The notes under the pieces are model-generated. The model did not search any database, had not been told where the DNA came from, and saw only the letters and a program-made list of their open reading frames with translations. This document shows, piece after piece, positions 1 through 64,000 of a stretch of DNA of 64,000 nucleotides (the first letter of the stretch is position 1; every line of letters starts with the position of its first letter). Source of the stretch: Lysobacterales bacterium (GTDB lineage: Bacteria; Pseudomonadota; Gammaproteobacteria; Xanthomonadales; Rhodanobacteraceae); the NCBI GenBank assembly GCA_021324945.1, contig JAJPID010000060.1, forward strand, positions 50,339-114,338. Reading direction: 5' to 3'. The translations under genes were made by a program, and so were the position numbers.

Positions 1-1499
1 ACGGCATCGAACAATTGCAGGCCCTTGGCGATTTCCTCTTTGGTAAAGCCTTCCGCCAACAGCGCGGCTTCCGGCAGCATTATCGGCCTCTTGCAGTCGT
101 GCAGGCGGCGTGCCAAACGCTGTGCGATCACCAAGGTCACACTGGACGTGATGTTGTACGGTGCGATGCCCATGTTCATCAGACGCGCAATGGTCTGCGC
201 CGCATCGTTGGTGTGCAGTGTGGACAGCACCATGTGGCCGGTCTGCGCGGCCTTGATCGCGATTTCGGCGGTTTCCAGATCGCGGATCTCACCGACCATG
301 ATCACGTCCGGGTCCTGACGCAGGAAAGCGCGCAAGGCGGCGGCGAAGGTCATGCCGCGTTTGACGTTCTGCGCCACCTGGTTGATGCCCGAGACGCGGA
401 TTTCGACCGGGTCTTCAACCGTGGAGATGTTTCGGCCGACATCGTTCAGGATGTTCAGCGCGGTATAGAGCGAAACGGTTTTGCCCGAGCCAGTGGGACC
501 GGTCACCAGCACCATGCCGTAAGGCTTGTGGATGGCATTGAGGAACAGTTCCTTCTGATCTTCCTCGTAGCCGAGTTTGTCGATCCCCAGCTTGGCCGCG
601 GCGGGATCGAGGATACGCAACACCACTTTTTCACCAAACAGCGTCGGCAGCGTGCTGACGCGGAAGTCGATCGACTTGCCCTTGGAAAGGTTCAGTTTGA
701 TGCGACCATCCTGAGGCACGCGCCGCTCGGCGATGTCCAATCCCGACATGACCTTCAGGCGCGAGGCGATGCGTGGCGCCAGCTTGATGGGTGGGGAGGC
801 GACCGCGCGCAGGATGCCGTCCAGACGTACGCGCACGCGGTAGTGGCCTTCGTAAGGTTCGAAATGGATATCCGAGGCGCCGCGTTTGATGGCGTCCACC
901 AGGATCTTGTTGACGAACCGCACGACTGGGGCATCTTCGCCGCCGACTGCATCGAAACCGGTTTCGCCATCTTCGCCGCTTTCGCCCAGCTCGAGGTTCT
1001 CAAGACCTTCCGCATCGTCCAGGTCGGGCATTGCGGCGTTTTGGCTGGACAACGCCTGATCGATCGTGCGCTTCAGCAGTTCCGGCTCGATCAGGATCGG
1101 CTCGACCGCGCTATTGGAGTGAAACTTGATCTCATCGAGCGCCGCGGAATTGGTCGGATCGGCGATGCCGACGAACAGCCGATTGCCGCGCTTGAACAGC
1201 GGCAGCGCGGTGTGCTTGTTGATCAGCTCCTCGCTGACTACCTTCAGCGGCAATTGCGAGAAATCCAGCGCATTGGCGTCCAGCAACGGCACGCCGAATT
1301 CGGCAGAAACCGCTTGCGCCACGCGCTTGCCTTCGACCAAGCCGTTGTCCACCAGCCAAGTCGCCAGCGGCGTCTTGTTGCGGAGCGAATCCTCGACCGC
1401 CTGGCGCGCATCGGCTTCCGACAGCGCGCCCTCGATCGCCAGCCGCCGGGCGATGCCGGTGAGTCCCGCAAACGGAGTCGGATTCAACTGGGTTGCCAT
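1..1499 (-). CDS. pilB: type IV pilus assembly ATPase PilB (partial, runs off left edge)
   Basis: Minus-strand translation from ATG at 1499: MATQLNPTPFAGLTGIARRLAIEGALSEADARQAVEDS...; Walker A VTGPTGSGKT, ...QDPDVIMVGEIRD..., AQTGHMVLSTLHTND typical of PilB/GspE. Confidence 0.95.
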   Translation of the reverse strand, partial: MATQLNPTPFAGLTGIARRLAIEGALSEADARQAVEDSLRNKTPLATWLVDNGLVEGKRVAQAVSAEFGVPLLDANALDFSQLPLKVVSEELINKHTALPLFKRGNRLFVGIADPTNSAALDEIKFHSNSAVEPILIEPELLKRTIDQALSSQNAAMPDLDDAEGLENLELGESGEDGETGFDAVGGEDAPVVRFVNKILVDAIKRGASDIHFEPYEGHYRVRVRLDGILRAVASPPIKLAPRIASRLKVMSGLDIAERRVPQDGRIKLNLSKGKSIDFRVSTLPTLFGEKVVLRILDPAAAKLGIDKLGYEEDQKELFLNAIHKPYGMVLVTGPTGSGKTVSLYTALNILNDVGRNISTVEDPVEIRVSGINQVAQNVKRGMTFAAALRAFLRQDPDVIMVGEIRDLETAEIAIKAAQTGHMVLSTLHTNDAAQTIARLMNMGIAPYNITSSVTLVIAQRLARRLHDCKRPIMLPEAALLAEGFTKEEIAKGLQLFDA

Positions 1500-1759
1500 G
1501 ATGTGTTGCCAAACCCCGCCACTATGGAAGCTCTGAACAAATCCATCCCGGATTTGTCGAGGCACGTCTAATTGGGTGCACGTCCGAATTCGGCTCCACA
1601 AATCAAGCACCTGAAACAAAGACGTGCTTGATTCGCGCGCGGCACATCCCAGTGCCTCACGGAAACTCCAATAAATCGGAGTGTCCTCACAGGCGGAATG
1701 TACCGCAAATGGCGGCCCGATGGACGGCCCGGGCTGAGACGCGGTGCCCGGAGATGCCC

Positions 1760-2935
1760 CTAGCGCAGGCAATCGCGCACGGCCGCGATCACCCGCTGCA
1801 CATCGGCGTCGGTAAGTTTCGGCGACAGCGGCAGGCTGACGGTCTGCCGGCCCAGCCACATGGCGTGGGGCCATTGTTCGGGGCGCCAGCCATAGCGTTG
1901 CCGGTAGTACGGGTGTTCCGGTACGGAGAGGTAATGCACGCCAGTGCCGATGCGGCGGGCATTCATCGCATCCAGGAACGCGTCACGCGAGAGGCCGCAG
2001 CGCGTTTCGTCGATCATGATCGTGAACAGATGATAGGCGTGGCGTGTATCGGTTTGCGGCGGAGCCGGCAAACCGATCGGCAAATCGGCGAAAGCCTGCA
2101 TGTAAAGGTTCCAGACTTGCTCGCGACGCTGCCAGTTGCGCTCCACCCGCGCAAGCTGGTGGATGCCGATCGCCGCCTGCAAGTCCATCATGTTGTACTT
2201 GAACCCGGCCTCGACGACCTGGTAATGCTTGTAGCCTTGATCGCCGAAACGATGCCAGGCGTCCTTGCTCATGCCGTGTAGCGCCAGCATCTTGGCGCGG
2301 GCGATGCGCGCCTCATCGCGGCCAGTGATCATGCCGCCTTCTCCGGTCACCACATTCTTGGTGGCATAGAAACTGAAGCAGCCGAAATCGCCGAAGGTGC
2401 CGGTTTTGCGGCCATGGTACGTCGTCTCGATCGCGTGCGCGCAATCTTCGATCACGACGAGATCGTGCTTGCGCGCGATCGCAGTGATCGCATCCATCTC
2501 GCAGGCGCGTCCGGCGAAATGCACCGGCAGGATCGCGCGCGTGCGTGGTGTGATCGCCGCCTCGATCGCGGCCGGGTCGATGTTCTGCGTCAGCGGATCC
2601 ACATCCGCCAGCACCGGCGTCAAGCCGGCATGGATGATCGCATTCACCGATGCGCAGAAGGTCAGCGGTGTGGTGATCACCTCGCTGCCCGGCTCGATGC
2701 CCGCAGCGACCATGCTGACGTGCAGTGCGGCGGTAGCCGAATTGACCGCCGCCACCTGCGAGGGCTGCAAACCTTGATACGCGGCGAAATCGCGCTCGAA
2801 CCGCGCCACGCGCGGGCCCGTGCCGAGCCATGCGGACTGCATGCAGGCGACGACTTCGTCGATCTCGGGCTGCTCGATCGGCGGTGAGCCGAAGATCAGG
2901 AAGGGCTCCGCCTCGTTCTGCGATGAATGTTGCAT
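1760..2935 (-). CDS. DegT/DnrJ/EryC1/StrS aminotransferase
   Basis: MQHSSQNEAEPFLIFGSPPIEQPEIDEVVACMQSAWLGTGPRVARFERDFAAYQG...; SFYATKNVVTGEGGM PLP-lysine motif; ORF start moved to ATG at 2935. Confidence 0.93.
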   Translation of the reverse strand: MQHSSQNEAEPFLIFGSPPIEQPEIDEVVACMQSAWLGTGPRVARFERDFAAYQGLQPSQVAAVNSATAALHVSMVAAGIEPGSEVITTPLTFCASVNAIIHAGLTPVLADVDPLTQNIDPAAIEAAITPRTRAILPVHFAGRACEMDAITAIARKHDLVVIEDCAHAIETTYHGRKTGTFGDFGCFSFYATKNVVTGEGGMITGRDEARIARAKMLALHGMSKDAWHRFGDQGYKHYQVVEAGFKYNMMDLQAAIGIHQLARVERNWQRREQVWNLYMQAFADLPIGLPAPPQTDTRHAYHLFTIMIDETRCGLSRDAFLDAMNARRIGTGVHYLSVPEHPYYRQRYGWRPEQWPHAMWLGRQTVSLPLSPKLTDADVQRVIAAVRDCLR

Positions 2936-3014
2936 GGTGCTCCAACGGGCATGCCGGCCAGCCGCGAGTGCCGCTATGATCCACGGCGCGAGTGCGTTGC
3001 GAAAGGAGGGGAGC

Positions 3015-3863
3015 TTGCTCAGCATCATCCTGCCGGCCAAGAACGAAGCCGCCGCGCTCGCGGCGCTGCTGCCGGCGCTACGAGCGGCGCAGCCGGATGC
3101 CGAAATCATCATCGTGGATGATGGCTCCACCGATGACACGCGCGCGCTGTGCGCGCGACACGATGTGATTTGTTTGTCCTCGCCCTATTCAATGGGTAAC
3201 GGGGCGGCGATCAAGCGCGGTGCGCGTGCGGCGAAAGGCGACGTATTGGTGTTCATGGATGCCGACGGCCAGCACCACCCGGTCGACATCGCGCGTCTGC
3301 TGACCAAACTGGAAGAAGGCTACGACATGGTGGTGGGCGCACGCGCCTGGGCGGGCCAGGCCGGCGTGGGACGTGGCGTGGCCAACACGATCTACAACAA
3401 GCTCGCAAGCTGGATGACCGGTTTCAATGTGGCCGACCTCACCTCCGGTTTCCGCGCCGCACGCGCGGACAAGTTCCGCGAATTCCTGCATCTGTTGCCG
3501 AACGGATTTTCCTATCCGACCACCAGCACAATGGCATTTTTCCGCAGCGCGTACGCCGTGGCCTATGTGCCTATCCACGCCGCACAGCGCGTGGGCAAGA
3601 GCCACATCCGCCCGGTGCGCGACGGCGTGCGTTTCCTACTGATCATCTTCAAGATCGCCACGCTTTACTCCCCGCTGAAATTGTTCGTTCCCGCCGGTGC
3701 GTTTTTCTTCCTGCTTGGCCTTGGCTATTACTGCTACACCTTCGTGACCCTTCACCGCTTCAGCAACATGAGCGCGCTGCTGTTATCCGCCGCCGTGATC
3801 ATTTTCCTGATCGGGTTGATTTCCGAGCAGATCACATCGTTGACCTACCGACACGATGACTGA
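3015..3863 (+). CDS. GT2 family glycosyltransferase, polyprenyl-phosphate-sugar synthase-like (DPM1/GtrB-like), C-terminal TM segments
   Basis: TTG start after AAAGGAGGGG RBS; LLSIILPAKNEAAALAALLPAL...IIIVDDGSTDDT...DADGQHHP; two hydrophobic segments at C-terminus. Confidence 0.85.
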   Translation: MLSIILPAKNEAAALAALLPALRAAQPDAEIIIVDDGSTDDTRALCARHDVICLSSPYSMGNGAAIKRGARAAKGDVLVFMDADGQHHPVDIARLLTKLEEGYDMVVGARAWAGQAGVGRGVANTIYNKLASWMTGFNVADLTSGFRAARADKFREFLHLLPNGFSYPTTSTMAFFRSAYAVAYVPIHAAQRVGKSHIRPVRDGVRFLLIIFKIATLYSPLKLFVPAGAFFFLLGLGYYCYTFVTLHRFSNMSALLLSAAVIIFLIGLISEQITSLTYRHDD

Positions 3864-5001
3864 AGCCGCGCGACCGCGCATTCTGCTGGTCACGCGCAAC
3901 CTGCCCCCTCTGGTGGGCGGGATGGAGCGGCTGAACTGGCATATGGCGAAGGAATTGTCCCGCTTTGCGCAGGTGCGCGTGATCGGCCCCGCAGGCTCGG
4001 CCAAACTGGCCCCCGCAGGGGTCGAGGTGGTGGAGGTTCCATTGCGGCCGCTGTGGAAATTTCTCTTGCTGGCAGAGTTACGCAGCGCCCGCATCGCGCG
4101 CCGTTTCCGGCCCGAGGTGGTCCTGGCAGGGAGCGGGCTGATGGCACCCACTGCGCTGCGTGCTGCACGGATTTGCGGTGCGCATTCGGCCGTTTACGTA
4201 CACGGTTTGGACATCGTCGTGCCCAGTCGCCTATATCGTGCGTTATGGCTGCCGGCTCTGCGAAAGATGGATCGCGTGATTGCCAACAGCAATGCCACCG
4301 CTGAAATGGCGCGCACAATGGGCATTGCAAGGGCGCGCATCGGAATCGTACATCCAGGCGTCGAGTTGCGCGTGCCCGAGGCGGACGCGCAACGCATGAC
4401 GGAATTTCGCGCAACGCATGCAGTAGGTGCCGGCCCGCTGCTGCTTTCCGTGGGCAGGCTCAGTGCACGCAAGGGGTTGCGCGACTTCGTCGCTGTGGTC
4501 TTGCCGCGGATCGTCGCGGAAATGCCCGATGCAACATTATTGATCGTCGGCGACGTACCCGCACACGCATTACATCGCCGGCCGCAGTCGCAAGCTGAAA
4601 TTCGTGCCGCTGCGGAATCCGCCGGAGTAGCCGAGCGGGTTCGATTCCTCGGAAAGTTGTCGGAATCGGATTTGTCCGTGGCCTATCAATGCGCCGACGC
4701 GCACGTCTTTCCGATCCGGGAGATTCCTGGAGACCCGGAAGGCTTCGGCATGGTGGCGATCGAAGCCGCGGCCCATGGGCTGCCGACGATTGCATATGCC
4801 ACGGGCGGCGTGACGGATGCGGTTGAAAATTCCGTGTCCGGCCGCTTGGTGCCGCCTGGTGATTCAGATGCCTTTGCGGCAGCCGTGATCGAGATCGTTC
4901 GCAAACCGCCAGACAGAAAAGGAATTCGTGATTTTGCCGCACGTTTTGCGTGGCAGCACTTCGGAGTGCAGTTGCAGACGCAATTGAACATGATCACATG
5001 A
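3856..5001 (+). CDS. glycosyltransferase family 4 (GT-B)
   Basis: PRILLVTRNLPPLVGGMERLNWHMAKEL...SVGRLSARKGLRDFV...EGFGMVAIEAAAHGLPTIAYATGG; start overlaps upstream stop. Confidence 0.9.
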   Translation: MTEAARPRILLVTRNLPPLVGGMERLNWHMAKELSRFAQVRVIGPAGSAKLAPAGVEVVEVPLRPLWKFLLLAELRSARIARRFRPEVVLAGSGLMAPTALRAARICGAHSAVYVHGLDIVVPSRLYRALWLPALRKMDRVIANSNATAEMARTMGIARARIGIVHPGVELRVPEADAQRMTEFRATHAVGAGPLLLSVGRLSARKGLRDFVAVVLPRIVAEMPDATLLIVGDVPAHALHRRPQSQAEIRAAAESAGVAERVRFLGKLSESDLSVAYQCADAHVFPIREIPGDPEGFGMVAIEAAAHGLPTIAYATGGVTDAVENSVSGRLVPPGDSDAFAAAVIEIVRKPPDRKGIRDFAARFAWQHFGVQLQTQLNMIT

Positions 5002-5723
5002 ACCAAACATCACGACAGCCGCACGCCGTGCTCGACTTGCCGTCGCGAAGATTGAAGGGTCTGAAAATTGAGCGCCTGCTCGACCTGCATTCGCGGCCAC
5101 AACCGATAAGGATGCTGGAAATCGGTACGGGCTCTGGCGGCATCGCACACTTCTTCGGCACTCATCCGACTCTACGTTGCGATGTGGACGCCGTAGATGT
5201 GGTCGACAATCGACAGGTTTTCGATGGCTATCGTTTTCAGACGGTCAGCGATACCACCTTGCCGTTTTCTGACCGCAGTTTCGACATAATTCTCAGCAAT
5301 CATGTCATCGAACATGTGGGCGATCATGTGGCGCAACTTTCACATCTGCGGGAAGTGCATCGCGTGTTGCGAAAGAATGGCGTTGGTTATCTGGCCGTTC
5401 CCAACCGCTGGATGCTCATCGAGCCGCACTATCGACTCCCTTTTCTGAGCTGGTGGCCGCACAGCTGGCGCACGCCTTACCTGCGAATCATGCGCAAGGG
5501 TACGCATTACGACTGTGAGCCGCTGCGGATGCGGCAGTTGGAAAGCCTGCTGACGCAGGTTGGTTTTGCCTATGAAAATCTGTGCGTTGAAGCGCTGCGT
5601 GCCACCTTCGAAATCGAGAGGCAGCGGTCGCTCGGCATACGCCTACTTCGCTGCCTTCCGGATTCGGCGATTCGGCCGCTGCGAAGAATCATTCCGACGC
5701 TGATCTATCGTCTCTGGATCTGA
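4998..5723 (+). CDS. class I SAM-dependent methyltransferase
   Basis: MNQTSRQPHAVLDL...MLEIGTGSGGIAHFF...LPFSDRSFDIILSNHVIEHVGD. Confidence 0.85.
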   Translation: MNQTSRQPHAVLDLPSRRLKGLKIERLLDLHSRPQPIRMLEIGTGSGGIAHFFGTHPTLRCDVDAVDVVDNRQVFDGYRFQTVSDTTLPFSDRSFDIILSNHVIEHVGDHVAQLSHLREVHRVLRKNGVGYLAVPNRWMLIEPHYRLPFLSWWPHSWRTPYLRIMRKGTHYDCEPLRMRQLESLLTQVGFAYENLCVEALRATFEIERQRSLGIRLLRCLPDSAIRPLRRIIPTLIYRLWI

Positions 5724-6886
5724 GCATCGCTCAGCATCTGGTGCAGGCTTGCTGCGACATCCTGCCATGTCCTGCGTTGTCCATAATCCGCAGTGGGTTG
5801 AGCAAGCAACTCCAACACGCGTGTGGCGAATGCCGCAGGATCATTCAAGGGTGCCAGATGCCGCGAATTTTCGTGTAGCATCCAGCGCACCGGCTCAGTG
5901 GCCGTCGCCACCACTGGTACGCCGCAGGCCATTGCCTCACATAATTTCGCAGGATAACTGTAACGCCCGAAGCGCGTATTGGCCGTGGCGATGCAGGCCA
6001 CGTCCAGCGCGTTGATCAGCATCGGTAAATTTTTGTCGGCGACATAGCCCGTGTGGATCACGCCGGGTTCTGCAATCGCGTGCGCCGGAGGGCGGCCACT
6101 CAATGCGAGTCGCACCTGCGGGCACACGTTGCGCACACGGCGGAAGGCGCGCAGCAGCAGATCGGTGCCGCGATTGCGCGACCAGCTCCCGATATAACCG
6201 AGCAGCGGCGCGTCCAAAGGCAACTGGAGCGAATGTCGGCATTGCGTCTTGTCCAAAGGCAGGAATTCCGGATCGGCAGCCATTGGAAGAACCTGTGCCG
6301 GCAATCCGCTTGAGCGATTCGATTGTAATAACGCCGCAAGCTGCGGACCGGCGGCAGTTACCAGATCCGCTCTCTGAACCGCCCGTCGCCACGCCCAGTG
6401 CAGCGGCAGGTTCCATGGCATGTATGCTTCGAAATTATCATACGCATCAATCGCCAGACGTATTCCAAACCGCGCAGCGAAGCGGTTGGCGATCACGCCA
6501 TACCACGCGTCCGAGCAGGCGACGATCCAGTCTGGCCGGAAGGCGCCTATTTCCGAATTCAGTGCGGACATGAACCCGCGCAAGCCAAGCCTCCGAATGT
6601 CATGCGTTGACCACATGACACCTTCTCGTTCCATCGTCGCGGAGGTCAGATTGCGATGGCTGCACAATTGCACGCGCACCGAGTAACCCAACGTGGCCAG
6701 TTTCACCGGGAGATGGTGAAACCGACCATATGGACGCTCCAGCAGATCGCGCTGCTGCGGGTGGCGTTTGCAGAGGAAGAGTAGTCTCACGTTTGATGGC
6801 TTCAGCGCATGGGCGGGGTACCCCCAATTCGGGTACTTGTGCGCAATCCTGACATAAATACACATCTCAAATTGCGCTTCGCTCAA
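5705..6886 (-). CDS. glycosyltransferase family 4 (GT-B); exact start uncertain
   Basis: ...LGYIGSWSRNRGTDLLLRAFRRV...SYPAKLCEAMACGVPVVATATEPVRWML. Confidence 0.85.
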   Translation of the reverse strand: MSEAQFEMCIYVRIAHKYPNWGYPAHALKPSNVRLLFLCKRHPQQRDLLERPYGRFHHLPVKLATLGYSVRVQLCSHRNLTSATMEREGVMWSTHDIRRLGLRGFMSALNSEIGAFRPDWIVACSDAWYGVIANRFAARFGIRLAIDAYDNFEAYMPWNLPLHWAWRRAVQRADLVTAAGPQLAALLQSNRSSGLPAQVLPMAADPEFLPLDKTQCRHSLQLPLDAPLLGYIGSWSRNRGTDLLLRAFRRVRNVCPQVRLALSGRPPAHAIAEPGVIHTGYVADKNLPMLINALDVACIATANTRFGRYSYPAKLCEAMACGVPVVATATEPVRWMLHENSRHLAPLNDPAAFATRVLELLAQPTADYGQRRTWQDVAASLHQMLSDAQIQRR

Positions 6887-6888
6887 CA

Positions 6889-7998
6889 GTGGCGAAAGCC
6901 CCGCGAGTGCTGGACAATTCGCCGGAACATCTTCAGTGCGGTGACGTCTTGAATCCCAGATTGTCCATATGCATCGCCACCCGCAATCGCGCCGATTTCA
7001 TCGGTGAGACCCTGCAGAGCATTATTCGACAATGTCCCCCAGAGGTAGAAGTCATCGTGCTGGATGGCGCATCGACCGACAATACGACTGCCGTAGTGAC
7101 GCGATTGCAGGGATCGTTCCCGGCATTGCGGTACGAAAGACAGGAAAAAAATGGTGGAGTCGATCGCGATTACGACCTGGCGGTGAGCCTGGCGAAAGGA
7201 GATTATTGCTGGTTGATGTCTGACGACGACTTGCTGAAACCCGGGGCCGTGGCAGAAGTGCTACGGATACTGGATAGGGGACATGATCTCATCATTGTCA
7301 ACGCAGAACTGGACAACTTCGATTTCTCGAAGGTGTTGGATGGCAATCGGCTGGGATTTTCGCAAGACCGTGTTTACGGCTCCGATGCACTCGACCGCCT
7401 GTTCGAGGAAACCTCCGGCTACCTCACATACATCGGGGCTGTGGTCATACGCAGGAGCATTTGGTTGTCGCGGGACCGCGAGACTTTTTTCGGGTCTTGC
7501 TTCATCCATGTCGGGGTAATCTTCCAGGACGCGCTTCCCAACGGCGCAATCGCGCTCGCCACACCACTCATTGCGATCCGTTTTGGGAACACGCAATGGC
7601 GGCCACGGGAATTCGAAATTCGGATGATCCGCTGGACGGAACTGATCGGCAAACTCTCGAATATCCCGCTTGCCATCCGGAAGCGTTGTTATCCGTTGCG
7701 ACCTTGGCGAAGCATCAAGAGCTTGTTTTTCTATCGCGCCAAGGGCACGTATGGGATCGACGACTATCGCCGCTGGATACGTCCACGCGTTTCAAGCAAA
7801 TTGGATCGTGCCAAGGCTTGGAGCATGGCAAGGTTCCCCGGTTGGCTGGCTAACATTGTCGGCCTGATCGTTTGTTCATTCCCGTATCGGGATGCAAACG
7901 TGCATCTGCTCGACATGAAGACGAGTCGGTTTTATTTTGCCAACTGGTTCAAACGACGTCCTCGAGCTGCAAAAGTGCAGGCGGCACAAACCCAATGA
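6889..7998 (+). CDS. GT2 family glycosyltransferase
   Basis: LNPRLSICIATRNRADFIGETLQSIIRQCPPEVEVIVLDGASTDNT...GDYCWLMSDDDLL. Confidence 0.87.
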   Translation: MAKAPRVLDNSPEHLQCGDVLNPRLSICIATRNRADFIGETLQSIIRQCPPEVEVIVLDGASTDNTTAVVTRLQGSFPALRYERQEKNGGVDRDYDLAVSLAKGDYCWLMSDDDLLKPGAVAEVLRILDRGHDLIIVNAELDNFDFSKVLDGNRLGFSQDRVYGSDALDRLFEETSGYLTYIGAVVIRRSIWLSRDRETFFGSCFIHVGVIFQDALPNGAIALATPLIAIRFGNTQWRPREFEIRMIRWTELIGKLSNIPLAIRKRCYPLRPWRSIKSLFFYRAKGTYGIDDYRRWIRPRVSSKLDRAKAWSMARFPGWLANIVGLIVCSFPYRDANVHLLDMKTSRFYFANWFKRRPRAAKVQAAQTQ

Positions 7999-8017
7999 CC
8001 CTCGAAAGGATTGCCTG

Positions 8018-9274
8018 ATGAGTACGACTCAAGGCGCGGTGCGGGAAATCCAGAGTTGCCGCATCAGTGGCAGCACGCACCTGATCTCGGTGTTGAACCT
8101 CGGCGAGCAATGCCTGACGGGTGTCTTCCCGCGCGATCGCAAACAACACGTGACTCGCGGTCCTCTGGAGCTCATCTGGTGTCCCGACAGCGGGTTGCTG
8201 CAACTCAAGCATTCCTACAGTCTTTCCGAGATGTATGGCGACAACTACGGCTATCGCTCAGGATTGAATGCCTCGATGGTCACGCATCTCCAAGGCAAAG
8301 TGCGCGGCCTCGAGCGGAAACTGCCATTGAGGGAAGGAGACTGGGTGCTGGATATCGGCAGCAATGATGGCACGCTTCTCAAGGCCTATTCGGTTCCGTG
8401 CCTGAAACGGATTGGCATGGATCCTACGGCTGCCAAGTTCCGATCTTTTTATCCACCGGACGTGGCTGTCATCACGGATTTTTTCTCCGCAGACGCCTTC
8501 TTGCAGGCAACGGGCGGGCGCCGAGCGAGGATCATCACATCCATCGCGATGTTCTATGACCTGGAAGATCCCGGCACATTCGTGGCGGATATCGCCCGCA
8601 CGCTGGCGAGGGATGGCATCTGGCATTTCGAACAAAGCTACATGCCGTCGATGTTGCGGACCAACGCTTATGACACGGTTTGTCACGAGCACCTTGAGTA
8701 CTACTCGCTGCGAGTCATTCGTGATTTGCTGGCGGCGCATGGTTTGCGGGTCATCAATGTGCAGATGAACGGCATCAACGGCGGCAGCATTGCAGTCACG
8801 GCCTGTCACGCGGATTCTGACATGGCGAGCGAAAACTCCATCGTGGAGTGGACATTACAGCAGGAGGAGAACTGGGGTTTGAACTCAAGCAAACCCTATC
8901 GTCAGTTCGAAGATCGCGTGTTCAAACATCGCTCCGATCTGCAACGCTTGCTGTGGTCGCTGGTGAATGACGGCAAGCGCGTGCTCGGTTACGGAGCATC
9001 GACCAAAGGCAACGTATTACTCCAGTTTTGCCGTTTCGGGCCGGACGAAATCCCGGCTATCGCCGAAGTGAATCCCGAAAAGTTCGGAGCTTACACGCCC
9101 GGCACGTTCATACCGATCATATCGGAAGCGGAAGCCAAGGCGATGCGACCTGATTACTTTCTTGTGCTGCCATGGCACTTTAAGGCCAACATCGTCGAGC
9201 GGGAAAAGGAGTATCTCGCCGCAGGCGGCAAATTGATCTTCCCGCTGCCGGAAATCGAAATAGTGGGCGATTGA
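8018..9274 (+). CDS. sugar C-methyltransferase-like SAM methyltransferase (Methyltransf_13/14 architecture)
   Basis: MSTTQGAVREIQSCRISGSTHLISVLNLGEQCLTGVFP...VLDIGSNDGTLLKAY...HFEQSYMPSMLRTNAYDTVCHEHLEYYS. Confidence 0.88.
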   Translation: MSTTQGAVREIQSCRISGSTHLISVLNLGEQCLTGVFPRDRKQHVTRGPLELIWCPDSGLLQLKHSYSLSEMYGDNYGYRSGLNASMVTHLQGKVRGLERKLPLREGDWVLDIGSNDGTLLKAYSVPCLKRIGMDPTAAKFRSFYPPDVAVITDFFSADAFLQATGGRRARIITSIAMFYDLEDPGTFVADIARTLARDGIWHFEQSYMPSMLRTNAYDTVCHEHLEYYSLRVIRDLLAAHGLRVINVQMNGINGGSIAVTACHADSDMASENSIVEWTLQQEENWGLNSSKPYRQFEDRVFKHRSDLQRLLWSLVNDGKRVLGYGASTKGNVLLQFCRFGPDEIPAIAEVNPEKFGAYTPGTFIPIISEAEAKAMRPDYFLVLPWHFKANIVEREKEYLAAGGKLIFPLPEIEIVGD

Positions 9275-10212
9275 TGAGCCGAGCCCTTATCGTCGGCCAT
9301 ACCGGTCAGGATGGGCGTATCCTGTGGGGGCAGCTCGCCGCGCAAGGGTTCGTGTTGAGCGGGGTTTCGCGATCGCGTCTGGACGGTCTGGATGATACGA
9401 CGCCCATCGATATCAACGACCCGGCGGCTGTTCGGCATTTGGTCGAAACTCTGCGTCCAGATCAAATCTACTTTCTTTGCGCACATCACCACAGTTCGCA
9501 AGACCTCGATTCGAACGCTGCCAAAGTATGGGGTCCGAGCTGGGCCACGCACGTGCATGCATTCGCCAATTTTTTGCAGGCAGCCATAGAGAGCACTCCT
9601 GCGGCACGCATCTTTTATGCGTCCTCGTCCCGCATCTTCGGTTCGGCTCTTGCAAGCCCGCAGAACGAGGACACCCCATTCAAGCCGGAATGCATATACG
9701 GGGTCACCAAGGCTTCGGCGATGATGCTCGCGAGCTTTTACCGCAAGATACACGGGTTACATGTTTCCTGCGGCATCCTCTTCAATCATGAATCGCGATT
9801 GCGACCGCCACAGTTCATCTCGCGTCGCATCGTGGATGGTCTTCTCGCAATAAAAAAACATGAAGCGGATGTGCTGGAAATCGGTAATCTAGATGCCCGC
9901 GTGGATTGGGGTTACGCGCCTGACTATACGCGCGCGATGCAGTTGATTCTGGAAGTTGCACCTCCCGGGGATTACGTCGTGGCAACCGGAAAGCTCCACA
10001 GCGTAGGTGAAATGGTCGCTGCCGCGGCTTCGCGTATCGGAGTGGATATCACCGGTCGTATCAAGGAAACTGGCGGTATCATCCAGCGGCAATCACAGAT
10101 GCTTTGCGGGGACGCCTCGAAACTGCGCCAGGCCACCGGTTGGCGGCCGAGCGTCGATTTCACGGCGATGGTCCACAGGCTGGTCGAAGAAGCGTTGCGC
10201 GCAGGTCAGTAG
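9271..10212 (+). CDS. NAD-dependent epimerase/dehydratase, GDP-mannose 4,6-dehydratase-like paralog
   Basis: MSRALIVGHTGQDGRILWGQLAAQGF...[46 protein letters not shown]; same family layout as gmd at 13.4 kb. Confidence 0.88.
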   Translation: MMSRALIVGHTGQDGRILWGQLAAQGFVLSGVSRSRLDGLDDTTPIDINDPAAVRHLVETLRPDQIYFLCAHHHSSQDLDSNAAKVWGPSWATHVHAFANFLQAAIESTPAARIFYASSSRIFGSALASPQNEDTPFKPECIYGVTKASAMMLASFYRKIHGLHVSCGILFNHESRLRPPQFISRRIVDGLLAIKKHEADVLEIGNLDARVDWGYAPDYTRAMQLILEVAPPGDYVVATGKLHSVGEMVAAAASRIGVDITGRIKETGGIIQRQSQMLCGDASKLRQATGWRPSVDFTAMVHRLVEEALRAGQ

Positions 10213-11576
10213 CGTGTAGTCGCAATTCTCTCGAATACGCGGTGTCCGAAACACGTGAACGCGATTGCATTGACGATGCACCATGCAAGAGCGGTAACCC
10301 ACGGAACACCGTCGATGCCGATGCGCGAAAGCACCATTGCTTTTCCTGTGAAACAAATCGTGGCGAAGATAATCGACGTGATCATTTGGAATCGCATCAC
10401 GCTGGCGGCATTCAACAGTGTTGACAGTGCGGTCGCGCCAGCTTCGACGATGCACCACATGACAAATCCCGCCAACAGGGCGCGGTCGACGGGTGCAAGG
10501 TGATGGACCCAGAGGCGCGAGATGAGCGGGAAGCACAGGGCAAAGATCATTGCGCATGTTGCGGCAAAGCCAATCGCAGTAGCGCATGAGCGACGCAAAG
10601 TTCGCATGACCCAGGCATGATCGCCGATCGCCAGCGCCTGCCGGTAGATCGGCCACAGTGGTGTCCAAACCAGCGAAATGCAGAGCGGAATCATCGAAAA
10701 CAAGCGCTGCACGACCGCATAAGTTCCTGCTTCCGCTGCTCCGCGCAACGCCGAAACAAGCGGCAGATCCGCTGAAAATGCCAAGGCTGCCGCCAATTGC
10801 AAGATGAAGAACAAGAAACCTTCGCGCCGGATGCGCCCTGCAATTTCTTTGCGACGCGCTCGCGCAGACCTCGCATCGACACGCGATGCTGGATAGTCGC
10901 GCCAAAGAGTCAAGGTGTTACCCGCTGCGCCTATCAAGGGCGTTGCCACCGCCGCTGCGGTGAGAGTTGGCAGCGAAGCACCAAAAAGCGCCAGCATGAC
11001 CACGAGCACCGCGGCAAGCACTTGACCTGCCGCCTGCCAGCGAAATGCGCGCTCACCCCGGCCAAGTCCGAGCTGGGCTCGCATGGCCAGGTTCAGCGGG
11101 ACCGCAATCGCAATCGAATACAGTACCGCCGCAATGGCGAGTCGGCTCTCCCAGGCCGCAGTTGTCGGCAAGCCCAGCAAACGATTCCATGGAACAAGCG
11201 GCAGCAGAATTGTTGCGATGATGGCGATTGCCGCCGCGATGCCCAACAAGACGCGCCAGCTTTCGTGCAGCACAGCCGCCACGACCGAGTGTTCGTTCCT
11301 CCCGTGTGCGGCGGCAACCAAATTCATAGTGCCGTTGCCGAAACCGAAGTCGAGGAATCCGGCAAAGGTGACCAGCGAAACCAGTGTGGCCCAGGCGCCG
11401 AATTGTGCCTGACCAAGCGCGCGCAGAACGAAGGGCACCGACAGCAACAGGTTCGCCCCTGCACAGAGCTTTGCGGTCAGACCCCAAGCACTCGCGCTGA
11501 GCACGCTCCGACCGCGCGTACCGATCAGTTTGCGCCAGCCGTTCGCCTGCGAACGCGGCGTTTGGCTATCCATCAA
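10206..11576 (-). CDS. oligosaccharide flippase / Wzx-type polysaccharide exporter
   Basis: RSVLSASAWGLTAKLCAGANLLLSVPFVLRALGQAQFGAWATLVSLVTFAGFLDFGFGNGTMNLVAAAHGRNE; polytopic. Confidence 0.88.
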   Translation of the reverse strand: MMDSQTPRSQANGWRKLIGTRGRSVLSASAWGLTAKLCAGANLLLSVPFVLRALGQAQFGAWATLVSLVTFAGFLDFGFGNGTMNLVAAAHGRNEHSVVAAVLHESWRVLLGIAAAIAIIATILLPLVPWNRLLGLPTTAAWESRLAIAAVLYSIAIAVPLNLAMRAQLGLGRGERAFRWQAAGQVLAAVLVVMLALFGASLPTLTAAAVATPLIGAAGNTLTLWRDYPASRVDARSARARRKEIAGRIRREGFLFFILQLAAALAFSADLPLVSALRGAAEAGTYAVVQRLFSMIPLCISLVWTPLWPIYRQALAIGDHAWVMRTLRRSCATAIGFAATCAMIFALCFPLISRLWVHHLAPVDRALLAGFVMWCIVEAGATALSTLLNAASVMRFQMITSIIFATICFTGKAMVLSRIGIDGVPWVTALAWCIVNAIAFTCFGHRVFERIATTRY

Positions 11577-12487
11577 AAAATCTCGTTGTCGCCGCTCACC
11601 ACGTTCACGACAGGCAGCCCTCGAATCAGTCGTTGCCGCTCTGGATAGGTCAGATAATCAAGTCTTCCGTTCGCGTCGCGGCTCTCGCGAAAGGCAGGTT
11701 TCACGAATTTCGCGTTGGCTAAAATGTCTCTCCATTCCGATTTGACCAAGTCATTGCGTACGTAATAGGCGTTGTTGCCCGCGCCGTTGCAGCCGAGGAA
11801 GGTGTAGCCCTTCTTTTGGGCGAGGAATGAAAGTGCCGGAAGCGAGGCGCCAAAATACTGGCCTGAATGATGCGCGTCGAACCTGCCAAAGTCGGGTTTG
11901 TACGGGATGGTGACAGCACGTTCGTCACCCAACAGCGCGTTGTATTCGACGATGACAATGGCTGGCGAGGTACAACGGATCGCGTCCCACAACCAATAGT
12001 CGTTGCCATCCACATCGATATGTAGCAGGCCCAGCGGCTCACCATCCAGCCACGCAGCGATGAAAGGATCCACGTTTTCGCGTGTTACGAAATGAGCTTT
12101 GGCCGTCAGATCGTAACGCCAGAACCAATTCCTGCGCTTGAGCCTGGCGATGTTCGCGGCAGAGCCATCCATTACCAAACCGCGCCAGTTATTGTTGATC
12201 ATCAAAAAGCGCGTGTTGGATTCAGAATAGTCCTCTACGCCGAATTCCACGAACCGCTTGGGCAAATCCGGAAACTGTCGAACCAACCATTGAATGATGC
12301 CATCATCGCCGAATTGCGAAAACACGCGAAACTCCACATCCTGCAAAGAACGCACGGCGTGCTTGCGTGCCATCAGTTCAGAGAGTGCCGCGCCGGCCAG
12401 CTCCAGTATCCGCTCATCGCCCTCGCGCCCCTGCACCCATGCTCGCGTGGAGCGATACCACTCTCTCGCGCGTTCGAAGCTCATCAT
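11573..12487 (-). CDS. FkbM-like methyltransferase-fold protein of unknown function
   Basis: [19 protein letters not shown]...RFVEFGVEDYSESNTRFLMINNNWRGLVMDGSAANI...GLLHIDVDGNDYWLWDAI; start overlaps the fcl stop (TAATG). Confidence 0.6.
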   Translation of the reverse strand: MMSFERAREWYRSTRAWVQGREGDERILELAGAALSELMARKHAVRSLQDVEFRVFSQFGDDGIIQWLVRQFPDLPKRFVEFGVEDYSESNTRFLMINNNWRGLVMDGSAANIARLKRRNWFWRYDLTAKAHFVTRENVDPFIAAWLDGEPLGLLHIDVDGNDYWLWDAIRCTSPAIVIVEYNALLGDERAVTIPYKPDFGRFDAHHSGQYFGASLPALSFLAQKKGYTFLGCNGAGNNAYYVRNDLVKSEWRDILANAKFVKPAFRESRDANGRLDYLTYPERQRLIRGLPVVNVVSGDNEIF

Positions 12488-13437
12488 TAAGCGCAGACCT
12501 GCTCGGCGGCGTGTCCGGAAGTTTGGAACCAGCAATACGAATCCTTGAGCCCGGCTTCGAGTCCGATGCGAGGCACCCAGCCCAGCGCGTCCATCCGCGA
12601 GGTTTCCAGCCTTTTGCGCGGCGTGCCATCCGGTTTGGAAGGATCAAATGACAGCACGCCTTCGAATCCGGTGGTCTTTGCGATCAACTTGGCAAGTTCA
12701 CGGATGCTCACTTCATGTCCGGAACCGATATTGATCGGTTCGGCTTCATCGTAGTTGCGCATGAGAAAGACCAGCGCATCGGCCAGGTCATCCACGTGCA
12801 GAAACTCGCGCTGGGGCGTGCCGGTTCCCCAGATCACCACTTCAGGTGCGCCCGAAACTTTGGCCTCATGGAATCGGCGGATCAATGCAGCGATCACATG
12901 TGAATTCTGCGGATCGAAGTTATCGCCGGGCCCGTAAAGATTCGTCGGCATCGCGCAAATCGCATTGAAGCCGTATTGACGACGATAAGCCTGACACATT
13001 TTCAGGCCGGCGATCTTGGCGATGGCGTAGGCTTCGTTGGTGATCTCGAGGGACCCCGTCAGAATATATTCTTCCTTGATCGGCTGCGGGCAATCACGCG
13101 GATAAATGCATGACGAACCAAGAAACAAGAGCTTCTTGGTGCCGTGTTTCCACGCGTTGTGAATCACATTGCCCTGAATGGCCAGATTTTGCTGGATGAA
13201 GTCGGCAGGGTAGGTGCTGTTGGCATGGATACCGCCGACTTTCGCTGCCGCCAGGAACACGTACTCTGGTTTTTCATCCGCGAAGAAGTGTTCGACATCG
13301 GCTTGCCGTGTCAGATCAAGCTCAGCGTGCGTGCGCAACAGCAGGTTGTCGGCGCCTTCGGCGGTCAGTCTGTGCACGATGGCGCTGCCCACGAGTCCGC
13401 GGTGACCGGCAACGAAGATGCGGGCGTGGATATCCAT
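12487..13437 (-). CDS. fcl: GDP-L-fucose synthase
   Basis: [24 protein letters not shown]...[53 protein letters not shown]. Confidence 0.96.
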
Positions 13438-13440
13438 GCG

Positions 13441-14550
13441 TTATTCGTGGCGATTCGGCGCGGTAAAGCCGGCGCCGCTGACGAGCGCGTCGCGTCGTGC
13501 AATGGCCATATCGGCGGTCATCATCTCGCGCACCAGTTGCTCGAAATCACATCGCGGCGACCAGCCGAGTTTCTGCCGCGCCTTGCTTGCGTCACCCAGC
13601 AGTGTATCCACCTCCGCCGGACGGAAATAACGGGGATCGATGGCCACGATCTTCTGACCCGGTCTCGCGGCGCACCCTGGGAGTGCGTCGCTCACCACGC
13701 CGTATTGTTGGGTGCCCGATCCTTTCCACTCGATCTTGAGGCCGATCACGGCCGCGGATTGCTCAACGAAGTCACGCACTGAATGCTGCATGCCGGTGGC
13801 GATCACGAAATCCTCCGGCTGCTCCTGCTGCAACATCAGCCATTGCGCCTCGACAAAGTCGCGCGCGTGGCCCCAGTCGCGGCGTGCGTCGAGATTTCCA
13901 AGATAGAGGCAATCCTGCAGCCCGACGTGAATACGCGATAGCGCGCGGGTGATCTTGCGCGTCACAAAGGTCTCACCGCGTATCGGCGATTCATGGTTGA
14001 ACAGGATGCCGTTGCACGCGTACATGCCGTAAGACTCGCGGTAGTTCACCGTGATCCAGTAGGCATAGAGCTTGGCCACGCCGTAGGGCGAACGCGGATA
14101 GAACGGCGTACTCTCGACCTGTGGCGTCTCCTGGACCTCGCCGTAGAGTTCGGAAGTCGATGCCTGATAGAAGCGCGTCTTTTTTTCCAGCCCCAGGATG
14201 CGCAGGGCTTCCAGTATGCGCAGCGTTCCCAGCGCATCCGCATTGGCGGTGTATTCCGGGGTTTCGAAGGAAACCTGCACGTGGCTCTGCGCGCCGAGAT
14301 TGTAGATTTCGTCCGGCTGCACCTGCTGCACGATGCGGATCAGATTGGTGCTGTCGGTCAGGTCGCCATAATGCAGAAACAAGCGACGCTCAGAATCGTG
14401 CGGGTCCTGGTAAAGGTGGTCGATGCGCTCGGTGTTGAAGGACGAGGAGCGCCGCTTGATGCCATGCACCTCGTAACCTTTGCCGAGCAGGAATTCGGCC
14501 AAGTAGGCGCCGTCCTGTCCGGTGATTCCAGTTATCAAGGCACGTTTCAT
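13441..14550 (-). CDS. gmd: GDP-mannose 4,6-dehydratase
   Basis: [47 protein letters not shown]...[20 protein letters not shown]. Confidence 0.97.
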
Positions 14551-14613
14551 CTTGACTCCCGAAGCCTATCGTGGAGATTTGCACAATTCACGGGTGTGCG
14601 ATGATCCCATGGA

Positions 14614-16632
14614 TCACTGCACGGGCGAATGGGCACCTTGCTCGGCCTGCTGCTGCAGCTCGGCGATCTGTGCATCCAGCCGGCCGAAGCTGTCCATGCG
14701 GCGCAAGGCATCAATTTCCCGCACTGCGTCTTGAGTCATGCCATTGATCGCCAGCCAGTGCGCCAACTGCACGCGGTAAGCCGTTTCACCCGGTGCCCTC
14801 TTCACGGCTTGGCGCATCGCCTGGATCGCGAGTTTGTCGTCGCGAAGAAGGTCGTTGGCGAAATCCGCGTAAGCCGCATATAGACGCGCGATCGGCGCGG
14901 GCCGCGACAGCGCGGCCTCGAAGGCTTTTTGCAAGGCGGAAATATCGAAACTGCAATCCAGCTTGGCGCGGCATTGCGTCAACGATATCAAAGCAGAAAT
15001 ATCTTCTTGAGTCGTCGGCTGGTTACGAAGCTTTGCAGTCATTTCCCGCCACAATGCCTGATCGTCTCTATGGCGATCGTGATCGATGATCATGATCTGT
15101 GCTTGCTCAGGCAAGGTGGAGGCGCCGGGAATGGCCGCTGCCTGACGCAGATAGAATTTTGCCTTCTCCAGCGCGGGGCCAGGCTGGTAGTCCGACGCAA
15201 TGATCAGCAACCGCCCGGCTTCGTAATTGGCGCGCGACGAATCGGGGTGGCGATTCGCTTCCGCTAAAGCAAGGCGCAAGGGATTAGACCAGTCTTGCGC
15301 GCGCAAATAGGTGACTCCAGCGAACCACATCAGCAGCAGGGCAACCAATGCGCCCCGTATGATCGGTAGCGTGATCGTCCTGCGCAGACCCGCCAGCAAT
15401 GAAAAGAGTGTCAGTAACGCGCCGATGGAGGCGAAGTAGTTGCGGTGCTCATACACCAGTTCGAGCGGGATGAACGTGGCAGTCAACAACTGCGCTGCGA
15501 AAAACCACAGGATGCCGAGGGCGACCAGCGGAAGGCGGTCGCGTAACCAGATCGCGAGGGCAATCAGCGAAGAGAGAAAAAGAATCGCCGGCAATGTCGT
15601 CGGCGGGGTGAGAAGTCCCTTCGAAATAGGCATTTCATCGTGATATACACTCAATGTGAATGGATCAGGCAAGACGATCCAACGCAGATAGCTCACAAGC
15701 ACGCGCGCTTCGGTCAGCAGCCGCTCGTCCAACGTGAAGCTGCGTCCGTCCCACGCAGCCGGTTCCAGCGAACGCGGTAGCAACCAGGCAAGGCCCAATA
15801 CGGCGGGTAGCAGCAAAGTGAAGACGAACAACCAGACGATCCGTTTGTCTACAGCAGCCGTACTGGCCGATGACCTGCCGTGCATTTCCGTTTTGGTAGT
15901 GGGTTCGTGATCAGGGAATTCTTCATTGCCTGCGTGCTGACGAAAGCGAAATAACACCCACTCCACCAGAAACGCATAAACCGGCAACAATACGGCCGAC
16001 TCCTTCGAGAGCAAACCGATTGCGGTGCCGAACACGAGGCCGGACGACGCGATGACAAAACCGGTTCGTGCGTCGCGCTGATGCACTGCACTCATCATTC
16101 GCCGACGTCCCAGCAGATATGCCCACAATCCCGCTAGCACGAACACTTGGCAGAGGCTTTCCATCCTCTGCACTACATACAGCACCGCCATTACATTGAT
16201 GGGCAGCAACAGCCATCCCGCTGCGACTATCAACGCCAGCCGTTGCGCTGCGGTGTCTTCGATCATTGTTTTGCCGCACCGCGTATTCCATGCGCGAAAC
16301 ATTTCGCGCAGCATGAAGTACAGCAACAGGCCGTTGAGCAAATGAATTGCCAGATTGGTGGCTTTCATCGGCCAAGGGTTTTCGCCCGAAATAAACCAAT
16401 TCAGGGCAAAGGTCAGGGAAGCCAATGGGCGTTGAAATTCACTGGCCGGTGATGACCATGCCGCATTTGCCCAGTTCGCCAGCGTCGAATGCGTAATGTG
16501 CAGTTCCGCGTTGTCGACAATATTGGGAAAATCATCGAAAACGTAGCCGCCGGAAAGACCGGGCCAGTAAACGATGATTGTGAGGGCCAACGATGCGCCG
16601 AGCGCCAGTAGAGAAAGCCTTTTAGCTTGCAT
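14614..16632 (-). CDS. polytopic membrane protein with C-terminal TPR-like region, TMTC/GT-C-like
   Basis: MQAKRLSLLALGASLALTIIVYWPGLSGGYVFDDFPNIVDNAELH...PLELVYEHRNYFASIG...; ORF start trimmed to ATG at 16632. Confidence 0.75.
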   Translation of the reverse strand: MQAKRLSLLALGASLALTIIVYWPGLSGGYVFDDFPNIVDNAELHITHSTLANWANAAWSSPASEFQRPLASLTFALNWFISGENPWPMKATNLAIHLLNGLLLYFMLREMFRAWNTRCGKTMIEDTAAQRLALIVAAGWLLLPINVMAVLYVVQRMESLCQVFVLAGLWAYLLGRRRMMSAVHQRDARTGFVIASSGLVFGTAIGLLSKESAVLLPVYAFLVEWVLFRFRQHAGNEEFPDHEPTTKTEMHGRSSASTAAVDKRIVWLFVFTLLLPAVLGLAWLLPRSLEPAAWDGRSFTLDERLLTEARVLVSYLRWIVLPDPFTLSVYHDEMPISKGLLTPPTTLPAILFLSSLIALAIWLRDRLPLVALGILWFFAAQLLTATFIPLELVYEHRNYFASIGALLTLFSLLAGLRRTITLPIIRGALVALLLMWFAGVTYLRAQDWSNPLRLALAEANRHPDSSRANYEAGRLLIIASDYQPGPALEKAKFYLRQAAAIPGASTLPEQAQIMIIDHDRHRDDQALWREMTAKLRNQPTTQEDISALISLTQCRAKLDCSFDISALQKAFEAALSRPAPIARLYAAYADFANDLLRDDKLAIQAMRQAVKRAPGETAYRVQLAHWLAINGMTQDAVREIDALRRMDSFGRLDAQIAELQQQAEQGAHSPVQ

Positions 16633-16672
16633 TGTATTTAATGTGCAGGAAGCTGCCGAAAGACTAACCGGT

Positions 16673-18745
16673 TCAACGCCCGATTGCTTGGGTTTTTGCG
16701 TGTCGCCGAGCATGCTTGACTGGGGACATGGCGTCGGTTTGAAGCGTTTTTCGCAGCCGCAAGGCTTCGCATTCCCAATAATGCTGTCGCTCGAGAATCC
16801 ATGCATGTATCCGCGGCATGCCGAAGGGCGCCGGTTTCGATGGCGGCAGGGTACGCCAGAAATTCAGGTGTGCGAGCCCCTGAAGCGGATAACCCTCCGC
16901 GCCGAGCGTCGCTGCCTGCTCGAGCGCAGCATCGGGCTGAGGATCGAGAATCAACGCTCGATCGAAGGCAGACAAGGCCTGATCAGGTCGGTGTTGGGCA
17001 AGATACAAAAGACCCTGAAGATGCTCGATGTCCTGTTGCCGTCCGGGTATCGAGCGCCAGTGCGGGTTACTCCGCATCGCATCCAGCATCGCTTGCAGAG
17101 CGGCGAAATCGAGGCCGCGGCACTCCTTACGCGTTGCCATGTCCAGCGCCGTGTCGAACCATTTGAACATCAGTTCGCCACCCACTCGGCTGGTCATCAG
17201 CGAATGATCGACGGAGTGCAGAGTCTCAGGACGCAAGTCGCCCAGACGGCACTCTGCGCCGACGAGATTGACGGGGATCTGCAGATCGTCCGGATGCGAC
17301 GGCAACGCATTGAGCAGCCGCGCTGCCGCCAGATGTGGGCGACCATGAGCCAGATCGTATTGCGCGGCACTGGCCTGTGCGCGCGCCGATCCGGGGTTGA
17401 ACGCCGCCCACTTTTGCGCTTGCGTGTAGCCATTGCCCCATGATGTCGCGCGTTCATGCGTGAGCATTCCCAGCATGACGAGTATGGCCAAAGCCATGCT
17501 AGGGCCGACCCAGCGCAAAGAACTCCGCGCGGTCAGGACAATGCCAACCGGCCAGAACATCAGCATTGCCGGCAGATAATTGCGGTGTTCGTAGTACAGC
17601 TCCAGCGGAATCCATGTGCTTTCCAGCAGTTGACCCGCAAAATAGAACAGCAACGCCAATGCGACGGCCGGGTATTTTTTTCGCAAAGCCAAGCCGGCAG
17701 CGATCAAGACGAAGATCCCCAGCATGCAGGGCCCAGTCGTCGGAGGATGCAACCATCCTCTTGAAACCACAAAACCGTCGGTGAACAAGCCGAGCGAGTG
17801 TGCGCGCGGTACCCACAATAAACCGAGGTAATCCAGCAATACGCGCGGTTCGGTCAGCAACCTTTGGCCGACGCTCCAATTGCGGACTTCCGGCGCGGCA
17901 TGAATCGCCACGGGAAGTGCTCCCAGCAGGCCCAATGCAAGCAGGAGACTCGGCACGATCAACAACAACACGAGCATCCGTCGGTAGAGCGGTTTGACGG
18001 CGTCGGCGCGTATCGGCCGATACGGCGATAGCACGATCCACTCGACGAGCAGGAGCAACAAGGGCAGCAGAACGCCGTTGGCCTTGCACAAGGTGGCCAG
18101 CAACGTGCAGCCCAATATGCTTGCCGTCATTCCGGTCACGGCCCGCTTTGGGTGATTCGACTCGAGCCATTCCCTTGAGCGTGTCCAGCCGAGCAAGGCG
18201 ATCAGCACGAAAGTCGCCGGCAGCATCGCCTCACGTTGCACCACATAGAGCGTGGTGGAAACAAACAGCGGATGCATCAGCCACGCGCCCGCTCCAAACA
18301 GCGCGGCTGCACGCGCATGATCCGGCTTCAGACCCACCGCAATGCCCAGGCGTAACAAGACTGCGCACAGCAATGCGCCGTTCAACAGGTGCAGCAACAG
18401 GTTCGTGACCTTGAAAGAATACGCATTCGCGGGCCAGTCTCGTGCATCGAGCAGAAAGCTGGCGAGGGTCAATGGCCGCCCGGTTGGATCGGCGTCTCCA
18501 GAGGTGAGATAGCGGGCGAGCGCCGCCAGATTGTCTATGGGACCCGTGGCACCGATCGCTGGCAGGTTACCGAAGTCGTCGAACAGGAAATCTCCGGCCA
18601 AGCCCGGGCGGTAAACATGCCATGCCGCCAATAACAGAACGGCAAGCGCCACAACGTAGAGAATCGCCGCCGATGGCCGCTTGATCCCACGATTTGCTCG
18701 CGCCGCTGTCATGCTGACTGGAGGGGAGGCCGACATTCGCGTCAA
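16673..18745 (-). CDS. polytopic membrane protein with C-terminal TPR-like region, TMTC/GT-C-like (paralog of the adjacent gene)
   Basis: AILYVVALAVLLLAAWHVYRPGLAGDFLFDDFGNL...PLELYYEHRNYLPAML...LQGLLYLAQHRPDQALSAFDRALILDPQPDAALEQAATL; start may be ATG at 18712. Confidence 0.77.
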   Translation of the reverse strand: MTRMSASPPVSMTAARANRGIKRPSAAILYVVALAVLLLAAWHVYRPGLAGDFLFDDFGNLPAIGATGPIDNLAALARYLTSGDADPTGRPLTLASFLLDARDWPANAYSFKVTNLLLHLLNGALLCAVLLRLGIAVGLKPDHARAAALFGAGAWLMHPLFVSTTLYVVQREAMLPATFVLIALLGWTRSREWLESNHPKRAVTGMTASILGCTLLATLCKANGVLLPLLLLLVEWIVLSPYRPIRADAVKPLYRRMLVLLLIVPSLLLALGLLGALPVAIHAAPEVRNWSVGQRLLTEPRVLLDYLGLLWVPRAHSLGLFTDGFVVSRGWLHPPTTGPCMLGIFVLIAAGLALRKKYPAVALALLFYFAGQLLESTWIPLELYYEHRNYLPAMLMFWPVGIVLTARSSLRWVGPSMALAILVMLGMLTHERATSWGNGYTQAQKWAAFNPGSARAQASAAQYDLAHGRPHLAAARLLNALPSHPDDLQIPVNLVGAECRLGDLRPETLHSVDHSLMTSRVGGELMFKWFDTALDMATRKECRGLDFAALQAMLDAMRSNPHWRSIPGRQQDIEHLQGLLYLAQHRPDQALSAFDRALILDPQPDAALEQAATLGAEGYPLQGLAHLNFWRTLPPSKPAPFGMPRIHAWILERQHYWECEALRLRKTLQTDAMSPVKHARRHAKTQAIGR

Positions 18746-18775
18746 GCATAAAGCGGTTTGCGGCTCGACTCAGAT

Positions 18776-18805
18776 AAAAAGAAGGGCCGCATGGAGCGGC
18801 CCTTC
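18776..18805 (-). terminator. Rho-independent terminator of pilin gene
   Basis: Perfect 10-bp stem GAAGGGCCGC-(5 nt)-GCGGCCCTTC followed on the minus strand by TTTTTATC, 27 nt past the pilin stop. Confidence 0.93.
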
Positions 18806-18831
18806 TCTTCAACCAAACTGCAAGGTATCGA

Positions 18832-19278
18832 TCAACGGCAGGCCGAGGGCAAGTACTTTGACGGCACCGGATTGGAGGAGCCGGCTTTGCAGCGGAACTG
18901 CGTGCTGCCCTGATTCGTGGTGGCCGACAGGACGATCGTGTCGCTGTTGATTTTGGTGTTGGCTTTGTACGGCGAGGCAGAGCTGTAGGTCACGGTGATG
19001 AGACCGGACGTGATGGCCACACCACTGACGTAATTACCGGTGATCGAGCCGGAGGCCGCAACGCCTGCCGATCCATTGTTCGTCGGAAAGCGACCGTTGT
19101 TGCTGTAGAACTCGGCGATAGCCGTCTTGGAGCCGTCCGCCAGCGACAGGCCTTCGGACACCTGCGAACGGATGACGTAATCCTGGTACGCCGGAATCGC
19201 GATCGCGGCCAGGATGGCGATGATCGCGACCACGATCATCAGTTCGATCAGCGTAAAACCTTTTTGGAACGTTTTCAT
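18832..19278 (-). CDS. pilA: type IV major pilin (PilA-like), copy 1
   Basis: [43 protein letters not shown]... class III signal peptide; C-terminal cysteine pair, ends ...KYLPSACR. Confidence 0.97.
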
Positions 19279-19414
19279 GTCTGTTACCTCGTTTGCTGTG
19301 TTTGGCTAGCTAACCCTGGGAAACCCCTGAAGCTTTTTTGAAGCCCCTTATCGGGCCTTGCGGCCCGCCTCCCTGGCCAGCCGGCCAGACGAGCGGAAGC
19401 TCGCAGTGGCCCCA

Positions 19415-19429
19415 GCAGCTTTCGTGCCA
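19415..19429 (-). promoter_or_regulatory. sigma-54 promoter upstream of pilin copy 1
   Basis: Minus strand TGGCAC-GAAAG-CTGC: -24 GG and -12 GC separated by exactly 10 nt. Confidence 0.8.
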
Positions 19430-19581
19430 ACATCCAACCGGCGTAACCGGCTTCCTACTGTGAACAAATCCACATATTGAGGCGTGGACGGATCCGGGCA
19501 CCGATTCGAAGAATGTCCGCCATTGACGCGTCTGGCACGTGGTGACGCAATACGTCAGGCACGTGTCGTGGCACAGGAGCC

Positions 19582-20007
19582 TCAGCGGCAGGATGACGGC
19601 AAATACTTGGACTTCACCGTACCGGCGCATTTCCACACGATACTGCCCGCGGTGGTGGTCGGCGAGAGCGTCACGTTCGCGGTTTTGATGGCCGGGTTGG
19701 CCTTCGGTTGTGCATAGGCCACCGTGATCTTCCCGGCCGCCACTGTGATCGAGGAAACATAATTACCCGCGATCGAGGTCGGAGTAGGCAGGCCAGCTGA
19801 ATTGTTGCCTGGAGGATACCTACCGTTATTGGCGACGAAGTCCCAGACCGCGCTTTTGACTCCGTCGGCCAAGCCGATGCCTTCCGACACCTGCGAACGG
19901 ATCACGTAATCCTGGTACGCGGGAATCGCGAGCGCCGCCAGGATGGCGATGATCGCGATTACAATCATCAGTTCGATCAGCGTGAAACCGCCCTGCAAGG
20001 CGCGCAT
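19582..20007 (-). CDS. type IV major pilin (PilA-like), copy 2
   Basis: [49 protein letters not shown]...; C-terminal cysteine pair, ends ...KYLPSSCR. Confidence 0.96.
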   Translation of the reverse strand: MRALQGGFTLIELMIVIAIIAILAALAIPAYQDYVIRSQVSEGIGLADGVKSAVWDFVANNGRYPPGNNSAGLPTPTSIAGNYVSSITVAAGKITVAYAQPKANPAIKTANVTLSPTTTAGSIVWKCAGTVKSKYLPSSCR

Positions 20008-20060
20008 GGAAAACTCCCCTGTTCCTGACGCGTTCGATGCGATTGTCTGCGAATGTCACA

Positions 20061-20075
20061 GCAGGGAACGTGCCA
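20061..20075 (-). promoter_or_regulatory. sigma-54 promoter upstream of pilin copy 2
   Basis: Minus strand TGGCAC-GTTCC-CTGC, GG-N10-GC spacing, ~54 nt upstream of the ATG. Confidence 0.85.
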
Positions 20076-20166
20076 AGTTCAGGACCGGCGTGAACCGGGT
20101 CACGTTTCGGGTTTCTGGCACAATGGCGCGTTTCAAGCGGCCGATGGCCGCCAGGGAACCGATTGG

Positions 20167-21222
20167 ATGAAAACCCTGCTGGTCACCGGCGGCGCCGGTT
20201 TCATCGGCGGCAATTTCGTATTGCAGGCGGTGGCGGACGGATTGACGGTGGTCAATCTGGACAAGCTGACCTACGCCGGCAATCTCGATACGTTGAAGTC
20301 GCTGGAGCGTGACGGTCATCACATTTTCGTGCACGGCGACATCGGCGATCGCGCACTCGTTTCGAAGCTGCTGGTCGAACACCGGCCGGATGCGATCGTC
20401 AATTTCGCCGCCGAATCGCACGTCGACCGCTCGATCGATGGTCCGGCTGCCTTCATCGAGACCAACGTGGTCGGCACGCTATCGTTGCTGGAATGCGCGC
20501 GGAATTACTGGAAATCGCTGGATTGCGGCGGGCGCGATGCGTTCCGCCTCCTGCATGTTTCCACCGACGAGGTGTACGGCTCGCTGGGCGCCACCGGCAA
20601 ATTCACCGAAGAGACGCCGTATGCGCCGAACTCGCCGTATTCGGCCAGCAAGGCCGCGAGCGATCACCTGGTGCGCGCGTTTCATCACACCTACGGCCTG
20701 CCGGTGCTGACGACCAATTGTTCGAACAATTACGGGCCCTATCAGTTTCCGGAGAAGTTGATCCCGCTGACCATCGCCAAGGCGCTGGCCGGCGAGAAGT
20801 TGCCGGTTTACGGCGACGGCAAGAACGTGCGCGACTGGTTGTACGTGCTGGATCACTGCGCAGCCATCCGCCGCGTGCTGGAAGCGGGCCGCGTGGGCGA
20901 AACCTACAACGTCGGCGGCAATGCCGAGCGCGAGAACATCCATGTCGTGCGCACAATTTGCAAACTCCTGGACGAACGCGCGCCCTTGCCGGAGGGTCGC
21001 GCGCACGAAACGCTGATTGAATTCGTCAAGGATCGCCCCGGCCACGACCGACGTTACGCGATCGATTTCTCCAAGTTGCAGCGCGAGCTGGGTTGGCAAC
21101 CGTCGGAGACTTTTGAGAGCGGCATCGCGCGCACGGTGGATTGGTATCTCGGCAATCAGGATTGGGTGAAGCGCGTGCTGGATGGGAGTTACCGCCTGGA
21201 ACGCATCGGAGCGGCGGCGTGA
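20167..21222 (+). CDS. rmlB: dTDP-glucose 4,6-dehydratase
   Basis: [22 protein letters not shown]...[13 protein letters not shown]...[42 protein letters not shown]. Confidence 0.97.
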
Positions 21223-22106
21223 CCACGAAGAAGGGAATCATCCTCGCAGGCGGTTCTGGCACGCGCCTGTACCCGGTGACGCAGGCGATCAGCAAGCAAT
21301 TGCTGCCGGTGTACGACAAGCCGATGATCTACTACCCGCTCTCGGTGCTGATGCTGGCCGGCATCCGCGAGGTATTGGTGATCAATACACCGCACGAACA
21401 GGTGCTGTTCAAGAATCTGTTGGGCGACGGTTCGCGCTGGGGTATCAAGATCGAGTACGCGGTGCAGCCCGCGCCGGAAGGGTTGGCGCAGGCGTTCCTG
21501 ATCGGCCGCGATTTCATCGCCGGACAATCCAGTTGTCTGATCCTGGGCGACAACATCTTCTACGGCCACGGTCTGACCGAGCTGCTGCAACGCGCGGCCT
21601 CGCGCACACGTGGCGCGACGGTGTTCGGTTACTGGGTGCGCGATCCGGAGCGTTACGGCGTGGCGCAATTCGATGACTTCGGCCGCGTGATCGGACTGGA
21701 AGAAAAACCGGCCAAACCCAAATCGAATTACGCGGTCACCGGCTTGTATTTCTACGACGAACGCGTGTGCGATTTTGCCGCACAGTTGAAGCCATCCGCG
21801 CGCGGCGAACTGGAGATTACAGATCTCAATCGCTGCTATCTGAACGACGGTTCGCTGATGCTGGAACAACTCGGCCGCGGCTACGCGTGGCTGGACACCG
21901 GCACGCACGAATCGATGATGGATGCTGGCAATTACATCGCCACGGTGGAGAACCGGCAGGGATTGAAAGTGTGCTGCCCGGAAGAGGTCGCTTATCTGAA
22001 CGGATGGATCGACGCGGATCAGGTGCGCGAACTGGCCAAGCCGCTTGCCAAAACGGGCTACGGACAATATCTGCTGCAACTGATCGAGCAAGGCGTTGCG
22101 AAATGA
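21219..22106 (+). CDS. rmlA: glucose-1-phosphate thymidylyltransferase
   Basis: GTG start overlapping rmlB stop; [54 protein letters not shown]. Confidence 0.97.
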
Positions 22107-22675
22107 CTGTGCCGCAACTGAAACGCATCGATACGGAATTGCCTGGTTGCTGCATCGTGGAACCGGTGGTGTTCGGCGACGCGCGCGGATTCTTCTACGA
22201 GACTTTCAACGCGGAGAAATACGCGGGCATCGGCATCGAGGCGCGCTTCGTGCAGTCCAATGTCTCCCGCTCGATGAAGGGCGTGCTGCGGGGCCTGCAC
22301 TATCAGTGGCCGAGGCCGCAAGGCAAGCTGGTCGGCGTGCTGGATGGCGAGGTGTACGACGTGGCGGTGGATATCCGCCGCGGCTCGCCGACCTTCGGTC
22401 GCTGGACAGCAGCCATGCTGACTGCCGACAACAAGCGCCAGTTCTGGATACCCGAAGGGTTCGCGCACGGCTTCTGCGTGGTCAGCGATTACGCGACATT
22501 TGTCTATCAATGCACCGCGGTATACGACCGCGCCGCAGATGCGGGCCTGCGCTGGAACGATGCGAGTCTCGCGATCGACTGGCCGGTGGCCGAGCCGCTG
22601 CTCTCCGACAAGGATCGGGTCGCGCCATTTCTTTGCGAAGTGCCTGCCGACAGATTGCCTTTGTACGACCCATGA
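22103..22675 (+). CDS. rmlC: dTDP-4-dehydrorhamnose 3,5-epimerase
   Basis: [68 protein letters not shown]. Confidence 0.96.
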
Positions 22676-23655
22676 GCGTCGCGTGCATTCTGCTGCTGGG
22701 CGCGAATGGCCAAGTCGGCCACGCGCTGCGGTTCGCGTTGCGCAACACCGCGAGCGAACTGAGGCCGGTCTTTCCGCGAAGAACCGCCGCACCGCATAAC
22801 GGTCTGATCTGTGCCACCCGCGACGGCAAGCTCGATGGCACAGAATGCGAGCGCATCGATCTTACCGATCTCGAGGGCCTGCGCGCGAAACTGGATCGCA
22901 TCGACCCCGATCTGATCGTCAACGCCGCGGCTTACACCGCGGTCGATCGCGCGGAGGACGAGCCGGATCTCGCGATGCGCGTCAACGCGCAAGCCGTCGG
23001 CGTGTTGGGCGAATGGGCGGCGCGGCACGACGCGCGCGTGCTGCATTACTCCACCGATTATGTTTTCGACGGCAAAGCGAAAAGCCCTTATCGCGAAGAC
23101 GATACGCCACATCCGCTTGGCGCATACGGCCGTTCCAAACTCGCGGGCGAATTGGCCCTGCGTGCCAGCGGTTGTTCGCACCTGATCCTGCGCACGGCCT
23201 GGGTGTACGCACCGCGCGGACACAATTTCCTGCGTACGATGTTGCGCTTGGCCGGCGAGCGCGGCACTTTGCGCGTAGTGGATGATCAAATCGGCGCGCC
23301 CACTCCAGCCGAGTTAATCGCGCGCGTCACCGCGCAAATCATCCCGCGCTGGTTCAACGTCGATCACGGAGACATGACCGAACACTCGCTGGATGGCGTG
23401 TATCACCTGACCAGCACCGGCGAAACGAGCTGGTGCGAATTCGCGCGAGCCATTTTCGTGCGTGCGCAGCATGCCGGCTTGCTCGCGCGCGTGCCGCAAG
23501 TCGTCGCGATCAAGACCGCGGAATATCCGACCCGAGCGCAGCGTCCGGCTTACTCCGTGCTCGACACCACGCGTCTGCGCGAAACCTTCGGCGTGACGCC
23601 GCAAGACTGGCGCGAAGGGCTGGGTGGCGTTTTCCAAGATCTGGCCGCCGGTTGA
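22672..23655 (+). CDS. rmlD: dTDP-4-dehydrorhamnose reductase
   Basis: [20 protein letters not shown]...DLIVNAAAYTAVDRAEDEPDLAMRVNAQAVGVL...HYSTDYVFDG. Confidence 0.95.
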   Translation: MSVACILLLGANGQVGHALRFALRNTASELRPVFPRRTAAPHNGLICATRDGKLDGTECERIDLTDLEGLRAKLDRIDPDLIVNAAAYTAVDRAEDEPDLAMRVNAQAVGVLGEWAARHDARVLHYSTDYVFDGKAKSPYREDDTPHPLGAYGRSKLAGELALRASGCSHLILRTAWVYAPRGHNFLRTMLRLAGERGTLRVVDDQIGAPTPAELIARVTAQIIPRWFNVDHGDMTEHSLDGVYHLTSTGETSWCEFARAIFVRAQHAGLLARVPQVVAIKTAEYPTRAQRPAYSVLDTTRLRETFGVTPQDWREGLGGVFQDLAAG

Positions 23656-23722
23656 TTCCTGCTGCCGCGCGGTTCTAGCATCGTGCGGGCGCCGTTGGGG
23701 CGGCGCGACGATGGGGGCAAAG

Positions 23723-25732
23723 ATGAAATTCGTACGAGCCTTGGTCGCGCTGGTGCTGTGCGGCTGCGCTGGCATTTCCTTCGCAGATCCGGTTTCGTTC
23801 GCGGAGCTTGCGAAACACGCGCAATTCAAGATGATGAAGATTTCGCCGGACGGTAAACACATCGCGGCGACTTCGACGTTGAAGAACGGCCAGACCGTTC
23901 TGACATTGATGGGCTTTGATAACGGCAAGGTGAACCTGCTGAGCAATATTGTTCCGCGCCAGACTGAAGATGTTCTGGAATTCTGGTGGGCTTCGCCCAA
24001 CCGTGTGCTTTACACCGAAGCCGAGCACGACGGCGGCTGGGACATACCGATACCGACAGGCGAGCTCTACGCGGTGAACGCCGACGGCGACGATCCCGAG
24101 ATCTTGTACGGTTATCGCAAGGAAGGACAGCAGACCGGAACGCACATCCAGCAGGTCACGGCCGAGTACGGCAGCGCGACGTTTCTGTCACGCATCAACG
24201 GCGATGACAATCATGTACTGGTTACCATCACCGACTGGGAAGCCTCGGGTTCGGCGGGTGCGTTCACCGCCGTGTACAAGATGGACGTGCGCGATGGCCG
24301 TAAGGTGAAGGTGGCCACTGCGCCGGTGCGGCAGGCGGAGTATCTCGCCGATCATCAGGGCCACGTGAGATTTGCCAGCAGCGACGATCTCGAAGGCAAC
24401 CGCAAGATCTACATGCGCCCGGTGGACGGCGGAGACTGGCAGTTGCTGGGCGAGGCGAGCGCCGATCGGGACTGGCCGATCGCCTTCAGCGCCGATGACA
24501 CCGCGGTCTGGTTCACCTGCCGCACGGCCAATGCCTTTGGCGTATGCCGCTTCGATCCGGCGACGCAGAAGATGACGCCGGCATGGAGCAATCCCAATGT
24601 CGAGGGCGATCTGGCGCAGGGTCTGGCCGAAGATTCGGTGATGGGAGTGCGCTTCGAGGATGGTCGCCCCGCGTTGTCCGTCTTCGATTCGAATTCACCG
24701 GATGCGAAAGCGCTGATCGATTTGATGAAGCAGTATCCCGGCGAAGACGTGCGGTTCGTCTCGGGTAGCGACGACGGCAGCAAGGCGATCGCGCTGGTTG
24801 AGGCGGACGCCGACCCGGGCACGTTTTTTCTCTACGACCGCGCCAGCGACAAGTTCACGCCGCTCTTGCAGCGCGCGGGCTGGATCGATCCTACCCAAAT
24901 GGCGCGCAAGACGCCGATCGAACTGAACGCACGCGACGGTTTGAAATTGCGTGGTTACCTTACGTATCCGCCCGGACAGGAGAGTGCCAAGAAACTACCG
25001 ATGGTCGTGTTCGTACACGGTGGTCCGTACGGCATCCGGGACGATTGGGACTACGATCCCTACGTGCAGGCACTCGCTACGCGGGGTTATGCGGTACTGC
25101 AGGTGAACTATCGCGGCTCCGGTGGCTACGGCTACGACTTCATCAAAGCCGGTTATCACGAATGGGGCGGCAAGATGCAGGACGATGTCACCGACGCCAC
25201 GCGCTGGGCGATCCAGCAGGGCATCGCCGATCCTCAGCGCATCTGCATCTATGGTGGCAGCTACGGCGGCTATGCCGCGCTGGAAGGGGCGGTCAAGGAA
25301 CCCGATCTGTACAAGTGCGCCATCGGCTACGTCGGTGTGTACGACCTGCCGATGATGGAAAGCCGCAAGGATGCCGCGCAAACGCAATACGCCGCGGCGT
25401 ACTGGAAACGCACCATGGGTTCCGATGCCACCGTGCTGGCGCAGCATTCGCCGATCTATCAGTTGAACGCGCTCAAGGCACGGGTCATGCTGATCGTCGG
25501 TGGGCAGGACAAGATTGTCCTGCCGGTGCAGGGAAAGAATCTGCACATGGCACTGCTGGAACGTCGCGTGCCGCACGAATGGCTCTACCAGCCTGACGAA
25601 TGGCACGGCTTCTACGACGAAGGCCATATCGCCGATTTGTTCGAGAAGGTGGATGCGTTCCTGGATGCGAGCATTGGATCGGCCGTAATGACAAATCCGA
25701 GCGCTGCCACGAATTCATCGGCGACGCATTGA
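23723..25732 (+). CDS. secreted S9 family peptidase (prolyl oligopeptidase-like)
   Basis: Signal peptide MKFVRALVALVLCGCAGISFA; ...PMVVFVHGGPYGIRDDWDYDPYVQALATRGYAVLQVNYRGSGGYG...ICIYGGSYGGYAALEG. Confidence 0.9.
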   Translation: MKFVRALVALVLCGCAGISFADPVSFAELAKHAQFKMMKISPDGKHIAATSTLKNGQTVLTLMGFDNGKVNLLSNIVPRQTEDVLEFWWASPNRVLYTEAEHDGGWDIPIPTGELYAVNADGDDPEILYGYRKEGQQTGTHIQQVTAEYGSATFLSRINGDDNHVLVTITDWEASGSAGAFTAVYKMDVRDGRKVKVATAPVRQAEYLADHQGHVRFASSDDLEGNRKIYMRPVDGGDWQLLGEASADRDWPIAFSADDTAVWFTCRTANAFGVCRFDPATQKMTPAWSNPNVEGDLAQGLAEDSVMGVRFEDGRPALSVFDSNSPDAKALIDLMKQYPGEDVRFVSGSDDGSKAIALVEADADPGTFFLYDRASDKFTPLLQRAGWIDPTQMARKTPIELNARDGLKLRGYLTYPPGQESAKKLPMVVFVHGGPYGIRDDWDYDPYVQALATRGYAVLQVNYRGSGGYGYDFIKAGYHEWGGKMQDDVTDATRWAIQQGIADPQRICIYGGSYGGYAALEGAVKEPDLYKCAIGYVGVYDLPMMESRKDAAQTQYAAAYWKRTMGSDATVLAQHSPIYQLNALKARVMLIVGGQDKIVLPVQGKNLHMALLERRVPHEWLYQPDEWHGFYDEGHIADLFEKVDAFLDASIGSAVMTNPSAATNSSATH

Positions 25733-25974
25733 CGCAAAAGCCGGGACTCGGGGCTCGCGACTCGGAAGAGGGTAGTAGCCTTGGTCGTCCTTTCCGGGGC
25801 TGTCGCGGATGCAATACGCGGCAAAACCCAGAATCCAGCTTTTGCTCGTCACGAATGAAAAGCTTGTTTTGCGTCGGATTTGGTCCGAAGCAGGCCCGAA
25901 TGCAAGTTTGTGCAGTCTTGCGCGGAGGCAAATCGCGCCTTACCGTTGGCGCTTCCTCGCTGCGGGAACCGACG

Positions 25975-28023
25975 ATGAAATCCCAATTCGCTGCATGGGC
26001 GGTGGTGCTTGCGCTCGCACCGGTGCTGGCCTTCGCCGCGCCGCATCCGTTCAACGCGCACGACCTGGTGATGATGGATCGCGTGTCCGATCCGCATCTT
26101 TCGCCGGACGGTTCGCGTGTCGCCTTCTCGGTGCGCAGCACCGATTACGCCGCCAACAAGGGCGTCAACAGCGTGTGGGTGCTCGATTTGAACAGGACCG
26201 GCGCGAAACCGCAGCGTGCCACCGATCCTGAATTGAGCGCGAGCAGCGGACGTTTTTCGCCGGATGGCAAGACACTTTACTTCCTCGGCACCAAGGGCAA
26301 CAGCACGCAACTATGGTCGATGCCCGCCGCCGGCGGCACGCCGCATCAAGTGACGCATTTGCCGGTCGATATCGACAACTACCGCATCTCGCCGGACGGC
26401 AAGCAACTGCTGTTCTCTGCGCAGGTGTTCGAGGATTGCAAGGATCTCGCGTGCACCAAGGAGCGGCTGGAAGCGCAGAAGAAGGACAAGGCGACGGGCC
26501 GCATCTACGACCGTTTGTTCGTGCGCCATTGGGACACGTGGTCGGATCACCGCCGCTCGCAGCTTTTCATCATGTCGTTGAACGGCACGCAGCCGATCCG
26601 CTTGTCCCAAGGTATCGACGGTGACGTGCCCAGCAAGCCGTTCGGCGACGAGGGCGAGTACTACTTCTCGCCGGACGGCAAGACGGTGTATTTCGACGTG
26701 CGCATCGCCGGTACCAGCGAGCCGTGGTCCACCAATTTCGACATCTATTCGGTGGCAAGCGACGGATCATCGCCACCGCGCAATCTCACCGCAGACAACA
26801 AGGCCTGGGATGCCGCGCCATTGCCTTCGCGTGACGGCAAGACGCTTTATTACTTGGCGATGAGGACGCCAGGTTTCGAAGCCGATCGCTTTGCGATCAT
26901 GGCGATGGATCTCGCGACCGGCGAAAAACACGAAATCGATCCGCAGTGGGACCGCTCGCCGAGCGGCTTGTCGTTGTCGGACGATGGCGAGACCTTGTAT
27001 GCCACCGGGGACGATCACGGCGCCCATCCATTGTTCGCAATCGATATCGCCAGCGGCAAGGCCACGCAGATTTTTGGCGACGGCGACATCGGCGGCTACG
27101 ACGTGGCCGGCAATCGCATCGTCGCCGCGCGCTCGGATTTTCAGCATCCGGCCGATCTGTACGAAATGGATGCGCAAGGCGGTAATGTCGCGCAGATCAC
27201 GCATTTCAACGCAGATCGTCTGGCTGACATCCAGTTTGGCGACGCGCAGTGGTTCACCTTCAAGGGCGCCAAGGGCGATGAGGTGCAGGGTTACGTGATG
27301 AAGCCGGCCGGTTTTGAGCCGGGCAAGAAATACCCAGTCGCATTCTTGATCCACGGCGGCCCGCAGGGCGAATGGTTGAACGAATTCCACTACCGCTGGA
27401 ATCCGGAAGCTTTCGCCGGCGCAGGCTTCGCGGTCGTGGCGATCAATTTCCACGGTTCGACCGGCTACGGCCAAAAGTTCACGGACGAGATTTCCGGCGA
27501 CTGGGGTGGTGCGCCGCTGGAAGACCTGAAAAAAGGCTGGGCCTACGCGCTGAACAACTTCTCTTTCCTCGATGGCAACAATGCCTGCGCGTTGGGCGCG
27601 AGCTACGGCGGCTACATGGTTTACTGGATCGCCGGCGTGTGGAACCAGCCGTGGAAATGTCTGGTCGATCACGACGGCGTGTTCGACACGCGCATGATGT
27701 ATTACGCCACCGACGAATTGTGGTTCGAGGAACACGAAAATGGCGGCACGCAGTTCGAGCATCCGGAGAACTACGAGAAGTTCAATCCTTTGAACTACGT
27801 CAAGGACTGGCGCGTGCCGATGCTGGTGATCCACTCAGGCCACGACTACCGCATTCCGGAGACACAAGGCTTGGGCGCGTTCACCGCGCTACAACGCCGC
27901 GGCATCCCGAGCGAACTGCTCTACTTCCCGGATGAAAGCCACTGGGTCGCAAAACCGCAGAACAGCGTGCTGTGGCACGACACGGTGATCGGGTGGTTGA
28001 GGAAATGGACGGCTCCGTCGTAA
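25975..28023 (+). CDS. secreted S9 family peptidase (DPP-like)
   Basis: MKSQFAAWAVVLALAPVLAFAAPHPFNAHDLVMMDRVSDPHLSPDGSRVAFSVRS...CALGASYGGYMVYWIAG; trimmed to ATG at 25975. Confidence 0.92.
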   Translation: MKSQFAAWAVVLALAPVLAFAAPHPFNAHDLVMMDRVSDPHLSPDGSRVAFSVRSTDYAANKGVNSVWVLDLNRTGAKPQRATDPELSASSGRFSPDGKTLYFLGTKGNSTQLWSMPAAGGTPHQVTHLPVDIDNYRISPDGKQLLFSAQVFEDCKDLACTKERLEAQKKDKATGRIYDRLFVRHWDTWSDHRRSQLFIMSLNGTQPIRLSQGIDGDVPSKPFGDEGEYYFSPDGKTVYFDVRIAGTSEPWSTNFDIYSVASDGSSPPRNLTADNKAWDAAPLPSRDGKTLYYLAMRTPGFEADRFAIMAMDLATGEKHEIDPQWDRSPSGLSLSDDGETLYATGDDHGAHPLFAIDIASGKATQIFGDGDIGGYDVAGNRIVAARSDFQHPADLYEMDAQGGNVAQITHFNADRLADIQFGDAQWFTFKGAKGDEVQGYVMKPAGFEPGKKYPVAFLIHGGPQGEWLNEFHYRWNPEAFAGAGFAVVAINFHGSTGYGQKFTDEISGDWGGAPLEDLKKGWAYALNNFSFLDGNNACALGASYGGYMVYWIAGVWNQPWKCLVDHDGVFDTRMMYYATDELWFEEHENGGTQFEHPENYEKFNPLNYVKDWRVPMLVIHSGHDYRIPETQGLGAFTALQRRGIPSELLYFPDESHWVAKPQNSVLWHDTVIGWLRKWTAPS

Positions 28024-28082
28024 AGCAGATTCCGTTTTCGTTCGTGATAAAGCCGCGAACGGAACCGGAATGACGGCAGGTT

Positions 28083-29987
28083 TTACACCGCATCTCGCAG
28101 CGTATTTTCTTGACGTGCGAATTGCGGGAAGCGTGCGAGGATCGCGCGACGGATTCCGGCCGCATCGAGTCCGGCTTGCGCCAGTAATTCCTCGCGGCTG
28201 CCGTGTTCCAGGAATTCGTCCGGCAGGCCCAGATGCAGCAGCGGCAGTTCGATTCCGTGCGCGTCCAGCACCTCGGCCACAGCCGAACCCGCGCCGCCGG
28301 CGATCACATTGTCTTCCAGCGTGACCAGTGCCTCGTACGTGCGCGTGAGTTTCAGGATCAATTCCTCATCCAGCGGTTTGACGAAGCGCATGTTGATCAC
28401 GCAGGCGTCGAGCTCCGCGCCGATTTCTTCGGCCGGAGCGACCATGCAACCGAAGGCGAGCAGCGCCAGGCCGCGACCGTGCCGTCGCACCTGCGCGCGG
28501 CCGATCGGCAATGTCGTCAGTTCGCGCTCGATCACCACACCCGGACCGGATCCGCGCGGATAACGCACGGCCGCGGGTCCATCGTGACGAAACCCCGTCG
28601 TCAGCATCTGCCGGCATTCGTTTTCGTCGGCCGGTGCCATCACGACCAGGTTCGGAATGCAGCGCAGGTACGACAGATCGAAACTCCCCGCGTGGGTCGG
28701 ACCGTCGGGGCCGACCACACCGGCACGGTCGACCGCGAACAGCACGGGAAGACCCTGCAATGCAATATCGTGGATCAATTGATCGTAAGCGCGTTGCAGG
28801 AAAGTCGAATAGATCGCCACCACCGGATGCGCGCCTTCGCAAGCCATGCCGGCTGCGAGCGTCACCGCGTGCTGCTCGGCGATCGCGACATCGAAATAGC
28901 GGTCCGGAAATTCCTTCGAGAACCGCACCAGACCAGAGCCCTCGCGCATCGCCGGCGTGATGCCGTAGAGGTTCGCGTCGCTTGCCGCCATGTCGCACAG
29001 CCAGTCGCCAAACACTTCGGTGTAGGTAATTTTTTTCGGCGCGGAGGACGCCTTCTTCACCACGCCCTGTTTGGGGTCGAACGGTGACACTGCGTGATAT
29101 TCGATTTGCGCGCGCTCCGCAGGTTCGTAACCCTTACCCTTGGTGGTGATCACGTGCAGCAGTTGCGGGCCGCGCAGTTGCTTCACCGTCTTCAGCGAAT
29201 GCAGCAGCAAGGGCAGATCGTGGCCGTCGATCGGTCCGGTGTAGTGGAAGCCCAGTTCTTCGAACAGCGTGCTCGGCACGAACATGCCCTTGGCGTGCTC
29301 TTCCCAGCGGCGGAAAAAGCGCCACAGCAGCGAGCGCGGACTCAGTGCGCGCTTGGCGCCTTCGCGCAGACGGTTCAAACGCCGGCTCGCAAGCAGCCGC
29401 GCCAGCATCTTCGTCGTCGCACCGACGTTTTCCGAAATCGACATGCCGTTGTCGTTGAGGATCACCAGCATGTCCGGCTCGATATCGCCACCGTGATTCA
29501 GCGCTTCGAACGCCATGCCGGCGGTCATCGCGCCGTCGCCGATCACCGCCACGATTTTCCGATCGTCGCCTTTGCGCTGCGCGGCGATCGCCATGCCGAG
29601 TGCCGCGGAAATCGAGGTGGACGAATGGCCCACGCCGAAGGTGTCGTATTCGCTTTCGGCGCGCTTAGGAAAAGGCGCAAGGCCGTCCTTCTGCTTGATC
29701 GTGGTAATCGCGTCGCGCCGGCCGGTCAGGATCTTGTGCGGGTAGCACTGATGACCGACATCCCAGACGATGCGGTCGCGCGGCGTGTCGTAGAGATATT
29801 GCAGCGCGATGGTCAACTCGACCACACCCAGACCCGCGCCGAAATGTCCGCCCACGCTCGCCACAGATTCGATCAGGTACGCGCGCAATTCTTCCGCCAG
29901 CTCCGGCAGTTGATCCTCGCGCAGTTTTTTCAGATCCGCCGGCGAGTCGATTTTCGAGAGCAACGGATAACGGAAGGGGTCGATCAT
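28083..29987 (-). CDS. dxs: 1-deoxy-D-xylulose-5-phosphate synthase
   Basis: [92 protein letters not shown]. Confidence 0.98.
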
Positions 29988-30148
29988 GCGTCTATTGTTG
30001 GGTGGTAACGCGGGCACGCGCAAGCAGAAATCGTGGCGAATCGCCGCAAGCGGCGCATTGGCAAGCAATCGTCCCTGATACGCCTGCCGGCCCGCACGTT
30101 CTCATGCGCACGCTCGCCGGCGCGAGATGTGATTCAACGCATTTCGTG

Positions 30149-32050
30149 TCAGGTACCGGCTCGCCCAAACCTCCGCTTCAGCGTCTGCCTTATCCGGATA
30201 TGCCGCGCCGCATCGCGCGCTTCCTTCAAACGGCGTGCATGCGCCGAGAGCAGATCGCCGCGGGTGAGGATGCCGACCATTTTTGCGGAATCGTCTTGCG
30301 AGACGACGACGAGACGGCCGACGTTCTCCGCCACCATGTGATCGGCCGCTTCACGCAGGGAATGATTTTCGCTGACCACGATCGGCGGGCGCTTCAACAT
30401 TTCGCCGATGCGCCGCAGACCCGGGAGATGGGGATCCAGCAGGTCGCGGCGCGTGATGACACCGCGCACGCGCTGCTGGTCGTCCAGCACGGGATAACCC
30501 TGGTGTTGCGCATCCACGCTGCCGGAGTTCAGCCAGTGCCGCACGTCCGACAATGCATCCGAGGTGCGCAGCACGCGCACGTCGCGCGTGCATGCCTGGC
30601 CGACGGAAATCTGTTCGAGAAAGTCCGCGGCATATTCGCTCGGTACGCGCACGCCACGGCGCGCGATCTTCTCGGTCATGATGGTGTTGCGCATAATCGA
30701 TGCCGAGATCAGATAAGCAGCGGTGCAGCCGCCCAGCAGCGGAAGCAGGCCGACCGGCTGGCGCGTGGTCTCGAATGCGAACACGACGGAGGTGAGCAGT
30801 GCGCGCGAAGCGCCGGCAAAGATCGAAGCCATGCCGACCAACGCGGCGATGCGCGGATCGACACCGAAACTCGGAGCGAGCGCGGCGATGCCGATACCGA
30901 TCAATGCGCCCAGCGCGCCGCCGATGGTGAACAGCGGCGCCAATGTTCCGCCTGAAGTGCCGCTACCCAGCGCGATTGCCCACGAGAGGAATTTCAGCAG
31001 GCACAGCGAGATCAGCACCTGCACCCCGAAGTGACCTGCAACGATGTTCTCGATGTTGTCGTAGCCCACGCCGAGGGTATGCGGCGCGCAGTAGCCGATC
31101 GCGCCGACCGCAACGCCGCCAATGGCCGGCCACCACATCCAGTGCACGGGCAGTTTTTCGAACGCGTCCTCGACGCCGTACACCAGCCGCGTCACGCCTA
31201 CGCTCAGCAAGCCGACCAATGCGCCTAGCGCGATGTAGCAGGCGAGCGCGTAACCGCCGGGCTCGATGAGGTTTGACGGCATCGCGAAGACTGCGGCCGA
31301 ACCATAGCGCGCGTAGCGCACGCCAGTTGCGGTACAGGTCGCGAGCGCGACCGGAATCAGCGAGCGCGGACGCAATTCGAACAGCAGCAGTTCCACCGCG
31401 AGCACCAACGCGGAAACCGGCGAGCCGAACACCGCGGCCATGCCTGCCGCGGCGCCCGCAGCGAGCAAGACCTTGCGTTCGTGGGCGGTGACGCGCAGCA
31501 GTTGCCCCAGGAACGAACCCAGCGCGCCACCGGTGGCGATGATCGGCCCTTCCGCGCCGAACGGACCGCCAGTGCCGATCGCGATCGCACTCGAAACCGG
31601 TTTCAGGAACGTGATACGCGGCGCGATGCGCGATTCGTTCAATAGCACCTGTTCCATCGCCTCGGGAATGCCGTGGCCGCGGATCGCCTGCGAACCCCAG
31701 CGCGCCATCGCGCCGACGATCACACCGCCGATCACCGGCACCGCGATCACCCAGGCGCCGAGAGGATTGTAGGCGGGCGAGGAGAACGCGGCGCTGATGC
31801 GTCCGTAGAACGCAATGTTGGTGACGAAGCCGATCAGCGCGGTCAGCAGTTGCGCGATCAATGCCGCACCGAAGGCGATCCCGATCGCCAACACGGTGAC
31901 GAACAGCACGCGCCTGTCCACCAGCGTGGATTTGCGCGGCATGCGCGCGGCTTGCAGCGACGGCGAAAGCGATGGCGCCACCGGCAGCGCATCGGTGGAG
32001 CCTTCCGTGCGCACGCTTTCGTGCTCGGGCGGGCGGGAATGGTCGCTCAA
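30149..32050 (-). CDS. ClC-family chloride channel/antiporter with C-terminal CBS domains; start uncertain (TTG 32050 proposed)
   Basis: ...GHGIPEAMEQVLLNESRI...GTGGPFGAEGPIIATGGALGSFLGQ...GSGTSGGTLAPLFTIGGALGALIG; CBS-like tail. Confidence 0.88.
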   Translation of the reverse strand: MSDHSRPPEHESVRTEGSTDALPVAPSLSPSLQAARMPRKSTLVDRRVLFVTVLAIGIAFGAALIAQLLTALIGFVTNIAFYGRISAAFSSPAYNPLGAWVIAVPVIGGVIVGAMARWGSQAIRGHGIPEAMEQVLLNESRIAPRITFLKPVSSAIAIGTGGPFGAEGPIIATGGALGSFLGQLLRVTAHERKVLLAAGAAAGMAAVFGSPVSALVLAVELLLFELRPRSLIPVALATCTATGVRYARYGSAAVFAMPSNLIEPGGYALACYIALGALVGLLSVGVTRLVYGVEDAFEKLPVHWMWWPAIGGVAVGAIGYCAPHTLGVGYDNIENIVAGHFGVQVLISLCLLKFLSWAIALGSGTSGGTLAPLFTIGGALGALIGIGIAALAPSFGVDPRIAALVGMASIFAGASRALLTSVVFAFETTRQPVGLLPLLGGCTAAYLISASIMRNTIMTEKIARRGVRVPSEYAADFLEQISVGQACTRDVRVLRTSDALSDVRHWLNSGSVDAQHQGYPVLDDQQRVRGVITRRDLLDPHLPGLRRIGEMLKRPPIVVSENHSLREAADHMVAENVGRLVVVSQDDSAKMVGILTRGDLLSAHARRLKEARDAARHIRIRQTLKRRFGRAGT

Positions 32051-32215
32051 GGTGTTCCCGTTTCGGACCGCCGCGCAGGGGCGCGGCGAAAGACGGGATT
32101 TTACGGTGCGTAGCCGGGAAACCGAAGGGCCAGGGTCGAAGCGGGAGGGGAGAGACGGGTGGCGTAAGACGAGAGATGCTGGAGCCTGGATCCAGACGAG
32201 CACCCGAGTTTCCGA

Positions 32216-32845
32216 CTAATTCACCCGCCGGTTCTTCGGCAGATGATGCACCAGGAATTCCATCTGGTCGGCGAGGATATTGCGGTTCGACAGGATCAGG
32301 TGTTCCACCCAGCTCGGCTTGTAGGGCACCGCCAGCAGCGGCATGCCAGCCTGCTGCGGCGTGCGGCCGCCCTTCCTGATGTTGCATGCCAGGCACGCGG
32401 TGACAACGTTTACCCAGACGTCCTTGCCGCCGCGCGACAGCGGCAGCACGTGATCGCGCGTCAGTTCGCCGCGGCTGCAGTGATTGCCGCAGTACATGCA
32501 GATGTGACGGTCGCGCGCGAACAGCGCAACATTGGTCAGCGCGGGCGAGGGGTCTATTGCGCCCGCGCGGCAGTGGCCGCGGCTGGCGACGATTGGATGC
32601 AGTTCAATGATGCTCTGCTCACCATCATTGTGGAAACCGCCGTGGATGGTGAGGCAGGGATCACCGAGTGTCCATGCGACCGCGCGGCGTGCGTAAAGGC
32701 ATGCCGCGTCCTGCCATGAGATCCAATCCAGAATGCGGCCACCCGCATCCAGCGACAGCACGCGCGTGCTGTGCAGATCCGCGACGACCCTGCGGATTTC
32801 CGGTTCGGCGAGGGCTGTGTGGGACTCCATGCGTCGGCCAAGCAT
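32216..32845 (-). CDS. HNH endonuclease family protein
   Basis: ...VALFARDRHICMYCGNHCSRGELTRDHVLPLSRGGKDVWVNVVTACLACNIRKGGRTPQQAGMPL. Confidence 0.92.
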   Translation of the reverse strand: MLGRRMESHTALAEPEIRRVVADLHSTRVLSLDAGGRILDWISWQDAACLYARRAVAWTLGDPCLTIHGGFHNDGEQSIIELHPIVASRGHCRAGAIDPSPALTNVALFARDRHICMYCGNHCSRGELTRDHVLPLSRGGKDVWVNVVTACLACNIRKGGRTPQQAGMPLLAVPYKPSWVEHLILSNRNILADQMEFLVHHLPKNRRVN

Positions 32846-32876
32846 AAAACAACTTTGTGACGGTACGGTAGCGCGG

Positions 32877-33389
32877 TCATTTCACCGGTTTGGCCAGCCG
32901 CAGCAGATCTTCGCCGAAACCGGCTCGTTCGTACAGTTCGCGCGCGCGCGCGTTGCCGGGGAAAACAGCCAGAGTAATCAAGGCGCAACGGTTTTTCTTC
33001 GCCCAGACTTGTGCGTGGCCCAGGAGGGCCCGGCCCACGCCGCGGCCTTCGCAACCTGGTGCCACCGCGATATCCGAGATGTGGCAGTTGGCGCGGCCGG
33101 AAAAGAAGTCGCGCGTCCTCTGCACGCGCAGGAAGCCGAGACGTTCGCCGTTTTCGGCTTCCGCGACGAACAGATTTTCCGAAGCCGGCACCTCGTCCAG
33201 AGCGCGCTTCAGGTCGCGGCGGATGCCGCTCGCGCAATCGCTGCGTCTCCGCCACGCTGGCAAGTCGAAATCCACGAAGCGCATCACCAGAGAGAGGATG
33301 AACTCATCATCGCCAGCGTGGGCGGGGCGGATTCGAACGGCCTGCTTGCGGGCTGTTGCCATGGTTGCGCGGTCATTCTCCATCGTCAC
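32877..33389 (-). CDS. GNAT family N-acetyltransferase
   Basis: VRIRPAHAGDDEFILSLVMRFVDFDLP...HISDIAVAPGCEGRGVGRALLGHAQVWAKKNRCALITLAVFPGNARARELYERAGF. Confidence 0.9.
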   Translation of the reverse strand: MTMENDRATMATARKQAVRIRPAHAGDDEFILSLVMRFVDFDLPAWRRRSDCASGIRRDLKRALDEVPASENLFVAEAENGERLGFLRVQRTRDFFSGRANCHISDIAVAPGCEGRGVGRALLGHAQVWAKKNRCALITLAVFPGNARARELYERAGFGEDLLRLAKPVK

Positions 33390-33448
33390 TCAGGGCTGCG
33401 CGCAGCGCAGAACCCGGAATGACGACGATGCAAAGCGTCATTCCGATA

Positions 33449-35239
33449 TCAAAACAATCCATCCCGAATCTCGAACAGGCTCTCCTCGCCCGCCTCGATC
33501 GCCGCACGGTGCGTTCGCGTGCGCGGCAGGATGCGCGAAAAATAAAAGCGCGCAGTCAGATGTTTCGCCTGTTTGAAATCTTCGCTTTGCGAGGAATGTT
33601 GGGCCGCTGCCACGCTGCGCGCCCAGAAATAGGCCAAGGCGATGTAGCCGGAATAGAACAGATAGTCGACGGCCGCCGCGCCGATCTCGTCGGCATTCTT
33701 GATCGCGCGCTGACCGCACGCCTGCGTCAGCTCGGCCCATTCCTTCGCCAGCGCCGACAATTTCGGAATGAATCCCTTCAGCGTTTCGTCATCCGCGTGC
33801 TGCGCGCAGAATGCGCCGATCTCCTGCAGGAACAGCCGCAAGCCTTCGCCGCGCTGCTGGATGATCTTGCGGCCGAGCAGGTCCAGCGCCTGGATTTGCG
33901 TGGTGCCTTCGTAGATCGTGGTGATGCGCGCGTCGCGCACGTACTGCTCCATGCCGTGCTCGGCGATGTAGCCGTGGCCGCCATAGATTTGCAACGCGAG
34001 ATTGGTGCACTCGATCGCGTTCTCCGTGAGCATTCCCTTGATAATCGGTGTCAGGAACGACACCAGCGCTTCCACGCGTTTGCGTTCGGCTTCATCACTC
34101 GAGCGATGCAGGATGTCCACCAGCGTCGCGGCGTACAGCCCGAGTGCGCGTCCGCCTTCGATCAAGGTCTTCTGCGTCAGCAGCATGCGGCGCACGTCGC
34201 CGTGCACGATCAGCGGATCGGCGGGCTTGTCAGGAAATTTCGCACCGGATAGCGCGCGCATCTGCAAGCGTTCGCGCGCGTAGCTCAGAGCGTTCTGATA
34301 AGCGCGTTCGCTGAGTGCGAGGCCTTGCAATCCGACCGCCAACCGCGCGGTATTCATCATCACGAACATCGCGTTCAAGCCGCGATTCGGTTCCCCCAGC
34401 AGATAACCTTGCGCGCCGTCGAAGTTCAGCACGCAAGTGGCCGAACCCTTCAGACCCATCTTGTGCTCGATCGCACCGGCGCGCACCGCGTTGCGCTCGC
34501 CCATTTTTCCTTCGCGATCCACCTTGAACTTCGGCACGATGAACAGCGAGATCCCTTTGACGCCGGTCGGTGCATCAGGCAAACGCGCCAGAACCAGGTG
34601 CACGATGTTGTCCGTGAAATCGTGTTCGCCTGAGGTGATGAAGATCTTGGTGCCGGTGATCGCGTAGCTGCCCTCCGCGTTCGGCTCCGCGCGCGTTTTC
34701 AGCAAGCCGAGATCGGAACCGCAGTGAGATTCGGTCAGGCACATCGTGCCGGTCCATTCGCCTGACACGATGCGCTTGAGGAAAGCCTGCTTCTGCCAGT
34801 CCTCACCGATCACGCGCAGTGCTTCGATCGCGCCGTGCGACAGCAGGGGATAGGTGCCCCAGGCGATGTTGGCTGAGTCGATGAATTCCTTGACTGGCGC
34901 GCCGATCGTTTCCGGCAATCCCTGTCCGCCAAATTCCTCCGGTGCGGTCAATCCGGCCCAGCCGCCTGCTACGAATTGTTCGTAAGCGCGCTTGAAGCCG
35001 GCTGGCGTTTTCACCGATGCGCTTTGCTTGTCGAACGTGCAGCCTTGCTGGTCGCCGCTTTGATTCAACGGCGCCAGCACGGTTTGCGCAAAACGCGCGG
35101 CTTCATCGAGCACCGCGTCAATCGTGTCGCGGTTGAGCGATTCGCAGCCAGGCAATCTTGCGAAAAGTTTTTCGACATCCAACAAGTCGTACAGATCGAA
35201 GCGGATGTCGGCGAGCGGGGCAGTGTAGTGGGTGGTCAT
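33449..35239 (-). CDS. acyl-CoA dehydrogenase
   Basis: MTTHYTAPLADIRFDLYDLLDVEKLFARLPGCE...MCLTESHCGSDLGLLKTRAEP...QIYGGHGYIAEHGMEQYVRDARITTIYEGTTQIQALDLLGRK. Confidence 0.96.
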   Translation of the reverse strand: MTTHYTAPLADIRFDLYDLLDVEKLFARLPGCESLNRDTIDAVLDEAARFAQTVLAPLNQSGDQQGCTFDKQSASVKTPAGFKRAYEQFVAGGWAGLTAPEEFGGQGLPETIGAPVKEFIDSANIAWGTYPLLSHGAIEALRVIGEDWQKQAFLKRIVSGEWTGTMCLTESHCGSDLGLLKTRAEPNAEGSYAITGTKIFITSGEHDFTDNIVHLVLARLPDAPTGVKGISLFIVPKFKVDREGKMGERNAVRAGAIEHKMGLKGSATCVLNFDGAQGYLLGEPNRGLNAMFVMMNTARLAVGLQGLALSERAYQNALSYARERLQMRALSGAKFPDKPADPLIVHGDVRRMLLTQKTLIEGGRALGLYAATLVDILHRSSDEAERKRVEALVSFLTPIIKGMLTENAIECTNLALQIYGGHGYIAEHGMEQYVRDARITTIYEGTTQIQALDLLGRKIIQQRGEGLRLFLQEIGAFCAQHADDETLKGFIPKLSALAKEWAELTQACGQRAIKNADEIGAAAVDYLFYSGYIALAYFWARSVAAAQHSSQSEDFKQAKHLTARFYFSRILPRTRTHRAAIEAGEESLFEIRDGLF

Positions 35240-35248
35240 GGAGCGATT

Positions 35249-35339
35249 GGTTCGTGCTGAGCGTAACGAGCGCAATGAGTGAGCGAAGCACGTTCTACCC
35301 TTCGGTTTTGGCGCTACGCGCCTGCGCTCAGGGGCGAAC
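35249..35339. repeat. REP-like palindromic dispersed element, copy A
   Basis: CTGAGCGYAGGCGCG-type repeat; matches the inverted copy at 46303-46396. Confidence 0.6.
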
Positions 35340-35347
35340 TGTGTCAA

Positions 35348-35824
35348 TTACCGCCAGGTATTCGCCACGCCCGGCACCGGCGATAGATATCCCTTACCAT
35401 CCAGATCGAACGATTGCGCCTTGCCGCTCTCGCCCTTGCCGGCATTCAAGCTGCCTTTCAATTCGTAGGCGATCGCGTTGGCCTTCACGTTCGCAAGCGC
35501 AGCGCGCGCAGCCGCAGAGGGCGTGATCGTCGCGATGGCGGTGTCGGCGCTCATCGCGGGAATGTCGAGCGCGGGCGAAACCGCGATGTGCCCCGCGTTC
35601 GTGCCGCCGAGGGTAAGAGCGGCATCCAGCGCGTACACGTGCATCGCGGTGTCGTAGCTATAGTTTTGGATGCGCAGCGTCAGTTGCCACTGCCCGTTCG
35701 GCAGCGCCTGCAATTCCTGGATGCCGGCCGCGGGCGGTTGCAGTTTCGTGCCCGGGCCGCAGGCGGTCAGCAGAAGAACCAGTGCGCACAGGACGAAAAA
35801 TCGCAAACGGAATGCAAGCTTCAC
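35348..35824 (-). CDS. LEA-type 2 / WHy-like lipoprotein
   Basis: MKLAFRLRFFVLCALVLLLTACGPGTKLQPP lipobox LTAC; ...WQLTLRIQNYSYDTAMHVYALDAALTLGG. Confidence 0.65.
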   Translation of the reverse strand: MKLAFRLRFFVLCALVLLLTACGPGTKLQPPAAGIQELQALPNGQWQLTLRIQNYSYDTAMHVYALDAALTLGGTNAGHIAVSPALDIPAMSADTAIATITPSAAARAALANVKANAIAYELKGSLNAGKGESGKAQSFDLDGKGYLSPVPGVANTWR

Positions 35825-35946
35825 GGGTCACCTCTGCACGAAAAGTCCAAGAGCGATCATAATTTCTGCACCCGCAATCTGCCCAAGCAGATCGCAGGCG
35901 CTCCGGCTCGTCCCCGGCCCGGACGACGAGTGCGGCGCCCGTCACT

Positions 35947-36642
35947 TTACCGTGCCTCGGCCGGCGCGCGCATTGCGAACCGTTGCTCACGTCCGAATTG
36001 TGCAACCGGCAGAATGGAACGCAAACGCCCGTCTTCCATCAGCGCGACGGCATCCGCGATGCTAAGCACTTCATCGGCCTGATGGCTGACCAGGATCGTG
36101 GTGAGCGCCAGCTCGCGCTTCAAGCCACGCAAGTGCTCCAGCACTTCCGCGCGCGCTTCGCAATGCAGATTGGACAGCGGCTCATCCAGCAGCAGCGCCA
36201 GAGGTTCGCTCAATAGGGCGCGGCCGATCGCCACGCGTCGCGCCTGCCCGCCGGACAATTGATCCGGTTTGCGCTTCAGCAGCGCGCCCAAGCCCAGTAA
36301 TTGCACCACGTCATGGAAGTGCGACGGATCACGCGGTCGCGGTGCGCCGTAACACAGGTTGTCGCGCACCGACAGGTGTGGAAACAGCCGTACGTCCTGA
36401 AACACCACGCCGAGTTTTCGCTGCGCCACCGGCACGTCGATGCGCAGATGCGAATCGAACAGCGCGTGCTCATCCAGCGCGATGCGCCCGCGCGCAGGTT
36501 TCAGCAGGCCGGCGATCGCGTGCAGCGTGGAGGTCTTGCCGCAACCCGAATCGCCGAAGAGCGCCAGTGTTCGCGCTTCTGAACGCAACACCAGTTGCAG
36601 CGAGAATTCGCCGCGCGTCAATGCGAAATCGAGATCGATCAC
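35947..36642 (-). CDS. modC: molybdate ABC transporter ATP-binding protein (short form)
   Basis: GTG start overlapping modB end; LALFGDSGCGKTSTLHAIAGLLKPARG...QLSGGQARRVAIGRALLSEPLALLLDEPLS. Confidence 0.88.
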   Translation of the reverse strand: MIDLDFALTRGEFSLQLVLRSEARTLALFGDSGCGKTSTLHAIAGLLKPARGRIALDEHALFDSHLRIDVPVAQRKLGVVFQDVRLFPHLSVRDNLCYGAPRPRDPSHFHDVVQLLGLGALLKRKPDQLSGGQARRVAIGRALLSEPLALLLDEPLSNLHCEARAEVLEHLRGLKRELALTTILVSHQADEVLSIADAVALMEDGRLRSILPVAQFGREQRFAMRAPAEAR

Positions 36643-37325
36643 GGTTCTGCTTCCCTGGCGCGCTGGCGCAACAGCGCCGCGCCCAGCGTTGCGGCCAAGG
36701 CGACGATCACGGCCACCCACGTCAGTCGCAGCGCCCCACTTTCGCCGCCCGGCGTTTCCAACAATTCGTACAACGCGATCGGCAACGTGCGCGTTTCACC
36801 GGGAATCGAAGAAACAAAGGTGATGGTCGCGCCGAATTCACCGAAGGCGCGCGCGAACGCCAGCGCGATGCCGGCGACCAATCCCCGCAGCGAAAGCGGC
36901 AAGGTGATGCCGAAGAAAATCCGCCACGCGTTTGCGCCCAACGTGGCCGCAGCTTGTTCCAGTTTTCGATCGACCGATTCGAATGCGGCGCGCAGCGCGA
37001 CTACCAATAACGGAAACGCCATCACCCCGGCGGCCAATGCGGCGCCGGTCCAACGGAACGCGATCGCAAGATGCAGCGCATCCAGCGCGCGTCCGATCGC
37101 ACCGCGGTGGCCGAACACTTGCAGCAGCACGTAACCCGTCACCACCGGCGGCAGAATCAGCGGTAAGAGCAGCGCAGTTTCCAGCAACGGCATGCCGATG
37201 AAACGCCTGCGCGCCAGCAACCACGCGCAGCCGACCGCCGGCGGCAGCGCGCACAGGGTCGCCGCTGCTGCCACTTTCAGGCTGAGCAGCAGGGCAATGG
37301 TTTCGTCGTACGGGAGCCAAGCCAT
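36639..37325 (-). CDS. modB: molybdate ABC transporter permease
   Basis: ETIALLLSLKVAAAATLCALPPAVGCAWLLARRRFIGMPLLETALLLPLILPPVVTGYVLL...AFARAFGEFGATITFVSSIPGETRTLPIALYELLE. Confidence 0.95.
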   Translation of the reverse strand: MAWLPYDETIALLLSLKVAAAATLCALPPAVGCAWLLARRRFIGMPLLETALLLPLILPPVVTGYVLLQVFGHRGAIGRALDALHLAIAFRWTGAALAAGVMAFPLLVVALRAAFESVDRKLEQAAATLGANAWRIFFGITLPLSLRGLVAGIALAFARAFGEFGATITFVSSIPGETRTLPIALYELLETPGGESGALRLTWVAVIVALAATLGAALLRQRAREAEP

Positions 37326-37334
37326 GGCGCCGAA

Positions 37335-38093
37335 TTATCGCGGCGGCGCGTCGAATCCGTAATGTCGGAATACGCCTTGTGCCTCGGGCGATCGCAAGGC
37401 GCGCAACAGCGCCCGCGTGGCCGCATTGTCGTGACCGCGCACGATTGCCACGGGATAGACGATCGGCAGGTGCGATGTCGACGGAAATGTCGCCAGCACT
37501 TGCACACGCGGTTCGGAAAGGGCATCTGAGCGATAGACGATGCCGAGCGGACATTCGCCCATGGCCACCAGCTCCAGCGCCGCGCGCACATCGCGGTTCA
37601 TCGCCAATTTCGGTTGCACCGCGTTCCACACGCCGAGCGCGCGCAGCGATTCCGCCGCATAACGGCCTGCGGGCACGGATTGCACCAGCGCGACCGAGAG
37701 TCTGCCACTGCTACCCAGTGCGTCGATCAAGGACCGCGGTTGTGCGAGATCCACGCGCAGGTCGGATGATCTGGGCGAGATCAGCACCAGCGCATTGCCC
37801 AGCAGATCGCTGCGCGTCTCCTTAACGATATCGCCGTGCTGCGCCAGATCATCCATCCAGTCTTCGTCGGCGGAAATGAAAACGTCCGCCGGCGCGCCCT
37901 GTTCGATCTGCCGAGCCAGCGCGGACGAAGCCGCGTACACCAAGCGCGGCGCGGGTGTGCCGAGTGCGCCCTGCGCGGCGAGAGCATCGAGCGCGGGTTT
38001 CAGGCTGGCGGCGGCGAAGATCGTCGGCGGCGCGGCCGAGACCGACACCGGCAGCATGAGTGCACACATCAGCAACGCAAGGACCGTGCGCAT
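37335..38093 (-). CDS. modA: molybdate ABC transporter substrate-binding protein
   Basis: Signal peptide; TIFAAASLKPALDALAAQ...LVYAASSALARQIEQGAPADVFISADEDWMDDLAQHGDI. Confidence 0.95.
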   Translation of the reverse strand: MRTVLALLMCALMLPVSVSAAPPTIFAAASLKPALDALAAQGALGTPAPRLVYAASSALARQIEQGAPADVFISADEDWMDDLAQHGDIVKETRSDLLGNALVLISPRSSDLRVDLAQPRSLIDALGSSGRLSVALVQSVPAGRYAAESLRALGVWNAVQPKLAMNRDVRAALELVAMGECPLGIVYRSDALSEPRVQVLATFPSTSHLPIVYPVAIVRGHDNAATRALLRALRSPEAQGVFRHYGFDAPPR

Positions 38094-38094
38094 G

Positions 38095-38634
38095 TCAACG
38101 CCCGTAAGTCGCCGTCAATGTTGCTGTCGCGATCGCGTGTTGTTTGATCGTCTTCACCGCGTCTTCCGAACTCGCGGCGGCGCTCACCGGCAGCACCGGT
38201 ACATCCAGAGCATACACGGTGAAAACGTAATGATGCGGTTTGCCGGGCGGTGGGCACGGCCCGGAGTAGCCGTGATCGCCGAATCCGTTGACGAATTGCA
38301 CCGTGTCGCCGGGCGCGTTGCCGCTATGCGGCGTGCCCGCGCCGGTGTTCAAGCCGTGCGCGCCGACATCGATGTTGAAAGCGATCCAATGCCAGAACCC
38401 GCCTCCGCCTGCATCGGGATCAAATACCGTCACCGCATAACTTTTGACGTTTTTCGGCGGATCGCGCCATTCCATTTGCGGCGAAACGTTGCTGCCGCCG
38501 CAGCGCGTGTAGACCTGCTGCACGGAAAGGGTTCCTCCTTGATGGATCATGGGGCTGCTCAAGGTGAAGGCCCGGGCGGCTCCGGCGCTCGCTGCCAATG
38601 CAAACAGGAACGCGGTTTTCAGCGATGCATTCAT
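38095..38634 (-). CDS. YbhB/YbcL (PEBP) family secreted protein
   Basis: MNASLKTAFLFALAASAGAARAFTLSSPMIHQGGTLSVQQVYTRCGGSNVSPQMEWRDPPKNVKSYAVTVFDPDAGGGGFWHWIAFNI. Confidence 0.93.
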   Translation of the reverse strand: MNASLKTAFLFALAASAGAARAFTLSSPMIHQGGTLSVQQVYTRCGGSNVSPQMEWRDPPKNVKSYAVTVFDPDAGGGGFWHWIAFNIDVGAHGLNTGAGTPHSGNAPGDTVQFVNGFGDHGYSGPCPPPGKPHHYVFTVYALDVPVLPVSAAASSEDAVKTIKQHAIATATLTATYGR

Positions 38635-38654
38635 GACGAAACTCCTTCTCCCGT

Positions 38655-38700
38655 TCCTGATCGCGAAGATCGAAAGCGGGCGTCCTTGCCCGCACTTTTT
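38655..38700 (-). repeat. dispersed hairpin element copy X
   Basis: TCCTGATCGCGAAGATCGAAA-GCGGGC-gtcctt-GCCCGC-ACTTTTT; homologous flanks at 58517-58563. Confidence 0.65.
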
Positions 38701-38724
38701 AGGGTTCCCTGGGCTGCCTCTCGG

Positions 38725-39056
38725 AGAGCCGGCTAGAGCCATCGCGTTGTTGTGCTCGGTGTCGCGCTTCGAAGACCAGCGCACCGTGCCGTGTTCGCGC
38801 TGGATGCCTTGCGATTACACGTTTGCTTCCGGATTCGAATCCAGTTCCTGCGCGTAGCGTTCGCGAAATTCCTGCCATTTCCCCGGTCGTGATTGAACTA
38901 CTTGTGCAGCGCATCGGAAGGGGCGATGCCTTTGAGTCACGCGTCAAGCTTCAATTCTTCCTTCGAGATACCACGCGGCCACAGCCGATCCACCAGCACG
39001 CGTGCGCCGTCGGATTTGGCAGGCGGTTCGGTGGCGCGCTTGAGCTTGAGCTGCAT
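38725..39056 (-). pseudogene. decayed DUF488 family gene
   Basis: [56 protein letters not shown] then, in another frame, GKWQEFRERYAQELDSNPEA, later RDTEHNNAMALA. Confidence 0.85.
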
Positions 39057-39101
39057 GTGGATGCGCCCGATGGCTATGCAACGTAATCGACAACGTGCAT
39101 T

Positions 39102-39599
39102 ATGTTCCTTTCCGTCAACGCATGGCACATGAAACGCAAACTCGTCGTTCGCCGCTCGCCGATCCACGGCAAGGGTGTGTATGCCGCCACCGATCTTCCC
39201 GCCAATATCGACCTGATCCAGTACAAGGGCCGTCTGATCACCCACGCGCAAGCCGATCGCGTTTACGGCGACGGCGCGGATACCGGGCACACCTTCCTGT
39301 TCACGCTCAACGAAAAATACATCGTGGACGCGAATGTCGGCGGTAACGCCGCGCGCTGGATCAATCACTCCTGCAAGCCCAACTGCCGCGCCTACATCGA
39401 GGAAGTGGACGGTGGCAGGAAGGATCGCGTGATGATCGAGACGCTGCGCAGGATCAAAGCCGGCGAGGAACTCACTTACGACTACGGCATCACGCTGGAC
39501 GTGCCGCACGACGCGAATATGAAGAAGATCTGGGCCTGCCGCTGCGGCGCGAAGAATTGCATCGGAACGATGTTGAAACCGAAACGCCGCTCCGGCTGA
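39102..39599 (+). CDS. SET domain protein-lysine methyltransferase-like with post-SET cysteines
   Basis: [34 protein letters not shown]...[20 protein letters not shown]...[10 protein letters not shown]...[15 protein letters not shown]; start may be ATG at 39129. Confidence 0.93.
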
Positions 39600-39604
39600 T
39601 GCGA

Positions 39605-39632
39605 AGGCGCCCGCGCGAAGCGGGCGCTTGTT
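39605..39632 (+). terminator. hairpin terminator after SET gene
   Basis: GCGCCCGC-gcgaa-GCGGGCGC-TTGTT perfect 8-bp stem directly after the stop. Confidence 0.65.
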
Positions 39633-39653
39633 CGAGCATCGAATTGCTTGAAT

Positions 39654-39857
39654 CTATTCCTTTTTTTCGGCCTCGGCGCGGCGATTGGCATTGCGCACTT
39701 CATCAGCAGCCTGGCCGACGGTGCGTTGCGCCTTGCCCATGTTCTTTTCGATCTTGCCCGAAACTTCCTTCGCTTTGTTGCCAGTCAGCTTGCCTACCAC
39801 TTCGCGCACGGCGCCCTTGACTTCATGCTTGGCGCCTTCCGTGCGATTGCGATCCAT
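39654..39857 (-). CDS. CsbD family stress-response protein
   Basis: MDRNRTEGAKHEVKGAVREVVGKLTGNKAKEVSGKIEKNMGKAQRTVGQAADEVRNANRRAEAEKKE. Confidence 0.9.
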   Translation of the reverse strand: MDRNRTEGAKHEVKGAVREVVGKLTGNKAKEVSGKIEKNMGKAQRTVGQAADEVRNANRRAEAEKKE

Positions 39858-40079
39858 GATCGATTCTCCATGATGGATGGGTGCCGCGTTTCGTGAAGAT
39901 GCGTTCACGCTGATGCGGCGGGCAAGAGGGTAAGCTGCGCTACGCGAACTTCGCGTGAATTCGAAGTTGCAAAACCGCTGCGGATTCAAGCGCGGCACGT
40001 CGCTGTGCCGCACGGAAACCCTGATAAAGAGTTTTCTCAAGCGGAGCACAAGCGCGGCGATGTCGCGAAAGGATTGGCG

Positions 40080-41336
40080 GTGAGCAATAAACAGGCGTGG
40101 TGGAAACGTCTGGGCGCGGGACTGATCACCGGCGCGGCGGACGACGATCCGAGCGGCATCGCCACCTACTCCCAGGTCGGTGCGAGCTACGGCTATGGCA
40201 TGCTCTGGACAGTGCTGTTGGCCTTGCCGCTGATGATCGGCATCCAGGCGATCTGCGCGCGCATCGGGCGCGTCACCGGCGGCGGGCTGGCGCGCAGCCT
40301 GCGCGCGGAATTTCCATTGCCGCTGGTGAGCGGCGCCATAGGCCTGCTGTGCATCGCCAATGTCATCAATCTCTCTGCCGACATCGGCGCCATCGGTGCC
40401 GCGGTGAAGCTGCTCATCGGCGGGCCCGCGCCGCTGTACGCCATTACCGCCGCGATGCTGTCGGTGGTGTTGCAGATTTTCGTTCCATTGGAGCGCTACT
40501 CGCCCATCCTGAAACTGCTGACCTTCAGCCTGTTCGCCTACGTCGGCACGGCGTTCGTGATTCACGTGCCGTGGGCGCAGGTGCTGACGCAAACCGTGTG
40601 GCCGAAGATTTCGCCGAGTTCGAAATACGCCGTCGCCGTGGTGGCCGTGCTCGGCACCACCATCAGCCCGTACCTGTTTTTCTGGCAGAGCTCGCAGGAA
40701 GCCGATGAAGTCCGGACTCATGCAGACCGCGAACCTCTGAAGAAGGCGCCGGAGCAGGGTGCCGAGGCGATGAGCCGCATCAATATCGACACGATCACCG
40801 GCATGCTGTTCTCCGAAATCGTGGCGTTCTTCATCATCCTCACCGCGGCGGTGGTGCTGCACGCGCACGGCAAAACCGATGTGCAGACTTCCGCGGACGC
40901 CGCGACCGCGCTGCGGCCGATCGCCGGCAAATTCGCATTCTGGCTGTTCGCCGCCGGCATCGTCGGCACGGGTCTGCTGGCCATTCCCGTGCTTGCGGGC
41001 TCGGCTGCATTCGCGCTGGGCGAAACCTTCCATTGGCGCACCGGACTGGAAAAACGGCCCGCTTCCGCGAAAGCCTTCTACGGCACCATCGCGTTTGCGA
41101 CCATTGCCGGCATGTTCCTGAGCTTCACGCCGATGGATCCGATCAAGATGCTGTTCTGGAGCGCGGTGATCAATGGCGTGGTGGCGGCGCCTCTGATGAT
41201 CGTGATCATGCTGCTGGCGAACCGTCGCAGCGTGATGGGCAAATTCTGCATTCCGCTCTGGCTGAAAGGCCTGGGCTGGGCGGCAACGGCCGCGATGGCC
41301 GGAGCGGCGGGGGTGATGATCGTGACTTCGCTGTGA
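40080..41336 (+). CDS. NRAMP-family divalent metal transporter-like (non-canonical metal-site motifs)
   Basis: GTG start; GAGLITGAADDDPSGIATYSQVGASYGYGMLW...VAVLGTTISPYLFFWQSSQEADE; the ATG-start extension to 40005 overlaps a dispersed repeat. Confidence 0.85.
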   Translation: MSNKQAWWKRLGAGLITGAADDDPSGIATYSQVGASYGYGMLWTVLLALPLMIGIQAICARIGRVTGGGLARSLRAEFPLPLVSGAIGLLCIANVINLSADIGAIGAAVKLLIGGPAPLYAITAAMLSVVLQIFVPLERYSPILKLLTFSLFAYVGTAFVIHVPWAQVLTQTVWPKISPSSKYAVAVVAVLGTTISPYLFFWQSSQEADEVRTHADREPLKKAPEQGAEAMSRINIDTITGMLFSEIVAFFIILTAAVVLHAHGKTDVQTSADAATALRPIAGKFAFWLFAAGIVGTGLLAIPVLAGSAAFALGETFHWRTGLEKRPASAKAFYGTIAFATIAGMFLSFTPMDPIKMLFWSAVINGVVAAPLMIVIMLLANRRSVMGKFCIPLWLKGLGWAATAAMAGAAGVMIVTSL

Positions 41337-41417
41337 TCTCACGCGATGACGCGCCGCACACGCGGCGCTAACGCTTCGCTTTGCATGCTGTGCGTCCGAC
41401 AAATCCAGGAGCGCATC

Positions 41418-41981
41418 ATGAGCAAGGACACGTTGAAGGGACACAAGATCGCCATTCTCGCCACCGATGGTTTCGAGCAATCGGAATTGCTGAAGCCCAA
41501 ACAATTGCTGGAGGAAGCCGGAGCGCAGACGGTGGTGATCGCGCCCGGCGGAAAGGACGAGATCAAGGCCTGGAATCACGGCGAATGGGGCAAGAAGGTG
41601 AAAGTCGATCTGGCGCTCGACAGTGCGCGCGCGGCTGATTACGACGCGCTGGTGTTGCCGGGCGGCGTGATCAATCCCGACAAACTGCGTCTGGAGGAGA
41701 AGGCCATTGATTTCATCCGCGATTTCGGCCGAAGCGGCAGGCCGCTAGCGGCGATCTGCCACGGCCCGTGGACGCTGATCGATGCCGGGCTGGTCGAAGG
41801 CAAGCAGATCACTTCATGGCCGTCGTTGCGCACCGATCTCAAAAACGCCGGCGCGCAATGGGAAGACTCGGAGGTCGTCGAGGACGGCAATCTGATCACC
41901 AGCCGCAAGCCGGACGATATCCCCGTATTCGTCAACGCGCTGATCCACGCGTTGGAGCAGCGCGCACAGCAGGCGGCGTGA
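41418..41981 (+). CDS. DJ-1/PfpI family type 1 glutamine amidotransferase-like protein
   Basis: MSKDTLKGHKIAILATDGFEQSELLKPKQLLEEAGAQTVVIAPG...YDALVLPGGVINPDKLR...LAAICHGPWTLIDAG. Confidence 0.95.
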   Translation: MSKDTLKGHKIAILATDGFEQSELLKPKQLLEEAGAQTVVIAPGGKDEIKAWNHGEWGKKVKVDLALDSARAADYDALVLPGGVINPDKLRLEEKAIDFIRDFGRSGRPLAAICHGPWTLIDAGLVEGKQITSWPSLRTDLKNAGAQWEDSEVVEDGNLITSRKPDDIPVFVNALIHALEQRAQQAA

Positions 41982-41999
41982 CCGCACTGTTCGCGTCCC

Positions 42000-42761
42000 T
42001 CAACTCGCGGGTTTACGGAACAGCAGCATGAAACGGTCGGTGTGGCCGAGCGCGGGTTGTTTGTAGGAAACCGTGTCGCGCTTGTCGGCCGGGTTGCGCA
42101 GCGCATCGCTCGCCTTCACGAACCGGAAGCCGTGCGCTTCGAAATCCTTGCGCGCATATTGCTCGTCGATGCGGTGCAGCGTGCCGGCATCGTGATTACC
42201 GGTGCAGGGCTTGGCCGAATGATCGACCAGCAGCAGCACACCGCCGGGTTTCAGCGCGCGCTGCAATTGATCCAGCACATGACCGACATCCACCTTCGGC
42301 CAGCCGTCCTTTGGCGAAACCCAGTAGAGATCGTGATAGACCTTCACCATCACGATCGCGTCGAACGAATCCGGCTGCAACCCCAGATCGGCGAACTCCG
42401 CGGTGCGGTGTTCGACGTTGGGCAGACGGTTGTTTGCGACCCGCGTGGGCCAGCCGGTGGAATAATCGTCGTAGGCCTTATTGTTGAGCATCAACACATG
42501 GCCCTGTGGGCCGACGATGTAGCTCAGCAGTTCGCTGTAGTAACCGTTTGCCGCCATGAAATCCAGCACGCCCATGCCGGGCTTGATTCCGGCGAAGCGC
42601 AGCACTTGGGCAGGCTTGTCTGTGGCATCGCGTTTCAGATCGGTGGATGGACGTCCCACATGCGCCACCGCCGCATCGTAGATGTCCGCAGCGTGAGCGG
42701 CGAACGCAGTGCCGACGACCAGAAAAAGGGCCACACCGAAAACGAGGACGCGGGACGACAT
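42000..42761 (-). CDS. exported class I SAM-dependent methyltransferase-like protein
   Basis: Signal peptide MSSRVLVFGVALFLVVGTAFAAHAADIYDAAVAHVGRPSTDLKRDATDKPAQVLRFAGIKPGMGVLDFMAANGYYSELLSYIVGPQGHV. Confidence 0.85.
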   Translation of the reverse strand: MSSRVLVFGVALFLVVGTAFAAHAADIYDAAVAHVGRPSTDLKRDATDKPAQVLRFAGIKPGMGVLDFMAANGYYSELLSYIVGPQGHVLMLNNKAYDDYSTGWPTRVANNRLPNVEHRTAEFADLGLQPDSFDAIVMVKVYHDLYWVSPKDGWPKVDVGHVLDQLQRALKPGGVLLLVDHSAKPCTGNHDAGTLHRIDEQYARKDFEAHGFRFVKASDALRNPADKRDTVSYKQPALGHTDRFMLLFRKPAS

Positions 42762-43006
42762 GAGAGGACTCCGCGGAAGCGCCGATCGAGCGAGCGCGAG
42801 GCTAGTCGCGCCTGCACCGTCGCTCGAATGCCGGAAGTCACGGCTAAGAGCCCTCTGATTATCAGAGTTTGCGTGTGAGGCAGGATGTGCCGCGTGCAAA
42901 TCGAGCATGCCTTTGCTTCGGCGCTTGATTCGTGCAGCGGAATCCAGGCGTGTACCGAATTCGGCGTGCTCTGACAAATGCCGGATGGATTTGTCTAGAG
43001 CATTCC

Positions 43007-43573
43007 CTAATGCGATGACTCGATCTCGAGCTGCTCCAGCCGCGGCCCGTAAACGTGGCCGATCCGAGCGCCGGTGTCGATCAGCACCACCGCGAAAACC
43101 GCTACTGCGGCGAGCAGCAGCAGCGCAGTCTTGCGTCGGCGTTGCGCCAGCGAGCGCCACGATGGCGCGAAGGCAAGCAGGCCCAGCAGCGCCGCGATTA
43201 CGATCACCGCGTCCACACTGGCGCGTTGCCAATAACTGCCGCCAAGATGTAGCCACATGCCGAATTCATCGAAGGTCAGCGCCATCGCGATGCCGTATAC
43301 GTAAGCCGCGCGCTGGAACATCGTGTCGCGCGGGGTCGCGAACAGGGTGTAGGCGCCCACCCCGGCCAACAGGAAGATGCCGTAGTTCAGATGATGGACG
43401 TGCGTGCCGCGCAGGAAGAAATAAAGATTCGGAATGCGTTGCGACATGATCAGAAAGACCACGCATCGCGAGACGATGAAGGTCAGCGCGAACGCCAGCA
43501 GCGCGCGCCGCGCCAAGCGCGAAAAGCGCGGCTCTTGCGTCGCGCTTTCGGGTTCGCTCAGAGGCCCGGCCAC
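43007..43573 (-). CDS. hypothetical multi-pass membrane protein (start uncertain)
   Basis: ...RRALLAFALTFIVSRCVVFLIMSQRIPNLYFFLRGTHVHHLNYGIFLLAGVGAYTLFATPRDTMFQRAAYVYGIAMALTFDEFGMWLHLGG. Confidence 0.65.
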   Translation of the reverse strand: MAGPLSEPESATQEPRFSRLARRALLAFALTFIVSRCVVFLIMSQRIPNLYFFLRGTHVHHLNYGIFLLAGVGAYTLFATPRDTMFQRAAYVYGIAMALTFDEFGMWLHLGGSYWQRASVDAVIVIAALLGLLAFAPSWRSLAQRRRKTALLLLAAVAVFAVVLIDTGARIGHVYGPRLEQLEIESSH

Positions 43574-44130
43574 AGCCAGACAAAGGTGAAGCCGGTGATG
43601 ATCGCGTAGATGATTCCATCCACGATGTACTTGAACGCGACCTTCCACGGGAACCCCCACCAGATCGCATCCGGGAACGCGCCGAACGCGTAGCCGAGCA
43701 GCGCGGCCAGCGCGGTGACGTGGAAGACCGGGTGATGGTCCGCGCCCGGCGGCACGGCGTAGACCGCGATCATCGCGCAGAACAGCGAAATCAGGATGCA
43801 GAACAGGAACCACTGCAACAACGACGCACCCATATGCATCGAGCCGCTGCGGCGCAACTGCATGATCCCGATCGGCCCTTGCGCGAACTTCTCCTTGATC
43901 GCTGGATCGTTGCGCGCTTCTGGCCCGCACCACGGGATCACGTACTGTCCCGGCGCAGGATTGCCGTTGCGGATCGCAGCGCGCACTTCGTCTTCGTTGG
44001 AGAACTTGCGATAGTCCTGCATGTGCCAGAACTTCAGGAACTTGTTGTTCAACGCACTGGCAATGAAGACGAACACCGCGGACAACACGATCGGCAACCA
44101 CAATGCGGTCAGCATGACGGCTCTCTTCAA
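43558..44130 (-). CDS. hypothetical multi-pass membrane protein (start 44130 TTG or 44115 ATG)
   Basis: MLTALWLPIVLSAVFVFIASALNNKFLKFWHMQDYRKFSNEDEVRAAIRNGNPAPGQYVIPWCGPEARNDPAIKEKFAQGPIGIMQLR... Confidence 0.7.
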   Translation of the reverse strand: MKRAVMLTALWLPIVLSAVFVFIASALNNKFLKFWHMQDYRKFSNEDEVRAAIRNGNPAPGQYVIPWCGPEARNDPAIKEKFAQGPIGIMQLRRSGSMHMGASLLQWFLFCILISLFCAMIAVYAVPPGADHHPVFHVTALAALLGYAFGAFPDAIWWGFPWKVAFKYIVDGIIYAIITGFTFVWLWPGL

Positions 44131-44152
44131 TGATTGATGGCAACGATGTCGA

Positions 44153-46201
44153 TCAGTCTTCTTCCACCTTCGGTTTATATGCTTCGACGAGCTGCTTCTG
44201 GATTTGCGCGGGTACCGGATCGTAGTGCGACAGCTCGATCGCGTAACGTCCGCGGCCGCCGGTGATCGCGCGCAGTTCGGTCTGATAGTCGACCACTTCC
44301 GCCAGCGGCACTTGCGCCTTGATCACCAGTTCGCCGCCGCGCAACGAATCGGTGCCATTGATGCGCGCGCGTTTGGATGCGAGCCCGCCGGTGACGTCGC
44401 CCATGTACTGGTCCGGCACACTGACATCGAGATTGACGATCGGCTCCAGCACGATCGGCTTGGCCTTCGACACCGCGTCGAGAAACGCCTTCTTGCCCGC
44501 CGACACGAATGCGACTTCCTTGGAATCGACGGGATGGTATTTGCCGTCGAACACGATCACGCGCACGTCCTGCATCGGATAACCCGCGATCGCGCCGTGT
44601 TCCAGCACCTGCCGCACGCCTTTCTCGATGGCCGGGATGAACTGGTTGGGGATCACGCCGCCCTTGCTCTCGTCGCGGAATTCGAAACCGCCGCCGCGCG
44701 GCAGCGGCTCTACGCGCAGGAACACTTCGCCGAATTGGCCGGCGCCGCCGGTCTGCTTCTTGTGGCGATGATGGCCTTCGGCTTTGCCACCGATCGTTTC
44801 GCGATAGGCGATGCGCGGCGGACGCGTCACCACCTCCACGCCGTAGCGCTCCTTCATGCGTTCGAGCGTCAGCTTCAGGTGCAGGTCGGACAGCCCGCGT
44901 ACCACACTCTCGTTCAATTCCTTGTTGTGTTCGATGCGCAGACAAGGATCTTCTTCCGCCAGCTTGTGCAAGGCGGTCGCAAGTTTCTGTTCCTGGCCCT
45001 TGTGCGCGGGTTCCACGGCAAGGCCGAACATCGGTTGCGGGAATTCCAGCGGCTTCAGGTGAATCTGATCCTCGTCGTGCGAATCGTGCAGCACCGCGTC
45101 GAAATGGATGTCTTCCACCTTTGCGACACCGGCGATGTCGCCCGGCACCGCGTGATCGATTTCGACATGATCCTTGCCATGCAGCTTGAACAGATGTCCG
45201 ACCTTGAACGGCTTCTTGCCGTCGTCGATGAACAATTGCGTGTCGCGCTTGACCGTTCCCTGCCAGACGCGGAACACGGCGAGCTTGCCGACGAAGGGAT
45301 CGTTGATGATCTTGAACACGTCGGCGATCACATGGGCTTTCGGATCGGGTTTGGCTTCGATCGGCTGGGCATCCGCGCCCGTGCCTTTCACGAAAGGCGG
45401 CGGATTGCCTTCGGCCGGGTTGGGCAGCAGTTTTTCGGCGATCTGCAGGAACTCCTTCACGCCGACATTGTTGCGTGCGGAAACGAAGCAGATCGGCACC
45501 AGATGCCCTTCGCGCAAGCATTGCTCGAAGGCGTCGTGCAATTCCTCTTTCGACAACGCCGTTTCGCCGTCGGTGAGGTAATGATCCATTACGCGCTCGT
45601 TGATCTCGACCACCTGATCGATGATGCGCTGATGCGCGGCGGCGACACTGCCTAGATCGCTGGTGCCTTGCGGCGCAAAGAAGCAATCGACGACCTTTGC
45701 GCCCTTGTCGGCAGGAAGATTGATCGGCAGGCACTCGCTGCCGAATTCGGCGCGCAATTCTTCGATGAGCGTTTCCAGATCGACACCCTCGGCATCGATG
45801 CGGTTCACCACCAGCACGCGCGCGAGCTGGCGTTCCTTGGCGTAGTGCATCAGCCGGCGCGTCCCGTACTCGATCCCGGCCACGGCGTTCACCACCACGG
45901 CCACGGTTTCCACCGCGCCGAGCGCGGAGAGCGTCTGCCCGCGGAAATCGGCGTAGCCTGCGGTGTCGATCAGATTGATGTGACTGTCGCCGAAATCGAC
46001 CGAAGCGATCGCAGAATGGATCGAGTGCTTGCGTTCCCTCTCTTGGCTGTCGAAATCTGACACCGTGCTGCCGCGTTCGACCGTGCCTGCCGTCTGGATC
46101 GCGCCGCCGGCATGCAGCAGGGCTTCGAACAAGGTGGTTTTGCCGGCGCCGGCGTGACCCGCGAGAGCCACGTTGCGGATGTTTTCGGTGGTGTAAGCCA
46201 T
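44153..46201 (-). CDS. elongation factor G-like GTPase (EF-G paralog, FusA2-type)
   Basis: MAYTTENIRNVALAGHAGAGKTTLFEALLHAGGAIQTAGTVERGSTVSDFDSQERERKHSIHSAIASVDFGDSHINLIDTAGYADF. Confidence 0.94.
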   Translation of the reverse strand: MAYTTENIRNVALAGHAGAGKTTLFEALLHAGGAIQTAGTVERGSTVSDFDSQERERKHSIHSAIASVDFGDSHINLIDTAGYADFRGQTLSALGAVETVAVVVNAVAGIEYGTRRLMHYAKERQLARVLVVNRIDAEGVDLETLIEELRAEFGSECLPINLPADKGAKVVDCFFAPQGTSDLGSVAAAHQRIIDQVVEINERVMDHYLTDGETALSKEELHDAFEQCLREGHLVPICFVSARNNVGVKEFLQIAEKLLPNPAEGNPPPFVKGTGADAQPIEAKPDPKAHVIADVFKIINDPFVGKLAVFRVWQGTVKRDTQLFIDDGKKPFKVGHLFKLHGKDHVEIDHAVPGDIAGVAKVEDIHFDAVLHDSHDEDQIHLKPLEFPQPMFGLAVEPAHKGQEQKLATALHKLAEEDPCLRIEHNKELNESVVRGLSDLHLKLTLERMKERYGVEVVTRPPRIAYRETIGGKAEGHHRHKKQTGGAGQFGEVFLRVEPLPRGGGFEFRDESKGGVIPNQFIPAIEKGVRQVLEHGAIAGYPMQDVRVIVFDGKYHPVDSKEVAFVSAGKKAFLDAVSKAKPIVLEPIVNLDVSVPDQYMGDVTGGLASKRARINGTDSLRGGELVIKAQVPLAEVVDYQTELRAITGGRGRYAIELSHYDPVPAQIQKQLVEAYKPKVEED

Positions 46202-46302
46202 AACCCGCCTCCGCGAGAGCCACAAAGCCGCGACCATGCGCCTGCCAAGCGCTGCGGTCAAGAGTCGGCCTGATTCCGTTCGCTCCCGAATCAAGTTGGA
46301 GA

Positions 46303-46396
46303 CAGGCTCTGAGCGCAGGCGCGAAGCGCAGAAGTCGAAGGGCAACAGCAAGTACTTCGATTCCGCTTGCTGCGCAAGCTACGCTCAGCGCGAACG
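46303..46396. repeat. REP-like palindromic dispersed element, copy B
   Basis: CTGAGCGCAGGCGCGAAGCGCAGAAGTCGAAGGGC...CTACGCTCAGCGCGAAC; opposite orientation to copy A. Confidence 0.6.
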
Positions 46397-46455
46397 GATA
46401 TCTGGAACTCACCCGCGCCAATGCGGTCTTAACCCGGCCCGCCTAAACTGCGGGC

Positions 46456-47388
46456 GTGTCATTCCGGCGCCTGATTGTCGAGCCGATGCCGCCCGCACAG
46501 CCCGAACGCGAAATTCCCGAGCATCACGTCTGGGAGCCCGAGCCGCACCGCGCGGACGAGCAGCCGTTCGACCGTTACGGGCACGCGCTGCTGCGCGAGA
46601 TACGCGGTCGCGAACCGCCGCCGGAACGTTGGCGGTGGGGGTTGGCGCTATTCATCACGATCGTCTTCCACATTGTGCTGATCGTGCTGGTGCGGCTGGA
46701 AATGCGTCCGCAGCGTCTGGCTCTGCCAGAAACAGCGCAAGAAAACGCGATCACGGTGAACTTGTACGAAGCGCCGGCCACGCCGACCGAGGCGCCCGCA
46801 CCGCCGCCGCCACCGATCGAGTTGCCGCCGCTGCGCACGCGCCAGGTTTCGCCCCGGCAAGTGCACGTGGGGCAGCGCAATCCCACCGCGATCACCGCGA
46901 CGATCGGTGAAAGCCAGCCCACGCCGCGCCTGTACAACAAGCAGGGGCAGGCGCTGTTGCCGCCGCCATCCAGCGCGGTCACGCCGGAATACGCCACGCC
47001 GGAACCGAGTGAACCTTCCTTGATGAAGCATTCGACGCCGCTGCCGTATCAGTCCACACGTTTCAACAAGGATTGGGCGCCTGACAAGGAGAGCCTCGGC
47101 CACAAGGCGTTCCGACAGGCCGTGGATGCCACCACCGCGGAGAAAACGATCCGATTGCCCGGCGGCATGAAGGTCAAATGCGTGGCGTCGCCGCTGGTGC
47201 TCGCTTTCGGCTGCGGTCCGCAACCGCCGCCGCCACCGCCGAAGAACGACAATGATGTACGCCTTTCGTTGCCGCCAGCGGTGTCGCTCACCGGCAAGAA
47301 GGTGAGTGTGCCCGCATCGGCTTCGACTTCGGCGCAACCGGCGAAAGCGAGCACGGCGCCGAAGCCCGCCACGTCTAGTGGTCAGTAG
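46456..47388 (+). CDS. proline-rich single-TM (TonB-like architecture) protein of unknown function
   Basis: N-terminal cytoplasmic part, one TM (WGLALFITIVFHIVLIVLVRLEM), proline-rich PAPPPPPIELPPL region; no recognised domain. Confidence 0.65.
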   Translation: MSFRRLIVEPMPPAQPEREIPEHHVWEPEPHRADEQPFDRYGHALLREIRGREPPPERWRWGLALFITIVFHIVLIVLVRLEMRPQRLALPETAQENAITVNLYEAPATPTEAPAPPPPPIELPPLRTRQVSPRQVHVGQRNPTAITATIGESQPTPRLYNKQGQALLPPPSSAVTPEYATPEPSEPSLMKHSTPLPYQSTRFNKDWAPDKESLGHKAFRQAVDATTAEKTIRLPGGMKVKCVASPLVLAFGCGPQPPPPPPKNDNDVRLSLPPAVSLTGKKVSVPASASTSAQPAKASTAPKPATSSGQ

Positions 47389-47595
47389 GCGAGTACAAAT
47401 TTGCAAAAACGCAGGTCATGGAAGGCCGTGTTGAGCGAGCCTCCAGCGCCGTCATGCCCGCGCGATGGTTTTGGCGACTCTTGCCGAAACTAAAGTCACC
47501 GATGCAAAGCGCCGCCATCGGTAGCGAGCGGAACGAGAAATCTTGGGTGAAAGTGAAACTGGATCCGGGCTTTTCGCCGGAATGACGAATACAAG

Positions 47596-49841
47596 TCACA
47601 ACAACCGCATCAACTCCGGCAATATCGGCAACTCGCGCACGCGCACGGTGGTTGCGGCGAACACCGCGTTCGCCAGTGCCGGCGCGGCGCCTGGCAGCCC
47701 CATCTCGTAAGCGCCAGTCGGCGTTTGGTTCGAGGGCACCAAGATCACCTGTACGTCGCGCGGCAGCTGCGCCATCATCGCCAACGGATAGTCCTTGAAA
47801 CCCTGTTGCGCGACGCGTCCGTTCTTCACCGTGATTTTCAAACCGAGCGCGGTGGACAGACCGTCCATCGTCGCGCCGACCAGCGACGCGCGCGCGCCGA
47901 GCGGATTGATCACGCGGCCGAGATCGGCGGCGATCACGCAGCGGTGCATCACCAGCTTGTCGCCTTCCATCGACACTTCCAGCGCGTGTGCGACGTAACC
48001 GCCGTAGGTGAAGTGAAATGCCAGTCCGAGGCCGTGCCCATCGTTGCGCTTCTTTGTCCAACCGATCGCGTCGGCCGCCAGCTTCAGCACCCACGCCAGC
48101 CTTCCGGTATCGAGCACCGGACCGCCGTGACCGCGGTACGGCAACTGCCGCGGTTCGCCGAGTAGGTTCAATCGCAGTTGCAGCGGATCCTGTCTGGTCG
48201 CGACCGCGATTTCGTCGAGGAACACCTGCGTCGCGAACGCATTGACACCGTGCGAACCCGCGCGCCAGTTGCCGCGCGGAAGATTCGAATCTAGTGCGAA
48301 CCAGTCGAGCTGGAAATTCTGGATCAGGCCGGCCGGCGGATCGTCAGGATGCGCTTCCGACAACCACCAGCGCTCGCGCGGTTCGCCGCGGCCGGCGAGG
48401 CGCGACGTACTGGCGATACGCTGCCGCCATCCGATGATGTGGTTCTTCCGATCCAAACCGGCTTCCAGATCGTGCACCGCAAATGGACGATACACGTCGT
48501 TGGCGAAAGCGTCGCTGCGTGTCCAGATCAGCTTCACCGGTCTCTTGACCGTTTTCGCCAGCATCACTGCTTCAGCGACGTGATCATTGTCGAGCGTGCG
48601 ACCCATGCCGCCACCGCTGCGTGGCAGGCGGATTTCGATCTGCGAGGGACGAAGGCCGGTCAGCCTCTGCACCACATCCAGCGCGCCGCGCGGATTCTGC
48701 AACGGCGCGATGATCAACGCGTGGTCGGCATCGAGTTCCGTGATGCAGTTGGGCGGCTCCAGTTCCGCGTGCGCGACGGTTGCTATCGAATAGCGCGCCT
48801 GCACCGTGCGATGCGCCAGTTTGCGCGCATGATCGTAATCGCCATCATTGCGCACGGCCATGGTCGGCGTCTGCTCGAAGCGTGCATCGAGCGAGGCAAT
48901 GAGCGCGTCGTCACTTTGCACCAGGGCACCGGGTGTCCATTCGATCTGCACAATTCGCGCGCGCGCAGTGCCGTCCATGTGTCGTTCGCCAGCACTGCCA
49001 CGCCTGCTGCCAGCGGACGCGTGCCGAGCGGAATGGATGGATCAGGTTTGGGAATAGTGAGAATCTGCTCGACGCCTTTCAATGCGCGCGCGGCGCTCGC
49101 ATGCAGATTGCCGAGCGTGCCGCCGGGATAAGGGCAACGCGCGATCACCGCGATCAGCGCACCGCCGCGCCACTGGTCGATTGCGTGCAGTTGTCTGCCG
49201 GTGACGATATCGCGCGCGTCGACATCGCCAGCGTCCTGGCCGATCAGACGAAACGCATCCGGCGATTTCACGGCTGGCGCCACGTTCGGCGGCGGCAGCG
49301 CGGAGGCTTCGGCGGCCAGTTCGCCATAGTCGAGCGTGCGTCCGTCACGTGCGATGACCTTTCCGAGCTGCGTTCGCAATGTGCTTGCATCCGCGCCCCA
49401 ACGTTGTGCCGCCGCACGCACCAACAATTCGCGCGCGCTTGCGCCGACCGTGCGCAGATCGCTCCAGGCCGCAGGCACGCCGGTGCTGCCGCGCGCTTCT
49501 TGATGGCCAAGCGTCCAACTCGGTCCGCCATCGCCGTCCTCGGCGCCGAGATCCATCGGCAATACGATTACGCGCGGCCAATCCGCATCCAGTTCCTCGG
49601 CGATGATGCGCGCCTGGGCGGTGCGGATGCCTTGCCCGACCTCCGGATCGCGCGCGCCGATCACCACCGTGCCGTCCGGTTCGATGCGCACACAAGGATT
49701 CAGGCGCAGCACCACATCGCCCAATAACTCATCGGCCGTGTCCGCGCGTGCGGGCAGTTGCATTCCGACGATCAGCGCGCCGGTCGCGCTGCCCAGCACC
49801 TTCAGAAAGCGCCGACGCGATGCGTCGTGTGCGCCGCTCAT
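47596..49841 (-). pseudogene. xanthine dehydrogenase-family molybdopterin-binding subunit, apparent frameshift near 48950-48967
   Basis: Frame 1 MSGAHDASRRRFLKVLGSATGALIVGMQLPARADT...ANDTWTALRAREL; continues in another frame as VQIEWTPGALVQSDDALIASLDARFEQTPTMAVRNDGDYDHARKLAHRTVQARY... to 47596. Confidence 0.85.
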
Positions 49842-50359
49842 TTCGGCGCGCCTTTCATCTTCGCTGCCGCGCGCTGGATCGCAGCACGAACGCGCGGATA
49901 GCTGCCGCAACGGCACAGATTCTTGATGCCATCGATGTCGTCGTCGGACGGGTCGGGTTTGCGCGCCAGCAGGTCGACCGCGGCGATCAGCATGCCGGGC
50001 TGGCAATAGCCGCACAGGATCGCGTCCTCGTCGATCCAGGCTTGTTGCAGCGGATGCAGGCTGCCATCTGCTTGCGCGAGACCTTCGACGGTAGTGATGC
50101 GATGTCCTTGCAGTTTCTGCATCGGCAGTTCGCAGGCGCGCGCGAGTTTGCCGTCCACCAGCACGCTGCACGCGCCGCAGGTGGCGTCGTCGCAACCGTA
50201 CTTGCAGCCGGTCAAACGCAACACGTCGCGCAGGTACCACAGCAGCGGCATCGACGGATCGCCGGTGTGACGGAAATTTTCACGGTTGATGACGACATCG
50301 ATCCCGGGCCGGATCGGCTCGGGCGTGATGCCCGGATCGGTTTGCGGCAGTCGTGGCAT
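49838..50359 (-). CDS. (2Fe-2S)-binding subunit of aldehyde/isoquinoline oxidoreductase family
   Basis: ...LRLTGCKYGCDDATCGACSVLVDGKLARACELPMQKLQGHRITTVEGLAQ...CGYCQPGMLIAAVDLLARKPDPSDDDIDGIKNLCRCGSYPRVRAAI. Confidence 0.95.
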   Translation of the reverse strand: MPRLPQTDPGITPEPIRPGIDVVINRENFRHTGDPSMPLLWYLRDVLRLTGCKYGCDDATCGACSVLVDGKLARACELPMQKLQGHRITTVEGLAQADGSLHPLQQAWIDEDAILCGYCQPGMLIAAVDLLARKPDPSDDDIDGIKNLCRCGSYPRVRAAIQRAAAKMKGAPK

Positions 50360-50398
50360 CGCGCGATTGTATTCGCTGCGCGCGGCGGCGGATATGCG

Positions 50399-50578
50399 CT
50401 ATTCGTCGCCGCGATGCGCTTCGACGGTTGTGTTGCCGTCCACGTCGGCGCCGATAGTCAGCTCAATGGGTTGGCAGCAGACAGTGCAGTCCTCGATGCA
50501 GCGGTCGGCGCCGGCTTCGACGTGCACGTCGGTCGGCGCGCCGCAGTAGGGACAGGTCAGGGTGACGATGTCGGACAT
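50399..50578 (-). CDS. CPXCG motif-containing cysteine-rich protein (59 aa, absent from the ORF track)
   Basis: MSDIVTLTCPYCGAPTDVHVEAGADRCIEDCTVCCQPIELTIGADVDGNTTVEAHRGDE read from the minus strand. Confidence 0.9.
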   Translation of the reverse strand: MSDIVTLTCPYCGAPTDVHVEAGADRCIEDCTVCCQPIELTIGADVDGNTTVEAHRGDE

Positions 50579-50602
50579 CAGAAAATTATCGCAATGCCCG
50601 GC

Positions 50603-51850
50603 TCAGTCCGGCATGAACAACTCGATCACATCGTTGAGAAAGCGGCGGCCGAGTTCGGTGACCCGCAGGATTTTCGCATCGTCTTCCAGCCAGCCGCGCC
50701 GGCGTGCCTCGCGCAATGGTGCTTCGATGGTTTTCAGCGACAGGCCCGTGCGTCTCGAAAATTCCTCGATCACCGTGCCATCGGTCAGGCGAAGCGCGTT
50801 CAACATGTATTCGAAAGGCATTTCCTCGGGCGCGACTCGTGCATCGCCACCGATGCGCGCCGGCGTATCGGCCTTTTCCAGATAAGCGCGCGGGTGTTTG
50901 ATCTTCCAGCGGCGTTGGATGTTCAAAATCGCGGATGCACCCGGTCCGCGGCCACCGGTCTGTGCTCTCGTGATCTTCCCGTGCGCGCCAGCTCCGATGC
51001 CGATGTAGTCCCCGAACGCCCAGTAATTCAAGTTGTGCGCGCAACGCCTGCCGTCGCGTGCGTGAGCGGACACCTCGTATTGCGCATAACCGGCTTGCGC
51101 GAGCTTTGTCTGACAGGCTTCCTGCATCATCCAGCCGGCATCGTCGTCCGGCAGCGGCGGCGGGTTGGCCGCGAAGGCCGTGTTCGGTTCCAGCGTCAAT
51201 TGATAATGCGAAATATGCGCCGGCGCCAATGCGATCGCGCGCTCGATGTCGGCCAGCGCGCCCTGCAAGCTCTGATCCGGCAACGCATACATCAAATCGA
51301 GATTGAGATTGTCGAAGCCGGCGTCTTGCGCGAGCTTGACCGCGTCCTCCGCTTCGCTCGCGGAGTGGATGCGCCCCAATGCACGCAGCTTTTCGTTGTC
51401 GAAACTCTGGATGCCGAAAGAGATGCGATTGACGCCTGCGCGCAAGTAACCGTCAAAACGGCCGTGCTCAACCGTGCCCGGATTGGCTTCCAGCGTGATT
51501 TCGCACCCATCCGCTAAGTTCAATCGTGCGGATGCGCCGTCCAGAATCTCCGCGATCGCTTCTGGAGGAAACAGGCTGGGCGTACCGCCGCCGAAAAAAA
51601 CGCTCATGATTTCACGACTCGTTATTGCGTCGCCGAAGTCGCGTAGATCGCCATCCAGATCGGCTAATAACGCGCTTACGTAGTCGTGCACCGGCAACTC
51701 CCCGCGAAGGCCGTGCGAATTGAAATCGCAATACGGACACTTGCGCACGCACCAGGGGATGTGGATGTAGAGGGCGAGCGGGATGGTCGTGAGTCGTGAG
51801 CCGCGAGCCTTGAGCCGATCGGAAAACCCGATGTTCGTTTCACGGTTCAC
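50603..51850 (-). CDS. hemW: HemW-like radical SAM protein
   Basis: LALYIHIPWCVRKCPYCDFNSHGL...SVFFGGGTPSLFPPEAIAEIL; GTG start lies inside a heptad repeat. Confidence 0.93.
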   Translation of the reverse strand: MNRETNIGFSDRLKARGSRLTTIPLALYIHIPWCVRKCPYCDFNSHGLRGELPVHDYVSALLADLDGDLRDFGDAITSREIMSVFFGGGTPSLFPPEAIAEILDGASARLNLADGCEITLEANPGTVEHGRFDGYLRAGVNRISFGIQSFDNEKLRALGRIHSASEAEDAVKLAQDAGFDNLNLDLMYALPDQSLQGALADIERAIALAPAHISHYQLTLEPNTAFAANPPPLPDDDAGWMMQEACQTKLAQAGYAQYEVSAHARDGRRCAHNLNYWAFGDYIGIGAGAHGKITRAQTGGRGPGASAILNIQRRWKIKHPRAYLEKADTPARIGGDARVAPEEMPFEYMLNALRLTDGTVIEEFSRRTGLSLKTIEAPLREARRRGWLEDDAKILRVTELGRRFLNDVIELFMPD

Positions 51851-51864
51851 GGCTGACGGTTCGC
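51789..51864. repeat. inverted heptad-repeat hairpin (hemW/rdgB junction)
   Basis: GTGAGTC GTGAGCC GCGAGCC TTGAGCC - GATCGG aaaa CCCGATG... - GTTTCAC GGTTCAC GGCTGAC GGTTCGC. Confidence 0.85.
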
Positions 51865-52515
51865 ATCGAGCACTTCGCGCAGCCTCGCCAACGCTTTTCC
51901 ACGATGGCTGATCCGGTTTTTCAAACCCGGATCGAGTTCCGCCGCGCTCGCTCCATTGCCATCATCGGGCAGGAACACCGGGTCGTAACCGAACCCGCGC
52001 TCGCCGCGCGGGGCGTGCAGGATGCGGCCATGCCAGCGCGCGTGTGCGATCAGCGGATCGGGATCATCGCCGGATCGCAGCAACGCCAACACGCAGACGA
52101 AGTACGCGCCACGCTTGTCGCCCGGCACTGAATTCAATTCGCACAAGAGCTTTTCGATGTTCGCCCGCGCGTTGCCGTGCGTGCCCGCATAACGCGCCGA
52201 ATACAGCCCCGGTGCGCCGTCCAGCGCGTCCACGCACAGTCCGGAGTCATCGCCGAGTGCAGGCAAACCCGATGCGCTCGCCGCATGCCGCGCTTTCAGA
52301 ATCGCGTTCTCGATGAAAGTCAGGCCGGTTTCTTCCGCATCATCGATGCCGAGTTGCGATTGCGCGATCAGTCCGACGCCCGAGCCTTGCAACAACTCGC
52401 GCAATTCAGCGAGCTTGCCGGCGTTGCCGCTGGCAAGCACAAGCCGTGAACCGCGAACCGTGAACCGTGAACCGGCAGAGGGGGTATTGCATTGCTCTTG
52501 AGTTTGACGGTTCAC
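51847..52515 (-). CDS. rdgB: RdgB/HAM1 family non-canonical purine NTP pyrophosphatase
   Basis: ...RLVLASGNAGKLAELRELLQGSGVGLIAQSQLGIDDAEETGLTFIENAILKARHAA...LPALGDDSGLCVDAL. Confidence 0.96.
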   Translation of the reverse strand: MNRQTQEQCNTPSAGSRFTVRGSRLVLASGNAGKLAELRELLQGSGVGLIAQSQLGIDDAEETGLTFIENAILKARHAASASGLPALGDDSGLCVDALDGAPGLYSARYAGTHGNARANIEKLLCELNSVPGDKRGAYFVCVLALLRSGDDPDPLIAHARWHGRILHAPRGERGFGYDPVFLPDDGNGASAAELDPGLKNRISHRGKALARLREVLDANRQP

Positions 52516-52529
52516 GGCCGACGGCTCAC
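52446..52529. repeat. inverted heptad repeats (rdgB 5' end / rph 3' end)
   Basis: GTGAACC GCGAACC GTGAACC GTGAACC ... GTTTGAC GGTTCAC GGCCGAC GGCTCAC. Confidence 0.85.
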
Positions 52530-53257
52530 GGTGTTGCCAGCGCCTCGCGCTGCAACGCGATCAACTCGCCGATGCCTTTCTGCGCCAACGCCAGCATGGC
52601 ATCCAGTTCCTCGCGCCGGAACGCATGGCCTTCCGCTGTTCCCTGCAATTCGATGAAGCCGCCGCCGTCGTTCATCACGATGTTCATGTCGGTGTCGCAG
52701 GCGCTATCTTCGGTGTAATCGAGATCCAGCACCGGTACGCCGCGATGCACACCCACCGACACCGCTGCCACCGCGCCGTGCACTGGATTGCGCTTCAGTC
52801 CTTCGCGCTTCATCACGAGATCGATCGCGTCCACCAGCGCGACGTAGGCGCCGGTGATCGCCGCGCAACGCGTGCCGCCATCGGCCTGCAGGACATCGCA
52901 ATCCAGCGTGATCACGCGTTCGCCGAGCGCCGCGCGATCGACGCAGGCGCGCAAACTGCGTCCGATCAATCGCTGAATTTCCATGCTGCGCCCGCCCTGG
53001 CCGCCGCGCACCGCTTCGCGCTGCGTGCGTTCGGACGTGGCGCGCGGCAACATGCCGTACTCGGCCGTGACCCAGCCCTCACCTTTGCCGCGCAGCCACA
53101 GCGGCACGCGTTCTTCTACCGTCGCCGTGCACAGCACGCGCGTATCGCCGAAAGCGATCAGCACCGAACCCTCAGCATGCTTGGTGTAACGGCGTTCGAT
53201 CTTGACCTTCCGCAACTGGTCGGGCGCGCGGCCGGAAGGGCGGGTAGGGGTGACCAT
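52526..53257 (-). CDS. rph: ribonuclease PH
   Basis: [104 protein letters not shown]. Confidence 0.98.
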
Positions 53258-53304
53258 GGTGCCTTTGAACTGCGACAGGGATTCTCAAGTGTAGTGGTTC
53301 GGGC

Positions 53305-53406
53305 CTGACTTGTGACTTGTGACTTTTGAGTAGTGAGTAGTGAGTAGTGAGTAGTGAGTAGTGACAGCTGGTGCCACCCACTCACTACTCACCGCTCACC
53401 ACTCAC
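53305..53406. repeat. inverted heptad repeats in rph-yicC divergent intergenic region
   Basis: CTGACTT GTGACTT GTGACTT TTGAGTA (GTGAGTA)x4 GTGACAG ... CACTCAC TACTCAC CGCTCAC CACTCAC. Confidence 0.9.
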
Positions 53407-53443
53407 TGGCATACTGCGCGCTCGCATTGCGCTGGGTGAACCC

Positions 53444-54304
53444 ATGATCCGCAGCATGACCGCTTATGCCAACGCGGAAAGCACCACTGCGCAGGGCTGG
53501 CTCGCCTGCGAGGTACGCGCGGTCAATCATCGTTTTCTGGAGACGAGCGTGCGCCTGCCGGACGAATTGCGCACGCTGGAACCCGCGTTGCGCGAGCGCA
53601 TCAGCGCGCGCGTCTCGCGTGGCAAGCTGGATGTGGCGCTCCGCTATCGTCCGCCGTCGTCCGCCGCCGACCTGCTGCTCGATCCGCGTGCGGCGGAACA
53701 ACTGTCGGCGCTCGCGCTGGAACTGCGCGCACGCTTTCCGCAACTGGCCACCGATTTCGCCACGCTGCTCGGCTGGCCCGGGTTACTGGTGAAGCCAGAG
53801 CTGGATCAAGCCGGCCTGACGCAAGCCGCGCTGGCGTTGCTGGAGCGCACGCTGGATGAATTCGTCGCTGGACGCGAACGCGAGGGCGGAAAGCTCGCCG
53901 CCGCCATCCGCGAGCGCCTCGACGGCATCGAAAAACTCGTCGCCGAAGTGCGCACGCTGCTGCCTGAAATCCGCGCCGCGTTGCGTGCACGGATCGAAGC
54001 GCGTCTGCTGGAATTGCAGCAGACAGCGGATCCAGGGCGGCTGGAACAGGAACTGGTGCTGCAGCTCTCGCGCATGGACGTGGACGAAGAACTGGATCGC
54101 CTCGACGCGCACGTGCACGAAGCCCGCCGGGTGTTGCAACTCGCCGAACCGGTCGGCCGCCGTCTGGATTTCCTGATGCAGGAATTCAATCGCGAAGCCA
54201 ACACGCTCGGCTCCAAATCCGTCGACGCGCGCGCCACCCGCGCGGTGCTGGAAATGAAGGTGCTGATCGAGCAGATGCGCGAGCAGGTGCAGAACATCGA
54301 ATGA
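53444..54304 (+). CDS. yicC: YicC family protein
   Basis: MIRSMTAYANAESTTAQGWLACEVRAVNHRFLETSVRLPDELRTLEPALRERISARVSRGKLDVALRY...FLMQEFNREANTLGSKSVD. Confidence 0.95.
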   Translation: MIRSMTAYANAESTTAQGWLACEVRAVNHRFLETSVRLPDELRTLEPALRERISARVSRGKLDVALRYRPPSSAADLLLDPRAAEQLSALALELRARFPQLATDFATLLGWPGLLVKPELDQAGLTQAALALLERTLDEFVAGREREGGKLAAAIRERLDGIEKLVAEVRTLLPEIRAALRARIEARLLELQQTADPGRLEQELVLQLSRMDVDEELDRLDAHVHEARRVLQLAEPVGRRLDFLMQEFNREANTLGSKSVDARATRAVLEMKVLIEQMREQVQNIE

Positions 54305-54930
54305 GCGCCGCACATGAGACCGGCACGTTGTTCATCGTCGCCGCGCCGTCGGGCGCGGGCAAATCGACGCTCGTGAACGCACTGCTGGCACGGGAACCCG
54401 AAATCACGTTGTCGATTTCGCACACTACGCGCCCGCGGAGAACGGGCGAGAGCGAAGGCCGTCATTACCACTTCGTCGATCGTGCGATGTTCCAGCGTGA
54501 ACTCGCGGCGGGGCAATTCCTGGAACACGCGGAAGTGTTCGGCAATCTCTACGGCACTTCGCGCAGCGCGGTGGAACCACTGCTTGCGCGCGGGCGCGAC
54601 GTGTTGTTGGAAATCGACTGGCAGGGCGCGCGACAGGTGCGCGCGGCGAAACCCGATTGCGTGTCGATCTTCATCCTGCCGCCGTCGCGCGCGGAACTGG
54701 AGCGCCGGCTGCGCGCGCGCGCCACCGATTCGGAAAGCACGATCGCGCGCCGCCTGGCCGCCTCGCGCGAGGAAATTTCCCACGCCGGCGAATTCGATTA
54801 CATCGTCGTCAACGACGATTTCGACAAGGCGCTGGCGCAACTGCAAGCGATCGTGCGCGCCGTGCGCGCGGGCCGCACGCTGGACTGCGAGCGGCACGAG
54901 AAACTGATCGAGCAGTTGCTGGCGGAATAG
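54301..54930 (+). CDS. gmk: guanylate kinase
   Basis: GTLFIVAAPSGAGKSTLVNALLAREPEITLSISHTTRPRRTGESEGRHYHFVDRAMFQRELAAGQFLEHAEVFGNLYGTSR. Confidence 0.97.
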   Translation: MSAAHETGTLFIVAAPSGAGKSTLVNALLAREPEITLSISHTTRPRRTGESEGRHYHFVDRAMFQRELAAGQFLEHAEVFGNLYGTSRSAVEPLLARGRDVLLEIDWQGARQVRAAKPDCVSIFILPPSRAELERRLRARATDSESTIARRLAASREEISHAGEFDYIVVNDDFDKALAQLQAIVRAVRAGRTLDCERHEKLIEQLLAE

Positions 54931-55165
54931 CGCGACTCGGATTCTTTATCGTCCTTCTGGGCTGCGGAACGGGCGATCCGGAATCCGGCTTGTGCTCTTC
55001 TATCCTAGAACTGCAACATGAGCTGGATTACACGCGCCATCCAGGGCGCTCGCCTTCGGTCGTCTTCGATGTTGGCGTTTACAGTCCTGCAAACGCAATC
55101 CGGGTTCCATCGCCGGGCGGCGCTGGCTTCGAAATGACGTCAGTGCCGATCCGGCACCGCCACCC

Positions 55166-55738
55166 TCAAAAACTCAACCACCAGCAGCCGCCGCGCCGCA
55201 TCACGCCGAAGCTGCGCGATGACGGGACATCGTCACCACGCGGTTGCGTCAGCACGGTGATGCCGGTGGGATTCGGCGCGGCGTAATCGGCATCGCCGGG
55301 CTGTGCGCCGGAAGGATCGGTGGCTCCATCGAACTGGATGCCGGCGAGCGGCTGTTGCAACCAGCGCTTGAATTCGCGCAGGCGCGCATTGGCGCTGCTG
55401 CGGTCGTAACCTCGCCAGTCGATCAGGCCCGCGAGCGCATTCGGGTCGTCGCTGTTGAATGCCAACGCGATTCGGTCGCGCAACGCTTGCGGAGAACTTG
55501 GACAACCGGTGGCCGCCAGTTGCACAGTGTCGATGCCGGTGACGCCGCCGGAAGCAGCCGGTGCGACGCCGTTGGCGTAATTGGCTGCGTCCAACGACTG
55601 CTCCTGCGTACCGCAGGGCTGATCGGTGAACACGAGTTCGCCATCGGCGCCCAGGCAGCGGTGCACTTGCGCGTGCGCGGTATGTGCGATGCACAGAATC
55701 GCGAACGCGACGAGTGGGAGCAAAAGCCGGATGTGCAT
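55166..55738 (-). CDS. DUF4124-domain exported protein
   Basis: MHIRLLLPLVAFAILCIAHTAHAQVHRCLGADGELVFTDQPCGTQEQ. Confidence 0.75.
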   Translation of the reverse strand: MHIRLLLPLVAFAILCIAHTAHAQVHRCLGADGELVFTDQPCGTQEQSLDAANYANGVAPAASGGVTGIDTVQLAATGCPSSPQALRDRIALAFNSDDPNALAGLIDWRGYDRSSANARLREFKRWLQQPLAGIQFDGATDPSGAQPGDADYAAPNPTGITVLTQPRGDDVPSSRSFGVMRRGGCWWLSF

Positions 55739-55843
55739 TCTTGCAGTGTAGCCTCGATCCATGAAACTAAACCGAATATTCGTCCTTATTCCGGAACGCC
55801 GTCGCGCAGCATCCCGAATGGAATCTCCGTTCTCACTGTTGCG

Positions 55844-56671
55844 TTAGCTTTGCAACCTCTCCATCACCGCCATAGTCGCGCGCGCGCGGTTGATCGTGTA
55901 GACGTGCAGGGCCGGCGCGCCACCTGCGAGCAGCCGTTGACATAATGCTGCGACGATATCGGCGCCGAATTCGCGGATGGAATCGGCGTCGTCTCCATAG
56001 GCCGCCATGCGTTTCGATATCCAGCGCGGGATTTCCGCGCCGCACAGATCGGAGAACCGCCGCAACTGTGCGAAGTTGGCAATCGGCATCACCCCCGGCA
56101 CGATCGGAACCTCGACGCCGAGCTTGTGCGCTTCATCGACGAAACGGAAATACGCATCGGCGTTGTAGAAATACTGGGTGATCGCGCCATCCGCGCCGGC
56201 GTCGATCTTGGCCTTGAAGTGCTTCAGGTCCGATTGCGCATGTTCGGACTGCGGATGGCATTCTGGATAGCAGGCGACCTCAATGTGGAAGAAACCGTCG
56301 TGCTCACGGCGGATGAAATCCACCAGTTCCGACGCATAGCGAAAATCGCCAGGCGTGGCCATACCCGAAGGTAGGTCCCCGCGCAGCGCGACGATGCGTT
56401 TGCAGCCCATCGCCTTGTAGCGCTCCAGCAGCGCGCCGATCTCCTCACGTGAGCCGCCCATGCAGGAGACATGCGGCGCGACTTCCAACTCATGTGCCTC
56501 GCGCAGGTGTTGCACCGTGCGCGGCGTATGCGTCAGCGTCGAACCGCCCGCGCCGAAGGTCACGCTCACATACTCGGGCGCCAGTGCCTTCAACCGCGGC
56601 AGCGCGCGCTCGAGCTGCGCACGCTGCTCTTCGGTCTTGGGGGGGAAGAATTCGAGCGAGATCGGCACCAT
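55844..56671 (-). CDS. metF: methylenetetrahydrofolate reductase
   Basis: MVPISLEFFPPKTEEQRAQLERALPRLKALAPEYVSVTFGAGGSTLTHTPRTVQHLREAHELEVAPHVSCMGGSREEI. Confidence 0.96.
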   Translation of the reverse strand: MVPISLEFFPPKTEEQRAQLERALPRLKALAPEYVSVTFGAGGSTLTHTPRTVQHLREAHELEVAPHVSCMGGSREEIGALLERYKAMGCKRIVALRGDLPSGMATPGDFRYASELVDFIRREHDGFFHIEVACYPECHPQSEHAQSDLKHFKAKIDAGADGAITQYFYNADAYFRFVDEAHKLGVEVPIVPGVMPIANFAQLRRFSDLCGAEIPRWISKRMAAYGDDADSIREFGADIVAALCQRLLAGGAPALHVYTINRARATMAVMERLQS

Positions 56672-56673
56672 GC

Positions 56674-58098
<1,425 letters not shown>

Positions 58099-58112
58099 GA
58101 GAGTTCTCCGGT

Positions 58113-58182
58113 TGAACGGGCGCCGTTGCAGGATGGAAAGCCGAGCCTCACTGCACGCAGGCAGTTGCAACGCCCCTCGGCG
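58113..58182 (-). ncRNA. SAH riboswitch in ahcY 5'UTR
   Basis: Minus strand CGCCGAGGGGCGTTGCAACTGCCTGCGTGCAGTGAGGCTCGGCTTTCCATCCTGCAACGGCGCCCG: CCGAGGGGCGYTGC, GAGGCTCGG and AACGGCGC blocks in canonical order directly upstream of ahcY. Confidence 0.92.
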
Positions 58183-58193
58183 GACGAGCGGCG

Positions 58194-58227
58194 ATTATAT
58201 ATCTTTCCGTCGCGATGAAAAGATGAA
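58194..58227 (-). promoter_or_regulatory. ahcY promoter (-10 TATAAT) with upstream direct repeat TTCATCTTTTCATC
   Basis: Minus strand TTCATCTTTTCATCGCGACGGAAAGATATATAATCG. Confidence 0.65.
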
Positions 58228-58516
58228 TAATGGTTGCATCGGCACGGCGCGGCGCCGGGATTCGAACCGGATAATGGTGGAGACCCTACCCGTGGCATCT
58301 CGAACGCGCGCGGCAATCATTGCGATCTTGCATGGCGCGATCTGGAAAAACGCGGGGCTGGCTGGGTGGCCGCGCGTGGCAATCGCTGCGCGCCGGGCTG
58401 GCGGCGCACGGTGAATGGGTGAAGCGATTCGAAAAATTCGCCAAACTGAAATGAAACGAGCCGCGTGCGCGGCCCGTTGGGTCGCCTGCACGCAGGCTGG
58501 CCATTCTTGCGATCAT

Positions 58517-58563
58517 CCCTAATCGCAAAGATCAAAAAGCCGCCATCCGTGGCTGCACTTTTT
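58517..58563 (-). repeat. dispersed hairpin element copy Y (possible metK terminator)
   Basis: CCCTAATCGCAAAGATCAAAAA-GCCGCC-atccgt-GGCTGC-ACTTTTT; just past the metK stop. Confidence 0.65.
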
Positions 58564-58566
58564 CAA

Positions 58567-59802
<1,236 letters not shown>

Positions 59803-59823
59803 CGTGGCTCTGCTCCCATGGGA

Positions 59824-59853
59824 ATTATCCCTTTATACGGATGGAAGGATGAA
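59824..59853 (-). promoter_or_regulatory. metK promoter region with TTCATCCTTCCATC direct repeat
   Basis: Minus strand TTCATCCTTCCATCCGTATAAAGGGATAAT; 12/14 identical to the ahcY motif. Confidence 0.55.
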
Positions 59854-59971
59854 CGAAGCCGGCCATGATACAGGTGACGAGGATGGTTTGGTAGGCGCGA
59901 GCTGCGCCGGGGCTCACGCAACGGATCCCGTCCCTTGATGAGAGAGCGGCGGGGGGAGGGCTTGAGGAACA

Positions 59972-60970
59972 TCACGCCGCTGCGGCGAACTCCGCTTCCG
60001 CTCCGATTTGCAGCGCCTCGAAATATTCTCGCGTCAGGCGCAGTTGCTCGTGCGCGGTTTCCGCAGCATTAACCACGGCACGAAAGCTCGCGTTTTCGGA
60101 ACGATCTTTCGCATACCAGCCCAAATGTTTGCGCGCGATGCGCACGCCCACGTGCTCGCCGTAGAACGCGTACAGCGCGTGCAGATGTCCGAGCAGGATG
60201 TCGCACACCTCGCGCACATCCGGTTCGGGCGGCAACTCCCCGGTGGACAAATAGTGCGCGACCTCGCGGAAGATCCACGGTCGGCCTTGCGCCGGGCGGC
60301 CGATCATCACGGCATCGCATTTCGTATGATTGAGCACGAACCGCGCTTTCGCTGGCGAGTCGATGTCGCCGTTGGCGATCACCGGAATCGAAACGCTCGC
60401 CTTCACTGCGGCGATGGTCTCATATTCGGCTTCGCCTTCGTACTTGTCCGCGCGCGTGCGGCCGTGCACGGTGAGCGCAGCGATGCCGCAATCCTGCGCG
60501 ATGCGCGCGATACTCAACGCGTTCCTGTGTTCGCGGTCCCAGCCAGTGCGGATCTTCAGCGTCACCGGCACGTCGACGGCGCGCACCACGGCGGCACAGA
60601 TGCGCGCGACCAATGGCTCGTCCTGCAGCAGCGCCGAACCTGCCCAGACGTTGCAGACCTTCTTCGCCGGGCAGCCCATGTTGATGTCGATGATCTGCGC
60701 GCCGTTGGCGGCGTTATAGCGCGCGGCCTCCGCCAGCATCGCTGGATCGTAGCCTGCGATCTGCACCGAAACCGGATCGGGTTCACCCGCATGATCCATA
60801 CGCCGCAGCGATTTGGTCGTGTTCCACAGGCCCGGATCGGCCGTGGTCATCTCCGACACAGCGAGGCCCGCGCCGAGCTTCTTGCAGAGCTGGCGGAACG
60901 GCTTGTCGGTCACACCCGCCATCGGCGCGAGGATCACCCGCGGCTCGATCGAATAAGTCCCGATACGCAT
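59972..60970 (-). CDS. dusB: tRNA-dihydrouridine synthase B
   Basis: MRIGTYSIEPRVILAPMAGVTDKPFRQLCKKLGAGLAVSEMTTADPGLWNT...GAQIIDINMGCPAKKVCNVWAGSALLQDEPLV. Confidence 0.96.
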   Translation of the reverse strand: MRIGTYSIEPRVILAPMAGVTDKPFRQLCKKLGAGLAVSEMTTADPGLWNTTKSLRRMDHAGEPDPVSVQIAGYDPAMLAEAARYNAANGAQIIDINMGCPAKKVCNVWAGSALLQDEPLVARICAAVVRAVDVPVTLKIRTGWDREHRNALSIARIAQDCGIAALTVHGRTRADKYEGEAEYETIAAVKASVSIPVIANGDIDSPAKARFVLNHTKCDAVMIGRPAQGRPWIFREVAHYLSTGELPPEPDVREVCDILLGHLHALYAFYGEHVGVRIARKHLGWYAKDRSENASFRAVVNAAETAHEQLRLTREYFEALQIGAEAEFAAAA

Positions 60971-61133
60971 GGCATGCAAGTTTACATTGCGCCGCGGCGA
61001 TGGCTTGCCGTTAGCAAGAGATCGTACATTGCAGCAAGAGTGGACCATGGCCGGCTGCGATCAGGTTGCCGTCCCGCGGGTGGTCACGGCGTTGCTGTCG
61101 CACGCTGGAGACCCGCAACGCGCGGGTTGAAAC

Positions 61134-61715
61134 TCAGGGCGTTTCTGCGACGGCCTGCGCGGCCTGACGCTGTGAGCGCAGCAAGGCTTGCATTTCCGCC
61201 GGCGTCTTCAACTTCGCACCGCGGAAATACCACACACGCAATTCGAGTCCGCGCGGACTGACGCCGATGTACGAAAAGCCGGTGCCCGGCCAGTACGCCC
61301 AACGCAGCGTGTCTGCAAAACCTTCGTTTTCCAGTTCCAGCAGCACGCCGATGCAGGGATAGCCATTCGCGCGCGCATAATCCTCCAGAGTTTTTTGCGT
61401 GTAGCGCAGCAGCGGCCGCACCAGTTTACCGGAACGCCATTTCTTGCCGACGAAACAGCGGTAGTAGTACATCGGCTGACCCAACCGCGGCAGGATCTTC
61501 GGCGAGGCGGTGGAGACCGCGGCCAATTGGCCGTTTTCGTCCAGCACGTGCGCGACCACTTCGTTCAAGCGCTGCGTGGCGCGCTCGCCCTCCACGTTGG
61601 CCTGCTCGCGCAACCAGAACGCGCGGATGGTTTCGCCCATCGCGGGATCGAGTTGCTTCCAATCGTTGATGTATTGATAGGCGTGCTGGTCTGACATGCT
61701 GTTCCCCGGGTTCAA
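61134..61715 (-). CDS. conserved hypothetical protein (start may be ATG at 61697)
   Basis: MSDQHAYQYINDWKQLDPAMGETIRAFWLREQANVEGERATQRLNEVVAHVLDENGQLAAVSTASPKILPRLGQPMYYYRCFVGKKWRSGKLVRPLL. Confidence 0.7.
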   Translation of the reverse strand: MNPGNSMSDQHAYQYINDWKQLDPAMGETIRAFWLREQANVEGERATQRLNEVVAHVLDENGQLAAVSTASPKILPRLGQPMYYYRCFVGKKWRSGKLVRPLLRYTQKTLEDYARANGYPCIGVLLELENEGFADTLRWAYWPGTGFSYIGVSPRGLELRVWYFRGAKLKTPAEMQALLRSQRQAAQAVAETP

Positions 61716-62698
61716 TGCGGCCCGAAACGCGCGATCACTTCATCGTAGCGCGGCATCGCGCCAGCTGCGCCATTGCGCTCGGTGCTGAGTGCCGCGGTAC
61801 GATTGGCGTGCCGCATCGCGTCCACGAACGGCCGAGCCTCCCATCGCAGCATCGCCGCGGCCAGCGCGCCACAGAAGCAATCGCCCGCGCCGGTGGTGTC
61901 GATCGTTTTGGCGGGTTCCGTCGGCAAACGGTAGCACGATGCCGCATCCTTGCGGCGCTCCCGCTCGTCGTGCGAAACGAAACAGCCGTTGGCGCCCAGT
62001 GTAATCACCACGGTGGCATTCGGCGACAGCTTGCGCGCCAGCGCGTGCAGTGTGGAGTCGCTCATCGAAACCAATGCGTTTGCATCGACATCGACGTCGA
62101 GAAAGCGTCCGCACAGTTGCGCGAACTCGGTTTCGTTGGGCGTGAGCAGATCGGCTTCGCGCAGCAGGGTCAGCGTCAAGTCGGAATGCATGGGCGCGGG
62201 GTTGAGCACGCACGTCATGTTGCACTCACGCGCCAGTCGCACCGCAGCCTCGACCGCAGCCAGGCCGGTTTCCAGTTGCGTCAGCAGGATTCGCGCATCG
62301 GCGAACGCATCGCATTGCGCGCGGATGAAATCGGAAGTCAACGTCGCGTTTGCGCCGGGATTCACCACGATGCAATTGTTGCCCTGATCGTTCACCCACA
62401 CCGCGGTCGAAGCGGTGGGCTGATCGTCGAAGACCTGCCAGCGGCAGGACAGCGATTCGTCTCGTGCATCTTCTTGCGCTTGCGCGCCGAGTGCATCGCT
62501 GCCGATCGCACCGATAAACAATGTATTCCCGTCTTGTCGATGACACGCGACGGCCTGGTTGAAGCCTTTGCCGCCCGGACCGGTCGCAAAATTTCGGCCG
62601 AGCCGCGTTTCACCTGCTTGCGGAAAGCGGTGCACGCGCCAGACATGGTCGCGGTTGTAGCTGCCGACCACGATCACCTGCGGCGCAGTGGTGCTCAT
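61712..62698 (-). CDS. PfkB/ribokinase family sugar kinase
   Basis: QVIVVGSYNRDHVWRVHRFPQAGETRLGRNFATGPGGKGFNQAVACHRQ...KTIDTTGAGDCFCGALAAAM. Confidence 0.95.
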   Translation of the reverse strand: MSTTAPQVIVVGSYNRDHVWRVHRFPQAGETRLGRNFATGPGGKGFNQAVACHRQDGNTLFIGAIGSDALGAQAQEDARDESLSCRWQVFDDQPTASTAVWVNDQGNNCIVVNPGANATLTSDFIRAQCDAFADARILLTQLETGLAAVEAAVRLARECNMTCVLNPAPMHSDLTLTLLREADLLTPNETEFAQLCGRFLDVDVDANALVSMSDSTLHALARKLSPNATVVITLGANGCFVSHDERERRKDAASCYRLPTEPAKTIDTTGAGDCFCGALAAAMLRWEARPFVDAMRHANRTAALSTERNGAAGAMPRYDEVIARFGPH

Positions 62699-63996
62699 GC
62701 GCGATCGACGAAATGGTCCGCGAATGTGCGTTCACCTTGCACCGGCGCGACTGGACGGCGCGGCCGGAACAAGGGCACGAAAAGGATCGCCATGACCAGC
62801 GCATACAGCGCGAAGGCGCTCCAGATGCCGTGCCAGTTCTTGCAGACCGCAACCGCATCGTTGCAGGCGTGATCGGTGAAAAACGTGTCGATGGCCCAGC
62901 CGGCGATCAGGCTGCCCAGCACCGCGCCGACACCGTTGGTCATCAGCATGAAAAGGCCCTGCGCGGAAGCGCGGATCTTTGGATCGGCTTGTCCCTCAAC
63001 GAACAGCGAACCGGAGATGTTGAAGAAATCGAACGCCATGCCGTACACCACGCACGACAGCACGATCATCCAGAGTCCGGATCCCGGATCGCCAAACGCG
63101 AATAGGCCGAAGCGGAAGAACCACGCCAGCATGCTCATCGTCATCACGGCCTTGATGCCAAAACGTTTCAGGAAAAACGGAATGGTCAAAATAAATAATG
63201 TTTCCGAAATCTGCGAAATCGAAATGATGATCGCGGGATATTTCACTGCCAGCAGGCCTTGATACGCAGGCAGCTTGGCGAAATCGTGCAGGAAGGTGTC
63301 ACCGTAGGCATTGGTCAATTGCAGCGCCGCGCCAAGCAGCATCGCGAAGATGAAGAACACCGCCATCTGCGGATCGCGGAACAGCACGAACGAAGTCAAA
63401 CCCAGGCGATCGGCCAGCGTGCGGCTGTGCGCCGCGTCCAGCCGCGGCGGGCAGGGCGGCAGCGTAAACGCATAAATGCCCAGGATCAGCGATGCGGCCG
63501 CGGCGACGCGAAACTGCATCGCCGACACCTCGAAGTGCAACAGGCTCACTGTCCAGGTCGCAATGATAAAACCGATCGTGCCCCACACGCGGATGGGCGG
63601 ATACACCGTAACGACGTCCAGGTTTTCGTTCTTCAGCGCGTTGTACGCCACCGCGATCGCCAGCGAAATCGTCGGCATGTAGCAGACCATGTTCAACAAC
63701 ATGACCCAGAACAGCACGTTCGGATCGTTCACCAGCGGCACGCAGAACAGCACGATTGCGCCGGCGATCTGCAGCAGTCCGTACAAACGTTCCGCATTGA
63801 TCCACTTGTCGGCAACGATCCCGGCGACAGAAGGCATGAACAGCGCGGCGATGCCCATCGTCGAGAAGATCGCGCCGAACTGCGTCCCCGACCAATGCCG
63901 GTTCTGAAACCAGTACGCGCCGATCGTCAGCAGCCACGCGCCCCAGATGAAGAACTGGAGGAAGTTCATCACGATCAGGCGCAGCTTCAGGTTCAT
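62695..63996 (-). CDS. MFS nucleoside permease-like transporter (NupG family)
   Basis: MNLKLRLIVMNFLQFFIWGAWLLTIGAYWFQNRHWSGTQFGAIFSTMGIAALFMPSVAGIVADKWINAERLYGLLQI...; overlaps the kinase by 4 bp. Confidence 0.9.
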   Translation of the reverse strand: MNLKLRLIVMNFLQFFIWGAWLLTIGAYWFQNRHWSGTQFGAIFSTMGIAALFMPSVAGIVADKWINAERLYGLLQIAGAIVLFCVPLVNDPNVLFWVMLLNMVCYMPTISLAIAVAYNALKNENLDVVTVYPPIRVWGTIGFIIATWTVSLLHFEVSAMQFRVAAAASLILGIYAFTLPPCPPRLDAAHSRTLADRLGLTSFVLFRDPQMAVFFIFAMLLGAALQLTNAYGDTFLHDFAKLPAYQGLLAVKYPAIIISISQISETLFILTIPFFLKRFGIKAVMTMSMLAWFFRFGLFAFGDPGSGLWMIVLSCVVYGMAFDFFNISGSLFVEGQADPKIRASAQGLFMLMTNGVGAVLGSLIAGWAIDTFFTDHACNDAVAVCKNWHGIWSAFALYALVMAILFVPLFRPRRPVAPVQGERTFADHFVDRA

Positions 63997-64000
63997 CGCA

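Follow-up and report, generated by a model that had tools for sequence, protein, structure and literature searches.

What do two consecutive membrane proteins encoded behind a pair of type IV pilin genes do, and on which sugar donor would they act? This question is raised by a locus in a Lysobacterales bacterium of the Rhodanobacteraceae, which was analysed within a stretch of 64,000 nucleotides (the window). Detailed knowledge of pilin glycosylation is limited to a few systems (PglL, TfpO, TfpW), and in Pseudomonas the glycosylation of pilins blocks pilus phages. The two proteins, here P1 and P2, probably form a TfpW/TMTC-like inner-membrane GT-C system for pilin O-glycosylation that uses a lipid-linked donor. 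The relevant features of the window are the following:

27-1463, minus strand, pilB, type IV pilus assembly ATPase (aligned part; 57% identity to PilB of PA7, E = 7e-173)
2976-3863, plus strand, polyprenyl-phosphate-sugar synthase-like GT2 of the AglJ/ArnC/DPMS type (ORF from 2820, probable start at 2976)
10206-11576, minus strand, Wzx-type flippase (Polysacc_synt)
12487-13437, minus strand, epimerase/reductase, a sugar-nucleotide gene
13441-14550, minus strand, GDP-mannose 4,6-dehydratase, a sugar-nucleotide gene
14614-16632, minus strand, P1, GT-C/TPR protein of about 672 aa (motifs FDDF, QRME, KES, YHDE, YEHRNY)
16673-18745, minus strand, P2, GT-C/TPR protein of at most 690 aa (motifs FDDF, QREA, KAN, FTDG, YEHRNY)
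18775-18811, minus strand, intrinsic-terminator-like hairpin separating pilin 1 from P2, with a stem of 16 bp, a loop of 5 nt and a run of T at the 3' arm
18832-19278, minus strand, type IV pilin 1 (PF00114)
19582-20007, minus strand, type IV pilin 2 (PF00114)

The sequence-only reading had placed the pair directly downstream of pilins, and both ORFs upstream of P2 are indeed true pilins (PF00114, E = 1e-22 and 1e-26). The longest frame of P1 spans 14614-16806, its 5' part overlapping P2, and an alignment with 24 relatives favours the internal ATG at 16632, which yields 672 aa and consequently a gap between P1 and P2 of probably about 40 bp. For P2 the start may be either TTG 18745 (690 aa) or ATG 18712 (679 aa). 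The hairpin that precedes it (fold z = -3.67), missed by a pattern scan for terminators, may attenuate read-through between pilin 1 and P2. Both sugar-nucleotide genes lie directly downstream of P1, and the GT2 gene, whose divergent neighbor is pilB, is found 10.8 kb from the enzyme pair, within a cluster that resembles a surface-polysaccharide locus.

P1 and P2 are adjacent paralogs, as previously proposed (33% identical over 485 residues, E = 1e-36), and the Asp-Asp and E-H-R-N-Y motif pairs described in them are exact. In an alignment of 160 relatives, numbered according to P2, D56 is kept in 159/159 and D57 in 158/159, R388 of EHRNY in 160/160, and R90, H119, Q170, R171, K221 and R295 are likewise invariant, a conservation far above chance. 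The Lys of the KE motif is present in all 160, followed by Glu in 98 (P1 type) and by Ala in 51 (P2 type), and the presumed catalytic-site residues of the two types accordingly read RME/KE and REA/KA. P2 as a dead enzyme was considered and not adopted, since it retains all other invariant residues. The suggested architecture, a polytopic N-terminal part and a TPR-like C-terminal part, stands, but the TPR region takes up a third of the protein rather than a half (about 250 of 680 residues), and its Pfam TPR matches are weak and under the curated cut-offs. No GT-C model in Pfam or NCBIfam matched P1 or P2, and PDB sequence searches gave nothing relevant with the two proteins and TPR proteins only with profiles. 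The AlphaFold models are confident (pLDDT 90 for P2 and 88 for P1), that of P2 reading as 11 TM helices and a TPR tail. Its cytoplasmic loops are basic, and a positive-inside reading of the model places the motifs and the tail outside, with the acidic DD pair in the first extracytoplasmic loop; the tail is thus predicted to be periplasmic. Whole-chain Foldseek returned TPR proteins as the best matches, and the only GT-C match noted was STT3, at rank 9 for P2 and weak (TM ~0.3, rmsd 12 Å), with no STT3 among the top 50 for P1.

Relatives of P1 and P2 were found in 162 of 299 genomes of the order and are scattered in other lineages, including Pseudomonas; a plasmid search with P2 and a phage search with P1 recovered no copies. 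In a neighborhood survey in which pilins were recognised by a motif rule, not by HMM, 175 of 189 copies adjoin a pilin gene or a further copy: the first feature upstream on the same strand is a pilin in 111 and another family member in 64. This adjacency holds beyond the order, also in Pseudomonas genomes, and in both of the two Pseudomonas genomes examined the relative adjoins pilB/pilC/pilD. The family is little described yet widespread in bacteria: for the order, no prior account of GT-C/TPR proteins linked to pilins was found in the open-access literature, and subscription papers may differ.

The closest functional precedent is TfpW of P. aeruginosa group IV / P. paraeruginosa (PA7, Pa5196), which modifies its pilin with D-arabinofuranose (PMC12369383, PMC11841053). 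In PA7, tfpW lies between pilA and a gene for a TfpX-like protein of 245 aa, and the family profile detects it with E = 6.7e-14, while hhalign comparisons of TfpW with the family gave 97.5% and 97.3%. Like P1 and P2, TfpW is encoded directly downstream of pilA and is polytopic (641 aa), with DD, RPL and KE motifs in its translation. On these profile comparisons TfpW is a distant but detectable homologue in the same gene position. Nevertheless, it is very distant, shows no Pfam TPR match, and belongs to a genome with a D-Araf gene set of its own (PMC12369383) and without an AglJ/DPMS-like gene, whereas the family described here often occurs as a tandem pair. Moreover, at about 50 bits to the family, TfpW is no closer than generic GT-C/TPR proteins (45-99 bits), and homology alone therefore leaves a shared function unproven.

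The donor side is addressed by the GT2 gene, whose best match is AglJ. It is present in 109 of 112 enzyme carriers tested and in 0 of 41 non-carriers; these counts include related genomes, which are not independent samples, and comparison sets selected in part for having or lacking the enzyme. Within the Rhodanobacteraceae it accompanies the enzyme in 70/70 genomes and occurs in 0/3 of those that lack the enzyme, although these three do carry pilins; outside the family the figures are 39/42 and 0/38, the carriers that lack it being three (G174, G259, G313). The GT2 gene lies at most 25 kb from the enzyme in 67 of the 70 Rhodanobacteraceae genomes, directly downstream of it in many single-enzyme loci, and repeatedly beside genes for PF03706 membrane proteins. 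It is likely to make the lipid-linked donor, and its near one-to-one pairing with the enzyme renders the pathway directly testable.

The resemblance to TMTC1-4, the eukaryotic O-mannosyltransferases of GT105, holds in part. In the predicted architecture, an N-terminal 11-TM part followed by C-terminal TPRs is shared, as are DD, RP and the Lys of KE in corresponding loops, and the invariant family residues correspond to the ligand-site motifs M1, M2 (for RP only) and M4 (for its Lys) described in PMC7801869, where TMTC-like proteins of prokaryotes are already mentioned. In contrast, DUF1736 (PF08409) had no match in P1, P2 or 40 relatives; the DW motif of EL4 reads HD/TD, its Asp being kept in 157 of 160, with H, N, Y or T as the usual preceding residue (TMTC aligned by eye); and ERxxY of EL5 appears as EHRNY, with the Arg displaced by one. 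P2-type proteins read KA and so lack the Glu of KE. PF08409 was equally absent from 200 genomes of the phylum, but the controls were silent too, and this absence is not informative. With these three strict TMTC features failing, the term works as an analogy; a description of bacterial TMTC function was not found in the open-access literature, and an earlier one may exist in subscription papers. GtrABS-type three-component periplasmic systems and GT136 systems (PMC11127046) likewise combine a lipid-phosphate-sugar synthase, a flippase and a GT-C enzyme, but they place sugars onto O antigens, while here the linked acceptor gene is a pilin. TfpO/PilO and PglL O-oligosaccharyltransferases share pilin O-glycosylation, TfpO also being encoded downstream of pilA, but no Wzy_C or PglL model matched either P1 or P2. 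One Wzy_C protein is encoded elsewhere in the host genome.

Pilin adjacency, the TfpW homology, the invariant residues and GT2 co-occurrence together lend good support to the proposal that P1 and P2 are GT-C pilin O-glycosyltransferases, and we hypothesize the following route. In the cytoplasm, the AglJ/DPMS-like GT2 (2976-3863) would load a sugar onto undecaprenyl phosphate, which products of the neighboring cluster may lengthen, and a flippase, possibly that at 10206-11576, would carry the lipid-linked sugar into the periplasm. There, the invariant basic and acidic residues of P1 and P2 (DD, RP, QR, K, D, E-H-R-N-Y) would bind the lipid phosphate and the sugar, the TPR tail would receive the pilin, and the sugar would be placed on pilin Ser/Thr prior to assembly.

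The suggestion of one enzyme per pilin survives as a tendency, equal numbers being found in 50 of the 78 loci with enough context and the number of pilins predicting that of enzymes (odds ratio 6.3 and p = 0.003, in relatives that are not independent), but not as a strict rule, which was not adopted: two pilins are accompanied by a single enzyme in 21 loci, and one pilin by two enzymes in 4. These exceptions fit two enzymes acting in series on one pilin, initiating and extending, or at different sites, an arrangement that falls somewhat short of an even chance. The differing catalytic-site residues of the two types point the same way, as does the finding that, among loci spanning 12 kb or more, the P1 and P2 types occur together in 25 and the P2 type alone in 1, whereas the overall tendency and the separate pilin-enzyme pairs seen in some loci (L026, L071) argue against it.

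What is transferred may also be larger than a single sugar. The archaeal AglJ-AglB pathway transfers oligosaccharides en bloc for N-glycans, and P1 and P2 could be oligosaccharyltransferases for which an AglJ-like enzyme starts a glycan that the cluster completes and Wzx flips before en bloc transfer to pilin. We consider this possible, if on balance improbable. The AglJ match, the presence of STT3 among the fold matches of P2, the flippase, glycosyltransferase, methyltransferase and sugar-nucleotide genes located between GT2 and P1, and the recurrence of flippase, GT4 and methyltransferase genes across related loci all favor it, but other loci are gene-poor, those of Pseudomonas (L157/L158) holding the enzyme, GT2, Epimerase_2 and a PF03706 protein with few added genes, and the cluster may just build another surface polysaccharide. 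A rather doubtful extension is a distinct class of pilus O-oligosaccharyltransferases, consisting of a TMTC-like GT-C/TPR enzyme, a dedicated AglJ-type starter acting on polyprenyl monophosphate and an exchangeable glycan cassette between pilB and pilA; if so, lineages would swap pilus glycans while retaining the transferase and the starter enzyme. The polysaccharide-like appearance of the cluster could instead mean that the pair targets another surface glycan or other proteins and adjoins pilins in a shared surface-structure locus, which is unlikely given that the same-strand order behind pilins is kept across distant lineages while the remaining cluster varies. Non-enzymatic accessory proteins, such as TfpY-like assembly factors, would suit a slot downstream of the pilin gene that is common to TfpX/TfpY-type genes (PMC11841053), but the invariant polar and charged residues in predicted extracytoplasmic loops and the strict pairing with a gene resembling lipid-sugar synthases make this highly improbable.

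If pilin O-glycosylation by P1 and P2 is correct, most Rhodanobacteraceae, many other Lysobacterales and some Pseudomonas would glycosylate their pili via a lipid-linked route, the parts of which can be named: acceptor, transferases, starter enzyme and flippase candidates. Genes that appear in family libraries simply as TPR proteins would also gain a function, and the TMTC-like architecture a bacterial model with a known neighboring acceptor.

Two paralogous open reading frames, P2 and P1 (33% identity, E = 1e-36), which encode polytopic membrane proteins with a TPR-like tail, lie directly downstream of both PF00114 pilins of the window, as the sequence-only reading had proposed, and the motifs quoted in that reading are exact. 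In Pfam and NCBIfam both proteins matched TPRs alone, below threshold. The features concerned are:

27-1463, minus strand, pilB, neighbour of the GT2 gene
about 2976-3863, homologue of the polyprenyl-phosphate-sugar-synthase-like gene GT2 (62% identity to the GT2 of the Pseudomonas loci), adjoining pilB
14614-16632, minus strand, P1, the more likely extent by comparison of its start with relatives (longest frame 14614-16806)
16673-18745, minus strand, P2
18832-19278 and 19582-20007, the two pilins (PF00114)

A terminator-like hairpin of 16 bp separates pilin 1 from P2. It is similar to the terminator that has been described downstream of pilA in other species carrying accessory genes for the pilin (PMC11841053), and would hold expression of the enzymes far below that of the pilin. 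Genes of dTDP-rhamnose type (nucleotidyl transferase, dehydratase, RmlD; 20053-23655, plus strand) start divergently from the pilins, and a cluster protein of 320 aa (11573-12535, minus strand) has no match in Pfam or NCBIfam.

The association with pilins extends well beyond the window. The family is present in 162 of 299 genomes of the order, often as two copies, and in most of the 29 loci from a one-genome-per-species scan the order is pilin-(pilin)-P2-P1. For 189 long copies the nearest upstream feature on the same strand is a pilin (111), another copy (64) or neither (14, some of which sit at contig ends). Copies with a domain-profile score of about 180 bits or more are mostly pilin-linked, other lineages included, and most of those below 100 bits are not, one exception being the gene of Pseudomonas PA7, which scores 50 bits. 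Of 399 genomes drawn from across the phylum, 33 match the family, weaker matches being generic GT-C/TPR proteins. In several genomes a second, distant GT-C/TPR-like family occurs near the same pilin loci (L010:3531-5405, L018:321-4210, L019:1587-3434, L066:15143-17080, L073:1318-4464).

The PA7 gene lies between pilA, which adjoins pilB, pilC and pilD, and a gene of 245 aa (TfpX of PA7 has 244 aa; PMC11841053), and by this position is TfpW, the published pilin glycosyltransferase of the PA7 strain group (PMC12369383; PMC11841053). Its match to the family profile (E = 6.7e-14; hhalign 97.5% and 97.3%) falls within the range of generic GT-C/TPR relatives, and TfpW is therefore an anchor for fold class and plausibility but not for orthology. 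Two further Pseudomonas genomes (L157, L158) have a true family member in the pilA slot, as PA7 has tfpW, and the gene following it encodes a GT2 of AglJ/ArnC/DPMS type. The accessory gene at pilA in these loci, and in L143, a contig fragment lacking the pilin, thus seems to be of another type than tfpW and is accompanied by a lipid-sugar synthase-like gene of its own.

In many loci with a single enzyme GT2 follows it immediately; in others the distance is a few kb. Within the window's taxonomic family it is found in 70/70 enzyme carriers, at 25 kb or less from the enzyme in 67, and in none of three non-carriers, which still have pilins; in a second genome set the counts are 39/42 and 0/38. 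The Fisher p of 4e-34 overstates the evidence, since the genomes share ancestry and presence of the enzyme partly decided which of them entered the sets; even so, separate taxonomic families show the pattern, as does a comparison inside one genus. Three carriers lack GT2 (G174, G259 and G313, with loci L116, L113 and L144, respectively); L113 and L116 lie inside the core pil gene region.

AlphaFold2 models reached a mean pLDDT of 90 for P2, from an alignment of 40 sequences, and of 88 for P1. From our reading of helix positions, P2 can be divided into 11 transmembrane segments, of which the model shows the tenth as only partly helical; the cytoplasmic loops are then basic, and the helical-repeat tail lies outside. 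Foldseek ranked TPR proteins first, with yeast oligosaccharyltransferase STT3 ninth for P2. These model searches, in which the TPR tail is dominant and the superposition poor, do not confirm a GT-C fold. Among 160 relatives D56, R90, H119, Q170, R171, K221, R295 and R388 (P2 numbering) are invariant, and D57, D323, E382, E386 and Y390 nearly so. Compared with the ligand-site motifs of the eukaryotic TMTC O-mannosyltransferases (PMC7801869), the family has DD, RP (without HKSY) and the Lys of KE, and partly matches RxD, but shows (H/T/N/Y)D for DW and EHRNY for ERxxY. The sequence-only reading was right in kind, and too specific in naming TMTC. In these relatives a clade containing P2 carries QREA and KAN (the REA/KAN combination in 49 copies), whereas P1-type enzymes carry QRME and KE(T/S), as if an acidic residue had changed place within the presumed active site, which suggests a different donor or metal geometry.

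The proposal of one enzyme per pilin was likewise too strict. In loci of at least 12 kb the pilin:enzyme ratios are 2:2 (33), 2:1 (21), 1:1 (16), 1:2 (4) and others (4), and the two numbers correlate (odds ratio 6.3, Fisher p = 0.003, among relatives that are not independent), which is a correlation and not a rule.

No earlier description of pilin glycosylation by this family was found in the open-access papers searched. In the mechanism that we consider most likely, GT2 would make a lipid-phosphate-linked sugar, which would be flipped to the periplasm (candidate flippases are PF03706 membrane proteins near GT2 and Wzx-type flippases), where P1 and P2 would transfer it onto pilin Ser/Thr, the TPR tail engaging the acceptor. 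The unit transferred may be one sugar, or an oligosaccharide built by the cluster between pilB and pilA. The family would then be an already known kind of system, GT-C pilin glycosylation, in a new form.
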